A stretch of 64,000 nt of DNA from Alicyclobacillus contaminans DSM 17975 (GTDB taxonomy: Bacteria; Bacillota; Bacilli; Alicyclobacillales; Alicyclobacillaceae): NCBI RefSeq assembly GCF_000429525.1, contig NZ_AUCA01000019.1:1-64000 (forward strand), written 5' to 3'. Each line of letters starts with the position of its first letter. The stretch's first letter is position 1. Below, piece after piece: positions 1-64,000 of the stretch. The notes under the pieces were generated by a model. It saw only the letters and a list, made by a program, of their open reading frames with translations. It was not told the origin of the DNA and ran no database searches. Both the position numbers and the translations under genes were made by a program.

Positions 1-91
1 TGTTCTCACCGTTTGCCGCGCCGTCACCGGAGCGACAATGTGTAATATACCACGCCACACATCTATCGTCAACATTATAAATCCTGGCAGT

Positions 92-1426
92 TCATCCATC
101 GAAGCCAGCTTCCACACAGAATCTCAGCGGCTGCACCCGGACACCCCCAAATCGCTTGGGGACATGAATATACAGGGCATGGCGAGCCCGTGTCATCGCA
201 ACGTAGAACAATCGGCGTTCTTCTTCCACGCTGCGGCCGTCCAGTTGGCCTCGCCAGTACGGATTGTCCTCTACGGCGTTGATGAGGTGCACCTCATCCC
301 ATTCGCGGCCCTTGCTGTCGTGGAACGTCCGAACTTCAAAAAACCTGGCTGACTGAATGCCGCACAATGTGTTCAAATCCGCCAGCTCTGCCCGAGTCCG
401 AGCGAGCACAGCCACAGTCGTGTGCACTCCGTTGGAATTTGACCGAGTGCGCAGGAAATCTGCCAACCAGCGTGCCTGCGCTCGTTCGTCCCTGTGCCGG
501 ATCAACTCACACGTACCAAGTTCCTCAGACGATGTGGACATGGGCTTTGCCACGCGCATTCGATTGTGAGCAATGAGTGTTGCTGCCGCAGTGACAATGC
601 TCCTATCTGACCGAAAATTCACGGTCAGTTGATGCTTCGCTGAACCGGGTACCAGTTCAGTGAAACGCAGCAGCCACTCTGGTCGGGCACCCCGAAAACC
701 ATAGATGGACTGATCGTCATCCCCAACCACAAACAACCGACAATCCCCAGCCGTCATCAGGTCCTGCAAAATCCACCATTGGATTGGATTCGTGTCCTGA
801 AATTCGTCCACCAGCACATATTTGATGGCAGGCAGTGGTTGTGAAGGATGTTTCGCGCGAAACGAGCACCACGTTTCGAGAATATCGTCAAAGTCCCAAC
901 GTCGAGCCGTTCGCTTCAGGTGCTCATACTCCATCTTGACTTTCTGAAGCGCACGCGGTGCAGGCGCTGGCGGCCAGGTCGATCTGACCAAACTCATGGA
1001 GGCAAGCACGTCGCGCGCATGGATGGCGGACATTCCAGCCTTGCGCACGGCGCGGCGGATGAAGTCCAGTTGCTCCGATTCACGCAAGATCAAGGGAATG
1101 TCCGGGTACTTTGGAAGAAGCCAATGAAACACAATCGAGTGAAAGGTACCAACCTGAACGGATTCCGCCTGTCGCAGCGTGATGTTCGGCAACTGCTTCA
1201 ATCGATTCTTCAATTCCAAACTCGCCTGGCGGGTAAAGCTCACTGCAACCATCTCCGAAGGAGACACTCGATTTGTGCGCACTACATACCCAATGTGATG
1301 CGTTAGCACGGACGTCTTCCCACTGCCCGGTGCAGCAAACACAACCCGATTTTGTACATCGGCATAGACCACCCGCATCTGCTCATTCGTCCACAACGCG
1401 CAGCCCCCCCTTTCGATTGATTCCAT
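92..1426 (-). CDS. Compact UvrD/Rep-type superfamily 1 DNA helicase
   Basis: A 444-residue SF1A helicase expected to unwind DNA 3'-5' using ATP. Motifs in order are visible: Walker A AAPGSGKTS, Walker B VLVDEFQDT, motif III VVGDDDQSIYGFRGA, motif IV NFRS, motif V FHDSKGREW and motif VI RRLFYVAMTRAR. The spacing between motifs IV and V is short, so the 2B subdomain of full-length UvrD/PcrA (about 720 residues) is missing. I start at the ATG giving MESIERGG. The frame is open to 1660, but that would run into the divergent gene at 1552 and adds nothing helicase-like. The start has no strong ribosome-binding site. Its partner in repair is not evident from neighbours. Confidence 0.85.
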   Translation of the reverse strand: MESIERGGCALWTNEQMRVVYADVQNRVVFAAPGSGKTSVLTHHIGYVVRTNRVSPSEMVAVSFTRQASLELKNRLKQLPNITLRQAESVQVGTFHSIVFHWLLPKYPDIPLILRESEQLDFIRRAVRKAGMSAIHARDVLASMSLVRSTWPPAPAPRALQKVKMEYEHLKRTARRWDFDDILETWCSFRAKHPSQPLPAIKYVLVDEFQDTNPIQWWILQDLMTAGDCRLFVVGDDDQSIYGFRGARPEWLLRFTELVPGSAKHQLTVNFRSDRSIVTAAATLIAHNRMRVAKPMSTSSEELGTCELIRHRDERAQARWLADFLRTRSNSNGVHTTVAVLARTRAELADLNTLCGIQSARFFEVRTFHDSKGREWDEVHLINAVEDNPYWRGQLDGRSVEEERRLFYVAMTRARHALYIHVPKRFGGVRVQPLRFCVEAGFDG

Positions 1427-1551
1427 CTTACAACCGCATCCGGATGACCACCATGACGCGAGGGAGACTTCCGTATCAGACAGGCCATGTGAACGACTGG
1501 ATAGAAAACGGCGTACCGTGATATGCTCGTCCAGAGAAAGGAGCCTCCAGA

Positions 1552-2241
1552 ATGGCTTGGTATGCACTGGGTGACGTGCACCTCGGATCGTCAGTGAATA
1601 AACCAATGGGGATCTTTGGTGAGAAGTGGGAACAACATGAGCAAAAAATTGCCGAGGCATGGCGCCGCGTGGTTGAGCCGGACGACTTCGTATTGGTTCC
1701 GGGCGATATTTCGTGGGCCATGACCTTGCAAGAAGCGGAGCCGGACCTTCAGTTTCTCGGCCAATTGCCAGGACAGAAGGTGTTCGTTCGTGGAAATCAC
1801 GATTATTGGTGGAATGGTATCGGAAAGGTTCGAAAGATCCTGCCCAGCGGATGTTTCGCCATCCAGAACGATGCCATATCGCTTGGAAACTACGCCATCG
1901 CAGGATCGCGAGGTTGGCTGCTTCCAGATCATCCTAAATTCACCACTGAAGACGAGACCATTTACCGCAGAGAGATTGGGCGACTTCAAATGTCTCTGGA
2001 GCGAGCCGCAGCATTCAACCAACCGATTGTTGTAATGATGCACTATCCTCCTTGCGGTGTTCACGGAGACCCCACCCCGTTCACCGAATTGATGGAGGAA
2101 TTCCAAGTGCGCCTGTGCGTTTACGGACATCTGCATGGCGCAGCCCATCGCTTTGCCTTCGAGGGTGCCTTGAACGGCGTAGACTACCGATTGGTGAGCG
2201 CAGATTACGTCGAATTTGCTCCGGTGGCCCTGCCCCTGTAA
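1552..2241 (+). CDS. Calcineurin-like metallophosphoesterase
   Basis: A 229-residue soluble dinuclear-metal phosphoesterase. The metal ligands are all visible: GDVH at residues 7-10, GDIS at 51-54, GNHD at 81-84, HYPP from residue 164 and GHLH at 192-195. The substrate cannot be told from sequence. The protein resembles small stand-alone bacterial phosphoesterases and not the DNA-repair SbcD type. The ATG is preceded by GAAAGGAG. It is divergent from the helicase gene, and the next gene on the other strand converges on it. Confidence 0.88.
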   Translation: MAWYALGDVHLGSSVNKPMGIFGEKWEQHEQKIAEAWRRVVEPDDFVLVPGDISWAMTLQEAEPDLQFLGQLPGQKVFVRGNHDYWWNGIGKVRKILPSGCFAIQNDAISLGNYAIAGSRGWLLPDHPKFTTEDETIYRREIGRLQMSLERAAAFNQPIVVMMHYPPCGVHGDPTPFTELMEEFQVRLCVYGHLHGAAHRFAFEGALNGVDYRLVSADYVEFAPVALPL

Positions 2242-2345
2242 CTTCATCGGGACGCCGCACACCCATTCTTGAAATCCACAGCCGGGGCTGTCCTGTGCAT
2301 CGCCGCAGTGGCACCGGCAGGTACAGCCCTGGCTCTGCCAACGCA

Positions 2346-2615
2346 TCAATGGGGGGTGCGGTGACTGCGCTGACTGTGCGCCTGTGCCTGATAAGACCTC
2401 CCGTGTCTCGCCAATGCCACCGTTTTCTCCAGCGCGGATACCGCTGTACCGGCGAGATGTTGAATCCGTTGCAGCTGTTCCGCTTGCAGGGAAGAATCGT
2501 TGTCCACCGTCCGCAGATGAATTTTAGCAATCCGCTCCATGTCTTGGACCGCACGCACCGCCTCCGACACCAATCCGGATATCGACTCGAAGCGCTTCTC
2601 CTGTTCCTGATGCAT
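2346..2615 (-). CDS. Small hypothetical helical protein
   Basis: An 89-residue protein of unknown function. The start is well supported: AAGGAGG lies a suitable distance upstream of the ATG. The first 70 residues look helical and are rich in Glu, Gln, Arg and Leu heptad-like spacing. The C-terminal 20 residues are polar (SQRSHRTPH end). There is no signal peptide, no membrane segment and no recognisable motif. It lies directly downstream of the methyltransferase gene on the same strand, so the two may be co-transcribed. Confidence 0.6.
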   Translation of the reverse strand: MHQEQEKRFESISGLVSEAVRAVQDMERIAKIHLRTVDNDSSLQAEQLQRIQHLAGTAVSALEKTVALARHGRSYQAQAHSQRSHRTPH

Positions 2616-2666
2616 CGTCCCTGCCTCCTTGCTACCGTATCAGGACTACCATCCCCGACTGCGACG

Positions 2667-3410
2667 TCAGCTATGCGCCAGCGGTTTTCGCATGACAAAG
2701 ATTCCGTATCCCAAGCTGTGATGATGTTGCTCCATCCATTGGGCGTTCATCGTCAAGACGTCCAACACATCCGCGTCCAGGAAGGCCGTGTCGTCCGCCA
2801 GATGCGGATCGTCCATATCCGCGGCCGCGCCCGTGCCCATCATATGCGGGCGGACAGAGCGGGTCTCAACCACGTGAACATCCCGAAATCCCGCGCGATG
2901 ATAATACGCTTTCCATTCAGATGCATAAGGGACCACGCGAGCCCCGTACACGTCTTGTGCTGATTTCTTCCATTCCGGAGTCACTGGCCCCAACGCCAAC
3001 ATCTCCACATCCGCGTACCATCCACCCGGGCGCAGCACCCTGCAGTACTCCTTCAGGGCTTCGTTGGGGTTCAAAAACACGTTCACCGATTCCGTATAGA
3101 CCACGTCGAAGGATTCATCCGAGAATGGCAGCGCAGTGGCATCGGCCACCCGCCAGTTGGCAGGGACGCCCTCCCGACGAGCCCGCTCTCGAGCTTTGCT
3201 GATCATCTTTGGCCGAATATCCACGCCGTGGACCGTACACCCTGTCCAGCGCTGGATGTTCAACAGCGTTGTGCCGGTGCCGCACCCCACTTCCAACACG
3301 GACATGTCCCGCGACCACGGAATTTCGCGCACCCACCGCCGTGTGCTGTCATGTCCCCCGGGATGGGCGGTGCCCACACCGAGTACCGCAAGTGCATCCT
3401 GGTAATCCAT
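2667..3410 (-). CDS. Class I SAM-dependent methyltransferase
   Basis: A 247-residue methyltransferase of the Methyltransf_11 type, transferring a methyl group from S-adenosylmethionine to an unknown, probably small-molecule, acceptor. Motif I is VLEVGCGTGT at residues 38-47. The acidic ribose-binding residue is in HGVDIRP (Asp 64), motif II is DATALPF at 90-96, and post-motif CRVLRPGG follows. The C-terminal third carries no family-specific motif I recognise. Neighbours do not suggest a pathway. Confidence 0.85.
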   Translation of the reverse strand: MDYQDALAVLGVGTAHPGGHDSTRRWVREIPWSRDMSVLEVGCGTGTTLLNIQRWTGCTVHGVDIRPKMISKARERARREGVPANWRVADATALPFSDESFDVVYTESVNVFLNPNEALKEYCRVLRPGGWYADVEMLALGPVTPEWKKSAQDVYGARVVPYASEWKAYYHRAGFRDVHVVETRSVRPHMMGTGAAADMDDPHLADDTAFLDADVLDVLTMNAQWMEQHHHSLGYGIFVMRKPLAHS

Positions 3411-3561
3411 CCTATATCCCTCTCCCCCCGTCGGTACCGGTCAGCGTCGCCAATAGGATATGTGTGCCGGCGTTCGGTGGGCCGGGCGGTTGTTCGCGGG
3501 TTGCATTTCGCTCCGATTGCCGGTAGAGTTCGAACAGACAGCAAAAGGGGGACGTCTGCCT

Positions 3562-3903
3562 GTGGATATCGGAATTGAAAAAGTGTATGTGCTGCATGTC
3601 GAAGAGGAGAATGACTTCCTGTTCACACCTGTCGGATTGGTGATCGTATTGGAAAACCGCCACTACAGCCTGTACACCATCAAATCGGAACACAACCGCT
3701 ACCGTAACGCCATCGCAAAGCACGCGTGGAAAGACCTTGAAAATGGGGTTCAATTTAAAGGGGCCTCGTATCGGTTGGAGGATGTCACGCCCAGCATGCG
3801 CGAGCAGGGATGGACGGGCGCATCCGCCATCCCTGCGATACTGGGCCACTTCTACAAGACAAAGACCAAATATTTCTACTTCCTGCAAACCTATTTCTCT
3901 TAA
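3562..3903 (+). CDS. Hypothetical protein
   Basis: A 113-residue soluble protein of unknown function. I chose the GTG start (MDIGIEKVYVLHV) because AAAGGGGG lies upstream. The frame is open to 3460, but that extension is low-complexity and lacks a good start signal. The protein has alternating hydrophobic beta-like segments (KVYVLHVEEE, GLVIVLENRHYSLYTI) and an aromatic C-terminus (KYFYFLQTYFS). No domain is recognised. Its stop overlaps the stop region of the convergent rhodanese gene by 4 nt. Confidence 0.6.
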   Translation: MDIGIEKVYVLHVEEENDFLFTPVGLVIVLENRHYSLYTIKSEHNRYRNAIAKHAWKDLENGVQFKGASYRLEDVTPSMREQGWTGASAIPAILGHFYKTKTKYFYFLQTYFS

Positions 3904-4220
3904 TGCTCCAAGTCTCCGTCCCAAGCCAACATGCCGCCGTCAAAATTGCCCACATTGGAAAAACCGTTCTGTTTCAGATACGTCGCGACCTTCTGAGATC
4001 GGTTGCCGCTTCGGCAGACGAATACATAGGGTGCTTCCGGATTCAGTTCGGTCATCCAATCGAGCAACTCCTGCATCGGCTTCAACGGAACACCGGGAAT
4101 ATGACCCGCTGCGTATTCTTCTTCCGTACGCACGTCGATGACGGTCGCCGATTGTTCGCGCAAAATGGATTTCAACTCGTCCTTCGAATACTGCGTTACA
4201 CCATCTTTTTCATACGCCAT
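3900..4220 (-). CDS. Rhodanese-like sulfurtransferase
   Basis: A 106-residue single-domain rhodanese that carries sulfane sulfur on an active-site cysteine. The domain spans the whole protein: VIDVRTEEEYAAGHIPG near the N-terminus, then VCRSGNRSQK, which holds the catalytic Cys and the phosphate-like loop. The C-terminal GNFDGGMLAWDGDL closing motif is typical. The chosen ATG (MAYEKDG) follows GAGGTG at good spacing. An upstream in-frame ATG two codons earlier would sit too close to that site. The sulfur acceptor is unknown. Confidence 0.88.
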   Translation of the reverse strand: MAYEKDGVTQYSKDELKSILREQSATVIDVRTEEEYAAGHIPGVPLKPMQELLDWMTELNPEAPYVFVCRSGNRSQKVATYLKQNGFSNVGNFDGGMLAWDGDLEH

Positions 4221-4291
4221 GGTCATCACCTCGTCGTCATCACCGCTCTGCGCGCGGACTAATGGTATAGTGACATCCCACAGCGGCGAAG

Positions 4292-5119
4292 TCAACAAAT
4301 CGGGCGCCGCGCGCCCAGGAAACGAGTCGCGTAATAATCGGCGCTGAGTCGACTGACAATCACCCCGGAAGTCGAGTTGAGCGCCTGAACCATCAGCCCG
4401 TTGCCCACGTACATGCCCACGTGGGACGGACCCGCTGCATCTGTACTGAAGAAAAGTAAATCTCCCGGTTGCAGACTGCCCACCGCCACCGGAGTGCCCA
4501 CTGTGTACTGTTCAAACGATGTTCTCGGCAGTGCAATCCCGAATTGGGCGTATATATACTGTACGAAACCGGAGCAATCAAACCCAGTACCCGGAGACGT
4601 GCCGCCGTACCGATAGGGAGCACCGAGAAAACTCAGCGCCAATGCGGCAATTCTTAATTCCAGTGGCGATCCAGCCCTGGCCGTCAGCAATCCCGCCCCT
4701 TCGCGGGACGTCAGGCGCGTGCTGGCACGCGGCGCATTTTGCCCCTCTTTGGCGCCTGAGCGCATCGGGCGGTTTTCCTCAGCGGCCTGCGCTGACTTGC
4801 GCGCTTGCAGGAGCTGTTGACGGCGCCCCGATACCGCCGCTGACCGGGACAGGGCCTCGTCCTGCACAATGGGCAGCAGTGCGTTTCCAGATACCGCGTA
4901 GTGCACCACCGGCGGTTGGCCGGCGGATTGGAGACGGCGAAACATCGCGTACAGGTCTGTGGTGCAGACAGTTGGACGCTGTGAACCTGTCGTGGCGTTC
5001 GCCGCAGACGCATGAATCGCTGTACGCGCTGTATTGCGCACGCTCCCGTGTGCAGGTGCGGAAATCGCGCCGGCGGCGACCAGTGCCGTCGAGGTTAGGG
5101 TGGCTACCCGCCGAACCAC
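4292..5119 (-). CDS. Secreted NlpC/P60 peptidoglycan endopeptidase
   Basis: A 275-residue exported cell-wall hydrolase. The first 25 residues form a signal peptide with cleavage likely near APAHG. A variable linker with Arg, Gln and Ala-rich sequence follows, and the NlpC/P60 domain occupies residues about 155-275. Catalytic Cys 182 lies in FDCSGFVQYIY and His 233 in SHVGMYVG. The third polar position is probably in MVQALN, where many relatives have His. The start is GTG, preceded by GGGGGAG. Such enzymes cut the D-Glu to diamino-acid bond in peptidoglycan stems. There are no LysM or SH3b repeats, so how it binds the wall is unclear. Confidence 0.85.
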   Translation of the reverse strand: MVRRVATLTSTALVAAGAISAPAHGSVRNTARTAIHASAANATTGSQRPTVCTTDLYAMFRRLQSAGQPPVVHYAVSGNALLPIVQDEALSRSAAVSGRRQQLLQARKSAQAAEENRPMRSGAKEGQNAPRASTRLTSREGAGLLTARAGSPLELRIAALALSFLGAPYRYGGTSPGTGFDCSGFVQYIYAQFGIALPRTSFEQYTVGTPVAVGSLQPGDLLFFSTDAAGPSHVGMYVGNGLMVQALNSTSGVIVSRLSADYYATRFLGARRPIC

Positions 5120-5188
5120 AGCATCTCCCCCAGTGAATCAGAATGAATTGCCTTATGTGTACGCTGAGGTTCCTCGTCCGTATGCGCC

Positions 5189-5902
5189 CTATGCCTTCAA
5201 AATGCGCGAAATGGCCTGTCTCAACACGTCCGCCGAAATGGCGAACCCAATCCCCTGGGAACTCTGACTCACGGCGGTGTTCATGCCAACCACCTGGCCG
5301 CGCAGATTGATCAGCGGTCCGCCGCTGTTGCCTCGGTTGATGGCCGCATCGGTTTGGAGGAGATTCGGATATTCCCGGTCTCCGATTTGCAGAGGTCTGT
5401 CCACGGCACTGATGATGCCCACGGTGACCGTGTGGTCCAGTCCGAGGGGCGAACCAATGGCCATCACCCATTCTCCGACTTTGGCATCTTTGGACCGACC
5501 GACCTTCAGAATCGTGTCCGGCACAGAGATGGGGGCTTTCAGAATGGCGATGTCGTGCTTGTAGTCCGTACCAACCACCGCGGCTCGCACCGGCGCCTTT
5601 TTCCCAAGAACGCGAATGAGAATCTGAGACGCCCCGTGCACCACGTGTTCATTCGTCAAGATAAATCCACGCGGATCGAAGATAAATCCTGTACCAATGT
5701 TCACGGAACGTTGCGACGCTTCCTGCCCTCCGTTCCAGGGTGTTGCAAACGGAAACAGGCGGGTCTGCGGTGAGGATTGATGAACAACCTCGATGCCCAC
5801 AACCGCCTTCTTGAAGCGTTCGACCAGTTGTACGAAGTTCGGCAGGGTTGTCCCCGGTCCCCGCGCCCCCCTCTGCACTTGCCGCTTCCCTTGTTGTGCC
5901 AT
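5189..5902 (-). CDS. Trypsin-like serine protease of the HtrA/DegP type, no PDZ or membrane anchor
   Basis: A 237-residue S1C-family protease. The catalytic triad is His 86 in TNEHVV, Asp 117 in HDIAIL and Ser 193 in GNSGGP. GTGFIFDPRGFILTN and QTDAAINRGN are typical of HtrA. Unlike most Bacilli HtrA proteins it has no N-terminal membrane segment, no recognisable signal peptide and no C-terminal PDZ domain, so it may act in the cytoplasm. The ATG chosen follows GAGGTGA with 6-nt spacing. A GTG three codons upstream overlaps that site. A short palindrome lies upstream at 5971-5985. Confidence 0.85.
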   Translation of the reverse strand: MAQQGKRQVQRGARGPGTTLPNFVQLVERFKKAVVGIEVVHQSSPQTRLFPFATPWNGGQEASQRSVNIGTGFIFDPRGFILTNEHVVHGASQILIRVLGKKAPVRAAVVGTDYKHDIAILKAPISVPDTILKVGRSKDAKVGEWVMAIGSPLGLDHTVTVGIISAVDRPLQIGDREYPNLLQTDAAINRGNSGGPLINLRGQVVGMNTAVSQSSQGIGFAISADVLRQAISRILKA

Positions 5903-5970
5903 CCGATTCACCTCGCAGGTATGGAGGACTGGTGTGCTGTCTTAGATCGTATTCGGTGAATCCACCAACA

Positions 5971-5985
5971 GTGAGGTATCCTCAC
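5971..5985. promoter_or_regulatory. Short perfect palindrome upstream of the HtrA-type protease gene
   Basis: GTGAGG and CCTCAC flank a 3-nt centre, making a perfect 15-nt inverted repeat about 70 bp upstream of the protease ATG and downstream of the DUF1450 terminator. Its position fits an operator. No regulator can be assigned and it could also be a small mRNA hairpin. Confidence 0.3.
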
Positions 5986-6021
5986 CGGAATCCACGATGG
6001 CCCACCCTGCGAGGGACGAAT

Positions 6022-6047
6022 AAAAAACACCCCGTCGTCACGAGGTG
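6022..6047 (-). terminator. Rho-independent terminator of the DUF1450 gene
   Basis: On the minus strand an 8-bp stem (CACCTCGT with ACGGGGTG, one G-U pair) and a 4-nt loop are followed by six U residues. The stop codon of the DUF1450 gene lies inside the hairpin. Confidence 0.75.
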
Positions 6048-6385
6048 CTTTCTTTGGCGGATGGTCCTTTGGCGTCCTGCGATTGGACTTGTTCATCTCG
6101 GCCGCCGACCACCGCTGCGTATGTGCCGGGGAGTGCCGGCTTGGTCAAAAACGATGTGCCTTGTTCGAGCTTCCGGTACAATCCGCGCGGATCCCGCGCA
6201 GCAATGACCGCCTGATTGCGAAGAGCGAACGGAACATCGGTGCAAAGACCACAGTAATCCACGCATTCCTCAACCTGCATGTCCGCCTCAGGACACGTAC
6301 TTTGTAACGCGTCGAACACAGCTTGCGAGTGCGCTTTCAGATTCTTTGCGCACCATGTAATTTTCATGGCCGAAGGCACGCTCAT
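6038..6385 (-). CDS. DUF1450 family protein (YuzB-like)
   Basis: A 115-residue protein of the DUF1450 family. The conserved core is seen early: MKITWCAKNL, then EECVDYCGLCTDVPFALRNQ, with the cysteine cluster typical of this family. The last 30 residues (rich in Gln, Lys and Ser) are an extra polar tail. The function of the family is unknown; the cysteines could bind a metal or be redox active. The ATG follows GGAGGAGTT. A GTG one codon upstream is the alternative start. A terminator overlaps the stop codon. Confidence 0.8.
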   Translation of the reverse strand: MSVPSAMKITWCAKNLKAHSQAVFDALQSTCPEADMQVEECVDYCGLCTDVPFALRNQAVIAARDPRGLYRKLEQGTSFLTKPALPGTYAAVVGGRDEQVQSQDAKGPSAKESTS

Positions 6386-6417
6386 CACAACTCCTCCGCT
6401 ACGTCATCCCACTCCCA

Positions 6418-6654
6418 TCATACTTCAATTGGAACGAGGACGTAAGAGGATGTTCCACAGTTCGTACAATTCGCAACATGAACGCACACATCGCAGGGTT
6501 CCGCGAGCCCCATCGCCGCGCTCGGCTCCTCGTAAGGGCTGTACGGCCCGACCAGGTCCTGCAGCCGCGGCTGGTCAGGCACGAGTTGCGAACACTTTGG
6601 ACAGGAGGCGGTCCATTGCAAGCATCCATTGCACAGCGGACAACCGGTCACCAC
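6418..6654 (-). CDS. Small zinc-ribbon-like protein
   Basis: A 78-residue protein with two cysteine knuckle pairs near the N-terminus (CPLCNGCLQW, CPKC) and further cysteines near the end (CDVCVH, CTNCG). It has a conserved-looking VGPYSPYEEP segment in between. The pattern fits a small zinc-binding protein seen in Bacilli; function unknown. The GTG start (VVTGCPLC) lies 8 nt after AGGAG and overlaps the stop of the 59-residue gene upstream, so the two are probably translationally coupled. Confidence 0.65.
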   Translation of the reverse strand: MVTGCPLCNGCLQWTASCPKCSQLVPDQPRLQDLVGPYSPYEEPSAAMGLAEPCDVCVHVANCTNCGTSSYVLVPIEV

Positions 6655-6827
6655 GCTGACCGCTCCTGACGCGAATAGCGAACGCCGTAATTGCCCTTGC
6701 GGGTGCGAAACACCTGCACATATACGTTGGGCACGCCCCTTAGGACATAGTCGTCTCTGACGCACATGGCGACATACGATGCCACAGATTTTGAATCGTA
6801 GAGCCGTGCTTCATAAATCCACGACAT
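6648..6827 (-). CDS. 59-residue protein, paralogue of the one at 11210
   Basis: A very short gene starting MSWIYEARLYDSKSV and ending RQERSAW. It is supported by a GGGGGAG ribosome-binding site, by stop-start overlap with the zinc-ribbon gene, and by clear resemblance to the 54-residue protein at 11210-11374. Both start M-x-W-(I/V)-Y-x-x-R-L and share V-(F/Y)-R-T-x-K-G-x-Y-G-V near the end. No domain is recognised. The shape suggests a compact beta-rich fold. Function unknown. Confidence 0.65.
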   Translation of the reverse strand: MSWIYEARLYDSKSVASYVAMCVRDDYVLRGVPNVYVQVFRTRKGNYGVRYSRQERSAW

Positions 6828-6898
6828 CCTGACGTCTCCCCCTTTTCAGGGGTATTGTAACCGCTCCGAACGACGCTCATCCGGCACCTCATCCGGAT

Positions 6899-7720
6899 TC
6901 AGTCACAGACGGTCACCTTGACTTCGTAACCGCTGTGCTTTTTCACATTCCATACGCCGGAGTCGAGCAGCAGGTACTGACCTTTCACGCCGTACACGCG
7001 CCCGCTGACCTCCGATACCTTGTCCAATGACACGGATTTCGTCTGGATGTCCACGTCCTCCAGCCTCGGGTAGCGGAACTCATGGACCTCCCGCTCATCC
7101 GCCAGAACAAATGCCCGGAACGCCTCCGGAAGGTTGGCCGCCACCTCGTCCTTGAGCGCGCCGAGATCAATCTCCGGCGGCGCCGTTTCCCGAAGCATCT
7201 TTCGCCAGTCCGTTTTATCCGGAAGCGATTTTGCAATTTCCATTTCCAACTCGCCCGCCAGCTTTCGGGTCGGCAATTCCGCAAACAAAATGGCGCGCAT
7301 CGCCCCCTGATCCACCCACCGCGTGCGCTGTCGTCCTTTTCTGGTCAATCCAACCTTGACGCCGCTCGAATAGGCCAAGTAGACATAGTGGGGAATCATG
7401 CAATGTGCCTCGGCGAAATCCGCATCGCGACAGGTGCCCAGATGAAAGTGGCACTCATGCGGCTTTACAATGCACAGGTCGCATTCCGCCAATGTGGTCA
7501 CACAGGGATAACAATAGCCATTTTGATACAACTTCTTTACGCTTCTACCGCAATGGATGCACCGCTTGCTTCCAGACGCCGTGATTTGGATGGTTTTCCC
7601 CAACCAGTCATCCATCGGCGCCACACCGCCGTCGGTTGCAAACTGATACCGCACCACCTCATCGGCGGAATGCTGCATCTCGCGCAGGTAACCGCTCAAC
7701 TCCACGTGCACATCGTCCAC
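6899..7720 (-). CDS. DUF2797 family protein
   Basis: A 273-residue protein matching the DUF2797 family. A treble-clef-like cysteine region comes first (RCIHCGRSVKKLYQNGYCYPC, then CDLCIVKPHECHFHLGTCRD). It is followed by the hallmark PHYVYLAYSSGVKVGLTR and RWVDQGA segments, which resemble a GIY-YIG fold. The biochemical role of the family is not established; nucleic-acid binding is a reasonable guess. The GTG start has only a weak ribosome-binding site. It is divergent from the PrsW gene. Confidence 0.8.
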   Translation of the reverse strand: MDDVHVELSGYLREMQHSADEVVRYQFATDGGVAPMDDWLGKTIQITASGSKRCIHCGRSVKKLYQNGYCYPCVTTLAECDLCIVKPHECHFHLGTCRDADFAEAHCMIPHYVYLAYSSGVKVGLTRKGRQRTRWVDQGAMRAILFAELPTRKLAGELEMEIAKSLPDKTDWRKMLRETAPPEIDLGALKDEVAANLPEAFRAFVLADEREVHEFRYPRLEDVDIQTKSVSLDKVSEVSGRVYGVKGQYLLLDSGVWNVKKHSGYEVKVTVCD

Positions 7721-7810
7721 CTACTTTTCTGCCGGATCGCATGACAGCCGAATCACTGCCGCATAGTAAGGACACCGGGAATTTTCACCGCTGCCAAAGG
7801 AGGCCGCCCC

Positions 7811-8476
7811 ATGCTCTACGTATGTCTTGCCGCGTTGCCGACACTGCTTCTCATATCCTGGCTGTATACCCGCGACCAACTGCACCCTGAACCGAAGCGC
7901 AACGTCTACCGCCTGTTCCTGCTCGGCGCCGCGATCGTACTCCCGGCGGGATTGCTCGAACGCGCACTGCTGGAGACCAGCTTTGACGGCCGGCTCGGAC
8001 GTCTGCCGGCGCTGTTGGTGACCGCCTTTTTTGTCGCAGGACTAGTCGAAGAATTCCTCAAGGCGGCCATCGTCGAACGGGCGGCCGTGCAGCGCGGATG
8101 GATGAAATCGCCCATCGATTGCATCGTCTACGCCGGTGCCACCGCCCTTGGCTTCGCTACGGTGGAAAACATCTTGTATGTGACCAGTTCTGGATTCAGC
8201 ACAGCCATCTTACGATCCGTGACCGCCGTTCCCGCCCACCTCATGTTCGGTGTTCTCATGGGCACCTACTTTGCTCAATCTCTGTGGGGGGGAAAGACGC
8301 GCGCTCTGGCGTATGTGGTTCCCGCGCTCGCTCACGGACTGTATGATGCGTTCGCCCTGTCCAACAGTTGGCTCGGCGATGGATTGCTGTTCACCTACCT
8401 GATTGTGCTGCTTGAGCGGACATTGCGCCGAGTGGACTGGGCTGAGAAACAGTCGGAAAATCTAGCGAGGATCTGA
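7811..8476 (+). CDS. prsW: PrsW-type intramembrane metalloprotease
   Basis: A 221-residue multi-pass membrane protein with the PrsW signature: VEEFLKA (Glu 80-Glu 81), FATVEN (Glu 119-Asn 120), His 143 in PAHLMFG and AHGLYDA (His 175, Asp 179). In B. subtilis PrsW makes the first cut in anti-sigma factor RsiW, releasing SigW in response to envelope stress. No sigma or anti-sigma gene is nearby, so the substrate here is inferred only. The ATG follows AAAGGAGG. The stop lies one base from the stop of the convergent gene. Confidence 0.88.
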   Translation: MLYVCLAALPTLLLISWLYTRDQLHPEPKRNVYRLFLLGAAIVLPAGLLERALLETSFDGRLGRLPALLVTAFFVAGLVEEFLKAAIVERAAVQRGWMKSPIDCIVYAGATALGFATVENILYVTSSGFSTAILRSVTAVPAHLMFGVLMGTYFAQSLWGGKTRALAYVVPALAHGLYDAFALSNSWLGDGLLFTYLIVLLERTLRRVDWAEKQSENLARI

Positions 8477-8477
8477 C

Positions 8478-8843
8478 CTACCGCGTGTCGTAGCCATCCT
8501 GACCAAACGGCTTCGGCCCTTCGGCGACCCCGTCGAACGTCATCAACCACCCGCGCGATGCTTTATAAATCACAATCTTTACGGACTCGTCCAACATATG
8601 CATTTGAAACAGATTCAAATCCGTCTTCACGAACGGACTCAGGTGTTCGTCCTGCAGGCGGATGTTCAGCGTGCGCTGAACGTCCGACGCCGGCACGGGA
8701 ATTCCATCGTGGCCGCGAAAGGACTCCCACTCGATGGCCGGGATCCAATGTTCTTTGCGGACCTTATTCCGAAGCTGTTCATACAGGTTCCGAATCATGC
8801 GAGCCTTTCGGCTGTTGTCGCTGATAAAACTATATCTAAGCAT
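8478..8843 (-). CDS. Hypothetical protein with a long 5' leader
   Basis: A 121-residue soluble protein of unknown function starting MLRYSFISDNSRKARM. The N-terminal half is basic and helical (NLYEQLRNKVRKEHW). The C-terminal half has beta-like segments (ESVKIVIYKASRGWLMTFDGV). The start follows GGAAGG at about 10 nt. The frame is open further upstream without a better start. A minus-strand promoter at 9079-9107 would give a leader of about 230 nt containing a strong hairpin. Confidence 0.6.
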   Translation of the reverse strand: MLRYSFISDNSRKARMIRNLYEQLRNKVRKEHWIPAIEWESFRGHDGIPVPASDVQRTLNIRLQDEHLSPFVKTDLNLFQMHMLDESVKIVIYKASRGWLMTFDGVAEGPKPFGQDGYDTR

Positions 8844-9012
8844 TTCTGCACGCCTTCCATCTGCAAGGGGCCGCACCTGCGCCCATCCTTCTGGATGACT
8901 GCGGCAGATGCACCGCCAATTGGGACATCCTTGCTGTTGATGATACTCAAATCCAACGAGACTCCGCAACCACATCCATTGTGGTCAACGCCAACCCCAC
9001 CTGAAACAAAGC

Positions 9013-9053
9013 GAACGCCCCCTGTGGTAAACCAACCAGATTAGGGGGCGTTC
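9013..9053 (-). promoter_or_regulatory. 11-bp perfect inverted repeat in the leader of the 121-residue gene
   Basis: GAACGCCCCCT and AGGGGGCGTTC form a perfect stem with a 19-nt loop. On the minus strand it is followed by GCTTTGTTTC, a weak U-rich stretch. It would lie about 20 nt into the transcript from the promoter at 9079-9107, so it may be an attenuator or a protective 5' hairpin. Between 8844 and 9233 I see no gene, only this and two promoters. Confidence 0.45.
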
Positions 9054-9078
9054 AAAGGATATGGGAAAGTCTGACCCT

Positions 9079-9107
9079 ATTATAGCGAACCCTCATGAAG
9101 ATGAAAA
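9079..9107 (-). promoter_or_regulatory. Sigma-A-like promoter, minus strand
   Basis: On the minus strand a perfect -10 TATAAT is preceded, 17 nt upstream, by TTTTCA as a partial -35. It points toward the 121-residue gene at 8478-8843. Confidence 0.45.
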
Positions 9108-9173
9108 TAGGTAAATCCTAGTGTTTCGACAAATTCTATCACCCATCCTCGATTTTTCCCCTTCTCTGATACG

Positions 9174-9202
9174 TTGAGTTGTTCGAAACTTCTGTGTATT
9201 AT
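9174..9202 (+). promoter_or_regulatory. Sigma-A-like promoter of the 54-residue membrane protein gene
   Basis: TTGAGT, a 17-nt spacer and TATTAT, ending 31 nt before the ATG at 9234 with GGGAGGTGG between them. Confidence 0.55.
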
Positions 9203-9233
9203 GGGGGTGAAAAGGTTTGGGAGGTGGGCTTTC

Positions 9234-9398
9234 ATGTTCAAGTATTACACGGGCATCGCCATCATGTGTGTGATTTTTGCCGTGCTGTCCCTGTTCTTCT
9301 CCCAACACGCAACACGACTCGCCGCTATTTTCCTCGGCATGTCTGGTGCTTTCGTCGCCATCGCGTTCGTCACCGGAGATCCGAAGTCCAGATGGTAG
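9234..9398 (+). CDS. 54-residue two-pass membrane protein
   Basis: A tiny protein with two hydrophobic helices: YYTGIAIMCVIFAVLSLFF and LAAIFLGMSGAFVAIAFV. A short basic C-terminus (GDPKSRW) follows. The ATG is preceded by GGGAGGTGG and by a good sigma-A-like promoter. No family is recognised and function is unknown. The open frame extends upstream to 9174 but overlaps the promoter, so the shorter form is preferred. Confidence 0.65.
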   Translation: MFKYYTGIAIMCVIFAVLSLFFSQHATRLAAIFLGMSGAFVAIAFVTGDPKSRW

Positions 9399-9457
9399 GC
9401 GCGCCCTCGTTCTCCATGGCGCCGCAGGCGACATCAGTCGGACTTCACTTCACCCCT

Positions 9458-10153
9458 TCAGCCGTCTTGGGCGGGTGTTTGGCAAAACAGGGGCAGAATG
9501 TCCTCTGCAGCTTCATTCACCCACACCACCGTGGCGCCGTTCGCTTCGGCAACGCCCGGCAACTGTCGCGCGGGAGCATCCTGAAGCGCGGTCCCCACGA
9601 TGAAGACCAGTTCGGATCGGCCCACCCAATCCACCGCGCGACTGAAATGACGCACCTCCTGCCCCCTCAACACGATGCCAGGTTCTAAAACGTTTCGACA
9701 TTGTGTACACCGAGGAACGTCTGCCGCAAACGCCAAGCGGCTGGAGAAAATCCGCCCGCAGGGGCGACACACCAACTCCCTGAAATTTCCGTGCAGTTCA
9801 ATCACGTGTTTCGATCCGGCATCTCTGTGGAGCCCATCGATATTCTGCGTCACCACCCATGCCCCCATCGCGGCCAACGCCAGGTGGGCGGCGTTTGGCT
9901 GTGCCTGTCGCCATGTGCTCAACGCTTCGCGATATAGCTCATAGTATTTGGATGGATTGGTTTGAAGCAGAACTGGTTCGAAAAACTGGCGCAACGGTGT
10001 GCCGTGAAGGTCATCATTCAACACCGGCAGCCCACTCGCGACGCTGATGCCGGCACCGGTCACCGCGGTGATGAATCGCGCACGGCGAAGAACGGGCTGG
10101 ATTATCGGCAATACATCGGGCGCATGGCGGGCATCCAATTGAAACGAAGCCAA
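9458..10153 (-). CDS. Sir2-family NAD-dependent protein deacylase (sirtuin)
   Basis: A 231-residue sirtuin that removes acyl groups from lysines using NAD. Visible motifs are GAGIS at residues 33-37, TQNIDGLH at 102-109, catalytic His 121 in LHGN, four zinc cysteines (129, 132, 149, 152) and VGTALQDAPA. The usual SGIPDFR segment after GAGIS is here SGLPVLNDD, so the Asp-Phe-Arg loop that closes over NAD is altered. The start is TTG with a weak ribosome-binding site. An AT-rich intergenic stretch separates it from the divergent XRE gene. Confidence 0.85.
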   Translation of the reverse strand: MASFQLDARHAPDVLPIIQPVLRRARFITAVTGAGISVASGLPVLNDDLHGTPLRQFFEPVLLQTNPSKYYELYREALSTWRQAQPNAAHLALAAMGAWVVTQNIDGLHRDAGSKHVIELHGNFRELVCRPCGRIFSSRLAFAADVPRCTQCRNVLEPGIVLRGQEVRHFSRAVDWVGRSELVFIVGTALQDAPARQLPGVAEANGATVVWVNEAAEDILPLFCQTPAQDG

Positions 10154-10200
10154 TATTCACAACCCACTTTCAATAATTTAATAAAATTTAACTAATGTTC

Positions 10201-10229
10201 TTTACAAACTCTATGGAAAATACTACATT
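10201..10229 (+). promoter_or_regulatory. Sigma-A-like promoter of the XRE regulator gene
   Basis: TTTACA, a 17-nt spacer and TACATT in an AT-rich intergenic region, about 40 bp before the TTG start at 10270. Confidence 0.45.
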
Positions 10230-10269
10230 AGTGGTGACAACACAATTCGTCACAAAGGAGGAAAAACCA

Positions 10270-10689
10270 TTGGACTCCGACAAAGAAACCCTACACTTTG
10301 GTGACAAAATTCGACAACTACGCCTCAGACACCGTTGGTCGCAACAGGAACTGGCGCTTCGTTCGGGCATCTCAACGCCCCACATTTCTTCGTTGGAACG
10401 CGGCAAGCGCCATCCATCGCTGGAATATGCAATGCGCCTGGCCAACGCTTTGGGAATTTCCCTGGAAGTCCTCTGTGACGACGCGGAGCCAGTCACTCCG
10501 CCGAAAATGAAATCGTCCCCGGAGGAACTTCCCATTCACTTGCAGAACTTCATTCTGAATGAGGCGTCCACGCCGTATCTGCAGGCTGCTCATCAGATGA
10601 GCACGCTGTCCAAGGACGCCCGCGAATTCTTGACGAAGCTCATTCAAATCATGGCCGAACATTACAAGCGTACCAAACCATACCTTTGA
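10270..10689 (+). CDS. XRE-family transcriptional regulator
   Basis: A 139-residue regulator. The N-terminal cro/C1-type helix-turn-helix covers roughly residues 10-65 (FGDKIRQLRLRHRWSQQELA, then SGISTPHISSLERGKRHPSLE). The C-terminal 70 residues are helical and could dimerise or sense a partner. The layout resembles SinR-like regulators, but I see no SinI-like partner. The TTG start is firm: AAAGGAGG ends 8 nt before it. The open frame begins at 10195, inside the promoter region. Confidence 0.8.
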   Translation: MDSDKETLHFGDKIRQLRLRHRWSQQELALRSGISTPHISSLERGKRHPSLEYAMRLANALGISLEVLCDDAEPVTPPKMKSSPEELPIHLQNFILNEASTPYLQAAHQMSTLSKDAREFLTKLIQIMAEHYKRTKPYL

Positions 10690-10699
10690 GAAAGGCCGT

Positions 10700-11149
10700 T
10701 CATACCAATGGATGACTGGTGAGTGTGAATGCCACCACTTGATCAGCGAACAATGCGAGGTGGCGAAATCGGCACGTTCGCGAACCGGACTTCATTTCGG
10801 CATTCACCAAGTGCACGACGGCTCCCGTGTCGGACGGCGTCAATTGATCATCCCGTTCCGCGTAAAGCGACCACAGTTCCGTACGCAGGTGGGAGACGGC
10901 AGACGCGACATCCAGATCCTCGACAACATCCACATCCAGATTTTCTTCATAAGTGTCAGCTATGTCTGCCAATTCCCCTTGAATTAGCCCGGCATTCGTT
11001 AGCAAAACCGCATAGGTCGTTCCATGTTGCGCGCGACACCGCTGTTCGAGAATGCGCAACGACTCGACCGTGCTCCACTTCATCGATAGACGGTGCTGCA
11101 ACGGTTTTGGCAGTCCGCGCCAAGTCTGTGGTTCCGACGGTTTGTCCAC
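10700..11149 (-). CDS. Hypothetical protein
   Basis: A 149-residue soluble protein with no recognised family. The middle holds a beta-rich stretch (YAVLLTNAGLIQGELADI), an acidic segment (EENLDVDVVEDLDVAS) and VHLVNAEM near the end. Such a pattern suggests a small alpha/beta fold. The GTG start is well supported, with AAGGAGG 8 nt upstream. It lies downstream of a hairpin that may end the res transcript. It converges with the XRE regulator gene, 10 nt apart. Confidence 0.6.
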   Translation of the reverse strand: MDKPSEPQTWRGLPKPLQHRLSMKWSTVESLRILEQRCRAQHGTTYAVLLTNAGLIQGELADIADTYEENLDVDVVEDLDVASAVSHLRTELWSLYAERDDQLTPSDTGAVVHLVNAEMKSGSRTCRFRHLALFADQVVAFTLTSHPLV

Positions 11150-11179
11150 CGGCCCAACCTCCTTCGACCCATGATGCAG

Positions 11180-11202
11180 AACAGGCGCCGAGAGCGCCTG
11201 TT
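11180..11202 (-). terminator. Hairpin between the res block and the gene at 10700
   Basis: A perfect 9-bp stem (AACAGGCGC with GCGCCTGTT) and 5-nt loop sit just after the stop at 11210 on the minus strand. No U-tract follows, so it may be a weak terminator or an mRNA-stabilising hairpin. Confidence 0.4.
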
Positions 11203-11209
11203 CCCGTGA

Positions 11210-11374
11210 TCACCAATGCATTTTCACCCCATAACGTCCCTTTGACGTTCGGTACACGCCAATGTACTTTGGCACTGATCGAAACAGCCAGCCTTCGGCA
11301 TCCTCAATGCGGGCCTTGAGACAATCCGCCTGGAATTTCGTATTCACCAGTCGCAGGTAGTATACCCAGCCCAC
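11210..11374 (-). CDS. 54-residue protein, paralogue of the one at 6648
   Basis: A short protein starting (GTG) at MGWVYYLRLVNTKF and ending YGVKMHW. AGGAGG lies exactly 8 nt before the GTG. With this start the N-terminus lines up with the paralogue at 6648-6827 (M-x-W-x-Y-x-x-R-L), which also shares VxRTxKGxYGV near the end. The open frame extends to 11410 and would overlap resE. It sits immediately downstream of resE. Function unknown. Confidence 0.6.
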   Translation of the reverse strand: MGWVYYLRLVNTKFQADCLKARIEDAEGWLFRSVPKYIGVYRTSKGRYGVKMHW

Positions 11375-11387
11375 CGAAAAGTCCTCC

Positions 11388-13154
11388 TCACGCTCGGTCG
11401 TTATCTTCATCCGCAGGAGTCAAAGGGTCGCCCGGAAGCGTCACCGTGAACGTGGTCCCTTGTCCCAGTTGACTCTCCACCGCAATGTCTCCGCGATGTT
11501 CCAACACGATATGCCGAGTGATGGCCAATCCCAGGCCAATTCCCGAGTTGCCCCGCGTGCGCGCTTTGTCAGCTTTATAAAATCGTTCCCATATATACGG
11601 CAGATCTTCCACCGGGATGCCGGACCCGGTGTCCGCGACCCAGACCTTGACGCTGCCTCCTGCCGCTTCCATGCCCACCGCGACGCGACCGCCCGATCCG
11701 GTGTGACGAATGGCGTTGTCCATCAGATTGGTGAAGACTTGTTCCAGCCGATCCGGATCTCCGCGCACCCAAACCGGGTGAACCGGAATCTCCGTGACAA
11801 GTTGAACGCCCTGCTCCAGTGCCAATGCTTGGAACTTCCGCCTGACTTTGCGCACGGTTCGGGTCAAATCCAGGTGTTGAAAGTTCATTTGGAACTGTCC
11901 GGACTCCAGTTGCGCCAGATCCAACAGGTCATTCACCAAGCGCTTCATGCGCAGCGTTTCGTCGTGAATGATGTCCGCCAACTCCCGCCGCTGTTCCGGA
12001 TTATCTCCGAATTCATCCTGCAACGCCTCCGCGTATCCCTGCATCATGCTGAGCGGCGTGCGCAGTTCATGCGACACATTGGCGATGAAATCCTTGCGAA
12101 GTCTGTCCAGTTTCCGCTCTTCCGTCACGTCCCGCAGCACACCCACCACGCCGCGCAGGGTGGTACCGTCCGCCTCGTGCAGAGGGGTCATGGTCACCAC
12201 CACGCTGCGCCCCTGCACGGCAATTTCCCGCACCACAGTGCGCCGCTTGGCCACCGCCTGGTCCATGATGTCCTGAATCCCCGCAGGCAGCGTTCTCTCC
12301 GCCCCATCGGCCCCATCTCTCAAGCCGAGGTGCCCAAGCATTCGAAGCGCGGGCGGATTGGCCAGTGTGATGGTGCCAGACAACGTGGCCGCCACCACAC
12401 CGTCCTCCAAGGACTTCAGAATGCTGCTCAGCTGATCCGTCTCCATGGTGAGGGCGGCGATGGTTCGCTCCAGCTGTCCGGCCAACGCGTTGAATGTTCG
12501 GCCGAGACGGCCCACCTCATCGTTGGTCACGACCTGAATCTGGCCGTCAAAATTCCCGTTGGCCATCTGCTCCGCCACGCGGTTCATCTGTACCAGTGGC
12601 CTTGACAAATTTTTGGAGACCACAAAGGCCAAACCTGTGGTCATCAGAACGCCCAGCACACAGGCGAACAAGATGAGGTTGCGCATTCGGACCATCGGTC
12701 CATTCAACACACTCATCTGCTGCGAGACCACCTGCAGACCGGTGCCCTGATTTGAGTGCACCAACATGTAAACGGACACTGTCTCGCCGCCGCTGGTCGA
12801 TCCGCGCACCGTCACGCTTTCCCCCGCCTGCAGCTGATGCTGCTGCTCTGCGGTCAGAGCCTGGTAGGCCCGGGTCAAATCTTGATTTGATTGATATGGA
12901 ACAGCAATCTGAATCCGCGCATCTTGGACACTCGCCAGCTGATTCGAAATTTGGAGCGCCTTCGCCAGCGTGTTGTCTTCCAACAGCACGTGAATCGTTT
13001 GTGATAGGCGCGTGAGCTCCCGGGACTGTTGGGCGTACACGTAATTGTCGAAAAACTGCTGAAGCAGGACCGACAGCAGGACCCAAACAAGAATGACCAT
13101 GCCGACGATGGTCACCCACAATTTTGCAACGATGCTGTTTCGAACCTGAATCAC
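11388..13154 (-). CDS. resE: Membrane sensor histidine kinase ResE
   Basis: A 588-residue sensor kinase. Domains in order: membrane helix 1 (about 11-32), an extracytoplasmic sensor of about 120 residues, membrane helix 2 (about 158-180), HAMP, a PAS-like domain (about 240-345), HisKA with phospho-acceptor His 362 in FIANVSHELRTPL, and HATPase with N, G1 (DTGSGIP) and G2 (GIGLGLAI) boxes. The opening IVAKLWVTI matches ResE of B. subtilis, which controls respiration genes under low oxygen. The start overlaps the end of resD by 4 nt (ATGA). Assignment over PhoR/WalK rests on the partner ResD and on rluB/spmAB synteny. Confidence 0.85.
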   Translation of the reverse strand: MIQVRNSIVAKLWVTIVGMVILVWVLLSVLLQQFFDNYVYAQQSRELTRLSQTIHVLLEDNTLAKALQISNQLASVQDARIQIAVPYQSNQDLTRAYQALTAEQQHQLQAGESVTVRGSTSGGETVSVYMLVHSNQGTGLQVVSQQMSVLNGPMVRMRNLILFACVLGVLMTTGLAFVVSKNLSRPLVQMNRVAEQMANGNFDGQIQVVTNDEVGRLGRTFNALAGQLERTIAALTMETDQLSSILKSLEDGVVAATLSGTITLANPPALRMLGHLGLRDGADGAERTLPAGIQDIMDQAVAKRRTVVREIAVQGRSVVVTMTPLHEADGTTLRGVVGVLRDVTEERKLDRLRKDFIANVSHELRTPLSMMQGYAEALQDEFGDNPEQRRELADIIHDETLRMKRLVNDLLDLAQLESGQFQMNFQHLDLTRTVRKVRRKFQALALEQGVQLVTEIPVHPVWVRGDPDRLEQVFTNLMDNAIRHTGSGGRVAVGMEAAGGSVKVWVADTGSGIPVEDLPYIWERFYKADKARTRGNSGIGLGLAITRHIVLEHRGDIAVESQLGQGTTFTVTLPGDPLTPADEDNDRA

Positions 13155-13855
13155 GACGCTACCTCGAATTTATACCCAACGCCCCACACGGTCACGATAT
13201 ACTGGCTCACCTTGTCAGATGCATGTCCCAATTTTTCGCGCAGTCGTTTAATATGCGTGTCCACAGTCCGTTGGTCACCATAAAATTGATAGTTCCATAC
13301 ATCCCGTAGCAATTCCTCGCGACTGAACACTTTATCTGGTCGCTGGGCCATGTACACCAGCAGATCGAACTCTTTCGGCGTCAGACTGATCTCCCGTCCA
13401 ACCACCTCCACGCGCCGGGCGTCGATGTGGATCTGGAGATCCGGAAAGGTCAGCACCTGCTGCAACTCCGGTTTGGCGTGCTCAGGTTCCCCGGAACGCT
13501 TGAGCAGGGCCTTGACCCGCATCACCAGCTCCCGGGGACTGAATGGTTTAACGACATAATCATCGGCCCCAAGCTCAAAGCCGTGAATACGCTGCACCTC
13601 ATCCCCGGCTGCGGTCAGCATAATAATGGGGGTATCGGACTGTTGCCGAATTTGGGCGCAAACATCCCGGCCATCCATTTTCGGCAGCATCAAATCAAGA
13701 ATGATCAACGCATACGGATTCGACAGCGCCATTTCCAGGGCCTGCACCCCGTCCGCCGCCTCTTCCACGAGAAACCCGCTGCGTTCCAGGTACATCCGCA
13801 CCAATCGGCGGATGCGCTCCTCATCATCCACCACCAGAATTCGTGTTGCGTCCAC
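13151..13855 (-). CDS. resD: OmpR-family response regulator ResD
   Basis: A 234-residue regulator. The receiver domain carries LVVDDEERIRRLVRMYLERSG and phospho-acceptor Asp in LIILDLMLPKMDG. A C-terminal winged helix follows (SLTPKEFDLLVYMAQ, RTVDTHIKRLREKL) and ends in the ResD-like IVTVWGVGYKFEVAS. In B. subtilis ResD activates cytochrome and anaerobic respiration genes, including resABC and ctaA. I take the GTG after GGAGGGG (6 nt) as the start. The frame is open upstream to 13915. The resABC genes that normally sit between rluB and resD are absent. Confidence 0.88.
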   Translation of the reverse strand: MDATRILVVDDEERIRRLVRMYLERSGFLVEEAADGVQALEMALSNPYALIILDLMLPKMDGRDVCAQIRQQSDTPIIMLTAAGDEVQRIHGFELGADDYVVKPFSPRELVMRVKALLKRSGEPEHAKPELQQVLTFPDLQIHIDARRVEVVGREISLTPKEFDLLVYMAQRPDKVFSREELLRDVWNYQFYGDQRTVDTHIKRLREKLGHASDKVSQYIVTVWGVGYKFEVAS

Positions 13856-13933
13856 TGACTTCCCCTCCGTCCATTCCCTGGGATCCATTATGCCGTGAAC
13901 GGCTCCCTGCAGCAACTGCTTGTCCTCGACCGC

Positions 13934-14758
13934 TCAACGGCTTCGTTTTGCGCCTCCGAAACGCTTTTGCCCGACGGCATTCCGCCCGCGGTCACGCGGC
14001 GACGACGCCTTTTCCCTGGTGGAGAATGGATACGGCGGAGCAGGCAAGTTCGCTGCGGCATACAACGCCTGCCATTCCAGTTCGGTCAGCCAACGCCATT
14101 TCCCCGGCGGCAGCGTGCCGAGCTCTAGAGGCCCAAACTGTACGCGCTTCAATCGCTTCACCGGATTGCCCACCGTTTCAAACATCCGTCTGACCTGCCG
14201 ATTTCGCCCTTCGTGGATGCGAATTTCCACCACCGACTCCAATGGGTGCTGCCGCAGCACCGTCACTTCCGCAGGCGCAGTCACTCCATCCTCCAGGCGA
14301 ACGCCCCGCCGCAACTGATCCAGCGCCTCTCGTTCCACCAGGCCGAGCACCGTTGCCCGATACACCTTGTCCACGTGATGGCTGGGATGCAGGAGCCGGT
14401 GGGTCAGATCCCCATCATTGCTCAACAACAATAGGCCGCTCGTCTCATAGTCGAGCCGCCCCACCGGATAGACCCGCTCTGCAACGCCCTCGATGAGCTC
14501 CATCACTGTTCGCCGGCCCTCCGGGTCCACCACGGTGGTCACATACGACGTGGGCTTGTGCAGCACAATGTTCACCGTTCGCTGCACGGTGATAACCTGG
14601 TCGTCCACGGCAATGGTATCTCGGCCAGGGGTCGCTTTGACGCCCAATTCCCGGACCACCTTGCCATTCACACTGACGCGTCCCGCCAGAATCCACTCCT
14701 CGGCCTTTCGCCGTGATGCGATGCCCGCTTGGGCCAGAATCTTTTGCAGTCGTTCCAA
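13934..14758 (-). CDS. rluB: Ribosomal large-subunit pseudouridine synthase RluB-type
   Basis: A 274-residue enzyme that converts a uridine in 23S rRNA to pseudouridine. An S4 RNA-binding domain (residues 1-60, RLQKILAQAGIASRRKAEEWI) precedes the catalytic domain, whose VGRLDYETSGLLLLSNDG holds the catalytic Asp. The basic, Arg-rich C-terminal tail (about 30 residues) is an extension. The start is TTG with GGGGAG at 9 nt. spmA-spmB-rluB-res order is that of B. subtilis. Confidence 0.9.
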   Translation of the reverse strand: MERLQKILAQAGIASRRKAEEWILAGRVSVNGKVVRELGVKATPGRDTIAVDDQVITVQRTVNIVLHKPTSYVTTVVDPEGRRTVMELIEGVAERVYPVGRLDYETSGLLLLSNDGDLTHRLLHPSHHVDKVYRATVLGLVEREALDQLRRGVRLEDGVTAPAEVTVLRQHPLESVVEIRIHEGRNRQVRRMFETVGNPVKRLKRVQFGPLELGTLPPGKWRWLTELEWQALYAAANLPAPPYPFSTREKASSPRDRGRNAVGQKRFGGAKRSR

Positions 14759-14843
14759 TCGCAGTCGCTCCCCGTGGCGAAAATGTGTACTCTGTACATT
14801 ATATCCATATCCGCCACCGAGAATGGAGCATTTTGCAGATCGT

Positions 14844-15392
14844 TCAATGCGCGGGCATCGGCCCCATGAACCAGTAGACCGCCAGCACGCTGGCGAGGAC
14901 GCTGACCAAATCCGCCAAGAGTCCCACCTTCAACGCGTAGCGGATATTCCGGATGCCGACACTGCCGAAGTACACCGTGATGATGTAGAGCGTGGTGTCC
15001 GACGCGGCCTGCATGGTCGAGGCCAGTTGTCCCAACCAGGAATCAGGTCCCTTCGTTTCAAAAATGTGTGTCATAAACGCCAGTGACCCCACGCCGCTGA
15101 TGGGTCTCAACAGGCCCATCGGCGCCACTTCCGGTGGTATGTGCAGCCACCGCAGTACAGGCGTCAGCACGTGCACAACGCCGTTCATGGCGCCGGACGC
15201 CTGAAAAACCGACACCGCCACCATCATCGCAATCAAATGTGGAATCAGCCGAATGGCCGTCCCAAATCCCGACTTGGCCCCGTCGACAAACGCGTTGTAG
15301 ATTGGAACGCGGCGAACGAATCCGGTCACCAGAATCACGGTCACCAACAGCGGCAGTATCCACGCCGACAACGTGGCAATCAGAGCCTGCAT
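14844..15392 (-). CDS. spmB: Spore maturation protein B
   Basis: A 182-residue membrane protein with nucleoside-transporter-gate-like helices (GTAIRLIPHLIAMMVAV, RPISGVGSLAFM). SpmA and SpmB act together in spore core dehydration and heat resistance in B. subtilis. Its ATG overlaps the stop of spmA (TGATG), so the two are translationally coupled. Length is normal for the family. Confidence 0.93.
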   Translation of the reverse strand: MQALIATLSAWILPLLVTVILVTGFVRRVPIYNAFVDGAKSGFGTAIRLIPHLIAMMVAVSVFQASGAMNGVVHVLTPVLRWLHIPPEVAPMGLLRPISGVGSLAFMTHIFETKGPDSWLGQLASTMQAASDTTLYIITVYFGSVGIRNIRYALKVGLLADLVSVLASVLAVYWFMGPMPAH

Positions 15393-15982
15393 CAGCGCTC
15401 ACCCCGCCGGGACCACACGCGGAACCATCGGTCGAGCACCACCGCCGCCAGGGTGCCCATTGCCGTCGCGACAATGGTTGTGCCCACGATGGCGGTGGGA
15501 TTGGCCGATCCGTACTGCATTCGAACCGCAATCACCGTTGTCGGAATCAACGTGATGCTCGCCGTGTTCACCGCAAGCAACGTGCACATCGCATCACTCG
15601 CCGTATCCTGCGTCGGGTTCAGCTTCTGCAATTCAGCCATCGCCTTCAGTCCCAGCGGCGTTGCGGCATTGCCGACACCGAGCAGGTTCGCGCTCATATT
15701 CATCAAGATCGCACCCATCGCTGGGTGATCCGGAGGTACCGAAGGATACAGAAAGGTGCCGACCGGTTTCAGAATCCGGGCCAACCCGTTCACAATTCCG
15801 GCACGCTCAGCGATGCTCATCAGTCCCAACCAGAATGAAATGACGCTGATGAGCCCGATGGACAGTTCGACGCCGGTCTCCGCCCCGCCGATGATCGCTT
15901 TGGATACCCCATCCACGCGTCCGGTGGCCAGAGCCGTCACGACGCCGCTGACAAACAACAGCAGCCAAATTACGTCAATCAA
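15392..15982 (-). CDS. spmA: Spore maturation protein A
   Basis: A 196-residue membrane protein homologous to B. subtilis SpmA. Conserved stretches include FWLGLMSIAERAG, PPDHPAMGAILMNMSANLLG, GNAATPLGLKAM and ITLIPTTVIAVRM. I take the TTG giving LIDVIWLLLFVSG as the start, because GGGGGAGG precedes it by 7 nt and this matches the N-terminus of the B. subtilis protein. An ATG at 16012 is upstream in frame but lacks that signal. Works with SpmB in spore dehydration. Confidence 0.92.
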   Translation of the reverse strand: MIDVIWLLLFVSGVVTALATGRVDGVSKAIIGGAETGVELSIGLISVISFWLGLMSIAERAGIVNGLARILKPVGTFLYPSVPPDHPAMGAILMNMSANLLGVGNAATPLGLKAMAELQKLNPTQDTASDAMCTLLAVNTASITLIPTTVIAVRMQYGSANPTAIVGTTIVATAMGTLAAVVLDRWFRVWSRRGER

Positions 15983-16084
15983 GCTGGCACCTCCCCCAGA
16001 CATTCCGTCCATGATCAGGGTATGCCAGCTTGTTCGACATTAGGACAAACCATGTGCAGTGAGAAGCCACGACGACTGCGCGAG

Positions 16085-16501
16085 TTACATGGGACGGGAC
16101 GGGGGCGCCGATTTCTCTTGGTTGCTTCGCAGCATGGCCTGTATTTTATCGACCACGACCGGCGCCATATCGATGATGCGGTCGTAGAGCTGGTTCTGGT
16201 TGTCCGTGGACAGCAACCGGACATTATTTCCATTCACAATCAGAAAGCCAATCGGATTGATGGACACGCCGCCACCGGATCCGCCGCCAAATGGATGCTC
16301 ACCTCCGCCATTGGCAGTGCCTCGCTCGCCAGCGTTGAATTCGCTCCCCCCCGCCGCGAATCCAAAGCCAACGCGCGAGACCGGAAGTATCACCGTGCCA
16401 TCCGGTGTTTCAACCGGATCGCCGATGATGGTATTGACGTCGACCATCTCTCGAATGTTCTCCATGGCCGTCTTCATCAGTCCCTGGATTGGGTGATCCA
16501 T
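16085..16501 (-). CDS. ytfJ: Sporulation protein YtfJ (GerW family)
   Basis: A 138-residue protein of the YtfJ family, made in the forespore in B. subtilis and needed for efficient L-alanine germination (GerW). The conserved core is MENIREMVDVNTIIGDPV, followed by GTVILPVSRVGFGFAAGGSE, a glycine-rich loop (GGGSGGGVSI) and PIGFLIVNG. The ATG follows GAAGGAGG. The gene's first 92 bases overlap the 3' end of the DUF2953 gene in another frame. The ytfI-ytfJ pairing of B. subtilis is kept. Confidence 0.92.
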   Translation of the reverse strand: MDHPIQGLMKTAMENIREMVDVNTIIGDPVETPDGTVILPVSRVGFGFAAGGSEFNAGERGTANGGGEHPFGGGSGGGVSINPIGFLIVNGNNVRLLSTDNQNQLYDRIIDMAPVVVDKIQAMLRSNQEKSAPPSRPM

Positions 16502-17138
16502 CCTTTGTCCTCCTTCTCCACACGCGCATCAGACGCACTGCTGTAAGCATAAGGTATCCGGCGCGCACAGTCGCTATGCACTCCATCTCGACGTCAAACC
16601 GCGGCGACTGGAAGTCAGCGTCCAGCTTGATGGTGGGGCGCGTTTGCCAACGCGTCCACTGCGTCATTCTTCCGAGGGCGGCTCCGACCGCGGTCCACAG
16701 AGCGCCATACGCGATACCGGTTGTCACCGCATCCCCCAGACCGATGCATCCTTCCAGGCGGAACTCCTGAATGCGCACATGCCGAAGGAGCGAACTCTTG
16801 AGCGTTCTCCAAGTGAATGCCGACACATTGAGCCAGTGGCGCCAATGGGTGAGCACATTCCAGACCTCTTCGGCGGTGACCACGGTCTTTTCAGGGGCGT
16901 TCGCCGGCACGTCGTGATTGGCTTGCACGGCTGGACCCTCCCGACTGTACACCAATTGAACGCTCGTGATGCGTCGACGCACGCGGATGAAGCCGAACAG
17001 TGCGGAGGCGCGGACGAAACCTTCTGTGTGTTTGTCTCGTTGCACCACTTGAAAGCGGATGTGGACGCAAAGCAGGGCTGCCAGCGCCAACAGCACCACC
17101 AGAACGAGACACAACAACAAACCGACTCGCAAGATCAA
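16410..17138 (-). CDS. DUF2953 family membrane-anchored protein (YtfI-like)
   Basis: A protein of about 242 residues with one N-terminal membrane helix (LGLLLCLVLVVLLALAALL region) and a soluble part with DUF2953-like features (EEVWNVLTHW, EFRLEGCIGLGDAVTTGIAYGALWT). The last 30 residues (basic, His-rich) overlap ytfJ in another frame. The start is uncertain: I use a TTG preceded by AAGGGG, but an upstream TTG at 17192 would leave only 13 nt to scpB. Function unknown; B. subtilis places its homologue next to ytfJ. Confidence 0.72.
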   Translation of the reverse strand: MILRVGLLLCLVLVVLLALAALLCVHIRFQVVQRDKHTEGFVRASALFGFIRVRRRITSVQLVYSREGPAVQANHDVPANAPEKTVVTAEEVWNVLTHWRHWLNVSAFTWRTLKSSLLRHVRIQEFRLEGCIGLGDAVTTGIAYGALWTAVGAALGRMTQWTRWQTRPTIKLDADFQSPRFDVEMECIATVRAGYLMLTAVRLMRVWRRRTKDGSPNPGTDEDGHGEHSRDGRRQYHHRRSG

Positions 17139-17205
17139 GAAAACCGTCCCCTTCACTTGGACGGTTCTTAGCGTGTCCCAAACGCTGCCCAATATGCCAG
17201 TTTGA

Positions 17206-17775
17206 TTAATCTCGCGGCAACGCCGGGGTGAGTTGGAATAAATTCAGATCTTGGGCAATCTCCGGCTCCTCTGGCAGAGGAGGCAAATCTTCCAAACTGC
17301 GAAGCCCGAAGGTTTGCAGGAACGTCGGCGTGGTTCCATACAGAATGGGTCGCCCTGGCCCTTCCTGCCGCCCCACTTCCGCAATCAACTGTCGATGGAC
17401 GAGGGTTTGCACGGCTCGGTCGGACTGGACACCGCGAATGGCTTCAATCTCAATCCGCGAGATGGGTTGTCGGTACGCGACAATGGCCAGCACCTCGAGG
17501 GCAGCGTTGCTGAGGTGACTGGAGGTCGGCGCGGTGGCCAATTTTCTCAGATACATCGCGTGTTCGGGTCGCGTCACCAACTGCCAAACACCGGCCAGTT
17601 CCACCAATTCGATGCCGCCGTTGCGATCCCGGTACTGATCCTGCAACTCGCGGCACACCTGCAGCGCCTCGTCCGTGGACAGCTGAAGGACGTCCGCGAT
17701 TTCCACCAGACTCAATCCGTCGCTCCCGGCGGCAAACAAAACCGCTTCGAGTGGGCCTGTCATGGAGAACATCAT
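17206..17775 (-). CDS. scpB: Segregation and condensation protein B
   Basis: A 189-residue winged-helix kleisin-associated protein (kite family) that joins ScpA and SMC in the bacterial condensin. Diagnostic motifs are LEAVLFAAGSDGLS, SNAALEVLAIVAYRQPISRIEIEAIRGV and GRPILYGTT. The start overlaps the end of scpA by 4 nt (ATGA), so expression is coupled. Length is normal. Confidence 0.93.
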   Translation of the reverse strand: MMFSMTGPLEAVLFAAGSDGLSLVEIADVLQLSTDEALQVCRELQDQYRDRNGGIELVELAGVWQLVTRPEHAMYLRKLATAPTSSHLSNAALEVLAIVAYRQPISRIEIEAIRGVQSDRAVQTLVHRQLIAEVGRQEGPGRPILYGTTPTFLQTFGLRSLEDLPPLPEEPEIAQDLNLFQLTPALPRD

Positions 17776-18512
17776 CCTTCCGCAGCCTCCTCCGTCAGCA
17801 CGATTTCAATGTCGCCGAACGCGAGCAACTGTCGGCAGGCAATCCGTCCCGCCTTCATCAGCTCCAGCACGGCCAGAAACGCGGTCACCAGGGCGTGGCG
17901 GGTTCGGGCATCCTGTACCAATTGGAAAAACGTTGTCCGTTGCAGGATGCGCATCCGCCGCATGAGCTTGTCCATCTCGTCATCTACGGACAGAACCACC
18001 CCTTGAATTTCCGCGACGCGCTCTTCCTGAGGGATTCTCCGCATCAATTTCCGGAACGCGTCAACCAAATCCCAGAGCGTCACCCCGGTGACCGGCGGCG
18101 GAGCTTCCGGCGCGTACGGCCGAAGATCCAAGGGAGGTCGCGAGAACACTTGACTCTGCAGCACCCCGCGTTCCCGAAGCTGTGCCGCTGCCCACTTGGC
18201 CCGCTGGTATTCCACCAATTGCTGGACCAATTCATCGCGCGGATCGCCACTGTCCTCATCCTCGTCGTCTCCACTCTTCGCTGGTCGCGGCAGCAGCATG
18301 CGACTCTTGATGGCCAGCAGAGTGGCGGCCATGACGAGAAACTCGCTGGCGATTTCGAGGGATAACTCTTCCATCGCCCGGAGGTAGGCAAGATATTGAT
18401 CCGTGATCTTGGCGATGGGAATATCAAAAATGTCCACTTCGTGTTTTTGAATCAGATGCAGCAACAGATCCAGTGGACCGGAAAACTGATCGAGAACAAT
18501 GTCGTACGCCAT
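17772..18512 (-). CDS. scpA: Segregation and condensation protein A (kleisin)
   Basis: A 246-residue kleisin that bridges the SMC dimer in chromosome condensation. The N-terminal DQFSGPLDLLLHLIQKHEVDIFDIPIAKITDQYL motif block is unmistakable, and the C-terminal winged helix includes VTAFLAVLELMKAGRIACRQ. It starts 3 nt after the stop of the M50 protease gene, so it is likely in one transcript with it and with scpB. Confidence 0.94.
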   Translation of the reverse strand: MAYDIVLDQFSGPLDLLLHLIQKHEVDIFDIPIAKITDQYLAYLRAMEELSLEIASEFLVMAATLLAIKSRMLLPRPAKSGDDEDEDSGDPRDELVQQLVEYQRAKWAAAQLRERGVLQSQVFSRPPLDLRPYAPEAPPPVTGVTLWDLVDAFRKLMRRIPQEERVAEIQGVVLSVDDEMDKLMRRMRILQRTTFFQLVQDARTRHALVTAFLAVLELMKAGRIACRQLLAFGDIEIVLTEEAAEG

Positions 18513-18515
18513 AGT

Positions 18516-19133
18516 TCAAAATCCTAAAATCAAATTCGCCAACCAACCGGCAACCGCGTTCAACAAGGTGCCAAAGATGGCATTGCGCGTCTGCGGCAGC
18601 ATGACGAGCAGCAACATAATCAGTGGCGCGTAAAGCTCCAGTTTTCGGTATTGAAACTCCCAGCGATAGGGCAAAAAGCTGTACACAATGCGCGACCCAT
18701 CCAGCGGGGGGACTGGGATGAGGTTGAAGATGAACAGGGAAACGTTCACGACGAACGACCACCACAAGAGTTGTGGCATGAAACCCATGTTAAAGTTCAT
18801 ATACGGCCGAAACAGCAGCAAACTGACAACCGCCAGCAGCAGATTCGATACGGGGCCCGCGAAGGCAACCAACGCTGTGCCCACGCGCGGATTCTTGAAG
18901 TTGGATGCGTTGATTTGCACTGGACGCGCCCATCCAAACGGTCCAAAGAGGATCATCAACAGCCCGATGGGCTCGAGATGCGCCACCGGGTTCAAGGTGA
19001 CCCTGCCCTGGTGTTTGGCCGTTTTATCGCCCAGCAACAACGCGGTCCAAGCATGGGCGAATTCGTGAATCACCAAGCCGACGACGATGGCGATTAAACG
19101 AAAAATAAAATCCTGCCCGAATAAACTGTACAC
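18516..19133 (-). CDS. Site-2-protease-type M50 intramembrane zinc protease
   Basis: A 205-residue multi-pass membrane protein. The zinc site is HEFAH in LVIHEFAHAWTALLLGD, with the distal ligand in NLIPVPPLDGSR. GPVSNLLLAVVSLLLF and FNLIPVPPLDG are typical of the short M50B members (YwhC-like), which lack PDZ and CBS domains. The substrate is not known. The GTG start follows AAAGGAG at 8 nt. The frame is open upstream into the spermidine-synthase-like gene. Confidence 0.87.
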   Translation of the reverse strand: MYSLFGQDFIFRLIAIVVGLVIHEFAHAWTALLLGDKTAKHQGRVTLNPVAHLEPIGLLMILFGPFGWARPVQINASNFKNPRVGTALVAFAGPVSNLLLAVVSLLLFRPYMNFNMGFMPQLLWWSFVVNVSLFIFNLIPVPPLDGSRIVYSFLPYRWEFQYRKLELYAPLIMLLLVMLPQTRNAIFGTLLNAVAGWLANLILGF

Positions 19134-19207
19134 ACATCCTGCTCCTTTGTCCGACCCGGCGCAGTGCCAGCCGTGCCAGCGTCTTATGTGCCCCATTATA
19201 GCATGAA

Positions 19208-19993
19208 TCACCATTGACGCATTCGCCGCGGCCACCACAACCGCTCCCAGGGCTGCAAAAATGATGACGATTTGAGAGAAGCTCTCCAGATCAACGGATA
19301 ATCCCTGGTCTTCGCAAACACACCGAGCACGTTCTGCTCTGCGAACGGCAGCGCTGGACCAACCGGTAACAGCGCGATGCTCTCAAACCACGATTGCGCG
19401 GCTCGAATCCACTCCAGCACGCGGCCCCGCAAGGGGAAGCTGGTGATGAAATTCATCACCGCCACACCGTCCGCCGTAGTGGCGGCCGCCACGACTTTGG
19501 CGAAGGCCGGATCGAGACAGGGGCTGTAAATGCGATTGGAGAGATACGCGTCCACGAACAGAGTATCGACGGTCACGTCCGTGTGGCACAGGAATGCGAC
19601 ACCGTCTCCGACCCAATAGGACACGTCTCGATGTGAAGGCGCGCCGAAGTATTCGATGGCAATCCGGATCACCTGCTCGTCCAATTCCAGCCCGAACATC
19701 TCGCAATCTGGATGCAGGGCGCGGACCACGCTCAGCGCGGTGCCGCTGCCCACGCCGAGCGCCAGAAACGATTGCATCGATCGCGATTCCGCCACTGCGG
19801 CGAAGGCGCGCTGATACGGAAACACCGGCCGCCGTGCGCCGGCCAGGTGCATCGCTCCCTGCCAGCCGCCTCCTGCGCCAAAGCGCAGATATCGGACTCG
19901 TCCCCGCTCAATCACTTCAATCTGTTCATGCACCGTTCCTGAGGTCATGTGAATCACTCTGTCCGCCATCAGACAACCGTTCCCCTCTGTCAT
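19208..19993 (-). CDS. Spermidine synthase-like methyltransferase-fold protein
   Basis: A 261-residue protein with a Rossmann fold like polyamine synthases: LALGVGSGTALSVVRALHPDCEMFGLELDEQVI, then VGDGVAFL and VDTLFVDAYLSNRIY. The usual GG(G)DG motif of true spermidine synthases is replaced by LGVGSG and the aminopropyl-acceptor residues are not clear, so the substrate may differ. The start at 19993 is one option; an ATG at 19969 (MADRVIHM) is another. It lies in the long minus-strand block between spoVA and scp genes. Confidence 0.7.
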   Translation of the reverse strand: MTEGNGCLMADRVIHMTSGTVHEQIEVIERGRVRYLRFGAGGGWQGAMHLAGARRPVFPYQRAFAAVAESRSMQSFLALGVGSGTALSVVRALHPDCEMFGLELDEQVIRIAIEYFGAPSHRDVSYWVGDGVAFLCHTDVTVDTLFVDAYLSNRIYSPCLDPAFAKVVAAATTADGVAVMNFITSFPLRGRVLEWIRAAQSWFESIALLPVGPALPFAEQNVLGVFAKTRDYPLIWRASLKSSSFLQPWERLWWPRRMRQW

Positions 19994-20055
19994 CGGATGA
20001 CAACGCTCACCCGCGGGTCGGAGCTCTGCGCTTGGTCAACCGAGTGCTTGTAAAA

Positions 20056-20193
20056 TCACCGCGCCCCCTGCAAGGCCGGTCGCTGCCAAAAACGAGACAG
20101 ATGCGGCCACAGGGGACGAACGACACCAATGAACGTCTGAAACATACCAAAGTAACGGAAAAAACGCGGTAGAAACAGCAGGAAATTGAGCAC
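20056..20193 (-). CDS. Possible 45-residue hydrophobic/basic protein
   Basis: A short frame, MLNFLLFLPRFFRYFGMFQT through RFWQRPALQGAR, rich in Phe, Leu and Arg. It would be a small amphipathic, membrane-associated peptide. A GTG start with GAGGTG 9 nt upstream supports it. It occupies the gap between the spoVAEa gene and the spermidine-synthase-like gene on the same strand. No family is recognised; it may not be coding. Confidence 0.35.
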   Translation of the reverse strand: MLNFLLFLPRFFRYFGMFQTFIGVVRPLWPHLSRFWQRPALQGAR

Positions 20194-20239
20194 CGAAGTC
20201 ACCACCTCTTGGACAGTCGAGTCACTTTGTACTGTATTC

Positions 20240-20833
20240 TTACGAGAGGTCGTGTGACTGGGCTTTGCGCATGGCTTTCCATTCCTCATACGCTGCCATC
20301 AATGCTCGCAGCGCCGTCGTCGTGATGGGGGCCTCACGTTCCGGCGCATCCTTGCCTCCCATTTTCCCGATGTCGCCAATTCCGACAATCACAGGTGCTT
20401 TCAAATTGCGCAGAGCATCCACCGTGTCTCCGAACACCAGGTGGCGCGGAATGGGAACCCCGTGCTTGTTGACGCCCGTCTCGACCCGTTCGCCGTTGCA
20501 GTCTATGGAAAAATCCACCGGAACCCCGCGAACGGCCGATGTATTGGAAGCTACAGCCAGGGCTCCAATCACCATAATATCCGGATGGGCCAACAGCACC
20601 TGCAGCGCTTCTTCCCCTTTGGCCTCATTGCCATTCCCGTTGTCATCCAACATGACAATCACCGGGTCAAACTCGGCTGCACGGATATATTCAACAATTT
20701 CCACGCCGGACAACCGGGTGGGATTCCCGGCCGTCTGTGAGATGACCTTCGCCGGGATTTGCTTGGCGGCAACTTCCAACGCGCGCTTGGCGAAATGATC
20801 CCCGTCCGTGACGATGATGACTTCCCGTCGCAA
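20240..20833 (-). CDS. spoVAEA: Stage V sporulation protein AEa
   Basis: A 197-residue soluble protein matching B. subtilis SpoVAEa. Visible motifs are REVIIVTDGDHFAKRALE, SAGNP-like TAGNPTRLSG, FDPVIVMLDDNG, VIGALAVASNT and VIVGIGDIGKMGGKD. SpoVA proteins handle dipicolinic acid movement across the spore inner membrane. The start is TTG with GGGGAG just upstream; the frame is open further to 20953 but overlaps spoVAEb. Confidence 0.88.
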   Translation of the reverse strand: MRREVIIVTDGDHFAKRALEVAAKQIPAKVISQTAGNPTRLSGVEIVEYIRAAEFDPVIVMLDDNGNGNEAKGEEALQVLLAHPDIMVIGALAVASNTSAVRGVPVDFSIDCNGERVETGVNKHGVPIPRHLVFGDTVDALRNLKAPVIVGIGDIGKMGGKDAPEREAPITTTALRALMAAYEEWKAMRKAQSHDLS

Positions 20834-20852
20834 CTTTTCTCCCCTGCCTTGG

Positions 20853-21218
20853 TTACCCCCTGGGACGCGCGATGGCGGCTGCCAGAAAGGCGAACACGAT
20901 GGCCGCTGAGATGCCTGCGCTGGTGACTTCAAAAATCCCCGTGATGATGCCAATCAATCCGTGTTGATCCGCCTCGGCCAAGGCGCCGTGCACCAGCGAA
21001 TTCCCGAAGCTGGTGATGGGAACCGTCGCCCCCGCGCCCGCGAATCGAATCAATGGATCGTAAAGTCCCAGCCCGTCGAGCACAGCACCAGCAATCACCA
21101 GCATGACCGTGATATGCCCCGGCGTCAGTTTGGTGATGTCGAGCAAAATCTGCCCGACTGCGCAGATGCCGCCGCCCACCACAAACGCCCACAGGAATGT
21201 CGTCCAGTTCCACGCCAT
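20853..21218 (-). CDS. spoVAEB: Stage V sporulation protein AEb
   Basis: A 121-residue membrane protein with about four helices. [47 protein letters not shown] and [19 protein letters not shown] are typical of the SpoVAC/SpoVAE family. Part of the channel for dipicolinic acid uptake in sporulation and release in germination. It starts 3 nt after the spoVAD stop. Confidence 0.93.
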
Positions 21219-21221
21219 ATG

Positions 21222-22232
21222 TTACCCGTCCTTTCGCTCCAGCACAATCGCGTGACAAATCGCCGGAATGGTTTCGCTCTGTTGCGCGGTCACCGCGGAC
21301 AGCAGCGCACCGGTGGCGGCCACCAGAATGCGCCGCCATTCCCCCTGTTCCAGTTTTTTCACGAAATGGCCCAAAGTCACGAGCGTACTGCAAGCGGCGC
21401 CGCTTCCGCCGCTGAACACTTCCGGTTGATCCGGACGATAGATCAGCATGCCGCAATCGGTGAGGTCGGTGTTGACCACCAGGCCGCGCCGGGCAAACAG
21501 ATCGGTCAGAATCGCGTTGCCCACGCGCCCGAGATCACCGGTTGCCACACAGTCGTAATCGCCAAACGTTCTCCCGGTATCCTGCAGATGCGCCAGAATG
21601 GTCGCCTCGGCCGCAGGTGCCATGGCCGCCCCCATCTCCCACGGATTCTTGATGCCGTAGTCCTCTATCATCCCCACGGTCGCGTGGGTCAACGCCACCG
21701 TACCGCGTTCCAAACTGAGCACCGCGGCTCCCGCCCCGGTGACGGTCCGCTGCGCAGTGAGCGGTCTCTGCGCGCCATACTCGGTCGGATACCGAAATTG
21801 CCGCTCAGCGGTCGAGTTGTGACTGGAGGTTCCGACGAGCACGTGCTTCGCGACGCCGCTGTCAACGGCCAATCCAGCGAGCGCCATCGCCTGGGTGAAT
21901 GTCGCGCAGGCGCTGAACAATCCGAAAGCTGGAACCGCCACGTCGCGATGCGCGAAATAAAAGCTGGACAACTGCGCATTCAGATCTCCGCCAATCGCCA
22001 AATCCAGGTCGCCCGCCTGCAGGACCGCCTTTCGAAGTGTGATTTGGACGGCTTGCCGGAACATGTCCTGCTCCATGGTTTCCCACGACGTTTGGCGCGG
22101 GCTGTCCGTACACTGCGCATCAAACCGGTTCCCCAGTGGCCCCGCTGCTTCCGTCGGACCCGCCACGGTTCCCGCGGCCATGATGCGGGGCATGCTGGGG
22201 AATACCCACGTTTGTTTCCCAAGCTTCGGCAC
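21222..22232 (-). CDS. spoVAD: Stage V sporulation protein AD
   Basis: A 336-residue thiolase-fold protein that binds dipicolinic acid at the spore inner membrane. The SpoVAD pattern is clear: GSETAA-like DSPRQTSWETMEQDM, FSACATFTQAMALAG, GTSSHNSTAERQFRYPTEYG and TGAGAAVLS. The GTG start (VPKLGKQTW) follows a GGGGGGA site at 6 nt. It begins 14 nt after spoVAC and the set continues into spoVAEb and spoVAEa. Confidence 0.93.
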   Translation of the reverse strand: MPKLGKQTWVFPSMPRIMAAGTVAGPTEAAGPLGNRFDAQCTDSPRQTSWETMEQDMFRQAVQITLRKAVLQAGDLDLAIGGDLNAQLSSFYFAHRDVAVPAFGLFSACATFTQAMALAGLAVDSGVAKHVLVGTSSHNSTAERQFRYPTEYGAQRPLTAQRTVTGAGAAVLSLERGTVALTHATVGMIEDYGIKNPWEMGAAMAPAAEATILAHLQDTGRTFGDYDCVATGDLGRVGNAILTDLFARRGLVVNTDLTDCGMLIYRPDQPEVFSGGSGAACSTLVTLGHFVKKLEQGEWRRILVAATGALLSAVTAQQSETIPAICHAIVLERKDG

Positions 22233-22246
22233 AGGACGTCCCCCCT

Positions 22247-22711
22247 CTATAGGTGAATCACGAGGTAGCGCACCAATGACACAAAGAACGCACTCACCAC
22301 GCCGTAGACAATCACGGGGCCGGCCAATTTGAACATGTTGCCGCCAATCCCGGAAACCCATCCCTCCGTCCGGTGTTCTAGGGCGGCGGACGCCATCGTG
22401 TTGGCGAATCCGGTGACGGGTACGGCGGAACCGGCACCCGCCCACTGGGCGAATTTGTCGTATACGCCGAGTGCCGTGAACAGCACCGAAGCGAAAATCA
22501 TCACGGCCACCGTCGGATTTCCGGCGTCCTTCGGGCTGAACCCGGCAACTTTGATGAAAAACATCTGTACAAATTGGCCGATGAGGCAGATGCAGCCGCC
22601 CACCAAAAATGCTCGCACCGTGTTCATCAACAACGGCCTCGCCGGTCGATGTTTGTCCACCAGCTGCTGATACGTGGCTCGGGCGTCCACGGCCTTTGCT
22701 TTGGTCGCCAT
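22247..22711 (-). CDS. spoVAC: Stage V sporulation protein AC
   Basis: A 154-residue membrane protein of the SpoVA channel; SpoVAC acts as a mechanosensitive channel in B. subtilis. Motifs include FLVGGCICLIGQFVQMFF, GNPTVAVMIFASVLFTALGVYD and GAGSAVPVTGFANTMASAALE. The ATG (MATKAKAV) follows AGGAAGGA at about 9 nt. It is the first gene of the set: spoVAA and spoVAB, which precede it in B. subtilis, are missing, and a terminator separates it from sigF. I could not find a convincing sigma-G promoter. Confidence 0.93.
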   Translation of the reverse strand: MATKAKAVDARATYQQLVDKHRPARPLLMNTVRAFLVGGCICLIGQFVQMFFIKVAGFSPKDAGNPTVAVMIFASVLFTALGVYDKFAQWAGAGSAVPVTGFANTMASAALEHRTEGWVSGIGGNMFKLAGPVIVYGVVSAFFVSLVRYLVIHL

Positions 22712-22797
22712 GTCCCACCATCCTTCCTCGCGTGAAGCAACACCTAGTGTGTCCAGATTCGACGTGTGGTACACGGTACATCCGGGCCATTCCACGC

Positions 22798-22835
22798 AAA
22801 AAACCTCCGTTGCCCCCGGCGGGGACAGCGAAGGT
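22798..22835 (-). terminator. Rho-independent terminator of the spoIIA operon
   Basis: On the minus strand, 21 nt after the sigF stop, a 15-bp stem with one mismatch and a GCC loop is followed by five U residues. It separates sigF from spoVAC. Confidence 0.85.
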
Positions 22836-22860
22836 GCAGGTTTGGGTCGAACGAACCTCG

Positions 22861-23616
22861 TTAGGACAGCTGGTCTCGAATGGCATTGAGAATCCGCTTT
22901 TCGAGCCGCGATACCTGAACTTGGGAGATACCCAACACGCGGGCCACATCGGATTGGGTCTTGTCTTTGAAAAACCGGAGGTACACAATCAAACGTTCCC
23001 GCTCGGGCAGTCGGTTCAGTACCTCGTGCAGGGCAATTCTATCAATCCACTCATGACCCTCTTCATCCGCAATTTGATCTTGTAAGTAGATAGGATCTCC
23101 GTCGTTTTCAAACACAGTCTCGTGAATCGACGCCGGAGCCCGCATCGCTTCCTGAGCGAACACCACATCCGCAGGCTCAATCCCCATGGCTTCCGCAATC
23201 TCCGTGATATGCGGCTGCCTGCCCAGCGATTTGGCCAGCTCGTCGCGGACATGGCGAATGTGACGCGCCGTTTCCTTTAAACTCCGGCTCACCTTGACTG
23301 TGCTGTCATCGCGCAGGAAACGCTGAATCTCCCCAATAATCATGGGCACCGCGTAGGTGGAGAACTTCACATCGTACGACAGGTCGAATTTGTCAATCGC
23401 CTTCATCAGGCCGATGCAGCCGATTTGGAACAGATCATCCGCTTCGTAGCCGCGTCCCAAAAACCGTTGTACCACCGCCCACACCAGCCGTTGATTGCCG
23501 AGCACCAGTTGGTCGCGGGCATTGACGTCACCCTGCTGGCTGGCTTGGATCAACGCGCGCAGCTCGGCGTCACTGTACTTCCGCGCTTTGTCGTCTATTC
23601 CCTTTGCGTAATCCAT
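22861..23616 (-). CDS. sigF: RNA polymerase sigma factor SigF
   Basis: A 251-residue sigma-70-type factor, the first forespore-specific sigma factor. Region 2 contains YEADDLFQIGCIGLMKAIDKFD and KFSTYAVPMIIGEIQRFLRDD; region 3 and region 4 follow, ending SQVQVSRLEKRILNAIRDQL. It is held by SpoIIAB and released by dephosphorylated SpoIIAA. Gene order spoIIAA-spoIIAB-sigF is standard. It is last in the operon. Confidence 0.97.
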   Translation of the reverse strand: MDYAKGIDDKARKYSDAELRALIQASQQGDVNARDQLVLGNQRLVWAVVQRFLGRGYEADDLFQIGCIGLMKAIDKFDLSYDVKFSTYAVPMIIGEIQRFLRDDSTVKVSRSLKETARHIRHVRDELAKSLGRQPHITEIAEAMGIEPADVVFAQEAMRAPASIHETVFENDGDPIYLQDQIADEEGHEWIDRIALHEVLNRLPERERLIVYLRFFKDKTQSDVARVLGISQVQVSRLEKRILNAIRDQLS

Positions 23617-23631
23617 GTGGCCCGACTCCCG

Positions 23632-24096
23632 TCACTGGCATTCCGAAGTCCTGGAAATCACTTTCCTCATACGGACTTTCGTTCCTTGCCCCGGTGTCGA
23701 GTCAATGACGACCTCGTCCATGAAATTCTCCATGATGGTGATGCCCATCCCAGACCGCTCCAACTCCGGCCGGGAGGTGAACATGGGTTGTCGGGCTTCC
23801 TCAATGTCCTCAATGCCTGCCCCGTCGTCTTCGATGACGATATCCACCATGCCGCCGTCAATGGCGCAATACATCCGCACCTCTCCCTCGCCGCCATCGT
23901 AACCGTGAATGATGGCATTGGTGACCGCCTCGGACACCGCCGTTTTGATTTCCGTCAGCTGCTCCATGGTGGGATCCAGCTGCATCACGAACGCCGACAC
24001 GGCCATGCGAGCCAACGCTTCATTGGCAGACAGGCTCGGAAACTGCAACTTCATATAGTTCTGCTGCAACACCGCGTGGGTGACTTCCTGTCCCAT
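23632..24096 (-). CDS. spoIIAB: Anti-sigma-F factor and serine kinase SpoIIAB
   Basis: A 154-residue GHKL-family kinase. The ATP-binding N box is [11 protein letters not shown], the G1 box is EDDGAGIED, and the G2-like segment is [16 protein letters not shown]. It binds SigF and phosphorylates SpoIIAA. It lies 4 nt downstream of spoIIAA, and sigF follows after 15 nt. Confidence 0.96.
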
Positions 24097-24100
24097 GTGA

Positions 24101-24439
24101 CTAGGCCTCCTTCACCGCACGAACCGCGCTTTCCTCGGTCTCGTGCATGGATACCACTTTCAGGATTCCGGATAACTCAAAAATCCTGCGCAGCGGGGGA
24201 CTGACGGCGCACAACGCCATCTTGCCATTGCGCCCCGTCACGCTGCGGTAACGCCCGAGAATCAAGCCCAGTCCGGAACTGTCCATAAAATCGATGCCGC
24301 GAAACGACAACACCAACCCGCGGCAGTGGTTCTTCGCCAACTGGTCCTCGATGTCGTTGCGGATGGTTTCCACCGCGTGGTGGTCCAACTCACCTTCGAG
24401 ATGCACGACCAACACGCCGTTCACGACACTGGTTTGCAT
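24101..24439 (-). CDS. spoIIAA: Anti-anti-sigma factor SpoIIAA
   Basis: A 112-residue STAS-domain protein. The phospho-acceptor Ser is in [19 protein letters not shown]. Unphosphorylated SpoIIAA displaces SigF from SpoIIAB. The start is an ATG preceded by GGAGGGAG. In B. subtilis this operon is transcribed by SigH, with dacF upstream; here a divergent HTH-TPR gene lies between dacF and spoIIAA. A SigH-like promoter can be placed at 24480-24509. Confidence 0.96.
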
Positions 24440-24479
24440 GCGCTCGCAACTCTCCCTCCACAGTCCTCTGTTCGCTCCC

Positions 24480-24509
24480 CATTTCCCCGCTCTCTTTGGG
24501 TTCTCCTGC
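24480..24509 (-). promoter_or_regulatory. Candidate SigH promoter of the spoIIA operon
   Basis: On the minus strand GCAGGAGAA, 12 nt, then GGGGAAATG. This resembles the SigH consensus (RnAGGAwww, 11-12 nt, RnnGAATww) with one mismatch in each core. It lies 41 nt before the spoIIAA start. Confidence 0.4.
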
Positions 24510-24613
24510 TTGCCGACAAAAGTAGAAGCAGTCTCCCAAACTTCGACAATATCATTCTCCTATGATTCACAATATCGTAGTAAAATATAAGAACAGTTGA
24601 GGAGGAATTTGGA

Positions 24614-25906
24614 ATGCAATTGACGCTTGGGCAGAAAATCCGAAAGCTTCGTAAAGAGAGACGTTTGACGCAGACGGAGCTTGCAGCAGGAATTGTAACC
24701 CCCAGCATGATCAGCCAAATCGAGGCCGATAAAGCGACGCCGTCTCCGCCTCTGTTGGCCAAACTGGCGGATCGACTCGGGGTGCTGCCCAGTTTTTTTG
24801 CGGATGATCTGTCGGCGAAATCCGGCCTGACCCATGCGTATCGCCGCGCGAAACATCTCATGGACAGCGAACACTATGACCTGGCCATCCCGATTCTCCG
24901 CAGCTTGCTCCAACCGCTCGCGCCCCAGTTTCGCGAGGAGATGCTGCTGCAGGACCTCGCCATCTGCTATGAACACACAACGCGGTACGATGACGCCATC
25001 ACAGTGTATGAGCGCCTGGTGCAACTCGCCCTGGAGCGCGACGATGCTGCCAGCGCGGTTCAGTGTTACTTCCGCATTGGCGCGATGGAACGACGGCGGA
25101 ACCGCATTGGATTGGCGCGGCTGCATTGGACGAAAGCGGCTGAACTGCTCCGTCGCCACCCCGAATTGGAAATGCCGTTGGCGACCAAAATTCATGCCAA
25201 CCTCGCCCGGATCTACGTCCAGATGCAGCAACACACGTTGGCCATTGCCGGTTTCTGGAGGGCGGCCGTGTGGGCAAGGCGGTTTCAGGTTCACCTCGAC
25301 TTAGCGATGGCACTGCAGGGGATGGGGACATCATACATAGAAATCGGGCAGTACGAAGAGGGAGAACAAAAACTGCGCGAGGCGATGGATGTTTACCGAG
25401 TGATTCACCACCAGCGCGGCGTCAATCAGTGTCTCATCCATCTCGCTGTGGGGTATCGTTTGTCCGGTCAGGTGCAAGAGGCCGTCGAACACCTGACGCA
25501 ATGCATCAAGTCCCGGGAGTTTCGTACGGATGGTCTGCGGCTGGCCCATGCCCTCGCGGAACGGGCCGTCTGCCATCTGGCCGCTGGCCAACCAGAAGCC
25601 GCCATTCAGGATGCCGAGGACGCCCTCACATTGGTGAAAGATACCCCGGAAGTGCAGGGTTCCTGCCACTTGACGCTGGCCGAAGCGTACCTGGCAAGCC
25701 AACGGCCTGCAGCGGCGTTGGAAGCCGCCACCGCAGGCCTGCAGTACGAATCTCGCATCCCCGTACCATCGACCATCTCCGGACTGTATGCGGTCCGCGC
25801 TCGAGCACACCGCTTGCTCGATATGACGCCGCAAGCTGCGGCGGACGCCGAAGCGGTGGCACGACTGGCAAGGGCGGCCTATTCGGTACAATTTCCCGTC
25901 CAATAA
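24614..25906 (+). CDS. XRE-family HTH regulator with tetratricopeptide repeats
   Basis: A 430-residue regulator. An N-terminal cro/C1 helix-turn-helix (residues 5-60: GQKIRKLRKERRLTQTELA, ITPSMISQIE-like) is followed by seven or so TPR-like helical repeats to the C-terminus (for example YDDAITVYERLVQLALERDD, GQYEEGEQKLREAMDVYRV, GQPEAAIQDAEDALTLV). The architecture resembles peptide-responsive regulators of the RRNPP type, but no cognate peptide gene is visible. The ATG follows GAGGAGG. It is transcribed divergently from spoIIAA across 174 bp, so control of sporulation entry is a reasonable but unproven guess. Confidence 0.85.
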   Translation: MQLTLGQKIRKLRKERRLTQTELAAGIVTPSMISQIEADKATPSPPLLAKLADRLGVLPSFFADDLSAKSGLTHAYRRAKHLMDSEHYDLAIPILRSLLQPLAPQFREEMLLQDLAICYEHTTRYDDAITVYERLVQLALERDDAASAVQCYFRIGAMERRRNRIGLARLHWTKAAELLRRHPELEMPLATKIHANLARIYVQMQQHTLAIAGFWRAAVWARRFQVHLDLAMALQGMGTSYIEIGQYEEGEQKLREAMDVYRVIHHQRGVNQCLIHLAVGYRLSGQVQEAVEHLTQCIKSREFRTDGLRLAHALAERAVCHLAAGQPEAAIQDAEDALTLVKDTPEVQGSCHLTLAEAYLASQRPAAALEAATAGLQYESRIPVPSTISGLYAVRARAHRLLDMTPQAAADAEAVARLARAAYSVQFPVQ

Positions 25907-25981
25907 TGAAAATCGCGGTTTATTACCGGTTTTCGACAGATCCCATCTGCAGCACCTACGGATGGATGGAGTTTCACTGCT

Positions 25982-27238
25982 TCAATCGTCCAGTGTCACG
26001 AAATCGCGCAACGTTCGACCAATCCCTGTAAGGAATCCCGTCTTCCGAACATCGGTGCTGGCCAACAGCGGCACGGAAGCCACGACGCGCCCATCCTCTT
26101 TGACGCGCAGGACCCCCACCGCGTCACCTTTGCGGAGCGGTGGCGCGATATCGGCTTTCAGTTGGACTTCCGTGTCGTACCGATGGTGTTCGCCTTTCTT
26201 CATGACCACTCCAACCGTGTCCGCCGCCACTAAGGGGATGGATTCCGGTCTGCCGTGGCGAAACTCGATGTCTTGAACTGTTTGCCCTGCTCGATACAGG
26301 ACTTTCGACGTATAGTTGGCGAAGCCCCAATTCAACAGTTCAGTCACCTCACGGTTGCGGACACTGGTTTTCGGTTCTCCCATCACCACGGTGATGATCC
26401 GAAATCCGTCCTTCTTTGCAGTGGCGGCCAGGCAGTATTTCGCCTCCTGCGTGTAACCCGTCTTGAGTCCATCCACCCCACTGTAATACCGCACCAGCTT
26501 ATTGGTGTTCACCAACCAGAACGGATGATCCGTATCCTTGCGAAGGTAATCACTGTACGCGGAGGTAAAGCGCAGAATCTGCTCGTGCTTCAATAGTTCC
26601 CGCGACATGACCGCAATGTCGTAGGCGGAACTGTAGTGATCCGGCACCGGCAGCCCATTGCAGTTCACGAAATGGGTGTCCTTCATGCCCAGTGCCCTCG
26701 CCCGCGCATTCATTTGTGCGACGAACGCGTCTGCCGATCCTGCGATGTGCTCCGCCATCGCGACGCACGCATCGTTGGCCGAGGCCATGGCAATTCCTTT
26801 CAGCATGTCCGCGGCAGACATGACTTCTCCCGGTTGCAGAAAGATCTGCGAGCCGCCCATGCTCGCGGCGTATTCACTGGTCCTGACCGGATCGGTCCAC
26901 TTCAATTTGCCGTTGTCAATGGCCTCCATAATCAGCAACATGGTCATGATCTTTGTGATGCTGGCCATCGGCAAACGCTCATGGGCGTCCTTTTCAAACA
27001 GCACGGTGCCCGTAGAGGCATCCATCACCACGGCCGATTGTGCTTCTTCCGCCAGGTCCGCCCCGTTCTCCCCGGTTTCGTGGGCCGGCTGCACCTGTAT
27101 TTCCACGTTGCCGCCGAGCACCTGATCGGGGTGTCCCACGCTACCCGCGGCCGAGGCCGCCACCGCCTGGATGGTCGATGAGGCCGCGATGGACATCAGA
27201 CAAACCGCTGCCACACATAAGCTCCAAGGCTTCTTCAT
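25982..27238 (-). CDS. dacF: D-alanyl-D-alanine carboxypeptidase DacF (penicillin-binding protein)
   Basis: A 418-residue secreted class C low-molecular-mass PBP. The signal peptide covers about residues 1-30. Active-site motifs are SITK (Ser 93-Lys 96), SAN at 153-155 and KTG at 259-261. The C-terminal 100 residues form the PBP5-like beta domain, with a final amphipathic segment (KTGFLTGIGRTLRDFVTL). It trims peptidoglycan stem peptides; DacF tunes spore cortex cross-linking in B. subtilis. The ATG follows GGGAGGAAG. The frame is open upstream to 27409 across a terminator. Confidence 0.9.
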   Translation of the reverse strand: MKKPWSLCVAAVCLMSIAASSTIQAVAASAAGSVGHPDQVLGGNVEIQVQPAHETGENGADLAEEAQSAVVMDASTGTVLFEKDAHERLPMASITKIMTMLLIMEAIDNGKLKWTDPVRTSEYAASMGGSQIFLQPGEVMSAADMLKGIAMASANDACVAMAEHIAGSADAFVAQMNARARALGMKDTHFVNCNGLPVPDHYSSAYDIAVMSRELLKHEQILRFTSAYSDYLRKDTDHPFWLVNTNKLVRYYSGVDGLKTGYTQEAKYCLAATAKKDGFRIITVVMGEPKTSVRNREVTELLNWGFANYTSKVLYRAGQTVQDIEFRHGRPESIPLVAADTVGVVMKKGEHHRYDTEVQLKADIAPPLRKGDAVGVLRVKEDGRVVASVPLLASTDVRKTGFLTGIGRTLRDFVTLDD

Positions 27239-27325
27239 GCGTCTTCCTCCCGTCGGTTCCGTCAACTCCAGCCTTCGGCCATAGTGTGCGCAACGGAGGG
27301 CGCTTCTATCAGCCTCCGCGACATG

Positions 27326-27350
27326 AAAAAGACCGCGCCATGGCGCGGTC
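27326..27350 (-). terminator. Rho-independent terminator of the DUF1540 gene
   Basis: On the minus strand a perfect 9-bp stem (GACCGCGCC with GGCGCGGTC, AT loop) is followed by UUUUUC. It lies just after the DUF1540 stop and before dacF. Confidence 0.85.
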
Positions 27351-27365
27351 AGCTTGCGTTTCTGG

Positions 27366-27560
27366 TTAAGTGCGGGGCGACTCCCCATGCGCGTGATACC
27401 CGTCGTCAAAATCCCGGTAGTGAAAGGTCGCGCACATGGTGCCCTTTGATGTTCCCACTATGTCATTGCCATTCGCTGTGACCTCGATGCTGTCGGCCAC
27501 ACAGTCGTGGGACTCATAGTACACACATTCTTCCACCAGGCAGCGTACACCCTTTGGCAT
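27366..27560 (-). CDS. DUF1540 domain-containing small protein
   Basis: A 64-residue protein with the DUF1540 cysteine pattern: VRCLVEECVYYESHDCVADSI, then GTMCATFH. Four cysteines could bind a metal ion. The family is common in spore formers and has no known function. The ATG follows AGGGGGG. It has its own terminator, placed between deoB and dacF where B. subtilis has punA. Confidence 0.85.
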   Translation of the reverse strand: MPKGVRCLVEECVYYESHDCVADSIEVTANGNDIVGTSKGTMCATFHYRDFDDGYHAHGESPRT

Positions 27561-27633
27561 TGGTCATCCCCCCTACCGATAACATGGCGGGATTGGGATG
27601 CCCGTACACAGGGAAATTCGCGCACCGGGTGGC

Positions 27634-28824
27634 TCAGAGCCCCAGATCGTGAAGAAAACTTCGGCCGACTCCCGAGTCCGGAACGTTGAAGAACTCTGCA
27701 ACCGTGTCTCCGATGTCGGCGAAGGTCTGGCGGTCTCCCAGTGCCACGGCCTGCTTCATGCCGCGGTGCCACACCAGCAGCGGTACCCACTCGCGGGTAT
27801 GGTCCGTGCCTGGGGTGGTCGGATCACATCCATGATCCGCCGTGATGCACAGCACATCTCCTTCCCGCATGCGTCCGAGCACCTCCGGCAGGCGCGCGTC
27901 GAAGGCTTCCACGGCGCGGGCGAAGCCGACCGGATTGTTGCGATGGCCGTACAGCGCATCAAAATCCACCAGATTCACGTAGATCATGCCATCTTCCTGC
28001 ACGTCCATCCGGCGAATCAACTGCGTCATGCCGTCGTCGTTGTTCTCCGTGTGAATCCCCTCACTGATGCCCGAACCGCCGTAGATGTCGTAGATTTTCC
28101 CAATTCCACAGACGGGATATCCCCGCGCGACAATGTGGTTCAGCACGGTTTCGCCAAACTGCAACGAAAAATCTTTGCGGCGGTGCGTGCGCCGATACGC
28201 TCCCGGTTCGCCCTCGAACGGGCGCGCAATCACACGCCCCACACCATGCGGGCCGGTCAGGATGCTGCGTGCGTACTCACACCAATCGTACAGGGTCTCC
28301 ACTGGGACAACCTGCTCATGCGCCGCAATCTGAAACACACTGTCGGCAGATGTATACACGATGGGACGCCCGGTCGCCTGGTGTTCCGGCCCGAACTCTT
28401 CAATCACGACCGTTCCCGACGCCGGCCGATTGCACAACACCTTCTTGCCGACGTACGCCTCAAATGGCTCGATGACCTCCGGCGGAAATCCATTGGGATA
28501 CACGGGCAGTGGTTCACTCAACACCTTGCCGACAAACTCCCAGTGTCCGTTGGTCGTATCCTTGCCGAAGGATTTCTCGCGCATCTTTCCGTAAGCGCCA
28601 ACCCCATCGGCCGCTACGCCAGGCAACGGCAAAATCCGCCCGAGGCCGAGCCGCTCCAGATGGGGCACGCGGAGCCCTCCAACCGCTTCCGCAATGTGCA
28701 GCAGGGTATTGCTCTGGACATCGTCCGATCCGTATTTTTCCGCGTCCGGTGCTGCGCCGCAGCCCACGCTGTCGAGCACAATCCAAATCCACCGGCCCAC
28801 CGGCCGGCGATGCTCCATCGTCAC
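27634..28824 (-). CDS. deoB: Phosphopentomutase DeoB
   Basis: A 396-residue metalloenzyme of the alkaline phosphatase superfamily that interconverts (deoxy)ribose 1- and 5-phosphates in nucleoside salvage. Motifs: IVLDSVGCGAAPD (metal Asp), SFGKDTTNGHWEF (phosphorylated Thr), IYTSADSVFQIAA, NLVDFDALYGHRNN and TADHGCDPTTPGTDHTRE. The start is uncertain: a GTG (28824) gives 8-nt spacing from AAAGGA, while TTG and GTG codons 2-3 codons upstream are also possible. punA, its usual neighbour, is absent. Confidence 0.93.
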   Translation of the reverse strand: MTMEHRRPVGRWIWIVLDSVGCGAAPDAEKYGSDDVQSNTLLHIAEAVGGLRVPHLERLGLGRILPLPGVAADGVGAYGKMREKSFGKDTTNGHWEFVGKVLSEPLPVYPNGFPPEVIEPFEAYVGKKVLCNRPASGTVVIEEFGPEHQATGRPIVYTSADSVFQIAAHEQVVPVETLYDWCEYARSILTGPHGVGRVIARPFEGEPGAYRRTHRRKDFSLQFGETVLNHIVARGYPVCGIGKIYDIYGGSGISEGIHTENNDDGMTQLIRRMDVQEDGMIYVNLVDFDALYGHRNNPVGFARAVEAFDARLPEVLGRMREGDVLCITADHGCDPTTPGTDHTREWVPLLVWHRGMKQAVALGDRQTFADIGDTVAEFFNVPDSGVGRSFLHDLGL

Positions 28825-28912
28825 GTCCACCAAGTCCTTTCAACAACATGAAGTTCTCGCTGTTAGTATGTCTGACCACTGGGCAGATTTCAACGGCCCC
28901 GGGGAAGACACG

Positions 28913-28934
28913 AAAAAAGTCCGGAGCACCGGAC
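28913..28934 (-). terminator. Rho-independent terminator of xerD
   Basis: On the minus strand GTCCGG and CCGGAC pair around a 4-nt loop, followed by six U residues. It lies 18 nt after the xerD stop. Confidence 0.82.
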
Positions 28935-28952
28935 GTTTTCAAGCCATTCTCC

Positions 28953-29840
28953 TCAGGCGCGCGGATGCGCCTGCATGTACACTTCTTTCATTCGGGCACG
29001 CGTTACGTGGGTGTAGATCTGCGTGGTGGAAATATCCGCATGACCCAACATCTCTTGAACCGCCCGCAAGTCCGCTCCCCGTTCCAACAGGTGGGTGGCA
29101 AACGAGTGCCGAAGGGTGTGCGGCGTGATGTGTTTATGTATGGATGCTGTGTCCGCGTACTTCTTGAGAATTTTCCAGAATCCTTGCCGCGACATCTGCT
29201 GACCGTGGTGATTCAGAAACAGCGCACCGCTCTCCGGCTCACGGCACAACTTGGAACGGCCGAACTGCAAATAATGCAACAGCGTCTGCTGCGCGTACTC
29301 CCCGATGGGAATGATGCGCTCCTTGGCGCCTTTACCGATGCATCGCAGGAATCCTGCCGAAAGATTGACATCGTCGACCCGCAGGGACACCAACTCACTG
29401 ACCCGAATGCCCGTCGCGTACAGCAGTTCCAGCATCGCCTTGTCTCTCGCGCCTGCGGGGGTCTTCCAGTCCGGCGCGTCGAGCAGACGCTCCACTTCGT
29501 CCACGGTGAGGACCTTTGGAAGTCGCTTTTCCACCTTCGGTGTTTCAATCTGCAGCGTGGGATCCGTCCCGAGCACCTCTTCCCGCAGCAGATAATGATA
29601 AAAGGAACGAAGGCTGGCCAAATTTCGGGAAACCGTGGTATTTGCCCGCCCCATCGCCTTCAGATGACCGAGGTAGCCGAGAATTTCCATCCGTTTTGCC
29701 TGTATCAGGCCATGTTGAGCAGTACGCTGCAAATATCGTTCGAACGCACACAGATCTCGCTGGTACGACTGCAGTGTGTTCGCCGATAACCCGCGTTCTA
29801 CGGCCAAATAATCGATAAAGCGCGCAATCCACTCGTCCAT
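28953..29840 (-). CDS. xerD: Tyrosine recombinase XerD
   Basis: A 295-residue site-specific recombinase that resolves chromosome dimers at dif with XerC/CodV. The N-terminal SAM-like DNA-binding domain covers residues 1-90; the catalytic domain carries Arg 146 (TGIRVSEL), His 241 and Arg 244 (HTLRHSFA), His 267 (LGHADI) and nucleophile Tyr 276 (TQIYTH). AAAGGGAG lies 7 nt before the chosen ATG. Gene order spoIIM-yqzK-xerD-deoB is the one in B. subtilis, which favours XerD over XerC. Confidence 0.93.
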
Positions 29841-29974
29841 GACCAAACTCCCTTTGTATTCTCCCCTGTTTACCTGTGTATTCCACACCCTCGGAGAAAG
29901 TCCTGCCGATGACTCGGAGTTTGAGCCTCAAAGAAGGGGCGCAGAGCGCGAGGGAACGTGGACGCACCACGCCT

Positions 29975-30208
29975 TCACGGATTCCCCAGTTGCATCCAAT
30001 GGGTCACGGCCGCACCGAGTTCCCAGACGGCTTGCAGCGCGTCGTTCGGGCTGTGCTGCATACTGACGACAGCCACGTACGGCGGATGGGGCAATTGATA
30101 CGGATTCCGAAAACGTTGGTTCATGATCTGCGCGTGAAGAACCATCCACCCCCACAGCACGACCACCGTGGCCGCGAAGAAGCGCAGTACACGGGACCAA
30201 AAACGCAA
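29975..30208 (-). CDS. yqzK: DUF4227 family protein (YqzK-like)
   Basis: A 77-residue protein with one N-terminal membrane helix (FFAATVVVLWGWMVLHAQI) and a short soluble tail. It has the place of yqzK next to xerD in B. subtilis and a matching length. The TTG start follows an AGGGGGG site. Function unknown. Confidence 0.75.
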   Translation of the reverse strand: MRFWSRVLRFFAATVVVLWGWMVLHAQIMNQRFRNPYQLPHPPYVAVVSMQHSPNDALQAVWELGAAVTHWMQLGNP

Positions 30209-30221
30209 CGCGCCCGCCCCC

Positions 30222-30545
30222 CTAGCCGTTTCTCATGAGCTGAAGCAGCATCTCGAGATTGTCCGGTTGGAGTTCGTCGTCCAGAGCCGCCACATTGCGG
30301 GATTCGTGGCCGCACCGCAAACACCGATGAACAATCTGATATCCCTTTTTCGAGTGATACTCCACCCGAACGGGTTCCATCAGCTCACCGCAGTTCGCGC
30401 TGCGGTCGCCTGGGAACACGTCCAGATGCACGGAGTACAGACAATGGGGGCAGTGGTTCCGGCAGGAACGCTTGGACGGTGGCACCCGCCTGCCGCAATG
30501 TCCGCACTGAAACGACTCGTTTCGGTCAATGAATCTTCGTCCCAA
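30222..30545 (-). CDS. RNHCP domain protein
   Basis: A 107-residue protein with the RNHCP motif: SFQCGHCG, then SCRNHCPHCLYSVHLDVFPGDRSANCGELM, and a second zinc knuckle CLRCGHESRN. Eight cysteines suggest two zinc sites. The family is of unknown function. I use a TTG start (LGRRFIDRNE) because GAGGAG lies 9 nt before it and an ATG at 30563 would overlap spoIIM. It takes the position of fur in B. subtilis, between spoIIM and yqzK. Confidence 0.85.
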   Translation of the reverse strand: MGRRFIDRNESFQCGHCGRRVPPSKRSCRNHCPHCLYSVHLDVFPGDRSANCGELMEPVRVEYHSKKGYQIVHRCLRCGHESRNVAALDDELQPDNLEMLLQLMRNG

Positions 30546-30559
30546 ATTTATTCCGCTCC

Positions 30560-31219
30560 TCATGCCCCGACCAGCGCGCCGGCCAGTAATGGCGGAGCCA
30601 CGTACGCCTGAATCGCCGCACCGGCCATGAGCACAACGGCGAACAAGAGAAACCAGGCAGTGTATTTCAAAAATGCCATACTCAACGCCGGAAGTGGATA
30701 CGCGCGTCCCAAAATCCCGGCCGAGAACCGAATGGCAAGCACCCCTGCACAGACGAACGCGGTCAGAGACAACACTTGATGAAGGAAGATGGCCACCGCA
30801 GCCACGACGAATCCTTTCCAGCCGAAGTGCAGCACGGTGAAACCGACGGCGAACCCGACGCTGAACGCGCGCAGAAAGATGGCGATGACCACGAACGGCA
30901 GACCAATCACTGAGACTCCAAACAACCAGAGCAGCGCCAACAATTGTGCATCTCCCACCATGCGATGCCACCAGAGCTCTGACGCAGAGGCCAGCTGATG
31001 TGCCGAGATGGCCGTCAACAGCCGTTCCACCGTCTGTCCGAGCACCGCCGTGTCCGCCGGTTGCAATTGTCCGGCAATGACGCTACCGAACACCAGACCA
31101 CAGAACACGACCGCAACCAGGAACAGGCCTACATGCAGATGGGGTTCCGCCGCGGACTTCAGACGTCCCCACACGGAGAACACGGTGGACTGACGGGGCA
31201 ATCGGGCGGTGTACAGCAT
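30560..31219 (-). CDS. spoIIM: Stage II sporulation protein M
   Basis: A 219-residue integral membrane protein with about five helices, homologous to SpoIIM, which forms the DMP engulfment complex with SpoIID and SpoIIP. Conserved stretches include FGSVIAGQL, HFGWKGFVVAAVAIFLHQVL and KYTAWFLLF. AGGAGG lies 9 nt before the ATG (MLYTARLPRQ). The frame is open to 31285 without a better start. Confidence 0.9.
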   Translation of the reverse strand: MLYTARLPRQSTVFSVWGRLKSAAEPHLHVGLFLVAVVFCGLVFGSVIAGQLQPADTAVLGQTVERLLTAISAHQLASASELWWHRMVGDAQLLALLWLFGVSVIGLPFVVIAIFLRAFSVGFAVGFTVLHFGWKGFVVAAVAIFLHQVLSLTAFVCAGVLAIRFSAGILGRAYPLPALSMAFLKYTAWFLLFAVVLMAGAAIQAYVAPPLLAGALVGA

Positions 31220-31322
31220 GATGGCGTCCCTCCTGAACACAGTTGAGCAACGACCGCCGTGGTATGCGTCCGACGGTTCTTTCAATCTATGACTATGTCA
31301 AAGAGAACTGCGTTAGGACACG

Positions 31323-32489
31323 TCAGGCCGAGAAAATTGGCTTGCCGTACTGGCCGCCCCCGCCGGCCATGAACTCCACCTGCCCGGTTCTAGCGCGGAT
31401 GATTTTGTCCGCCAGCGTGTCTCCCACCACATCGGCCAGCGCCGCGGGCGTGGCATCATGGAGGACCGCCATTTCACTTCCGAACGCTTGCAACAGCCGC
31501 TCCAATGCCACTTTACCGAGGCCCGGGATGAACTCCAGCGGCACCTGGTGCACGTAGGGCGGCCGATGCGAAGGGTGAATGGGCCGCTCCCAATCGCGGA
31601 TTTCACATAGGCGGTCGAACACCCCTTTGACACTGCGTTCGCTTCCGCACGCGCACCGCGCGGCTCCGGGCGCCCACAGGCGCTCACAGTTCAGGCAGAA
31701 CGTGCGGTGATATTTCCCGAGCTCGACGTGCAAGCCAACATTCGCCGTGATCCGGTCGTCTCCGCTTCGACGCAGAGCGCTGCGGATGCGTTCGAACGAA
31801 GGATCCGCCAAGGACAGGACGTTGTACTCGCGAGCCAGCTTCGGCAGCGAGTGGGCGTCCGAATTGGTCAGGAACGTGTGTGTGGACAGCTCCTCCAGAC
31901 AATCGGCCATATCCGTATCCGCGGACAATCCCAGTTCCAAGGCATCCACACCGTTGGGATCCAGCATGTCCGCCATGCGATCCACACAGTTGCCGTACAG
32001 CCCCTTATGGGGCGTGAACGCGTGGTGCACGATAAACATGCCTCCCCGCTCAGCGACCTCCGCCTGCAGGCGGTCCGCCGCAACCCGCGCGCGTTGAGAC
32101 GACAAACTCGGGTTCTTCTGGACCGTCGCCAGCCAGTCGAGGAAATCAACGGCCGCCTCGAGTTGGCCGAACCACGCTCCAAAATGAGCGGCGCCGCCTT
32201 CCGGTCCGGCAATTTCAATCTCCGAACCGAGCAGCACCACGAGCCCGTTCTCAAACAGCAGCCCACCGCCGGGCAGGGGGACGAGTCTGCCGTCTGCCGC
32301 CAGCGCCAGAAGTTCCTGCAGGACATGGCGGGTCACCGCGTCAATGATGGTGATGACATCCAGTCCCTTTTGTTCGCGAGCGACGGTCAGCACCCGTTCC
32401 ACCGTCAAACTGGGCGCGGCGGCCATCTTCACCGGATGACCGGAAGAGCGGCCGATATGAATGTGAAAGTCCGCGAAGTACCGCGTCAT
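31323..32489 (-). CDS. Endonuclease Q-like PHP-domain protein (YqxK-like)
   Basis: A 388-residue protein with an N-terminal PHP metal-dependent domain (FADFHIHIGRSSG, IIDAVTRHV, HHAFTPHKGLYG, NSDAHSLPKLAREYN). A zinc finger follows (CLNCERLW, CACG), then a C-terminal helix-hairpin-helix (FIPGLGKVALERLL). This is the layout of EndoQ, which nicks DNA 5' of uracil, hypoxanthine and abasic sites in archaea and some Bacilli. Its ATG overlaps the nudF stop (TGATG). The nudF-yqxK-spoIIM order is kept from B. subtilis. Confidence 0.88.
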   Translation of the reverse strand: MTRYFADFHIHIGRSSGHPVKMAAAPSLTVERVLTVAREQKGLDVITIIDAVTRHVLQELLALAADGRLVPLPGGGLLFENGLVVLLGSEIEIAGPEGGAAHFGAWFGQLEAAVDFLDWLATVQKNPSLSSQRARVAADRLQAEVAERGGMFIVHHAFTPHKGLYGNCVDRMADMLDPNGVDALELGLSADTDMADCLEELSTHTFLTNSDAHSLPKLAREYNVLSLADPSFERIRSALRRSGDDRITANVGLHVELGKYHRTFCLNCERLWAPGAARCACGSERSVKGVFDRLCEIRDWERPIHPSHRPPYVHQVPLEFIPGLGKVALERLLQAFGSEMAVLHDATPAALADVVGDTLADKIIRARTGQVEFMAGGGGQYGKPIFSA

Positions 32490-33037
32490 CAGCGGGTCGC
32501 CCGTCCCAGCCACCACAGCAGCGCCACCAGCGTCTTTGCATCCTGGATGCGGCCGCCGCTCAGCAGAGATTGCACTTCGGCTCGGGACAGCACTTCAATA
32601 TCGACGAATTCGTCTTCGTCCAAGGCCTGGGCGCCCTGCGCCACGCGATTCGTGTAAAACAGCCAGATTTTTTCATCCGCGAACCCCGGACTCGTGTAAA
32701 ACGTATGCACCGGCTCCACCGTGTCCGCTTCCAGGCCGGTCTCCTCGCGGAGTTCTCGGACCGCGCACGCCTCCGGCTGTTCACCGGGCTCCAATTTGCC
32801 CGCAGGAATCTCCAACAGACATTCGTCCAATGCTTTCCGATACTGGCGAACCATCACCACGCGTCCGGGGTCGGGTTCAGCCAACACCGCCACTGCACCG
32901 GGATGCCGAATCACCTCCCTCGTGGCGGTCTTGCCGTTAGGCAACATCACCGTCAACTTCTCCAACGTGACAATCTTTCCAGAAAAGATCCGTTCCGTGC
33001 TCACGGTCCGCTCTTTCAGGGATGGTGTATCGCTCAC
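32489..33037 (-). CDS. nudF: ADP-ribose pyrophosphatase (Nudix)
   Basis: A 182-residue Nudix hydrolase splitting ADP-ribose to AMP and ribose 5-phosphate. The Nudix box is GKLEPGEQPEACAVRELREETGLEAD with catalytic REEXG at RELREETG. The upstream EIPAGKLEPGE and the downstream SPGFADEKIWLF match ADP-ribose pyrophosphatases. GGAGGT sits 6 nt before the chosen GTG (MSDTPSLKER). Confidence 0.92.
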   Translation of the reverse strand: MSDTPSLKERTVSTERIFSGKIVTLEKLTVMLPNGKTATREVIRHPGAVAVLAEPDPGRVVMVRQYRKALDECLLEIPAGKLEPGEQPEACAVRELREETGLEADTVEPVHTFYTSPGFADEKIWLFYTNRVAQGAQALDEDEFVDIEVLSRAEVQSLLSGGRIQDAKTLVALLWWLGRATR

Positions 33038-33157
33038 CTGCACACCTCCGTTCTCTGCTGCGCCTGACCCACCGATAGCCTGTCAGCGCCGTTAGCGTCC
33101 ATCCTACAGCTGGCCGAATGCGCTGACCCATCCATTGTACATGCCGGGGCCCATCGC

Positions 33158-34297
33158 CTATTCGGAGGAAAGCGTCCGAAGAAACTCCACCACGACCGCG
33201 GCCGCACGCTCCACGTCGCGCAGCGCCACGTGTTCCGACGTCGAATGAATATCTTCGTACCCAATGCCGATATTCACCGTGGGAACCCCTTTGCTCGTGA
33301 AGATGTTGGCATCGCTGCCGCCCCCCGACTTCACGGGATGCGGAGCGAATCCCGCCGCACGGACGGCTGTTTCCACCGCCTTGCGAACCGGGTGATGCTC
33401 ATCGAAGTGGAAGCCGTGATACATCAGCGTGTACTCATATTCTGCAGAGGCTCGGTGCTCCGCAGCCGTTTCTTGAAAGACCTGTCCAATGTTCTCCAGC
33501 ACGCGGGTCAAGGCGTCTTCGTCGAGACTGCGGGCTTCTCCTTCCAACGTGACCTTGTCCCGCACGACGTTGGTCGGCCCCTGCCCGACGAAGCTGCCGA
33601 CGTTGACCGTGGTGGCCTCATCCAATCGCCCGTGCGGCATCCGCGACACCGCCTGCGCCGCCACGCGAATGGCGCTGATTCCGCGCTCCGGCGCAACGCC
33701 GGCGTGCGCAGCTTTCCCCGTGAAAACCGCACGCCATTTCGCCTGCGCGGGGCCCGCTACGACAATCGTTCCCAACGATCCGCCGGCGTCGAGCGACAAG
33801 CCGGCATCGGCCCGCAGGCACGAGGCGTCCAAGTGTTTTGCCCCCTGCAGTCCCATTTCCTCGGCGATGGTGAACACCACCTGGATGGGACCGTGTCGAA
33901 GTCCGGATTGACGGAGCGCCCGCAACCCGGCCAGAATCGCGGTCAAGCCAGCCTTGTCGTCCGCCCCAAGCACCGTATCGCCGCCACTCCATACCACCCC
34001 TGCGTCGTCCACGCGCGGACGAACGCCTTCGCCAGGCTGCACCGTGTCCATATGCGCAGCCAGCAAGGCGGTTTTGCAATCCGGCTCACCGGGCAGGTAC
34101 GCCAACAGATTTCCCGTATTTCCGCCGAGGGCAGTGCCAGCGTCGTCGAACGTCACTTGAAACCCCAATGTTTCCAATTCCTTGGCGCACTTGCTCGCAA
34201 CGGCTGCCTCGGACAGGGAAGGGCTGTCCAATTGGACCAGTTCCAAAAACAGCTGCCGGACATAGTCACGGTCTATGGTGTACGTCAATGCATCCAT
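33158..34297 (-). CDS. M20-family zinc aminopeptidase, PepT/YqjE-like
   Basis: A 379-residue cocatalytic metallopeptidase. Metal and catalytic residues are seen in LLAAHMDTVQPG, LGADDKAGLTA, FTIAEEMGLQGAK, SLDAGG and GIGYEDIHSTSEH. A dimerisation lid separates the two halves of the catalytic domain. It resembles tripeptidase-like YqjE in B. subtilis, which also lies next to the carboxyltransferase and epimerase genes. The ATG has GGAGAGGG immediately before it, closer than usual. The natural peptide substrate is unknown. Confidence 0.88.
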   Translation of the reverse strand: MDALTYTIDRDYVRQLFLELVQLDSPSLSEAAVASKCAKELETLGFQVTFDDAGTALGGNTGNLLAYLPGEPDCKTALLAAHMDTVQPGEGVRPRVDDAGVVWSGGDTVLGADDKAGLTAILAGLRALRQSGLRHGPIQVVFTIAEEMGLQGAKHLDASCLRADAGLSLDAGGSLGTIVVAGPAQAKWRAVFTGKAAHAGVAPERGISAIRVAAQAVSRMPHGRLDEATTVNVGSFVGQGPTNVVRDKVTLEGEARSLDEDALTRVLENIGQVFQETAAEHRASAEYEYTLMYHGFHFDEHHPVRKAVETAVRAAGFAPHPVKSGGGSDANIFTSKGVPTVNIGIGYEDIHSTSEHVALRDVERAAAVVVEFLRTLSSE

Positions 34298-34365
34298 CCC
34301 TCTCCATCGATGTATCTCTCTATCCTCTGCTGGCCCGTGTGCTCCCGGGTCCGCATCCGCAGCGC

Positions 34366-35907
34366 TTAGAGCGGGATGTTCCCGTGTTTGCGCACAGGCC
34401 TCGTTTCGGATTTGTCCTGAAGTAATTCTAACGCTTCATACAACAGTCTGCGCGTATCCCGCGGATCTATCACATCGTCGACCATGCCGGCACCGGCTGC
34501 GACATACGGATTCGCAAACCGGCTTCGATACTCGGCAATTCGGGCCGCCCGCGTTTCAGTGGGATTTGGGCTGCTGGCAATCTCCCGCGCATAAATGATG
34601 TTGGCTGCGCCTTCCGGCCCCATCACGGCAATCTCCGACGCCGGCCATGCATAAACGACATCCGCGCCGATGGCCTTGCTGTTCATCGCCACGTAGGCGC
34701 CCCCGTACGCCTTCCGCAAAATCACCGTGATTTTCGGAACCGTGGCTTCCGAATACGCGTAGAGAATTTTTGCGCCGTGACGAATGATGCCGCCGTGTTC
34801 CTGCTTGACGCCCGGAATGAACCCGGTCACATCCTCCAGGGTGACAATGGGAATGTTGAACGCATCGCAGAAACGGATGAATCGCGCAATCTTGTCGGAG
34901 GAGTCGATGTCCAAACCGCCCGCCATGTACTTCGGCTGGTTCGCCACAAACCCGGCGGTGTACCCGCCAATCCGACCGAATCCCACCACCGCATTGCGCG
35001 CAAATAAGGGCTGCACTTCGAGAAATTCACCGTCGTCCACGAGGCGAGCGATGACATCCTTCACATCATACACTTTTGTCCCGTCCTCCGGAACCAAACG
35101 GAGCATTTCCTCGTCCGCGTCGAACGTGTATGATCCGGCTTTTCTCGGCGCCTTCTCCCTGTGCGACGAGGGCAAGAAACTGAGCAGCCGACGCACGCCC
35201 TGCAGCGCCTCTTCTTCCGAGGCGGCGGAGAAGTGGGCAACGCCGCTGACGCTGGCCTGCACGCGTGCCCCACCGAGATTGTCACTGGTGATCTTCTCGC
35301 CGGTGACCGTTTCAATCACTTTGGGTCCGGTGATGAACATTTGACTGGTGCCCTCCACCATGAAGATGAAGTCCGTGATGGCGGGCGAGTACACGGCACC
35401 TCCCGCACAGGGACCCATGATCACGGAGATTTGTGGAATCACTCCGGAATAAATCGAATTCCGGTAGAAAATGTGCCCGTAACCGTCGAGCGAGACAACA
35501 CCCTCCTGAATGCGTGCGCCGCCGGAATCGTTGAGGCCAATCAGAGGCGCTCCGTTCTTTGCAGCCAAGTCCATGATGTTGACAATTTTCTGCGCGTGCA
35601 CCTCGCCGAGCGCGCCCCCGAACACCGTGAAATCTTGAGCAAATACGTACACTGTCCGTCCATCAATTTTCCCGTATCCGGTGACCACGCCTTCGCCGGG
35701 CGCGTCCACCGTATCCATGCCAAAGTATTGGGCGCGCGTGGCGGAAAACGGATTCAGTTCTCGAAACGTCCCCGGATCGAGCAGGAGGTCAATCCGTTCC
35801 CGCGCCGTCAATTTGCCCTTCTCATGTTGCTGCAGAATGCGATGATCACCGCCGCCCAGTTCGACGCGTCTGCGGCGATCCTGGAGGTCGTAGATTTTGT
35901 CTTCCAT
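34366..35907 (-). CDS. Biotin-dependent acyl-CoA carboxyltransferase (propionyl/methylmalonyl-CoA type)
   Basis: A 513-residue carboxyltransferase with two crotonase-fold halves. Motifs include TARERIDLLLDPGTFRE, FAQDFTVFGGALGE, GLNDSGGARIQEGV, GPCAGGAVYSPA (N half) and LEDVTGFIPGVKQEHGGIIRHGAK, RKAYGGAYVAMNSKAIGAD (C half). It would carry carboxyl between biotin and propionyl-CoA. No biotin carboxylase or biotin carrier gene is in the window, so the full enzyme needs partners elsewhere or acts as a decarboxylase subunit. The start overlaps the upstream stop (TGATG). Confidence 0.93.
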   Translation of the reverse strand: MEDKIYDLQDRRRRVELGGGDHRILQQHEKGKLTARERIDLLLDPGTFRELNPFSATRAQYFGMDTVDAPGEGVVTGYGKIDGRTVYVFAQDFTVFGGALGEVHAQKIVNIMDLAAKNGAPLIGLNDSGGARIQEGVVSLDGYGHIFYRNSIYSGVIPQISVIMGPCAGGAVYSPAITDFIFMVEGTSQMFITGPKVIETVTGEKITSDNLGGARVQASVSGVAHFSAASEEEALQGVRRLLSFLPSSHREKAPRKAGSYTFDADEEMLRLVPEDGTKVYDVKDVIARLVDDGEFLEVQPLFARNAVVGFGRIGGYTAGFVANQPKYMAGGLDIDSSDKIARFIRFCDAFNIPIVTLEDVTGFIPGVKQEHGGIIRHGAKILYAYSEATVPKITVILRKAYGGAYVAMNSKAIGADVVYAWPASEIAVMGPEGAANIIYAREIASSPNPTETRAARIAEYRSRFANPYVAAGAGMVDDVIDPRDTRRLLYEALELLQDKSETRPVRKHGNIPL

Positions 35908-36752
35908 CAAGTCCGGTCACCTGCCTGCGAAGATTGACAAAACTCCATCAGCACGCCGAACGTGTCCTTGGGATGCACGAAAGCCACCCACTTCCCGTGG
36001 GCGCCGCGGCGCGGCGATTCATCCAGGACATGGTACCCAGCAGAGTTCGCCTGGTTCAAGGCCGTCTGGACATCCGGCACCGCATACGCGATGTGATGAA
36101 TGCCCGGTCCCCGCTTCGCGAGGAACTTCGCGACCGCGCTCGAATCGCGAACCGGTTCCAACAATTCGATATTCGTACCCCCCGCCGCGAGAAACGCCAC
36201 GCGCACGCCCTGGTCTTCCACGGTTTCTTCGTGCGTCACCTTCAACCCCAGCAGGCCCGTGTACAGGGGCAGCGCATCCTCCAGGCGGTGAACCGCAATA
36301 CCCACGTGGTCCAGGCCGAGGACGGTCACGCTCGCCGCCGGCGACTCGTCCAATGGCCGAAGCCGAACGTGTGTGCGGATGAATTCCGCAACCGTCTCAA
36401 TCCGCGTTCCCGGCGTGAACACTTTGGCAATCCCCTGCGCCTCCAGGACCGCGATGTCCTCTTCGGGAATGACACCGCCGCCAATCACCAGAATGTCGTC
36501 AGCCTGTTGCTCTTTCAACAGGCGCACCACCTCGGGAAACAGTTCGAGATGCGCCCCTGAAAGGCTCGATAGGCCGATGCAGGCCACATCTTCCTGAATG
36601 GCCGTGTTCACAATTTGCTCCGGCGTCTGTCGCAGGCCCGTATAGATCACTTCCATACCTTCATCGCGAAGTCCCTGCGCAATCACCAGGGCTCCTCTGT
36701 CGTGGCCGTCAAGGCCCGGCTTCGCAATCAGAACGCGCAATGGCTGCGCCAT
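35907..36752 (-). CDS. Fusion of B12-binding methylmalonyl-CoA mutase subunit and methylmalonyl-CoA epimerase
   Basis: A 281-residue two-domain protein. Residues 1-135 form the cobalamin-binding domain with the DxHxxG motif (Asp 15, His 17, Gly 20 in KPGLDGHDRGA), plus SSLSGAH and VIGGGVIP. Residues 146-275 form a VOC-fold methylmalonyl-CoA epimerase with metal ligands His 149 (LDHVGIAV), Glu 196, His 220 (GIHHIAYAV) and Glu 270 (VLMEF). The fusion joins the B12 half of a split mutase to the enzyme that makes its R-substrate. The ATG (MAQPLRVL) is 23 nt after the mutase stop. The two are separate genes in most bacteria. Confidence 0.9.
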   Translation of the reverse strand: MAQPLRVLIAKPGLDGHDRGALVIAQGLRDEGMEVIYTGLRQTPEQIVNTAIQEDVACIGLSSLSGAHLELFPEVVRLLKEQQADDILVIGGGVIPEEDIAVLEAQGIAKVFTPGTRIETVAEFIRTHVRLRPLDESPAASVTVLGLDHVGIAVHRLEDALPLYTGLLGLKVTHEETVEDQGVRVAFLAAGGTNIELLEPVRDSSAVAKFLAKRGPGIHHIAYAVPDVQTALNQANSAGYHVLDESPRRGAHGKWVAFVHPKDTFGVLMEFCQSSQAGDRT

Positions 36753-36775
36753 CCAACTTCCCCCCTGTTCGCTCG

Positions 36776-38434
36776 CTAGAAAATGGGCGCTTGGTATTCC
36801 CCAAACACGTCGCGCAACACGTCGCAAATCTCTCCCACCGTCGCGTACGCCCGTACGGCGTTGACAATCAGAGGCATCAGGTTCTCGTCGCGCTCCGCCC
36901 CGGCTCGCAATTCATCCAACGCCCGCCGCCACGGTTCCTCCGCCCGTTCGCTGCGAAGCTTCGCGAGCGCTTCCGACTGCTTGCGCCCGAGTTCGGGATC
37001 GACCCGCAACAGTTCCGGCTGCGTTTCATTCTCAATGGTAAAGCGATTGACACCCACCACGACCTGATCTCCACGTTCCACGGCACGCTGCGTGTCGTAC
37101 GCAGACTTGTGAATTTCCTTTTGCATATACCCCTGTTCAATGGCCGCAACCGCGCCGCCGAGGTCATCGATGTAGCGAATATAGTTCCAAGCCCGTTCCT
37201 CCAGCGCGTCGGTCAGCGCCTCCACGTAATAGCTGCCGGCCAACGGGTCCACGGTGTTTGTGATACCGCTTTCGTACGCGATAATTTGCTGTGTCCGCAG
37301 CGCCACGCGGGCGGAGTCCTCTGTCGGCAGGGCCAACGCTTCGTCGCGCGCGTTCGTATGCAAACTCTGGGTCCCGCCCAACACCGCCGCCATGGCCTGA
37401 ATGGTGACGCGCACCACATTATTGTCCGGTTGCTGCGCAGTCAACGTACTGCCGGCCGTTTGCGTGTGGAAGCGAAGCTGCATGGACCGTGGGGACTTGG
37501 CGTTGAACCGTTCACGCATAATCTTGGCCCACATGCGTCGAGCCGCCCGAAATTTGGCGATTTCTTCAAAAAAATCATTGTGCGCATTGAAGAAGAAGGA
37601 CAGGCGGGGAGCAAAATCGTCGATATCCAGCCCTTTCTCCAGTGCCGCTTCCACGTACGCGATGGCGTTGGCCAGCGTGAACGCGATTTCCTGCACCGCA
37701 GACGATCCAGCTTCCCGGATGTGGTATCCACTGATGGAAATGGTGTTCCAGTGCGGAACTTCCTTCGAACAAAATTCAAAGATATCCGTGATCAGGCGCA
37801 TCGACGGCTTCGGCGGGAAAATGTAGGTCCCACGCGCAACGTATTCTTTGAGAATGTCATTCTGAATGGTTCCGGACACCTTGTCCCAGGACACGCCCTG
37901 CTTCTCAGCCACCACCAAATACATGGCGAGCAGCACGGAAGCCGGAGCATTGATGGTCATCGATGTGCTGACCTTGTCCAGCGGAATCCCGGCCAGCAGC
38001 GTCTCCATATCCGCCAGCGAAGAGATGGATACCCCCACTTTTCCGACTTCACCTCGCGAAAATGGGTGGTCTGCGTCGTAGCCAATCTGCGTCGGCAAGT
38101 CAAACGCCGTGCTGAGTCCGGTTTGGCCCTGTTCCAACAGGTATCGAAAACGCCGATTCGTCTCCTCCGCAGATCCGAAACCGGCGTACTGGCGCATGGT
38201 CCAAAACCGCCCGCGATACATGGTCGGTTGGATGCCGCGCGTGAACGGATATTCCCCCGGGAAACCCAATTTTTCTTTGTACGCCGCCTCCGAATCCATC
38301 TCGTGCGATGGCAGGTACAATCGCTCGATGGGAATATCCGAACTGTTCACAAACTGGGCTTTTCGTTCCGGGCGTTTGTTCAGCGACTTTTCGGTTTTCT
38401 CTCGCCATTTTTCATAGTCTTCCGCGATGGACAT
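36776..38434 (-). CDS. mcmA: Methylmalonyl-CoA mutase large (catalytic) subunit
   Basis: A 552-residue TIM-barrel domain of a split B12-dependent mutase converting (R)-methylmalonyl-CoA to succinyl-CoA. Motifs: [68 protein letters not shown] and [15 protein letters not shown], which place it with methylmalonyl- rather than isobutyryl-CoA mutases, although that line is hard to draw by eye. It lacks the B12-binding C-terminal domain, supplied by the next gene. No MeaB-type GTPase chaperone is in the window. The ATG follows GGAAGGTG. Confidence 0.92.
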
Positions 38435-38518
38435 GGCCTGCATCACCTTCCCAGCTCTCGTAGTCCCCAGGGGAAGAACGTGCGCCCGAGGCCGTCCCCG
38501 GGCACACAGCCCCCCGCT

Positions 38519-39214
38519 TCACGCACGCGTTGAATCCAAGGATGACACGTTGAATGAAATGTCAAAGACCTCGGCAAACGCGGTGCGCAACCGTTGCTCC
38601 CATTCTACCACGGATGCTTGGGTGCCCAGCTGCTGTTCAATCGACGTCACACCCTTGTCGGAGATGCCGCACGGAATGATGGTTTGAAAATGACTCAGAT
38701 CCGTGTTGACATTCAGGGCGATGCCGTGCGATGTCACCAACTCTCCTGACTCCCGACGCCGCATGCGCATGCCAATCGCACAAATTTTACTGTCTCCCAC
38801 CCAAACCCCGGGCAGGCCTTCGACACGTTGCGCGGAGATGCCCACTTCGGCGAGTGCGCGAATCACTGTCTCTTCGAGCTTCCAGACGAAGCCGCCCACG
38901 TCGTTTTGCCACGGCGCGAGGTGGAAAACCGGATACAGCACCAATTGCCCCGGGCCGTGATACGTTACGTCTCCGCCCCGGTCCACGTCGTACACTTCCA
39001 TCCCGATGGACTCCAGGTAGGCACGCGGTGCGACGATATGTTGTCGCGTGCCGCTGCGACCAATGGTGATGGTCGGTGGATGTTCCACCGAGAACACCAC
39101 CTGCTCATCGGTTTCCCCCTGGAGCAGCCGGTCTCGCTGCGCTTCCTGAATGTTCAACGCCTGATCGTACTTCATCCGCCCTAGTTGAACCCACGTGGCA
39201 TTCACCGTACTCAA
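38519..39214 (-). CDS. lipB: Octanoyl-ACP:protein N-octanoyltransferase LipB
   Basis: A 231-residue lipoate-biosynthesis transferase that moves octanoyl from acyl-carrier protein to lipoyl-domain lysines. Signature motifs: [18 protein letters not shown], catalytic Lys in [25 protein letters not shown] and catalytic Cys in IIPCGI. This is true LipB, not the LipM/LipL pair used by B. subtilis. The TTG start overlaps the lipA stop by 4 nt and follows GGAGG at 9 nt. Its position downstream of lipA and the E2 genes fits lipoylation of the dehydrogenase made by the same cluster. Confidence 0.93.
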
Positions 39215-40230
39215 TCGCCATAACCTCCGTCCGTGCCGGCTGCCGCCGTCATGGATTCCGCCGCTTGCCGCTTCAGGTGCTGTTCCCGTTCCTCGGCACT
39301 CAGCGACTGCAGCGGCAGGCCATTCGCCCGCAGCACTTGTTCATGAGCGTGGTACGAGCTGCGCACCAGCGGCCCGGATTCGACGTGGGCGAAGCCTCGC
39401 TTCAACCCTTCGCCGCGCAGCCGGAGAAACTCGGTTGGCGTGTAGAACTTCTCCACCAACAAGTGCTTCTTCGTCGGTTGCAGGTACTGGCCGATGGTCA
39501 GGATGTCCACATCGACGGCGCGCAGATCGTCCATCGTCTCATAAATCTCTTCCATCGTTTCGCCGAGACCGACCATGATACTGGACTTGGTTCGAATGTC
39601 GGGCCGCATTTCCTTGGAGCGCCGGAGCAGTTCCAGGGTCCGATCATACTTCGCCTTGGAACGGACCTTGTCGGACAGGCGGCGAACCGTTTCCACATTG
39701 TGGTTCAAGATATCCGGGGAGGCATCCAACACCGTCTTCAAGGCGTCCCAATTGCCCATGAAGTCCGGAATCAGGACTTCCACGCCGCAGCCGGGCACCC
39801 GTTCGCGAATGGCGCGAATGGTAGCGGCGAAAATCGATGCACCGCCGTCTTCCAAATCGTCGCGCGCCACGCTGGTCACCACCACGTGCTGCAAACCCAT
39901 GTCCACCACCGCGTCGGCCACCCGCTTCGGCTCCGCCCAATCCAATTCGGTCGGCTTGCCGCTGTGCACTGCGCAGAACCGGCAGGCTCGGGTGCAGATG
40001 TCTCCGAGAATCATGAACGTGGCCGTGCGGTGTTCCCAACACTCAAAGATATTCGGGCAGCGCGCTTCCTCGCACACCGTGTGCAGCGACTTGCCGCGCA
40101 TGATGCCCTTTAAATCGCGGTAATTGGGTCCGGTGCTGACTTGAATTTTCAACCAGTCCGGCCGCGATGCAATCTGTTCCTTCATGCGTTGTTCTTTCAG
40201 CCGCTGTTTCTCCAGATGCTTGGCTTCCAT
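39211..40230 (-). CDS. lipA: Lipoyl synthase LipA
   Basis: A 339-residue radical SAM enzyme that inserts two sulfurs into protein-bound octanoyl groups. The auxiliary cluster cysteines are in [12 protein letters not shown], the radical SAM cluster is CTRACRFC, and the C-terminal RSSYHAHE serine ligand motif is present. An extended C-terminal tail (about 30 residues) is non-conserved. The ATG follows GGAAGGA. It overlaps lipB by 4 nt. Confidence 0.95.
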
Positions 40231-40302
40231 TCATCACACATCCTTCCGTTGGCGGGCCGACAAACGCCCCAATCCCAGTGTAATTCATCTTGGGAACATG
40301 TC

Positions 40303-40328
40303 AAAGGATGGTGCCCCACACACCATCC
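40303..40328 (-). terminator. Probable terminator after the bkd operon
   Basis: An 8-bp perfect stem (GGATGGTG with CACCATCC) followed on the minus strand by UUUG. The U-run is short, so read-through into lipA, which starts 72 nt further on, may occur. Confidence 0.5.
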
Positions 40329-40377
40329 CGTACCCTCGCCGGCCAGCCGCGGGCCGCAGTATATTTCGCCTCCGCCG

Positions 40378-41676
40378 TCAGTACAGAACCGTATCCGGAC
40401 CGAACGACTGCAGGCGCTCGCGAACCGCTTTGAGGAATTGGCCCGCAATCCAACCGTCCAGCAACCTGTGATCCAACGACAGACACAGGTTCACCATGCT
40501 GCGAATCGCAATCGCGTCGTCCACCACCACTGGCCGCTTCACAATGGACTCCACGGACAATATGGCCGCTTGTGGTGCATTGATGATGGGCTGGGACAAG
40601 ATAGATCCGAACGCCCCCGTATTGTTCACCGTGAACGTCCCGCCCTGGACATCCTGCATCGACAACCGTCCGGATCGGGCTTTCGCCGCCAATTCGTTGA
40701 CGGCGTGCGCCAGCCCCGCGATGCTCAACCGGTCCGCGTTGTGAATCACCGGCACCGCGAGCGCGTCGTCCGTCGCCACGGCGATGGAGATGTTGATTCG
40801 CTGATGCATCACGATCTTGTCGTCGATCCAAGCGGCGTTCAGCATCGGGTACTGTTTCAACCCTTCCACGACCGCTTTGATGAAGAACGGGAGGTAGGTC
40901 AAGTCGATGCCTTCCCGCCGTTTGAAGTCGGCCTTGACCGCGGTGCGCAGCGCCACCAGGCGCGTCACATCGGCTTCCACCATCGTCCAGGCATGCGGCG
41001 CGTTGCGCTTGCTCTCCACCATCCGTCGTGCAATCGTCCGGCGAATCGGGGAGGGTTCGATGCGTTGGACATCCTCGTCCCCGCTTGGCGCGAGGGGCGA
41101 CGTCGGTGGCATCGGCGCGAAATCCGCGCGCTCTGTGGGACGCGAGACCGTCCCCTGCGTCCGATTCTCACCCTCCGTGCTGACAGAGGCAGTTGCGGCC
41201 GAACGCCGCTGCACGTACGCGAGGACGTCCTTGCGCGTGATGCGACCGCCTTCCCCCGTGCCCTCCAGTCGCGACAAATCAATCTGGTGCTCTTCCGCGA
41301 GGCGCAATACCGCAGGCGAGTATCGACGGACGGCACCGCGTTCCGTCGCATGTTTCTTCTCCGTGGAGATAGGTGAAACAGCCTGGACAACCTGTGCGTC
41401 CGCGGCAGGCCCTTCCGACGATGCGCCGGAAGTCGCGTCACCTTCCTCGGCAATCCGACAGATGACCGTTCCCACCGTGACCGTCTCGCCTTCAGGCACC
41501 ACAATCTCGGCCAGCGTGCCAGCGAAGTCCGAGGGAACTTCCGCCGTCACCTTGTCCGTGATCACTTCCACCAGCGGTTCGTACTTCTCCACTTTGTCTC
41601 CGGGCGCTTTCAACCACTTCCCGAGGGTGCCTTCGGTGACGCTCTCTCCCAATTGCGGCATTTTCACATCTGCCAT
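40378..41676 (-). CDS. bkdB: Branched-chain 2-oxoacid dehydrogenase E2 (dihydrolipoyl acyltransferase)
   Basis: A 432-residue E2. An N-terminal lipoyl domain carries the lipoylated Lys 42 in EVITDKVTAEV. A peripheral subunit-binding domain (RRYSPAVLRLAEEHQIDLSRLEGTGEGGRITRKDVLAY) follows, and then the catalytic domain with LDHRLLDGWIAGQFL near the end. The linkers are Ala/Pro/Ser-rich. The order E1 alpha, E1 beta, E2 and the preceding leucine dehydrogenase make branched-chain substrates most likely. AAGGAG lies 8 nt before the ATG. Confidence 0.92.
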   Translation of the reverse strand: MADVKMPQLGESVTEGTLGKWLKAPGDKVEKYEPLVEVITDKVTAEVPSDFAGTLAEIVVPEGETVTVGTVICRIAEEGDATSGASSEGPAADAQVVQAVSPISTEKKHATERGAVRRYSPAVLRLAEEHQIDLSRLEGTGEGGRITRKDVLAYVQRRSAATASVSTEGENRTQGTVSRPTERADFAPMPPTSPLAPSGDEDVQRIEPSPIRRTIARRMVESKRNAPHAWTMVEADVTRLVALRTAVKADFKRREGIDLTYLPFFIKAVVEGLKQYPMLNAAWIDDKIVMHQRINISIAVATDDALAVPVIHNADRLSIAGLAHAVNELAAKARSGRLSMQDVQGGTFTVNNTGAFGSILSQPIINAPQAAILSVESIVKRPVVVDDAIAIRSMVNLCLSLDHRLLDGWIAGQFLKAVRERLQSFGPDTVLY

Positions 41677-41710
41677 GGACCATACTCCTTCCATGCGGTG
41701 CTCGCGACCA

Positions 41711-42694
41711 TCAGAATCGGGCCAACGACCGCATCTCACTTGCAACCTTGTCCGTGTTCAACATGTATGCCTTCTCCAATGTCGGACTGAATGGCATCGC
41801 CGGCACCTCGGGCCCCGCCAGTCGGCGAATCGGGGCATCCAGGTCAAACAGGGCGTACTCGCCAATCAGCGCGGACACCTCGGCGCCGATGCCGCAGACT
41901 TTGTTGTCCTCGTGGACAATCAGCACCTTGCCCGTCCGCCGCGCCGCTGCCAGAATGGCCTCCTCGTCCAGCGGCCGCAGCGTGCGCAGGTCCAAAACAT
42001 GCGCGGTGATTCCCTCCGATTCGAGCCGCTCCGCCGCTTCCAACGCGAGATGGACGCCGAGCCCGTACGTGATGACGGTCACATCGTCGCCTTCTCGGCG
42101 CACCGCCGCCTTCCCAAGCGGCGTGGTGTAGGGCGAGTCTGGCACCTCTCCCTTGATGGAGCGGTAAAGCTTCTTGTGCTCGAAGAACAACACCGGGTCC
42201 GGATCTCGAATGGCCGACAGCAGCAGCCCTTTGGCGTCCTCGGGTGTCGAGGGCACCACCACTTTCAATCCAGGCACATGCGTGAACAGCGCCTCCATAC
42301 TCTGCGAATGATACAGCGCCCCGTGGACGCCGCCCCCAAAGGGCGCGCGAATGACGATGGGACAATTCCAGTCATTGTTCGATCGATAGCGGATTTTCGC
42401 AGCCTCGGAAATGATCTGGTTGACCGCCGGGAGAATGAAGTCCGCGAATTGAATCTCCGCCACCGGAATCATGCCCGCTGCCGCAGCGCCAATGGCGACG
42501 CCCACAATCGCGGATTCCGTCAGCGGAAAGTCGAGAACGCGGTATTCTCCAAATTGCGCCTGCAGGCCGTCGGTCACGCGGAAAACGCCGCCGCGTACGC
42601 CCACGTCCTCGCCGAGCACGAACACGCGCTCGTCGCGGGCCATCTCCTGCTGCAGTGCTTCGCGAATTGCATCAATATATTGCTTAACGGCCAT
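41711..42694 (-). CDS. bkdAB: Branched-chain 2-oxoacid dehydrogenase E1 beta subunit
   Basis: A 327-residue beta subunit of the thiamine-diphosphate E1 component. Motifs: FVLGEDVGVRGGVFRVTDGL, FPLTESAIVGVAIGAA, AEIQFADFILPAVNQIISEAAK and RAPFGGGVHGALYHSQSMEALF. Its start overlaps the E1 alpha stop by 11 nt, so the two are coupled. Together they decarboxylate 2-oxoisovalerate, 2-oxoisocaproate and 2-oxo-3-methylvalerate. Confidence 0.93.
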   Translation of the reverse strand: MAVKQYIDAIREALQQEMARDERVFVLGEDVGVRGGVFRVTDGLQAQFGEYRVLDFPLTESAIVGVAIGAAAAGMIPVAEIQFADFILPAVNQIISEAAKIRYRSNNDWNCPIVIRAPFGGGVHGALYHSQSMEALFTHVPGLKVVVPSTPEDAKGLLLSAIRDPDPVLFFEHKKLYRSIKGEVPDSPYTTPLGKAAVRREGDDVTVITYGLGVHLALEAAERLESEGITAHVLDLRTLRPLDEEAILAAARRTGKVLIVHEDNKVCGIGAEVSALIGEYALFDLDAPIRRLAGPEVPAMPFSPTLEKAYMLNTDKVASEMRSLARF

Positions 42695-43700
42695 CGCTCA
42701 GCGCCTCCTCCGCGTAGACGAACTTCGTCAACGTCGACGGATCCGCGTGCGGCGCCTGTTCCGCGTACGCCGTCGCTTCGTTCACTTCATCCAAAGCGGC
42801 CTGACGCAGGGCCGCGTCCTGCTCCTCCGTGAGTACGCCGACTTCCAGCAAATAATTCCGCAACCGCACGATGGGATCTCCCTTTCTGGCCTCTTCCACT
42901 TCTTCCCGCGACCGGTAGGAGCGGTCGTCATCGTCGCTGGAGTGCGGAACGAGCCGGTACGTCTTCGCTTCCACCAACGTCGGGCCGCCGCCATTGCGCG
43001 CCTTTTCTACCGCGGCCTTCATGACGCGGTACACCTCGAGAGCATCCATGCCGTCCACCACGACGCCCTCAAACCCGTAACCCGCCGCCCGATCCGCCAC
43101 ATTCTTGCAGGCCAGCTGCTTGCTCTCCGGAACAGAGATGGCGTACTTGTTGTTTTCGCAGAAGAATATCACCGGCAGCTTGTGAATCCCGGCAAAATTG
43201 GCCGCTTCATGGAAATCCCCCTGGTTGCTCGTTCCTTCTCCGAAGGAAACGTACGCGACAAAATCGTCTCCGCGCATCTTCGCCGCGAGCGCGGCGCCCA
43301 CGGCATGCGGAATCTGCGTCCCCACCGGACTCGATCCGGTGATGATCCGCCGCGCCCGGTCACCAAAGTGTCCGGGCATCTGCCGTCCCCCACTGTTCGG
43401 ATCTTCCGGCTTGCCGAAGGCGGCCAAGAGCTCCGTCTTCGCGGTGTGTCCGTAAATCAGGACCAGGCACAGGTCGCGATAATACGGCGCGATGTAGTCC
43501 TTGCTCGGATCCAGCGCAAACCCTGCGCCGGCCTGAGCACCTTCCTGACCCTGACAGGAAATCACAAACGGAATTTTTCCCGCCCGGTTCAACAGCCACA
43601 TGCGCTCATCCACCGTTCGCGCCAACACCATATAGCGGTACATTTCCAGTACCTGCTCGTCTGTTAATCCCAACGCCCGATGGCGTACGACTTCCGTCAC
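42684..43700 (-). CDS. bkdAA: Branched-chain 2-oxoacid dehydrogenase E1 alpha subunit
   Basis: A 338-residue alpha subunit that binds thiamine diphosphate. The cofactor motif is FGEGTSNQGDFHEAANFAGIHKLPVIFFCENNKYAIS (GDG-N class), and the phosphorylation-loop-like HSSDDDDRSYRSREE region is present. The GTG start is preceded by AAGGGGGG. It lies 33 nt downstream of lpdV. Confidence 0.93.
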   Translation of the reverse strand: MTEVVRHRALGLTDEQVLEMYRYMVLARTVDERMWLLNRAGKIPFVISCQGQEGAQAGAGFALDPSKDYIAPYYRDLCLVLIYGHTAKTELLAAFGKPEDPNSGGRQMPGHFGDRARRIITGSSPVGTQIPHAVGAALAAKMRGDDFVAYVSFGEGTSNQGDFHEAANFAGIHKLPVIFFCENNKYAISVPESKQLACKNVADRAAGYGFEGVVVDGMDALEVYRVMKAAVEKARNGGGPTLVEAKTYRLVPHSSDDDDRSYRSREEVEEARKGDPIVRLRNYLLEVGVLTEEQDAALRQAALDEVNEATAYAEQAPHADPSTLTKFVYAEEALSDGR

Positions 43701-43733
43701 AGGCTCTCGCCCCCCTTGAACATCCCCGTGCGC

Positions 43734-45155
43734 TTATGAGTGAATCGCCAATCCATCCACGCTCAACGCCGCTTCTCCGAGCACCTCGGACAGGGTCGGA
43801 TGCGGGTGAATGGTGTGCGCCATTTCCCATGGCGTCGCGTTCAACACGCGCGCCAGCGCAGCTTCCGAGATCAAGTCGGTGACATGCGGCCCGACCATAT
43901 GCACGCCGAGCACGTCGTCGGTGTCCCCGTCGGCCACAATCTTCACCCATCCGTCCGCATCGCCATAGACCAGCGCCTTGCCGATGGCCCGGAACGAGAA
44001 AGTGCCCGTTTTCACGGTAAAACCGCGCTCCCGCGCTTCGGCTTCCGTCAGGCCCACGCTGGCCACTTCCGGACGGCTGTAGGTACACTTCGCAACCATG
44101 CTGTAATCCAACGGGCGCGGCGTCCTGCCAGCCATCACTTCCACGGCGTGAATCCCTTCGTGCGCAGCGACATGAGCCAACTGAAGACCGCCAATCACGT
44201 CGCCAATGGCAAAAATGTTTGGTTCGGCTGTCCGGTAATGTTCGTCCACGACAATCGCGCCGCGCTCGACGCGAATTTCGGTGGCCTCCAGTCCAATGTT
44301 CTCCACCATCGGCGCGCGTCCAACCGCCACGAGCATGCAATCCGCAGCCAGCCGTTCCGGACCTGACGGCGCATCCACATCAACCTGAATACCGCCCGCC
44401 TTCTCCAGCGTTTCGGCCAGCACACGCGTCTCCGTCAACACGCGAACGCCGCGCTTCTGCAGCAGGCGCTCAACTTCCGTGGACACATCGGCATCTTCCA
44501 GGGGTAAAATCCGCGGCAATGCCTCCACCAACGTCACCTGAACCCCAAAATCGGACAACATGGACGCCCATTCCACACCGATGGCCCCCGCGCCGACAAT
44601 CACCATCGATGCGGGGAGTTCCTGCAGCTGCAACGCATCATCGCTCGACAGCACGTGCCTGCCGTCAAACGGAAGCCCCGGCAACGCGCGAGGCTGCGAT
44701 CCGGTCGCAATCAACGTGAACCGCGGCGTCAGAATCTGCGTATCTCCGTTCTCCAGTTCCACCGACACCGCACCGGCCTGCGGCGAGAAAATGGACGGTC
44801 CCATCACCCGGCCAATTCCACGAACCACCGTGATGTCGTTCTTCTTCATCAGGTACTGGACGCCGCGGTGCAGTTGCTCCACCACCCGCGCCTTGCGCTC
44901 CATCGCCTTCGCCAAGTTGAACGTCGGCTGCGAAGTCTCCACACCATACCGGTCGGCATCCTTCACCGCTGCGAAGACTTCGGCGGAGCGCAGGAGCGCC
45001 TTGCTCGGAATACAGCCGCGATGTAAACACGTCCCCCCCAACTGGTCTCGCTCGACGACGGCCGTTTTCAGGCCCAGCTGCGCCGCCCGGATGGCCGCGA
45101 CGTAACCGCCTGTACCGCCGCCGATTATCACCACGTCATAATTCGCTTCCGCCAT
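43734..45155 (-). CDS. lpdV: Dihydrolipoyl dehydrogenase E3 of the branched-chain complex
   Basis: A 473-residue flavoprotein that reoxidises dihydrolipoyl groups with NAD. The FAD-binding GGGTGGYVAAIRAAQLG, the redox disulfide GGTCLHRGCIPSKAL, the NAD-binding GAGAIGVEWASML and the C-terminal His-Glu pair in HTIHPHPTLSE are all visible. The ATG (MAEANYD) follows GAAGGAGG at 11 nt. In B. subtilis ptb, buk or both lie near this gene; here it follows bcd directly. Confidence 0.94.
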   Translation of the reverse strand: MAEANYDVVIIGGGTGGYVAAIRAAQLGLKTAVVERDQLGGTCLHRGCIPSKALLRSAEVFAAVKDADRYGVETSQPTFNLAKAMERKARVVEQLHRGVQYLMKKNDITVVRGIGRVMGPSIFSPQAGAVSVELENGDTQILTPRFTLIATGSQPRALPGLPFDGRHVLSSDDALQLQELPASMVIVGAGAIGVEWASMLSDFGVQVTLVEALPRILPLEDADVSTEVERLLQKRGVRVLTETRVLAETLEKAGGIQVDVDAPSGPERLAADCMLVAVGRAPMVENIGLEATEIRVERGAIVVDEHYRTAEPNIFAIGDVIGGLQLAHVAAHEGIHAVEVMAGRTPRPLDYSMVAKCTYSRPEVASVGLTEAEARERGFTVKTGTFSFRAIGKALVYGDADGWVKIVADGDTDDVLGVHMVGPHVTDLISEAALARVLNATPWEMAHTIHPHPTLSEVLGEAALSVDGLAIHS

Positions 45156-45185
45156 GAAAAAACCTGCCTCCTTCAACCACTCGTC

Positions 45186-46277
45186 TCAGCGATGCAGCGC
45201 GGACTTCTCGTTGCGCACGAACGTGCCGCGCACGCGACGCATCTGCTCAATGCGCGCCTCCGCCATGTGGTCCGCTGCCCGGTAGGTCGGAATCCCTTCC
45301 CGCTCGGCAATGTTGTAGATTTCCAGCATGATATCGTAAATTCCCTCGACCTTCTTGCGCGCGCGGTCCGCGTTGTACCCCTCCAACTCATCCGCCACGT
45401 TGATGAGGCCACCGGCGTTGATGACGTAATCCGGCGCGTAGAGAATCCCGCGCTCATGCAGTCTGTCGCCATGGCGTTCCTCGGCCAGTTGGTTGTTAGC
45501 AGATCCTGCCACCGCTTTGCAGCGCAGACGTTCCACCGTATCGTCGTTGATGACCGCGCCGAGCGCACACGGCGCAAAAATATCGCATTCCACGTCGAAA
45601 ATCTCAGCGGGCGCCACGACCCGCGCGCCCAGCTCAGACGCAGCCCGCCGCAACTGATCCTCATTGATGTCGGTCACAATGAGATTGGCCCCAGCGGCCC
45701 GCAGCTGCTCCGCCAGCGAATAGCCCACGCTGCCGAGCCCCTGCACCGCGACCGTACGGCCCGCCAAATCCGGGGAGCCCAAGGCAACGTTGGCCGTCGC
45801 CTGAATGCCGCGAAACACGCCGTATGCGGTCATCGGGCTTGGATTTCCGCTCGATCCGTACGCCTGCGACACGCCGGTGACATAATCGGTCTCCATATGA
45901 ATCATATCCATATCCTGGACGTTGGTACCCACATCTTCCGCGGTGATGTACCGGCCGTTGAGACTCTGAATGTAGCGGCCGAGCGCCCGGAACATCGCTT
46001 CCGACTTGTCGGTGCGCGGATTGCCAATCACCACGGTCTTCCCTCCGCCCAGGTTCAGTCCGGCGGCGGCAGCTTTATACGTCATGCCACGGGCCAAACG
46101 CAGCGCGTCGAGGATGGCCTCGTCCTCGCTTTGATAGGTCCACATGCGACATCCGCCCAGCGCCGGCCCCAGCGTTGTGTCGTGAATTGCAATGATGGCC
46201 TTCAAACCAGAGGCCTCGTCGTGACAAAATACCACTTGCTCGTAGTCATACTTTTCAAGATAACTGAACAGTTGCAT
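45186..46277 (-). CDS. bcd: Leucine dehydrogenase (branched-chain amino-acid dehydrogenase)
   Basis: A 363-residue NAD-dependent oxidative deaminase giving 2-oxo acids from Leu, Val and Ile. Catalytic Lys is in [16 protein letters not shown], the Rossmann motif is [15 protein letters not shown], and [12 protein letters not shown] and SANNQLAE are typical of leucine dehydrogenases. It is first in the bkd operon and feeds the dehydrogenase that follows 30 nt on. A sigma-54 promoter lies 94-110 nt upstream of the ATG. Confidence 0.94.
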
Positions 46278-46370
46278 GGAAAACCCTTCCTCCCGGTTCG
46301 TTCACACCTTAGAATAACAGAAAGATGTTCAATTCCAAACTGGCTGCGAGGCTGCCGATTGACGGAATCA

Positions 46371-46387
46371 TGCAAGCGCCGTGCCAA
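46371..46387 (-). promoter_or_regulatory. Sigma-54 (-24/-12) promoter of the bcd-bkd operon
   Basis: On the minus strand TTGGCACGGCGCTTGCA matches the sigma-54 consensus TGGCACG-N4-TTGCA exactly. It lies about 95 nt before the bcd start and is served by the adjacent activator BkdR. Confidence 0.9.
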
Positions 46388-46458
46388 CATGGCGGCCGCA
46401 CCTGCGCACAGCTGTCGCTCTCCCCGTCGGCGCATAACTGCAAAATCCAGCACACGAC

Positions 46459-46485
46459 GTGCGCAATATCTTGCACATTGTGCAA
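46459..46485. promoter_or_regulatory. Probable upstream activator site for BkdR
   Basis: TTGCACATTGTGCAA (46471-46485) is a perfect inverted repeat with 7-nt arms. A related half site GTGCGCAA lies just beside it at 46459-46466. The centre is about 90 bp upstream of the -24 element, a usual distance for sigma-54 enhancers. Binding by BkdR is inferred from position. Confidence 0.65.
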
Positions 46486-46516
46486 CTTTTTTCAGGCAAG
46501 CGTTTTCATCGCTTGT

Positions 46517-48580
46517 TCATCCATCCTTGTTCCGCTGCAATTTGTAATACAGTGTCCGAATGGAGATGCCCAGCCGCCGAGCCGCGGCAGCCTTGTTCCC
46601 ACCGACTTCGTCGATGACGCGTTCAATCAACTCGCGCTCCCAGCGGGCGAGCATCTGGTCGAGCGTCCCCTGTATGGACGCGACCGCTGGCGTCACAGCC
46701 GATTCTGCGCTCCCGCCGCCAATCGGCAAGAGCGGCAAATGATGCGCCTCCAAACGCGTTTCGTGATAGCCCATGCGAATCATCGCTTGCCCAATGATGT
46801 TTTCGAGCTCCCGAACGTTTCCGGGCCAGTGGTACTCTTTCAACACCTCAATCGCCGCTGCGGAGATGTGCTGCACGTTGCGACCGAACGCCTGGTTCTG
46901 CCGAGCGATGATGCGAAGCGCCAACGATTCCAGATCTTCCAGCCGATACCGAAGCGGTGGGATCACTATGGGCACCACATTGATTCGATAGTACAGATCC
47001 TCCCGAAATCTCCCCGCCGCCACGGCCTGCTCGAGATGCACATGCGTCGCAGCAATCACGCGTACATCCACCGGAATCGGAACGGTTCCACCCACTCGAA
47101 CGATTTCCCGCTCCTGCAGTGCCCGAAGCAGCTTTGCCTGAGTGGCTGTGCTCAGTTCGCCAATCTCATCCAGAAACAGCGTGCCGCCCGACGCTTCCTC
47201 AAACAGCCCGCGCTTTCCGCCGCGTTTTGCGCCAGTGAAAGCTCCTTCCTCGTACCCGAACAGTTCGCTCTCAAGCAAAGTGTCGCTGAGCGCCGCGCAA
47301 TTGACCCGCACGAACGGGCGATAACGGCGATTGCTCTCGTTGTGGATGGCGTGTGCAAACAATTCCTTGCCGGTTCCGGATTCACCGCGCAGGAGCACGG
47401 TGGCGGGCGTTTTGGCAGCGGTGCGCGCCTGTTCCACCGCAAGCTTCAACGCAGAGCTCGTTCCGGCGATGTCGGCGAACGTGTATTTGGCCTGCAGCGT
47501 GCGGATCAAGTGGTTCGCCTTGTCCAATTCCTCCGTCAGCCGCTTGATCTCTGACACGTCGTGAATGACGCCCACGCTGCCCCGGAGCGATCCGTCCACG
47601 ATGATGGGGGCCACATTCACAATGACCTCCCGCCGGTGGGGACCCACTTTCATCGGCACGCCTTTCACTGGTTTTCCCGTGCGCAATACCTGAAGGTGCA
47701 TGCTCTCCCCTTCGGCAATGTCCACATCCGCCGGCTGGTTGAGCACCTGTTCCGGTGTGAGGCCGGTCAACCGGGTGTATGCCGGATTGATGAGCATGCC
47801 CCGGCCGTGTTCGTCCACAACGGAAATGGCGTCCTGCGTCGATTGGATGACGGCCTCCAACATGGTCTGGATTTCGCGGAGGTTGGTCACCTCCACCGCG
47901 AGCCGCTGCAGTTCTGTCACATCGCGAAGCGTCGCAATCGCACCCACCACCTGTTGATGTTCACCGTACACGCGGACACGGCTGACCAGCCATTCCGTCT
48001 CTCCAGTTTTGACGCGTCTGCCCCGCTCCACGGTGTCGTTCTGAAAGATGGACAACAATTCAGGGTACGGCACAATGTCCTGTACCGGCCGCCCGTACGC
48101 GTCCTCCACCGTGACGCCGAAAATCCGCTCGGCCGCGCGGTTGTACAGAGTCACCCGGCCGTCGCTGTCCATCCCGACCATGGCGTCCAAGGTGGCGTCG
48201 AGCACCCATTGCAGGTTCTGCTGTCTATCGCGCAGCTGCTGAATGAGCATCTCCTTGTCCTCCACCAGCACCATGAAAAACTTCAGGTCATTTCCCGCAA
48301 TCACCGGGATGCCGCCTGCCAGCCGCCGGAGTTCGTGATACACGGCTTCGTCTCCGGTGGCCTCCAGAATCACATCGATGGAGATGCCGCGATACGTCGG
48401 AACAGCGCGGCGAAAATCCGTTTCCACCGCCACGCCGAAGCGGCGCGCCAACACCATCCCCGGCGCGTTCGGCCGCACGTCCACGACGCATCGAACGTTC
48501 AACTTGGGATGTCCGTGCAGCGCCTGCAATACGCGCGTGCCGCCCTGCCCCGCGCCCACGATGACGACATGCAACACCAT
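46517..48580 (-). CDS. bkdR: Sigma-54-dependent activator of branched-chain amino-acid catabolism
   Basis: A 687-residue activator. The N-terminal 130 residues look like a Rossmann domain ([17 protein letters not shown]). Two PAS domains follow (about 140-260 and 265-385), then the AAA+ domain with [17 protein letters not shown] (Walker A), [15 protein letters not shown] (GAFTGA sigma-54 contact) and [12 protein letters not shown] (Walker B), and a Fis-type helix-turn-helix at the end ([20 protein letters not shown]). Length and layout match BkdR of B. subtilis. AGGAGG lies just before the ATG. It is upstream of and co-oriented with the operon it should control. Confidence 0.9.
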
Positions 48581-48728
48581 TTCCCCTCCTCTCCCTGCAT
48601 ATTGTATCATCAGCGGGCGATGGCCCACACCTGCGCGACGCGAGGATGTGTTATCATAAATGTCAGAGGATTGTGCGGATTTTCGGTCGTGAAGCGGTTC
48701 GCCAATTTCGTTCGGGAGGTGCCCGCCG

Positions 48729-49001
48729 GTGCGTCGCCTGTTGGCCTGGGGAATTTTGATGAGTGTGTTCTTACTGGCCGGGGAAGGGTTCAATCTATTT
48801 CGCGTGCACATCCTGTGGTGGCTGGCGCAGGGAGACGCGGGGGATGCGCTGTGGGCAGTGGCGGGGCTGCTGTTGGGAGGCTCCGCCACCGCATTTCTCG
48901 GGGGTTTCATTTACCACCGAGACAAGAAACGCGGCAAATTGAAAAAGCGCCGCCCAAAGCGGCAGACCACCGTCGCTGCCAGCCCGCCGTCCGCCGAGTA
49001 G
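48729..49001 (+). CDS. Small two-helix membrane protein
   Basis: A 90-residue protein with an N-terminal helix ([18 protein letters not shown]) and a second helix ([22 protein letters not shown]). A strongly basic tail follows ([18 protein letters not shown]). GGGAGGTG lies 7 nt before the GTG start. No family is recognised. It is divergent from bkdR and converges on moaC. Confidence 0.6.
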
Positions 49002-49024
49002 TCGGCGCCGCGTCCGCGCTTCGG

Positions 49025-49534
49025 TCACGTTGCCGAGGCATCGTACGTACCGCTGCGGCCGCCGGATTTGTGAAGCAGGCGGGTCGATTGAATCGCCATG
49101 GCCTTGTCGAACGCCTTGCACATGTCGTACACGGTCAGGGCGGCCACGCTGACTGCGGTCAACGCTTCCATTTCCACACCGGTTTGGTGCGTGGTCTTCA
49201 CCGTGGCACATATGCGCAGGCACGCGCCGTCCGGATCTTCAATGTCCAGCCATTCCGATTCCAAAGACACTTTGGACAACGGGATGGGGTGGCACAGCGG
49301 AATCAATTCAGCCGTTCGCTTCGCCGCCATGATGCCTGCCAGTTCCGCCACGCCGAGCACATCTCCCTTGGCGACGGCGCGCGCTTCGACCGCCCGGCGC
49401 GTCTCCCGATGCATGCGAACCAGGACCTCGGCCACTGCGGTTCGTGCGCTGAACGGTTTATCGGAAACGTCCACCATGTGCGGCCTGCCGTCCGGATCGA
49501 AATGCGTGAATCGGTTCACGTTGTCACTCGTCAT
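49025..49534 (-). CDS. moaC: Cyclic pyranopterin monophosphate synthase MoaC
   Basis: A 169-residue enzyme of molybdenum-cofactor synthesis, acting after MoaA. Motifs: [49 protein letters not shown], and [24 protein letters not shown]. The ATG (MTSDNVNRF) follows GAGGAG at about 10 nt. No other moa or mob gene is nearby. The C-terminal tail ([11 protein letters not shown]) is a little longer than usual. Confidence 0.95.
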
Positions 49535-49580
49535 CTCCGCGAATCTCCTCTCCCTGCGCCGGCGTTGCCGGACTCTGAAT

Positions 49581-50573
49581 TCAGTGCGCCGAATACCAGT
49601 GTACCACACCCGTCTCGTCCACTTGGGTCCGCACATCGCCATCCGCTTCCAGCCAATCCAAATACCCGAGGGACTCGGACAGGATCAGCGACACCTGGTG
49701 AAGGTGCCTCGGGAAGTACGTGGTCGCAAGCTCGAATGCCGTGGCGCCCGGACGCAATCGGACCAATTCAAAAAAAGAGGCTCGGCGCTCCTCCTGCTCG
49801 CGCAATCGCTGCCCTATGAGCTCGCTCGCTCCCTGAAACGGTGCGCCATGGCCCGGATAGACCGTGGTCAGCGACATGTTTGCGAGCTCTCGCAGGTTCT
49901 CCCGGTAATCCAGCAGGCTGCGCGTTCGATCCGCAGTTCGTCCCGAACTCGCGTTCAATTTCGGCTCCACAAACGCATTGGAGGACACATGCGGCAACAG
50001 CTGATCCCCGACGAGCAACTCACCGGTCACCCGATTCCACAACGCCAGCGCAGCCTGGGCGTGGCCGGGAACATGCAGTACCTCGTAGTCTGGGAACCAG
50101 GGCAGGGTCTCTCCCGGGTGCAATTCGACGTTCACTACCGACCGGTCGTTCCATTTTTGAAGTAAAAAAAACTCCTGCTTGGCGCGCTCGCGAATGGCGT
50201 CGGGAAGGCCCATGGTCCGGTACAGCGCATCGAAAAACTCGAGCCGATACTGTTCCCAGGGTCCACCCGGCTGCAGCCATGTCTGCACGCCAGGAAGCGC
50301 GTAGATGGGCACATCCTTCTCCTGAAACAAACTGGCCGCCCCCACATGATCCACGTGTCCGTGCGTGAGAACCACCGCGGTCACATCTTCCGGTCGCACA
50401 CCGAGCTGTGCCAGTCCAGCTACGAGCGCGTCGCGGGTGGGTTGATGGTTGAGCCCGCAGTCCACCAATACCACGGCGTCAGCGGACTTCACGACGAACG
50501 CGTTGACGGAACCCACGGGGAGCGGCGTTTGCAGTTCCAGGCGAAACACATCCGGCTGCACGGCCGTCAACAT
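49581..50573 (-). CDS. MBL-fold metallo-hydrolase
   Basis: A 330-residue metallo-beta-lactamase-fold hydrolase. The metal motif is [10 protein letters not shown], with further ligands in [18 protein letters not shown] and YPGHGAP. A C-terminal region of about 80 residues (from [12 protein letters not shown] on) is a winged-helix-like extension seen in glyoxalase II/SdsA-like proteins. The start is one base after the corA stop, so co-transcription is likely. Substrate unknown. Confidence 0.87.
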
Positions 50574-50574
50574 A

Positions 50575-51510
50575 CTACCACCATCCTCGTTTCTTGAAGT
50601 ATACACCCAATCCGATGGCCACTGCGATGAGGAGGCACCACAGATACAGGTAGCCGTACTTCCACGAAAGCTCCGGAATGTCATGAAAATTGGTGCCGTA
50701 CAAACCGACGATGAACGACAGCGGCAAAAAGATGCTGCTGAAGATGGTCAACGTTTTCATCACTTCGTTCATGCGGTTGCCGCGCTGTGCCGTCTGCAGA
50801 TCCAAGAGACCGCTCAACGCGTCGCGCACCCCGTCGAATCCGTCGACGATTCTTGAAATGTGATCATAGACGTCCAGGTAGTATACGCGCTGTGTGTCAT
50901 TCGTGTACGGGAAGGCGTCGTGGGCCAGTTGACCCAGCACGTTTCGACCGTCCATGGCCACGCGCCGCACGCGGTGCAGGCGTCGTTTCTCGCGGAAGAT
51001 GACTGGCGCCAAATCGGTTGTCGTGTTCCGAAACACCTGTTGTTCCAAGTTATCCAAGCGACTCTCCAATGCATCCAATACGGAAAAATACCCATCCACA
51101 CAGACATCGAGGATGCGGTGCACCAACACCCCCGCGTGCGCCATCATGTCCGGCATCCGGATGGCCTGCCTGTGCAGGTCCTCCAACCAGGACAAGGGCT
51201 GATACGTCACTGTGATCACGTAATTCGGTCCCATGACGATGGAAAACTCCACCGTGTTCAAGCGTTTGTCGACGGAATGAAATGTGATGAACGCGTGAGC
51301 GTCGGGCTGTGAATGATACACGTCCAACTTCGCCCGTTGTCCCTGATGGACAATATCCTCCAACGCCAATGGATGGCAGTGGAACATATCCAGCAGAAGA
51401 TGGTGGAGATCTGCGTCGGTCGGTTTGCACAGATGCAGCCAACCCACCTGTTCGACATCCGGTTTTCTCGGTTCTACCTCAGTGACTTGACCATTCGCCC
51501 ACAGGAGCAC
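50575..51510 (-). CDS. corA: CorA-type divalent cation channel with variant GTN motif
   Basis: A 311-residue CorA-family protein for Mg2+/Co2+ transport. A long N-terminal cytoplasmic domain is followed by two C-terminal helices (IFSSIFLPLSFIVGLYG and GYLYLWCLLIAVAIGLGVYF). The pore signature, usually YGMNF, reads YGTNF (about residues 271-275). PEL after it is typical. The GTG start follows GAGG at 8 nt. The MBL hydrolase gene is directly downstream. Confidence 0.88.
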   Translation of the reverse strand: MLLWANGQVTEVEPRKPDVEQVGWLHLCKPTDADLHHLLLDMFHCHPLALEDIVHQGQRAKLDVYHSQPDAHAFITFHSVDKRLNTVEFSIVMGPNYVITVTYQPLSWLEDLHRQAIRMPDMMAHAGVLVHRILDVCVDGYFSVLDALESRLDNLEQQVFRNTTTDLAPVIFREKRRLHRVRRVAMDGRNVLGQLAHDAFPYTNDTQRVYYLDVYDHISRIVDGFDGVRDALSGLLDLQTAQRGNRMNEVMKTLTIFSSIFLPLSFIVGLYGTNFHDIPELSWKYGYLYLWCLLIAVAIGLGVYFKKRGWW

Positions 51511-51662
51511 TGCGTTCGCCTCACTTCCGCTTTCATCATACCGAAGAAAAACGATTCCGCCAATTCTTCTATTCTACAAGGCCGGTTCATAGGTTATGGG
51601 TAGGTGGTAGGGCAGTCCTACGGAACAAGCGCCATAGATGACGCTGAGAAAGGAGTCGCACC

Positions 51663-52997
51663 ATGTACCTGCGCACCTCTTCCGTTGTCGTTCGTTGGTT
51701 CGTGGCCATCTTCTGCGCACTGGTCCTTGCAGCGGGGTGCGTTGGCAGTCTGCTGCTGCTGTACGGCGGCGGGTCTTGGCAATCCGCCGCGCAATTGGAG
51801 GCCTCCAATCTGGCTGCCGTGGAAGTCAGTGAGCTGGTGGGAACGCCCGACTATCAGTCTGCCGCAGAGCCGGAAGACCACTCTCTGCTTCGCACCATCT
51901 CGTCGGTGTTCAAACTTCCGCTGGCGAACCCTGCGAGCATGCTCTCCACGCAGTTACCGGTGCTGGACGACCGTGCAGATGCGCAGTCATCAGGCAGCCA
52001 GGCCAGCCTGTTCAATTCGCTCTCCACCTGGGAACAATCGAGCAACAAGCTCGCCATCGGTTGGGCTCCGTACGACACCGCCAGCCGAACCATCCACCTG
52101 ATTCAAGAAAATCCAGGCATCAGCGTGATCAGCCCAAAATGGATGAGCGTGCAAAACGCAAACGGTCAAATTGACGACCACGTTGAATCGGATGTCGTCC
52201 GCTACGCCCACCAGCACCACGTCCAAGTATGGGCGATGTGCGACAACCAGTTCAACGCGTCGCTGACGCACAGCGTGCTGTCGCAGCCAGCGAACCGTCA
52301 GCGATTGGTTCAGAATATCGTCCACGCAGCCGTCGCGGGGAAATTGGATGGCGTGAACATCGATTTCGAGAACGTTCATGCGGAGGACAGGACTGCCTTT
52401 ACCCAATTCATCCAGTCCCTGGCTTCCGGGCTCCATACCGCCCACATCACCCTGTCAGCGGACATTACGCCGGATATCGTTTTTCTCAAGGACGACGCCG
52501 CGTTTTTCCACGCCGGCCTCGCCGAATCCTGCGATTACGTGGTGCTGATGGCGTATGACGAACACTGGGGCGGCGACTCGGAGCCAGGACCCGTTGCCGA
52601 TGTCCCCTGGGTCGAATCCTCTGTGAATGATCTGTTGTCCACCGGCGTCCCTGCGGACAAATTGATTCTCGGACTTCCCTTCTACACGCGGTTCTGGTAC
52701 GTGCACCGTGACGGGAGCGTGACCAGCGAAGCTGTCGCGGCACCCAACATCCGTGATATTTTGGCGCAGCACCACGCTGAGAGCCAGTGGAACGACACCC
52801 TTGGGGTAGCCTATGCCAAATACGCGAAGCCGGACGGTTATATGGAGGTGTGGTACGAGACCGACAAGACCATGCAGCGCAAATTGCAGCTCGTCAATGA
52901 GCTTGGGCTGCCCGGCGTTGCCATTTGGTCGCTCAGCCTCTCGAGCACGGAAACGTGGAATTCCATGCTCCAAGCGTTGCGTCAAAGTGTTTCGTAA
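51663..52997 (+). CDS. Membrane-anchored glycoside hydrolase family 18 protein
   Basis: A 444-residue protein with an N-terminal signal-anchor helix (VRWFVAIFCALVLAAGCVGSLLLLY) and a linker. A GH18 TIM barrel runs from about residue 130. The catalytic motif DGVNIDFENV carries Glu 236. VVLMAYDEHWGG and GLPFYTRFW are typical of the YaaH/YkvQ-type N-acetylglucosaminidases of spores and cell walls, so peptidoglycan or spore cortex is a better guess for substrate than chitin. AAAGGAG precedes the ATG. Confidence 0.85.
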   Translation: MYLRTSSVVVRWFVAIFCALVLAAGCVGSLLLLYGGGSWQSAAQLEASNLAAVEVSELVGTPDYQSAAEPEDHSLLRTISSVFKLPLANPASMLSTQLPVLDDRADAQSSGSQASLFNSLSTWEQSSNKLAIGWAPYDTASRTIHLIQENPGISVISPKWMSVQNANGQIDDHVESDVVRYAHQHHVQVWAMCDNQFNASLTHSVLSQPANRQRLVQNIVHAAVAGKLDGVNIDFENVHAEDRTAFTQFIQSLASGLHTAHITLSADITPDIVFLKDDAAFFHAGLAESCDYVVLMAYDEHWGGDSEPGPVADVPWVESSVNDLLSTGVPADKLILGLPFYTRFWYVHRDGSVTSEAVAAPNIRDILAQHHAESQWNDTLGVAYAKYAKPDGYMEVWYETDKTMQRKLQLVNELGLPGVAIWSLSLSSTETWNSMLQALRQSVS

Positions 52998-53024
52998 AGT
53001 GGAGGTTGTAGGGAGGAGACTGCT

Positions 53025-53510
53025 GTGGACAGGTTGTTGGTCGGTTTTGCCTTGGTGACCTTGTCGGCGTACGTCGCGGCATTCTTCCACAGGCCTCAAC
53101 TGGCCGGTGCAGGACTCGCTACGACGGCGGAGCTCTTTGTCCAAGCTTTGCCGTGGTTGGTGGTCTCCACCTTCGCCGCGGGCATTCTCTCGCAAACGTT
53201 CTCTGCCGAATGGATTGCGCAGTGGCTCGGAGAGGACGCCGGACTCGCCGGCGTCTTGGTGGGGGCGCTGCTCGGCATGTTCGGCACCGGGTCGCGCTGG
53301 GCCCTGTATCCTTTGGCCGCGGGGCTGCTGGCGGCGGAGTCCAGCCCCGGTGCGGTGTTCTCCTTTGTCACCACCTGGCAGTTGGTGTCATTGCCCCGGC
53401 TTCCGGCCGAGTTGCCATTCTACGGTGCGGAGTTCACAGTGGTGCGAGCGGTGGTGTCGGTCGGCGTGGCCATTCTCGGCGGCGTGGTGATCAATCGTCT
53501 GCTGCTGTGA
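53025..53510 (+). CDS. Half-length permease-like membrane protein
   Basis: A 161-residue membrane protein with four to five helices. The pattern ALPWLVVSTFAAGILSQTF, LAGVLVGALLGMFGTGS and PLAAGLLAAESSPGAVFSFVTTWQ resembles one half of DUF318/COG0701 permeases. In those proteins two such halves form the pore, so it may act as a dimer. GGGAGGAG precedes the GTG start. It starts 27 nt after the GH18 gene and its 3' end overlaps that of ccmD by 20 nt, converging. Confidence 0.7.
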   Translation: MDRLLVGFALVTLSAYVAAFFHRPQLAGAGLATTAELFVQALPWLVVSTFAAGILSQTFSAEWIAQWLGEDAGLAGVLVGALLGMFGTGSRWALYPLAAGLLAAESSPGAVFSFVTTWQLVSLPRLPAELPFYGAEFTVVRAVVSVGVAILGGVVINRLLL

Positions 53511-53676
53511 ACGACGCGCTCTCGTCGCACTTCTGCACGGATGCCTGTTCCAGTTGCCATTCCCGAAGCGCCCTTTCCACCTGCCGCTGTCGACGCCACA
53601 GCGACATCACGTACAGGCAGGTTCCTCCCCAGACCAGCAGTGTGACGGCCCACAAATATCCAAGTTGATGCGACAT
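53491..53676 (-). CDS. ccmD: CcmD-like single-helix protein
   Basis: A 61-residue protein with one membrane helix (YLWAVTLLVWGGTCLYVMSLW) followed by a basic, charged segment (RRQRQVERALREWQLEQ). This is the CcmD topology: CcmD holds CcmC and the CcmAB exporter together and helps release holo-CcmE. It lies 22 nt after ccmC and ends the operon. A strong GGGGGGGAG precedes the ATG. Sequence conservation in CcmD is weak, so the call rests mainly on position and topology. Confidence 0.75.
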   Translation of the reverse strand: MSHQLGYLWAVTLLVWGGTCLYVMSLWRRQRQVERALREWQLEQASVQKCDESASFTAADD

Positions 53677-53698
53677 GACTCTCCCCCCCTCATTCACC

Positions 53699-54433
53699 TC
53701 AACGTCTCCCGTCCATCGGCGTGCTGGGTGCTGTCCGGTATGCCTCCCCGACAAGCGTCTCGCGTACACCGGCCTGGCCCCGCATGCGCGCCAGCGTTCT
53801 TCGGGTCCACTCCAACCGAACTCGCAGATACAGCAGCAGGACATAGACCAGAAAAAAGACAACGAAGCCAAACATCAATGTGAACGCCATGCTTCCCGGC
53901 ATATGAAAACCGGTGTCATTCACCAGATCCGGGTGAATCGACCGCCACAGTCGAACCGACAGATGAATCAGCGGCACGTCGAGGAACGCCACCACCGTGT
54001 ACACAGCCGTAACCACCGCCCGGCGTCGTCCGTCCTCCATGCTGGCGCGCAACAGCACGCAGCCGATGAACAGAAACCAGAGAATCAGTGTCGTGGTCAA
54101 CCTTGGGTCCCACGTCCACCAGGCATTCCACACCGGTTTGGCCCACAGGGCTCCGGTGACGAGCGTGAGCGCGGTATACACCAGTCCAATTTCAATGGCG
54201 GCCACGAGCACCATGTCGCAGCGCTGCCTGCGGGTCAGCAGATACCCAACGGCCGCGCCGAACGCTACACAGAAGGAGATCAACGCGATCCAGGCGCTGG
54301 CAACGTGAAAGTACATGATGCGGACCAGATCTCCCATTTGCGCCTCTGGCGGCGACCAGATGAGAGCCAAGTACAGATCGATGAGGCCAAGCAACCCGAC
54401 GAGGCACACGCAGCCTTTGCTCACCCAGTTCAT
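53699..54433 (-). CDS. ccmC: Cytochrome c maturation protein CcmC (haem handling, WWD family)
   Basis: A 244-residue, six-helix membrane protein that loads haem onto CcmE. The WWD motif is visible as WNAWWTWDPRLT, with flanking His residues in IMYFHVASAW and IHLSVRLW as haem ligands. The ATG (MNWVSKGC) follows GGAGGTC. It starts 2 nt after ccmB. Unlike ResC/CcsA of Bacilli it is short and sits with CcmA and CcmB. Confidence 0.9.
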   Translation of the reverse strand: MNWVSKGCVCLVGLLGLIDLYLALIWSPPEAQMGDLVRIMYFHVASAWIALISFCVAFGAAVGYLLTRRQRCDMVLVAAIEIGLVYTALTLVTGALWAKPVWNAWWTWDPRLTTTLILWFLFIGCVLLRASMEDGRRRAVVTAVYTVVAFLDVPLIHLSVRLWRSIHPDLVNDTGFHMPGSMAFTLMFGFVVFFLVYVLLLYLRVRLEWTRRTLARMRGQAGVRETLVGEAYRTAPSTPMDGRR

Positions 54434-54435
54434 GA

Positions 54436-55113
54436 TCAGACCTCCATCAACGTCTCGTACAACAGCCAGGGCAGTACGCTGACCATCAGCAGGTATCCAA
54501 TGAGGACCCCCGCCCACGACCAGGGCACGGGGGCACCGCTGAGTGCGCTGGCGGTCAGCCTATCCACCCCCAAAAACAGCGGCAGGGACACAGGAAACAG
54601 CAACATCGGCAACAGGACGTCGCGGAGTGTACTGCCAGCGGTCAACAAGGAAACAAACGTCCCCATTCCAGACAGCCCCAACGTTCCCAAGCCAAGGCTT
54701 GCCGCAAACCACAGCGGACGAACCGGACCTGCACGATTGAACAGGAGGAAAAACATCCCCGTCAGCACCGTGACGGCGCACAGAATAAAAATGAGCGTAC
54801 TGCACCAGCGCGCGTAGTAGATGACGGACAGATCCTGTGGGATGAAGCGGATACCCGTCGCCGCCCCGTACTCCTCGTCTCTCCGGTCCTGACGGAGAAA
54901 ACCAATCGCCGTGGTGAAAAAAATGTTGAGCCAAAGCAGCCCTGCCGTCATCGAATCGGACAGATCTCCGGCACCGTCCACAGCGATGGCGGTGATAAAC
55001 ATCATGAGCGCGCCAAACAAGAGTCCGGTTGCGAGCAAGTGTGGCCGGCGACACTCCAACCGAATGTCATTTATCAAGAGCAATCCAAAGACGCGCCATC
55101 CACTCCCAATCAC
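54436..55113 (-). CDS. ccmB: Haem exporter ABC permease subunit CcmB
   Basis: A 225-residue six-helix permease of the CcmB family. It pairs with CcmA; the complex uses ATP to release haem-loaded CcmE from CcmC. The pattern LLINDIRLECRRPHLLATGLLFGALMMF and the FRQD-like FLRQDRRDEEY is typical. The GTG start overlaps the ccmA stop by 4 nt (GTGA). Confidence 0.87.
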   Translation of the reverse strand: MIGSGWRVFGLLLINDIRLECRRPHLLATGLLFGALMMFITAIAVDGAGDLSDSMTAGLLWLNIFFTTAIGFLRQDRRDEEYGAATGIRFIPQDLSVIYYARWCSTLIFILCAVTVLTGMFFLLFNRAGPVRPLWFAASLGLGTLGLSGMGTFVSLLTAGSTLRDVLLPMLLFPVSLPLFLGVDRLTASALSGAPVPWSWAGVLIGYLLMVSVLPWLLYETLMEV

Positions 55114-55769
55114 GCCACCAACTCCAATAGTTGTCCATTCCGAAGCGTCCAGCGCACATCGACGAAGGCTGTTTGTGTCGCGCCGTGTCCGGTCATCACC
55201 AGGCTTGTCCCGGTTGCCCGAGCGCCGTCCAGCAACTGGGCCATCAATTGAATGCCACCGGTGTCCAACCCTTCGAACGGTTCATCCAGCAAGAGGATCT
55301 GCGGCTGGTGCAGCATCGCCCGCGCCAAGGACAACCGTTGCATCATCCCTTTCGAATATTCGCGGACCCTTCGATCCGCAACATGGAGCAACTCCACCTT
55401 CCGCAGCCACTCACGGGCCGTCTCTCGTCGTTTGGACAGCGACATCCCGTGAAGACCGGCGTACAGCATCAGGTTCTCCATCCCGGTGAGATCACCGTAT
55501 ACCCAGGGCGCCTGTAGAACGACCCCAAAGTGCGCCCGGTCGCGACGCGTGATGGGTCGTCCACACCAGTGAACGCCGCCGCGGGTGGGCTTGACCAGTC
55601 CCGCCATCACCTTGAGCAAGGTCGTCTTGCCGCTCCCGTTCGGCGCCTGCAACCAATACGCCCTGCCGCGTTCGACCCCTACGCTGATTCGGTGCAGCAC
55701 CGGCCTGAAATGGTATTCCTTATCGACGTTATGAAGAGAAAGGAGGTTGTCGCTCCGTGTTGCTGACAA
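55110..55769 (-). CDS. ccmA: Haem exporter ABC ATPase CcmA
   Basis: A 219-residue ABC ATPase. Walker A is QAPNGSGKTTLLK, the Q-loop lies in VVLQAPWVYG, the signature is YSKGMMQRLSLARAML and Walker B is ILLLDEPFEGLD. H-loop His is in VMTGHGATQT. The start is uncertain: TTG at 55769 has GGGGGTGGGG just upstream; an ATG at 55805 is an alternative with a poorer site. Both overlap the 3' end of the orfX gene. Confidence 0.88.
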   Translation of the reverse strand: MSATRSDNLLSLHNVDKEYHFRPVLHRISVGVERGRAYWLQAPNGSGKTTLLKVMAGLVKPTRGGVHWCGRPITRRDRAHFGVVLQAPWVYGDLTGMENLMLYAGLHGMSLSKRRETAREWLRKVELLHVADRRVREYSKGMMQRLSLARAMLHQPQILLLDEPFEGLDTGGIQLMAQLLDGARATGTSLVMTGHGATQTAFVDVRWTLRNGQLLELVA

Positions 55770-56721
55770 TTGCCCCACCCCCGCGCCAGCGGCGCCGTTT
55801 GTCATCCCTAAGCTGCTGAACCCGCTCGAGTTTCGCCAAAATCTCCGCTTTTCGTTGGCTGTACACATGCCCGGTCACATGTCCATCCCGGCGTTGGTAC
55901 TCCAATCGTTCCAACGCGCGCACCAGCGCCACCTCCGCAGACGACCTCCGCCGACTTCCGGGAAACCAGCGAACGCCAGCCACCACGAACCCCAAGATCA
56001 AGGCTGCCCACAGCAAATTTCCCGTCGCCTGCAGAAGATTCTGCCGCTCCGTCAGCGGTTTTCCAATCACGGGGAGTGTACTGGCCGCGGATGTGGTCAG
56101 TTCACCTGCCCCACCCTTCGCCGCGTCGGATGTCGTGGATGGCGCGGCCGGTATCGGCTCTATGGTCACAGGCCACACGGCGCCCGCCGGAATGCCCATT
56201 CGTGTATACACGCGCACCTCCGCTCCGTTCATTTGGGCGGTGCGCGTGGTCGTAAACAGGTCTTCGGCGGCCAGCGCGTATTGCCCAGTGGGCAGGTAGA
56301 GTTCGGCCACATCCACGGGATCGTCGACGTGGAGGTCAATCTGGGCCGTCTGCTTCACGAACGGCACCGTGTACGCAACGGAGATGGTCGCGGTTTGCTT
56401 GGCTGCCGCAGCCATGGCCAGGTCGAGCGTTCCGTCGGCGTCCGGGGCCACCGCCGCATGATTGACAGTGACCGATCCGGCGTCTTTGGGCAGGTGGAGC
56501 ACCACATCGGCCGCAGCAGCACCCGAATTGGTCACGTCCAGCACCTCAACCACCTGCAGCTGCTGATGAACGGGGACCGGCATCAACATCACCTGCTCGC
56601 GGGTCACCTGCACCGGTGCCGACGCGCCAGCCCATGCCGGCACCGGGGCTGCCATCGTGAAGCCAAGCACGGCTGCTGCGCCCAACGCGGTGCGAAACCC
56701 TGTCTTTCCTGCACGGAACAT
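55729..56721 (-). CDS. Unknown membrane-anchored protein within the ccm operon
   Basis: A 330-residue protein. It has a signal peptide (residues 1-32, ending AWAGA), an extracytoplasmic part of about 200 residues with beta-sandwich-like repeats (QVVEVLDVTNSGAAAADVVLHLP, TISVAYTVPF), then one helix (LLWAALILGFVVAGVRWF) and a cytoplasmic tail of about 75 residues. The tail motif EYQRRDGHVTGHVYSQRKAE recalls the GKL-xx-Y-xx-L-xx-EL pattern seen near CcmI/CcmH. No standard Ccm protein matches it. It lies between ccmF and ccmA, overlapping ccmA. It might stand in for CcmH or CcmI, but this is inference. Confidence 0.7.
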   Translation of the reverse strand: MFRAGKTGFRTALGAAAVLGFTMAAPVPAWAGASAPVQVTREQVMLMPVPVHQQLQVVEVLDVTNSGAAAADVVLHLPKDAGSVTVNHAAVAPDADGTLDLAMAAAAKQTATISVAYTVPFVKQTAQIDLHVDDPVDVAELYLPTGQYALAAEDLFTTTRTAQMNGAEVRVYTRMGIPAGAVWPVTIEPIPAAPSTTSDAAKGGAGELTTSAASTLPVIGKPLTERQNLLQATGNLLWAALILGFVVAGVRWFPGSRRRSSAEVALVRALERLEYQRRDGHVTGHVYSQRKAEILAKLERVQQLRDDKRRRWRGGGAIVSNTERQPPFSS

Positions 56722-56732
56722 GGCGTCCCCTC

Positions 56733-58943
56733 CTATTCCGATCCGTATTCCAACAAACCCAGCAAACGATCCGCTTCCACCGGCCCGAACCAGCGGCTCA
56801 ATTCCCGAGCCATGCGTTCGCGCACCTCGACTTGCACGGCTTCCGCATCCACCAACTGGTACCTAAGCTCGCTCTGAAGCGCCTGGTAAGCTGCATTGCC
56901 GAGCTTGCCCGCTTGATGGTCGCTTCGCGCATCCTCCTGTTGCTTGCGAATGCGGAGTACGGGATGCCACGCCGGCAGTTCCGCAGCGCGATGGCGCCGT
57001 TCGGGCCAGAGCGAAACCAGCGTGCCGGCCATGAACAAATATCCCCCCATCCAGATGAACTGCACCAATGGATTCACATGAATATCGAAGACCGCTTCGT
57101 CTCCGTTCAACGTCCCCAGCATGACGACGTACAAATCGGCGAACGGGCGGGAATACAATGCCACCTCCGTGGTGGGGGATTGACCGTTGGCGTAAAACAC
57201 AGCCGCCGGCTGAATCAGCCCAAGCGTCTTGCCCCCCTGCTCCACCACCAGGTTGGCAGACATGCGGCGGTCATCTCCGACGTTGTCCACGGTCATGCCG
57301 ATGAAGCGAAGGCTGAACCCGGCCACGCGGACGGGCGGATCGCCCGCGGCCAATTGTTTCTGTTCACTGACGTGAAACGCACCAGACGCAGCGATGCCCA
57401 TGGCCATGAGCGCAACCGCCAGGTGAACCAGGTATCCCCCCAGCCGGCGGCGCTCCGTGCGCATCCACCGCAGTGCACCTCCGGTTGTGACCCGCGCGGA
57501 TGCACCTTTCACGAGCCGCCCAATCTGCGCGTACTCCAGAAGCACCGACGCAACCACGAAGACGGCGGCAACCAGTGCCGAGGTCCCAAGCACCGGCAGA
57601 CGGCCGGCGGGCATGTACAGTACCAACGCCAGCGCGAGCCCAATCACCACTGCCGCGGCCAACGGATAGCCAACGGCCCGCCGCGCAAGCCGCCAGGTTG
57701 TGTGTCGCCAGGGAAGGAGTGGTCCCATTCCCATTAGAATAAGTACGCAAACGGCCAGGGGTAAAATGACCCCATTGTAGTACCCGTTGTCCACGACCTT
57801 CTCTGCACCGTCAAGCCACCCCGTCAGCAGAGGAAATATCGTTCCGAGCAGCACCCCGGCCGTACAGCCAACCAAGAGCACATTGTTGAATACGAATGCG
57901 CTTTCTCTCGAAACGACGGCCGTCATGGGCGGGCCTCCGCGAAGCACCCGCCAGCGCCAGATGAGAATGGCGCAGGACGCAGCGCCCACCGCCATCAGCA
58001 AGGCGAGAAAATACGCGCCGAGCGCGCTGTTTGTAAACGCATGGATGCTCCAGATGACGCCGCTTCGCGTCAGGTACGTCCCCAACACGGTGAGCCAAAA
58101 CGTCAGAATCACGAGCACGTGGTTCCACCGCGTCAACATGTGTCTTCGTTCCTGCACAATGGCGGAATGCAGGAACGCGGTGGCGGTCAACCACGGCAGG
58201 AGCGCCGCGTTCTCCACTGGATCCCACGCCCAGTAGCCGCCCCACCCCAACTCCTCGTAAGACCAGTGCGCACCGTAGAGGATTCCGATGCTCAGGAACA
58301 GCCAAGAGGCCAGTGTCCAACGGCGCGTGACCACAAGCCACGTCGCATCGGTTTTTCCGAGAATGAGGCTGCTTATGGAATAGGCGAATGGAATGGAAAA
58401 TCCGATAAAGCCAAGATACAGGTTGACCGGATGAATGGTCATTCCGGGGTTCTGGAGCAACGGGTTCAACCCGCTCATCGGTATGGGTTCTGCGGACCGC
58501 GCGAAAGGAGCCACCGCAACGTTTAGAATCACGGCATAAAACAACGTGAGGGCACTGAGGATCCAGGCCACCCACGGCAGCATCCGCTCGCTGTCGTCGT
58601 GCCGGCTCCAGCTGACCATCGCGCCGTAGAGCGTCAGAATCAGCACCCAGAACAGCAGTGATCCGGCATTGCCTCCCCACAGCGCGGCGACTCGGTAAAT
58701 CCACGCTAGACCAGGCCCCGTGTACTCCGCCACGTAAAGGTAGTGATTGTCTTCCAACAACAGCAATTTCAGAAGGCAACCCGCAGCCGTCGCCGCAACG
58801 ACAAACGCGCCCGCCATCAGCCACCGCCCCGCCGTCCGCCAGGCGGCCGAACGCGTGCGGATGGCTTGGGTTTGAACCACCAAACTGGCGCAGACAGTGA
58901 CCAGGAGCAGTCGAATTGCGGCTTGTCCCAACGTGCCTGCCAT
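56733..58943 (-). CDS. ccmF: Cytochrome c haem lyase subunit CcmF, with extended C-terminus
   Basis: A 736-residue polytopic haem lyase. The WWD motif is WGGYWAWDPVENAALLPW, with His-bearing segments MTIHPVNLYLGF and LHSAIVQERRH. It receives haem from CcmE and attaches it to CxxCH cysteines. Family members usually end near 650 residues, but this one has an additional cytoplasmic tail of about 80 residues containing SDHQAGKLGNAAYQALQSEL. That segment resembles the N-terminal part of CcmI. Sits 60 nt after ccmE. System I proteins are rare in Bacilli. Confidence 0.9.
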   Translation of the reverse strand: MAGTLGQAAIRLLLVTVCASLVVQTQAIRTRSAAWRTAGRWLMAGAFVVAATAAGCLLKLLLLEDNHYLYVAEYTGPGLAWIYRVAALWGGNAGSLLFWVLILTLYGAMVSWSRHDDSERMLPWVAWILSALTLFYAVILNVAVAPFARSAEPIPMSGLNPLLQNPGMTIHPVNLYLGFIGFSIPFAYSISSLILGKTDATWLVVTRRWTLASWLFLSIGILYGAHWSYEELGWGGYWAWDPVENAALLPWLTATAFLHSAIVQERRHMLTRWNHVLVILTFWLTVLGTYLTRSGVIWSIHAFTNSALGAYFLALLMAVGAASCAILIWRWRVLRGGPPMTAVVSRESAFVFNNVLLVGCTAGVLLGTIFPLLTGWLDGAEKVVDNGYYNGVILPLAVCVLILMGMGPLLPWRHTTWRLARRAVGYPLAAAVVIGLALALVLYMPAGRLPVLGTSALVAAVFVVASVLLEYAQIGRLVKGASARVTTGGALRWMRTERRRLGGYLVHLAVALMAMGIAASGAFHVSEQKQLAAGDPPVRVAGFSLRFIGMTVDNVGDDRRMSANLVVEQGGKTLGLIQPAAVFYANGQSPTTEVALYSRPFADLYVVMLGTLNGDEAVFDIHVNPLVQFIWMGGYLFMAGTLVSLWPERRHRAAELPAWHPVLRIRKQQEDARSDHQAGKLGNAAYQALQSELRYQLVDAEAVQVEVRERMARELSRWFGPVEADRLLGLLEYGSE

Positions 58944-59003
58944 GGTTGTCGCCCCTCTCTGACTACTCTGAACTCTAAACCCGTCATTCAGGATGGAGCG
59001 CGG

Positions 59004-59414
59004 TTAGCCGTTTGTTCCCGCCGCCGTATACTTGGATGGACACTTGATGAGCAGTTTATCCGCGGTGAACTGACCTGTGGACGTCAATTTTCCGAACGCA
59101 ATCACCGGCCAGTCGTTCGTGAAGCTGTCCGGTTTGTCCCCGTAGTAAGAGACGGCCAATCTCGATTTCCCAGAATCATCTGTGATTTGAAAGGTCAAGC
59201 GGCGAATCCCCGGTTGCCAGCGCACGGTGTTGCCAAGAATGTTCCCGCTGACGGCCGTCTCCTGCCCCAGCGCCGCAGTCCCCCGCGCGTACAATTCCGG
59301 AACGGTGATGTAATAGGTGGATGCCCGCGTGATGGCCGTCTCAATCAGAACGCCTATCACCACCGCCACCAAGATCAACGCCGCAATCAGTTTGCCTCTG
59401 GCCCGAATGACCAA
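59004..59414 (-). CDS. ccmE: Haem chaperone CcmE, CxxxY variant
   Basis: A 136-residue haem chaperone. One N-terminal membrane anchor (LIAALILVAVVIGVLI) is followed by an OB-fold with ETAVSGNILGNTVRW and RLTFQITDDSGKSRLAVSYYG. The haem-binding motif near the end is CPSKY (Cys 125, Tyr 129), not the usual HxxxY. This variant occurs with ccm systems lacking CcmG and CcmH in archaea and Desulfovibrio. The TTG start follows AAGGAG at about 10 nt; the frame is open 10 codons further. First gene of the cassette. Confidence 0.92.
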   Translation of the reverse strand: MVIRARGKLIAALILVAVVIGVLIETAITRASTYYITVPELYARGTAALGQETAVSGNILGNTVRWQPGIRRLTFQITDDSGKSRLAVSYYGDKPDSFTNDWPVIAFGKLTSTGQFTADKLLIKCPSKYTAAGTNG

Positions 59415-59559
59415 CGGACATTCGCTCCTTCCCTGGCATGCCACGTTTCCATCCGCTCACGATGGTCGACAAGCACTTGACGGCGAACCCCTCCACTGAC
59501 TCTCTGTTCAGTATACTATAGCTCTCAGCATTCAAACACGCCCGCCTGCCACCTCGCCC

Positions 59560-59595
59560 AAAAATCGAACGCGAGGCCGCTTCGGCGGCCCCGCG
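59560..59595 (-). terminator. Rho-independent terminator of the GNAT gene at 59720
   Basis: On the minus strand an 11-bp GC-rich stem with one mismatch closes on a TTCG-type tetraloop. GTTCGATTTTT follows. It separates the GNAT gene from the ccm cassette. The rest of 59415-59719 holds nothing else I can name. Confidence 0.7.
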
Positions 59596-59719
59596 AACCG
59601 GAACGAATGATTGACTTCGCCTTCCACGTCATCGCTGCAAAACGAACCCGTGAAGCGATCAATCCGTCGAACTGCAACGATGGTCATCATCGGCCATCGG
59701 ACGGTTCCTTAGGTATCAC

Positions 59720-60220
59720 TCATTCAAGATCTTTTGCAAGCTCAATTTCGTCGCGAATCTCAATCCCATCCTCACTCACCCGCGGTATGGTCGGCTTGAT
59801 TCGCCGGGCTGCATCGATGGCGCCGGAATGCACGGCTGTCATCCGATACCCTCGCCGCTGGTAGAACCGCAGCGCATCTATGTTGTCATTGCTTGTGACC
59901 ATCCACACACGCTGACATCCCGCCGCTCGAGCTTCGGATTCCACCGCCCCGAGCAGTTGCGACCCGATGCCATGTCCACCCAGCGTGGCGTTGATGCTCA
60001 TCAGTTCGCATCCACCCACGCCGTCGAATCGATACGTCGCAGCGCCGACCCGCTCGTCACGCAGCTTTGCCACGAGCGCATGCAAGTCGGTCAAGCGATA
60101 CACATGCCCACGGCTGACCATGATATCGCCGCCCCACTCGCGCTGCCAAAGTTCTTCCAACCATCGTCGATCCGCCTGGTCCTCCGGTGGCCAGATATGA
60201 AGGTCGTTTGCTGAACTCAT
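59720..60220 (-). CDS. GNAT-family N-acetyltransferase
   Basis: A 166-residue acetyltransferase. The acetyl-CoA loop is in GHGIGSQLLGAVESEARAAG, and MVTSNDNIDALRFYQRRGYRMTAVHSGAI follows, the typical GNAT motif B. The substrate is unknown. The GGAGGAGAAGT site precedes the ATG. It is 33 nt downstream of the PaiB-like gene on the same strand; in B. subtilis paiA (GNAT) and paiB also lie together, but the order here is reversed and identity as PaiA is not shown. Confidence 0.87.
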   Translation of the reverse strand: MSSANDLHIWPPEDQADRRWLEELWQREWGGDIMVSRGHVYRLTDLHALVAKLRDERVGAATYRFDGVGGCELMSINATLGGHGIGSQLLGAVESEARAAGCQRVWMVTSNDNIDALRFYQRRGYRMTAVHSGAIDAARRIKPTIPRVSEDGIEIRDEIELAKDLE

Positions 60221-60253
60221 ACATACTTCTCCTCCGTCATGCTTGATGTTTGC

Positions 60254-60868
60254 TCAGGTCCCATCTGTTCGATGCCACTGGTGCTGCATCCAATCCGCCA
60301 CCCGCTGCGCGATTGCATCGCCTGATTCGCGAAGTCGGGCAATCACCCGTTGTTGCACGTCCGGCGACTTGTTTTGACTCAACTTCGCCGCCCCTTCCAT
60401 GTGTGTAATGCGGATGCGAATCCCCACAATCGCCTGCATCATCTTTCGGTAGAAGGGTTCATCAGCTTCGGTGGGCAGTAAAGAATCCGGTTCGTAAAAT
60501 CGGATCGTCTTCTCTAAAATCTCCGCCAGCTCCTGCTGACTGTCCACCACCTGGCAGGTCCCGTAAACGTGGACAGCCACATAGTTCCACGTGGGAACCG
60601 ATGCAGGTGTTTCGTACCATGACGGCGAGATATAAGCATGGGGTCCCTGGAACACAACCAGCGCCGATTGTCCGTGCAACGTCCGCCACTGTGGATTCGC
60701 CTTTGCCAGATGTGCCAGCAGCACCCGCTCCTCTGGGTTGTAAAAAAACGGAATGTGCGTGGCCGCAGGCGTCTCGTTCACCGCGCTGATCAATACGCCA
60801 AAACTGTGGTCATGGATGAACCGCTCGATGGCCGCGTCGTCCATCTGAAACGCACTGGGAATATACAT
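60254..60868 (-). CDS. FMN-binding negative transcriptional regulator, PaiB family
   Basis: A 204-residue protein of the PaiB family, an FMN-binding split-barrel fold. Characteristic stretches are MYIPSAFQMDDAAIERFIHDHSFG, THIPFFYN, LLAHLAKANPQWR, YISPSWYETPASVPTWNYVAVHVYG and KLSQNKSPD. B. subtilis PaiB represses protease and sporulation genes with PaiA, but a direct DNA contact is not established for the family. AGGAG lies 8 nt before the ATG. Confidence 0.9.
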   Translation of the reverse strand: MYIPSAFQMDDAAIERFIHDHSFGVLISAVNETPAATHIPFFYNPEERVLLAHLAKANPQWRTLHGQSALVVFQGPHAYISPSWYETPASVPTWNYVAVHVYGTCQVVDSQQELAEILEKTIRFYEPDSLLPTEADEPFYRKMMQAIVGIRIRITHMEGAAKLSQNKSPDVQQRVIARLRESGDAIAQRVADWMQHQWHRTDGT

Positions 60869-60910
60869 GATGTCAACTCCTATCCGCTGATCCACAACGT
60901 ACTGTATCCG

Positions 60911-62146
60911 TTACGGGCGCCCAGCCTCCCACCGATCCTTCCGCCACCATCGCGATACCAACATGCCGAGCCCCACCACCAGGACCACGCTGCCGACAAC
61001 GCCTACCCACACGTCCGCGCGAAATGCGTGCAACGCCATGCCCGCAAGAAACGCTCCGGCGGGAACCCCCAATCCCATGAGGGCGGTGCGAATGCCGAAG
61101 ATCCTGCCCCTGAGGCCATCTGGGACATGCTTCTGAACGATGGTGCGGGCCAGCGGGGCATACGGCCCGAAGCAAAATCCCGCACACCACAGCAGCCCGA
61201 GACTTTCCGAAACGCCATGCACCCAAATCAATGGCAGGAGACTCAAGCCCATCCCAATCACCATGACACTCATCCAAAGCCCCTGTTGATTTCCGACGCG
61301 CACGGCGGCAAATACGGCTGTGCCCATCACTCCACCGAGTCCGTAGGCGGTCCACAACAGACCGAGGGAAGACGCGCCGAGGGAGAGGTCACGATGCACC
61401 AGCCATGGCAGCGCCACGTCCAACTGCCCGTACACTGCGTTGAGCATGAGCGCAATCACGGTGATGGCCAACACCACGGGCAGTGCGAGAAGTGCTCGGA
61501 CGCCGGTGAACCAATCCCTCATGGCGGTGCGAACGGCCCACCCTCCCGCTGAGCGCCTGGCGATGTGGCTCCCGGTGGACATGCACAGGAGACAAGCAGC
61601 ACACGCGAAAAACGACAATCCATCCAGCAGAATGGCCCATGCAGGCCCGCAGCGATGAATCAACAAGCCGCCGACCAGCGGTCCCAGCAGCGTGGCACCC
61701 TGCCAGATGGTTTCCTCCCAGGCATTGGCCGCGGACAACTCATCTGCGGGCACCACCTGTGGCACCATCGCCATCGCGCCAATGGTTGTCAGCGGGCTGA
61801 GCAGGCCGGCGACCCCCATGGCGGTGCACAACAACCAAAACGGCAGCGCATGGCGCCAACAGAGGATTGGAACCAAGAGAAACACAGCGCCTCGCACCAC
61901 ATTGTCAGCCACCATCAGGCGCCGACGCGAATATCTGTCCATCAGCACCCCTGCCACCATGGCGGCTGAGACACTGGGCAACTCATAACACAGAACTGTC
62001 CATCCCAGCTTTGCCGACGACGAGTACTGCACCGCGACAAGCCACAACAGCGCCAGCCATCCCACCTGGTCACCGAGGGATGAAATGGCCGTGCCGGTGG
62101 ACAGCCACACAAAATTTCGATGCACAAACAACCCATCTCGCTTCAT
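60911..62146 (-). CDS. MFS transporter
   Basis: A 411-residue permease with about 12 helices. The loop motif VLMDRYSRRRLMVADNVVRG between helices 2 and 3 is the usual MFS-1 GxxxDRxxRR signature. A second copy-like segment occurs near LRGRIFGIRTALMGLGVPAG. It resembles drug-efflux members of the MFS_3 family, but the substrate is not known. GGGGGT precedes the ATG. paiB and the GNAT gene follow on the same strand. Confidence 0.88.
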   Translation of the reverse strand: MKRDGLFVHRNFVWLSTGTAISSLGDQVGWLALLWLVAVQYSSSAKLGWTVLCYELPSVSAAMVAGVLMDRYSRRRLMVADNVVRGAVFLLVPILCWRHALPFWLLCTAMGVAGLLSPLTTIGAMAMVPQVVPADELSAANAWEETIWQGATLLGPLVGGLLIHRCGPAWAILLDGLSFFACAACLLCMSTGSHIARRSAGGWAVRTAMRDWFTGVRALLALPVVLAITVIALMLNAVYGQLDVALPWLVHRDLSLGASSLGLLWTAYGLGGVMGTAVFAAVRVGNQQGLWMSVMVIGMGLSLLPLIWVHGVSESLGLLWCAGFCFGPYAPLARTIVQKHVPDGLRGRIFGIRTALMGLGVPAGAFLAGMALHAFRADVWVGVVGSVVLVVGLGMLVSRWWRKDRWEAGRP

Positions 62147-62280
62147 ACCGTACCCCCAGTGGCCCCGCAGGGACCGTTTGGTAATCGCTCACGGGGCACT
62201 GCCCCTGGGGGAATCAGATGGGACGATGGCGATAAACCATGCCGTAACCTCCTCGCCCGAATGAAATCGTCCATCGCAGG

Positions 62281-63213
62281 TTAGCGCCAGTTCTTCATCC
62301 GCTCGGCCAACGTCCCTGTGTGCAGCTCGAGTTGGGTGCCGTCCGGATCGAGAAAGTTCACCGTCCAGCCACCTCCCCGCTCCAAGGGTCCGCGGACCAA
62401 CGGAACATTCCGTGTCCGCAGAATCTCCACCATTCGGTGAAACGCAGTCGGCGAGACGTGCAGAGCCACGTGATCCACACCGAGCTGTGCGTTCGGCGAC
62501 GGAAGTTCTGGTCGCTCCTGCAGGCAAATCCAAGCATCTCCCCATTCCAAGTACACATCCCGACGCCCGCGATGGACCAGCGCCATCCCGAGGGTATCCA
62601 CGTAAAACGAAAGTGACACGGCCAAATCAGCCACATTGATGGTCACATGGTTGAAGCCCCGCGCCCCATACGCGTCGAATCCGCGCGGCGCACCTTCCCG
62701 GTGCGTGAGAGAAAGGACCATATGCACCTCGTCCCACGCATCTCCATCCAGCTTGAGCGCGTTCGGTTCGATACCGAACTTTTGAAACCCGAGTGATTCG
62801 TACAGTCGCAATGCCCCATCGTTGCTCCGTACCACCGACAACCGGAGTTGTTCCACACCCGGCCACTGTTGGCTGTGGGCGATGACGGCTTCCAACAGCA
62901 TCCGCCCGACCCCACGCCGTCTCCAGGGTGCAGCTACAAACATTCCGAACACATTCGCAATGTGTTGAACCTTCCGCCCCTGTTCCTGCACCAAGGTTAC
63001 CGTACCAACCAGGTGCCCCGTTGGCGTGTGCGCACCGAGCGTGACGTGAGACGGCGAGGGCGCAAGCTGCGCTGCAATTTGCTCCAACGAGCGTGCGGCA
63101 AAGTCCTCATAGGTCGTTTGAAACGCCTCCGGAGAATGAAGAAGAGCTTCCAAACGAAGTCTCCGATAGGCCGCTGCATCTTCCGCCTCCAGAACGCGCA
63201 CGTTCATATCCAT
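62281..63213 (-). CDS. GNAT acetyltransferase fused to a FosB-like VOC domain
   Basis: A 310-residue fusion. Residues 1-175 are a GNAT domain (GMFVAAPWRRRGVGRMLLEAV, VRSNDGALRLYESLGFQKFG). Residues 185-310 are a vicinal-oxygen-chelate domain with metal-site residues in NHVTINVAD, VDHVALHVS and TQLELHTGTLAERMKNWR. The latter ends like FosB, the bacillithiol transferase (HSGTLQDRLNYYR), and PLVRGPLERGGGWTVNFLDPDG matches FosB's closing loop. It may modify a small toxic molecule twice, or couple thiol transfer and acetylation. GGAGGAGGGACA precedes the ATG. Confidence 0.85.
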   Translation of the reverse strand: MDMNVRVLEAEDAAAYRRLRLEALLHSPEAFQTTYEDFAARSLEQIAAQLAPSPSHVTLGAHTPTGHLVGTVTLVQEQGRKVQHIANVFGMFVAAPWRRRGVGRMLLEAVIAHSQQWPGVEQLRLSVVRSNDGALRLYESLGFQKFGIEPNALKLDGDAWDEVHMVLSLTHREGAPRGFDAYGARGFNHVTINVADLAVSLSFYVDTLGMALVHRGRRDVYLEWGDAWICLQERPELPSPNAQLGVDHVALHVSPTAFHRMVEILRTRNVPLVRGPLERGGGWTVNFLDPDGTQLELHTGTLAERMKNWR

Positions 63214-63326
63214 TGTCCCTCCTCCACACATACCCCGGACGGCGGTGTCGCCCACCGTCGCAGGAAACCGGCCTGACCACACTCTCGCGCCTGTCATCTT
63301 ACCGTGTCACTGCTTGCAGGACGGCT

Positions 63327-63569
63327 TTACGGTGCAATGGCACCGACGAAGTGGATATATGCCTGTTCTGGGTAGGTTTGAGAGACAAAGCCAACCAAAA
63401 AGGAAATGATTTGTGCATCCTGTTCCACCACGAAGCTGGTGTCTTGAAAGTGTTGAAAGAAAACGCGCGGCAGCAGGTGAGACACCGATCGTCCCCACCA
63501 CGCATCCATTACATCCAAAATGGGGCCGTAGTCGCGTTCTTCCAGGTTTCGCATCAAGCACAGTGTCAT
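63327..63569 (-). pseudogene. 5' fragment of a GNAT acetyltransferase gene
   Basis: An 80-codon frame, MTLCLMRNLEERDYGPILDV, VSHLLPRVFFQHFQDTSF, ending SQTYPEQAYIHFVGAIAP. It matches the first half of a common GNAT family (LPRLFF-x-HF-xx-TSF, SQ-xx-EAYIHFVGV-xP). It stops at TAA just where the acetyl-CoA-binding loop should begin. An intact GGAGG lies 9 nt before the ATG, so it could still be expressed. The missing 70 or so codons are not found nearby. It lies directly upstream of the GNAT-VOC gene. Confidence 0.65.
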
Positions 63570-63894
63570 GGTTACGGTCCTCCACCGATCTGTTGTCCAC
63601 TGCCCCCATGTGGGTGATATGCGGCAGGGGATTCATAATCGTTCAAATTATCGGGGAGAATCCGCAAAATTGCAAGACTTTCTGATGCTGTTCCTGCACC
63701 TATGCCTTGCAGCGGACAAATCATTACACGTAGCTCCTGTTCAAATGCTGAACAGTCCCCATAAGATTGGCCATTAAGCATAAGCATGGATAACATCGAT
63801 TCTCACGTAGACTTGGGTGATTCCAAACCAAACCTGTATGGAAGCAGCGTACCGTCAAGCCCGAGGATTCTCTCATACGGGGTGCTGGGGAACT
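63570..63894. other. Stretch without a gene
   Basis: About 325 bases with lower GC content than the rest of the window. Frames are short and give unlikely proteins. I see no convincing promoter, repeat or RNA. It may be decayed sequence next to the truncated GNAT gene. Confidence 0.4.
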
Positions 63895-64000
63895 TCAGTC
63901 TCTTTCACTCGAAAATTCATCGATTTGGTAGCGTTGTTCAAATTCGAAAGTCTGTGGAATGAAACGAAGTAGAGTCCGGTATGCTGTGTAAAAAGGGATG
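63895..64000 (-). CDS. Possible 3' end of a gene entering from the right edge
   Basis: A 34-codon frame open to the window edge on the minus strand ends QRYQIDEFSSERD and a TGA. The composition (IPFYTAYRTLLRFIPQTFEF) looks protein-like. No family can be recognised from so short a piece. Confidence 0.25.
   Translation of the reverse strand, partial: IPFYTAYRTLLRFIPQTFEFEQRYQIDEFSSERD

Follow-up and report, generated by a model that had tools for sequence, protein, structure and literature searches.

orfX, a gene conserved in the System I cytochrome c maturation operons of many Bacillota, and its genomic tie to the heme lyase CcmF

The open reading frame orfX, located inside the cytochrome c maturation (ccm) operon of Alicyclobacillus contaminans DSM 17975, encodes a component of System I operons that is conserved in a large part of Bacillota and is undescribed within the literature that we searched. 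The tie of orfX to CcmF is well supported by genomics and the protein most likely belongs to the CcmF complex as one of its subunits, while presentation of the apocytochrome by its beta domain is our best guess for the work done there. Taken as a whole, we lean towards an accessory subunit that is anchored in the membrane as part of the CcmF heme-ligation complex and whose external beta-saddle probably positions the apocytochrome. The window is the whole stretch of DNA analysed, i.e. 64,000 nucleotides of contig NZ_AUCA01000019.1, and its features are collected in Table 1.

Table 1. Features of the ccm operon and predicted parts of the orfX protein, in window coordinates
Feature	Position	Strand	Basis
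orfX, predicted membrane protein, 330 aa	55729..56721	-	ORF; kept between ccmF and ccmA; no curated family
orfX residues 7-24, signal-type helix	56650..56703	-	model
orfX residues 35-192, extracytoplasmic beta-saddle	56146..56619	-	model (strands 37-189); Foldseek and VIA-align matches
orfX residues 227-256, membrane helix	55954..56043	-	model, hydropathy
orfX residues 261-314, helical hairpin on the cytoplasmic side, like the CcmI loop in some family members	55780..55941	-	model
ccmF, heme lyase	56733..58943	-	PF16327 1.1e-51, PF01578 7.7e-36
CcmF C-terminal extension, CcmI cytoplasmic loop-like	56736..56996	-	TIGR03142 E 0.0035, 17.6 bits, below cut-off 29.3
ccmE, heme motif CPSKY (CxxxY type)	59004..59444	-	PF03100 1.1e-20; motif
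ccmA, longest ORF, real start probably internal	55110..55868	-	PF00005 6e-30; TIGR01189 7.5e-33, below its cut-off
ccmB	54436..55113	-	PF03379 1.4e-17
ccmC, longest ORF	53699..54517	-	PF01578 1e-29; TIGR01191 1e-41, under cut-off
small ccmD-like membrane protein, longest ORF	53491..53871	-	TIGR04391 E 0.13 only; similar frame 3' of ccmC in most related loci

Along the minus strand the genes are arranged as ccmE, ccmF, orfX, ccmA, ccmB, ccmC and the small ccmD-like ORF, and the Pfam models CcmE, CcmF_C, CcmB, ABC_tran and Cytochrom_C_asm are all matched above their cut-offs within this operon. The ATG of orfX lies 11 bp beyond the ccmF stop and is preceded by GGAGGGG; the frame runs for 330 aa plus a stop and overlaps the longest ccmA ORF with its 3' end. 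An undescribed membrane protein between ccmF and ccmA had been proposed in the initial annotation, and the ORF proved to be real and conserved in position. A chance ORF was ruled out by the conservation of frame and position in the relatives with ccmF and by the codon-position pattern: compared with the same-genus orthologue over 296 codons, 140, 93 and 182 differences fall on the first, second and third positions, respectively. On the plus strand, a GH18 protein and a short ArsP-type permease are encoded at window positions 51663-53510; such genes are found near the ccm locus in 10/25 (GH18) and 5/25 (permease) loci.

The window protein as a whole has no match above cut-off either in Pfam (the best being GvpG, E 0.098, residues 265-299) or in NCBIfam (best E 0.7), and to this extent the earlier statement that no standard Ccm component matches is borne out. 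It does not extend to the family, part of which matches the CcmI model TIGR03142 (10 of the 23 aligned members at E <= 0.1, best 1.1e-6); in the window orfX this model found nothing, whether the whole protein or its tail was searched. Throughout the 23 aligned members and 15 distant homologues the matches were weak or partial and to short models only: GvpG, SHOCT, TIGR03142 and scattered others. We rejected an identity with the gas vesicle protein GvpG, a short model that stays below cut-off in the window protein and is matched by 10/23 members at E <= 0.1 (best 1.6e-5), and with SHOCT, also a short model, matched by four of the 23 at E <= 0.1 (best 0.0097).

The distribution of orfX follows that of CcmF closely among the relatives, sampled as 61 genomes (the window genome and 60 others). 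CcmF_C is present in 26 of them and orfX was matched at E <= 0.01 in 25. Two of these 25 matches (E 0.005 and 0.009) come from genomes without CcmF, where only an ABC-type match was found, and were set aside as chance; three CcmF genomes were missed at first, one with a full orfX (G051) and two with partial copies at contig ends (G044 and G050). Counted in this way, orfX is found in 26/26 of the sampled genomes with CcmF, and none of the remaining 35 has a reliable copy; its absence from related cassettes, set beforehand as a test of the proposal, is not what is seen. Of 24 loci (the window and L021-L043), 23 have the gene placed between ccmF and ccmA. The exception is L025, one of two ccmF loci in genome G003, with the order ccmH-ccmF-orfX-redoxin-diheme cytochrome c (L025:4955-10498), in which the cytochrome carries a SoxA/TsdA-type domain. 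Neither ccmA, B, C nor E was found in the 16 kb of this locus, and orfX therefore goes with the ligase half there.

In a broader sample of 398 genomes of the phylum there were matches to profile A1 in 23 and to profile A3 in 30, some over part of the profile only. A strong CcmF (CcmF_C of at least 150 bits) was counted by hand in 50 of these genomes, and 33 of the 50 carry an orfX-type ORF, full or short. In the other 17 a clear orfX is missing from the loci examined (G367 being covered at one of its three ccmF loci, and G426 having a weak candidate, E 8e-4), which indicates that orfX is not generally needed. A common order in the phylum is ccmE, ccmF, ccmH, a short CcmI without TPR, orfX, ccmA, ccmB, ccmC. 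In two genomes of family f104 (G248 and G430) orfX is found between ccmE and ccmA and away from ccmF and ccmH, an arrangement that speaks against an exclusive tie between orfX and CcmF. Named carriers in the genome collection include Bacillus sp. FJAT-27251 and Mesobacillus campisalis; two histidine-bearing patterns of alignment A4, from which histidine-free members escape, retrieved 55 stretches at 6 loci there, all with Bacillota-type names. A protein search of the plasmid collection with the L094 homologue gave no match; this search and the two patterns are what our analysis covered beyond the phylum. Several Bacillota also encode, upstream of ccmE or ccmF, a second protein with the same layout (signal, beta-type part, membrane helix and short helical tail), at L089:2930-3982, L086:2499-3470, L127:4060-4995 and L129:8559-9506 (orfX profile E 3e-11 to 3e-5), with a further candidate, by layout only, at L098:2580-3620.

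Another component of the tie to CcmF is the in-frame fusion of orfX to the CcmF C-terminus in two lineages; none of the examined loci showed a fusion to CcmA, B, C or E. In G012 (L036), a single genome that is the sole member of its genus in the sample, ccmF runs into orfX in a single open frame that measures 944 aa between stops and 932 aa when counted from the first start, and the other two frames are without a stop in the 210 bases around the joint. In G388 (L114), CcmF, a CcmI-like loop and orfX share one frame; at the joint a second frame contains a TGA that overlaps an ATG, which by itself made an assembly error possible. We have kept this fusion because G455 (L143), which belongs to a different genus and is 61% identical to L114, has the same open fusion, the sole TGA in its match being located at the very end, as the stop of the fused gene. 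Two separate fusions, one in the window's family (G012) and another in f135 (G388 and G455), would be the simplest reading. Taken together with the co-occurrence, the fusions make the earlier suggestion that orfX works with CcmF the most likely one. Among other open frames we noted CcmF with CcmA (920 aa, L103:6082-8841) and CcmF with CcmH (955 aa, L113:6333-9197). The distances of orfX and ccmF correlate over 22 loci (r 0.91, with all operon pairs at 0.87-0.94), as would hold for any set of genes inherited vertically in one operon; orfX diverges faster (mean distance 0.69 versus 0.44-0.57 for the other operon genes).

A way to approach the role of the protein is through its predicted architecture. 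AlphaFold2 models of orfX and of its L094 homologue, built on a thin alignment of 7 sequences, have a mean pLDDT of 66.6 and 73.0, respectively, the blocks of the orfX beta part ranging from 64 to 85. Both models comprise a signal-type helix, a beta domain, a membrane helix and a helical hairpin, in agreement with the layout first read from the sequence, i.e. about 200 extracytoplasmic beta-type residues followed by one helix and a cytoplasmic tail. Hydropathy in 19-residue windows exceeds 1.5 only at starts 229-237, the membrane helix being clear and the signal helix unmarked. The top Foldseek ranks for both models were ribophorin I/Ost1 chains and M1 aminopeptidases. With VIA-align, orfX gave Z 13.2 against 6ezn_A (rmsd 3.5, 163 residues, 16% identity), the L094 homologue Z 11.8 against 7oci_A (rmsd 3.5, 157 residues), and domain I of LTA4 hydrolase or M1 aminopeptidase Z values of about 10-11, LTA4 hydrolase being near 11. 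The rmsd exceeds 15 once the alignment takes in the membrane helix and tail, and a good comparison is therefore limited to the beta domain. In a profile search of PDB sequences up to E 1 no relevant match appeared, none being better than E 0.41. The likeness to Ost1 in the models is one of fold and layout, and a shared fold does not prove function. An M1 peptidase was discarded as an identity for orfX, since the likeness concerns the fold of domain I only; HExxH is absent from the sequence.

The architecture is not uniform throughout the family. The beta domain is missing from the homologues at L121, L124, L127, L128 and L134, and the tail from those at L035, L037 and L038, so neither part is essential everywhere. 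Three short homologues consist of the juxtamembrane part, the membrane helix and the tail (L121:8410-8757, L134:6147-6629 and L124:5310-5828).

The tail brings CcmI into the picture. Stretch 226-298 of profile A1 matches short CcmI proteins from other loci, and an HMM built from 8 such proteins matched the orfX tails of 4/23 members of A1 and 8/15 of A3, and the C-termini of 17/26 CcmFs of the window clade versus 1/32 at other loci; shuffled tails gave none (0/760 and 0/540). The loci of the window clade with a shorter CcmF (L039, L043 and L091) have a separate short CcmI. Judging from the CcmI-like tails on the CcmFs of the window clade, the CcmI loop seems to have been transferred onto CcmF in this lineage. 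Besides that of the window, the CcmF at L090:4833-7007 carries a C-terminal extension resembling the CcmI loop.

The proposal that orfX acts in place of CcmH is not supported, in that form, by the comparison of loci. CcmH adjoins orfX in 18 of 24 loci, and many Bacillota have both genes in the order ccmF, ccmH, short ccmI, orfX. orfX contains no cysteine and hence lacks the conserved CcmH pair, it has no PF03918 (CcmH) match up to E 1, and none is listed for the 23 aligned members up to E 0.1. PF03918 was found in 21 of the 61 genomes. CcmH is devoid of the motif cysteines in 22/22 cases, i.e. the 18 (L021-L034 and L040-L043) plus L090-L093, with the profile match kept; the motif region reads approximately LRAPGDQNT there and LMCTDGC...C in many distant homologues. 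The thiol role of these cysteine-less proteins is probably gone. A genome of another family (G059) has CcmH on a separate contig with two cysteines kept, so the loss is not class-wide. With PF03918 and a profile of three family CcmH proteins, CcmH was not found in the window genome (G000; 111 contigs, 99.99% complete by the tool's figure) or in G004, G012, G019 and G025. The lost cysteines at 18 loci and the undetected CcmH of the window genome therefore suggest that orfX outlasts CcmH, which is different from a gene-by-gene substitution.

As for the rest of the pathway, a DsbD/CcdA-type protein was found in 7/7 genomes checked, and the reductant path may therefore remain. System II, searched through ResB, gave no match in the window genome. 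A likely client is a fusion of a cytochrome b C-terminal part and a cytochrome c with a CANCH motif (G000:C14).

Fifteen phylum homologues of orfX carry H41 and a FHxxGHIR...PHLF pattern before the membrane helix, with H41, H208, H212 and H227 (L070 numbering) invariant in 15/15. In the window's group (23 aligned members) not one of the four is conserved. The pattern is found in 0/21 orfX proteins (two partial) that accompany a CcmH without motif cysteines. It is present at L085 and L122, where CcmH was not found; L106 has a three-cysteine CcmH and no orfX, and a CxxC-type CcmH lies beside a histidine-free orfX at L087, L088 and L125. A link between the orfX histidines and the CcmH cysteines is suggestive only, and the shared ancestry of one clade could explain it.

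Starting from the conservation, the co-occurrence with CcmF, the gene fusions, the architecture and the predicted fold, we infer that orfX would also contact a separately encoded CcmF. Its single helix would be located in the membrane next to CcmF, with the beta-saddle outside, beside CcmF, and the cytoplasmic hairpin may dock at the site of the CcmI-type loop that appears fused to CcmF in this lineage. The most likely work of the beta-saddle would be to bind or position the unfolded apocytochrome at the active site of CcmF; in the window genome this apocytochrome would probably be the C-terminal heme domain of a cytochrome bc subunit. By analogy, the TPR domain of proteobacterial CcmI is thought to present likewise, and Ost1/ribophorin I sits beside the catalytic subunit of oligosaccharyltransferase. 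A bolder version of this arrangement, which we find doubtful, takes orfX as a ribophorin-like subunit, new to cytochrome c maturation, in the heme-ligation complex of Bacillota, whose ancestral histidines next to the membrane may have formed, with the three-cysteine cluster of CcmH, one common site for heme, a metal or the thiols of the apocytochrome; the window lineage would then have lost both clusters, moved the CcmI loop to CcmF and gone on maturing cytochrome c in the absence of the CcmH cysteine motif, with orfX kept as the remaining presenter.

Several observations count against a CcmF subunit: the placement of orfX in G248 and G430, which favours the heme-delivery half, the 17 genomes with strong CcmF in which it was not clearly found, the homologues without beta domain or tail, the tail of the window orfX, which lacks a CcmI match, and the small share of A1 tails (only 4/23) matching the short-CcmI profile. 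Some of them fit an orfX that serves in assembly or as a scaffold, linking the heme-delivery complex (CcmABCD/CcmE) with CcmF and making no contact with the apocytochrome. The position of the gene between the two halves of the operon agrees with this alternative, as do G248 and G430, in which orfX accompanies ccmE and ccmABC away from ccmF, and the short homologues, reduced to membrane and tail parts as expected if the tail were the essential contact. We nevertheless hold it to be unlikely, given that at L025 orfX accompanies ccmH and ccmF in a cassette in which no ccmABCE was found, and that the fusions seen in the examined loci join orfX to CcmF and to none of CcmA, B, C or E.

The invariant histidines would be accounted for if orfX handled heme or a metal, ligating it on its way to or from CcmF, with the window lineage keeping a structural remnant. 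This is improbable in our opinion, because the gene has been kept in the window's 23-member group, in which those residues are not conserved. A role as chaperone for one co-inherited cytochrome, instead of a general Ccm subunit, would suit the small cassette at L025 with its one diheme cytochrome c and the one Cytochrome_CBB3 match in the window genome (the sole cytochrome c model searched). We give it very little credit, as orfX is retained in every relative genome with CcmF and is fused to CcmF in some lineages. An accessory subunit of CcmF is the reading that we prefer. The natural fusion offers a direct handle on it, since a single-chain CcmF-orfX is open to expression and structure solution.

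The closest parallel among known maturation proteins is the N-terminal membrane part of CcmI (CycH, TIGR03142), in which a membrane helix likewise leads into a helical loop in the cytoplasm and which partners CcmF and CcmH. The external parts differ, CcmI having a TPR domain outside (as described in the excerpt of PMC3884852) and orfX a beta-type domain in the model, a beta-saddle N-terminal of the helix. Moreover, many loci hold a separate short CcmI next to orfX. Outside cytochrome maturation, Ost1/ribophorin I shares with the predicted orfX an external beta-saddle and one membrane helix beside a polytopic enzyme, and human ribophorin I has cytosolic helices. The context of orfX is ccm in the examined loci, which sets it apart from oligosaccharyltransferase. 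Ost1 acts in eukaryotic N-glycosylation and, according to the excerpt of PMC7226087, has one membrane helix and, on the lumenal side, two beta domains that resemble each other, and binds only glycosylated peptides; the same excerpt calls the exact roles of the non-catalytic subunits unclear and the Ost1 fold not chaperone-like. M1 aminopeptidase domain I and LTA4 hydrolase have the beta-saddle fold in common with the model, but orfX is without the catalytic domain.

The window operon resembles System I* in its CcmE of the CxxxY type and in the undetected CcmH of the window genome, and differs in that most related loci do have CcmH, devoid of motif cysteines. In the excerpt of PMC3601427, most variant CcmEs are of the CPSKY type, mention is made of firmicutes, and CcmH is present in about one third of the bacteria with CPSKY-type CcmE, its absence being no fixed trait of the variant. 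Archaeal cytochrome c maturation proceeds without CcmD, H and I in the corresponding part of PMC9084895, and PMC6085454, as far as its excerpt goes, mentions two maturation genes without detail. A gene like orfX is absent from the excerpted System I* accounts (PMC3601427 and PMC9084895), and none is named in the titles or abstract openings retrieved by our searches of the open-access literature. Surveys of Bacillota that count CcmA-I alone would overlook a conserved component. Bringing the apocytochrome to CcmF and joining the heme is described in the excerpt of PMC3884852 as a poorly understood step of System I. The known helpers at this step, the thiols of CcmH and the TPR domain of CcmI, are missing or altered in the window lineage, in which orfX stays when CcmH goes; orfX extends a known system, System I.
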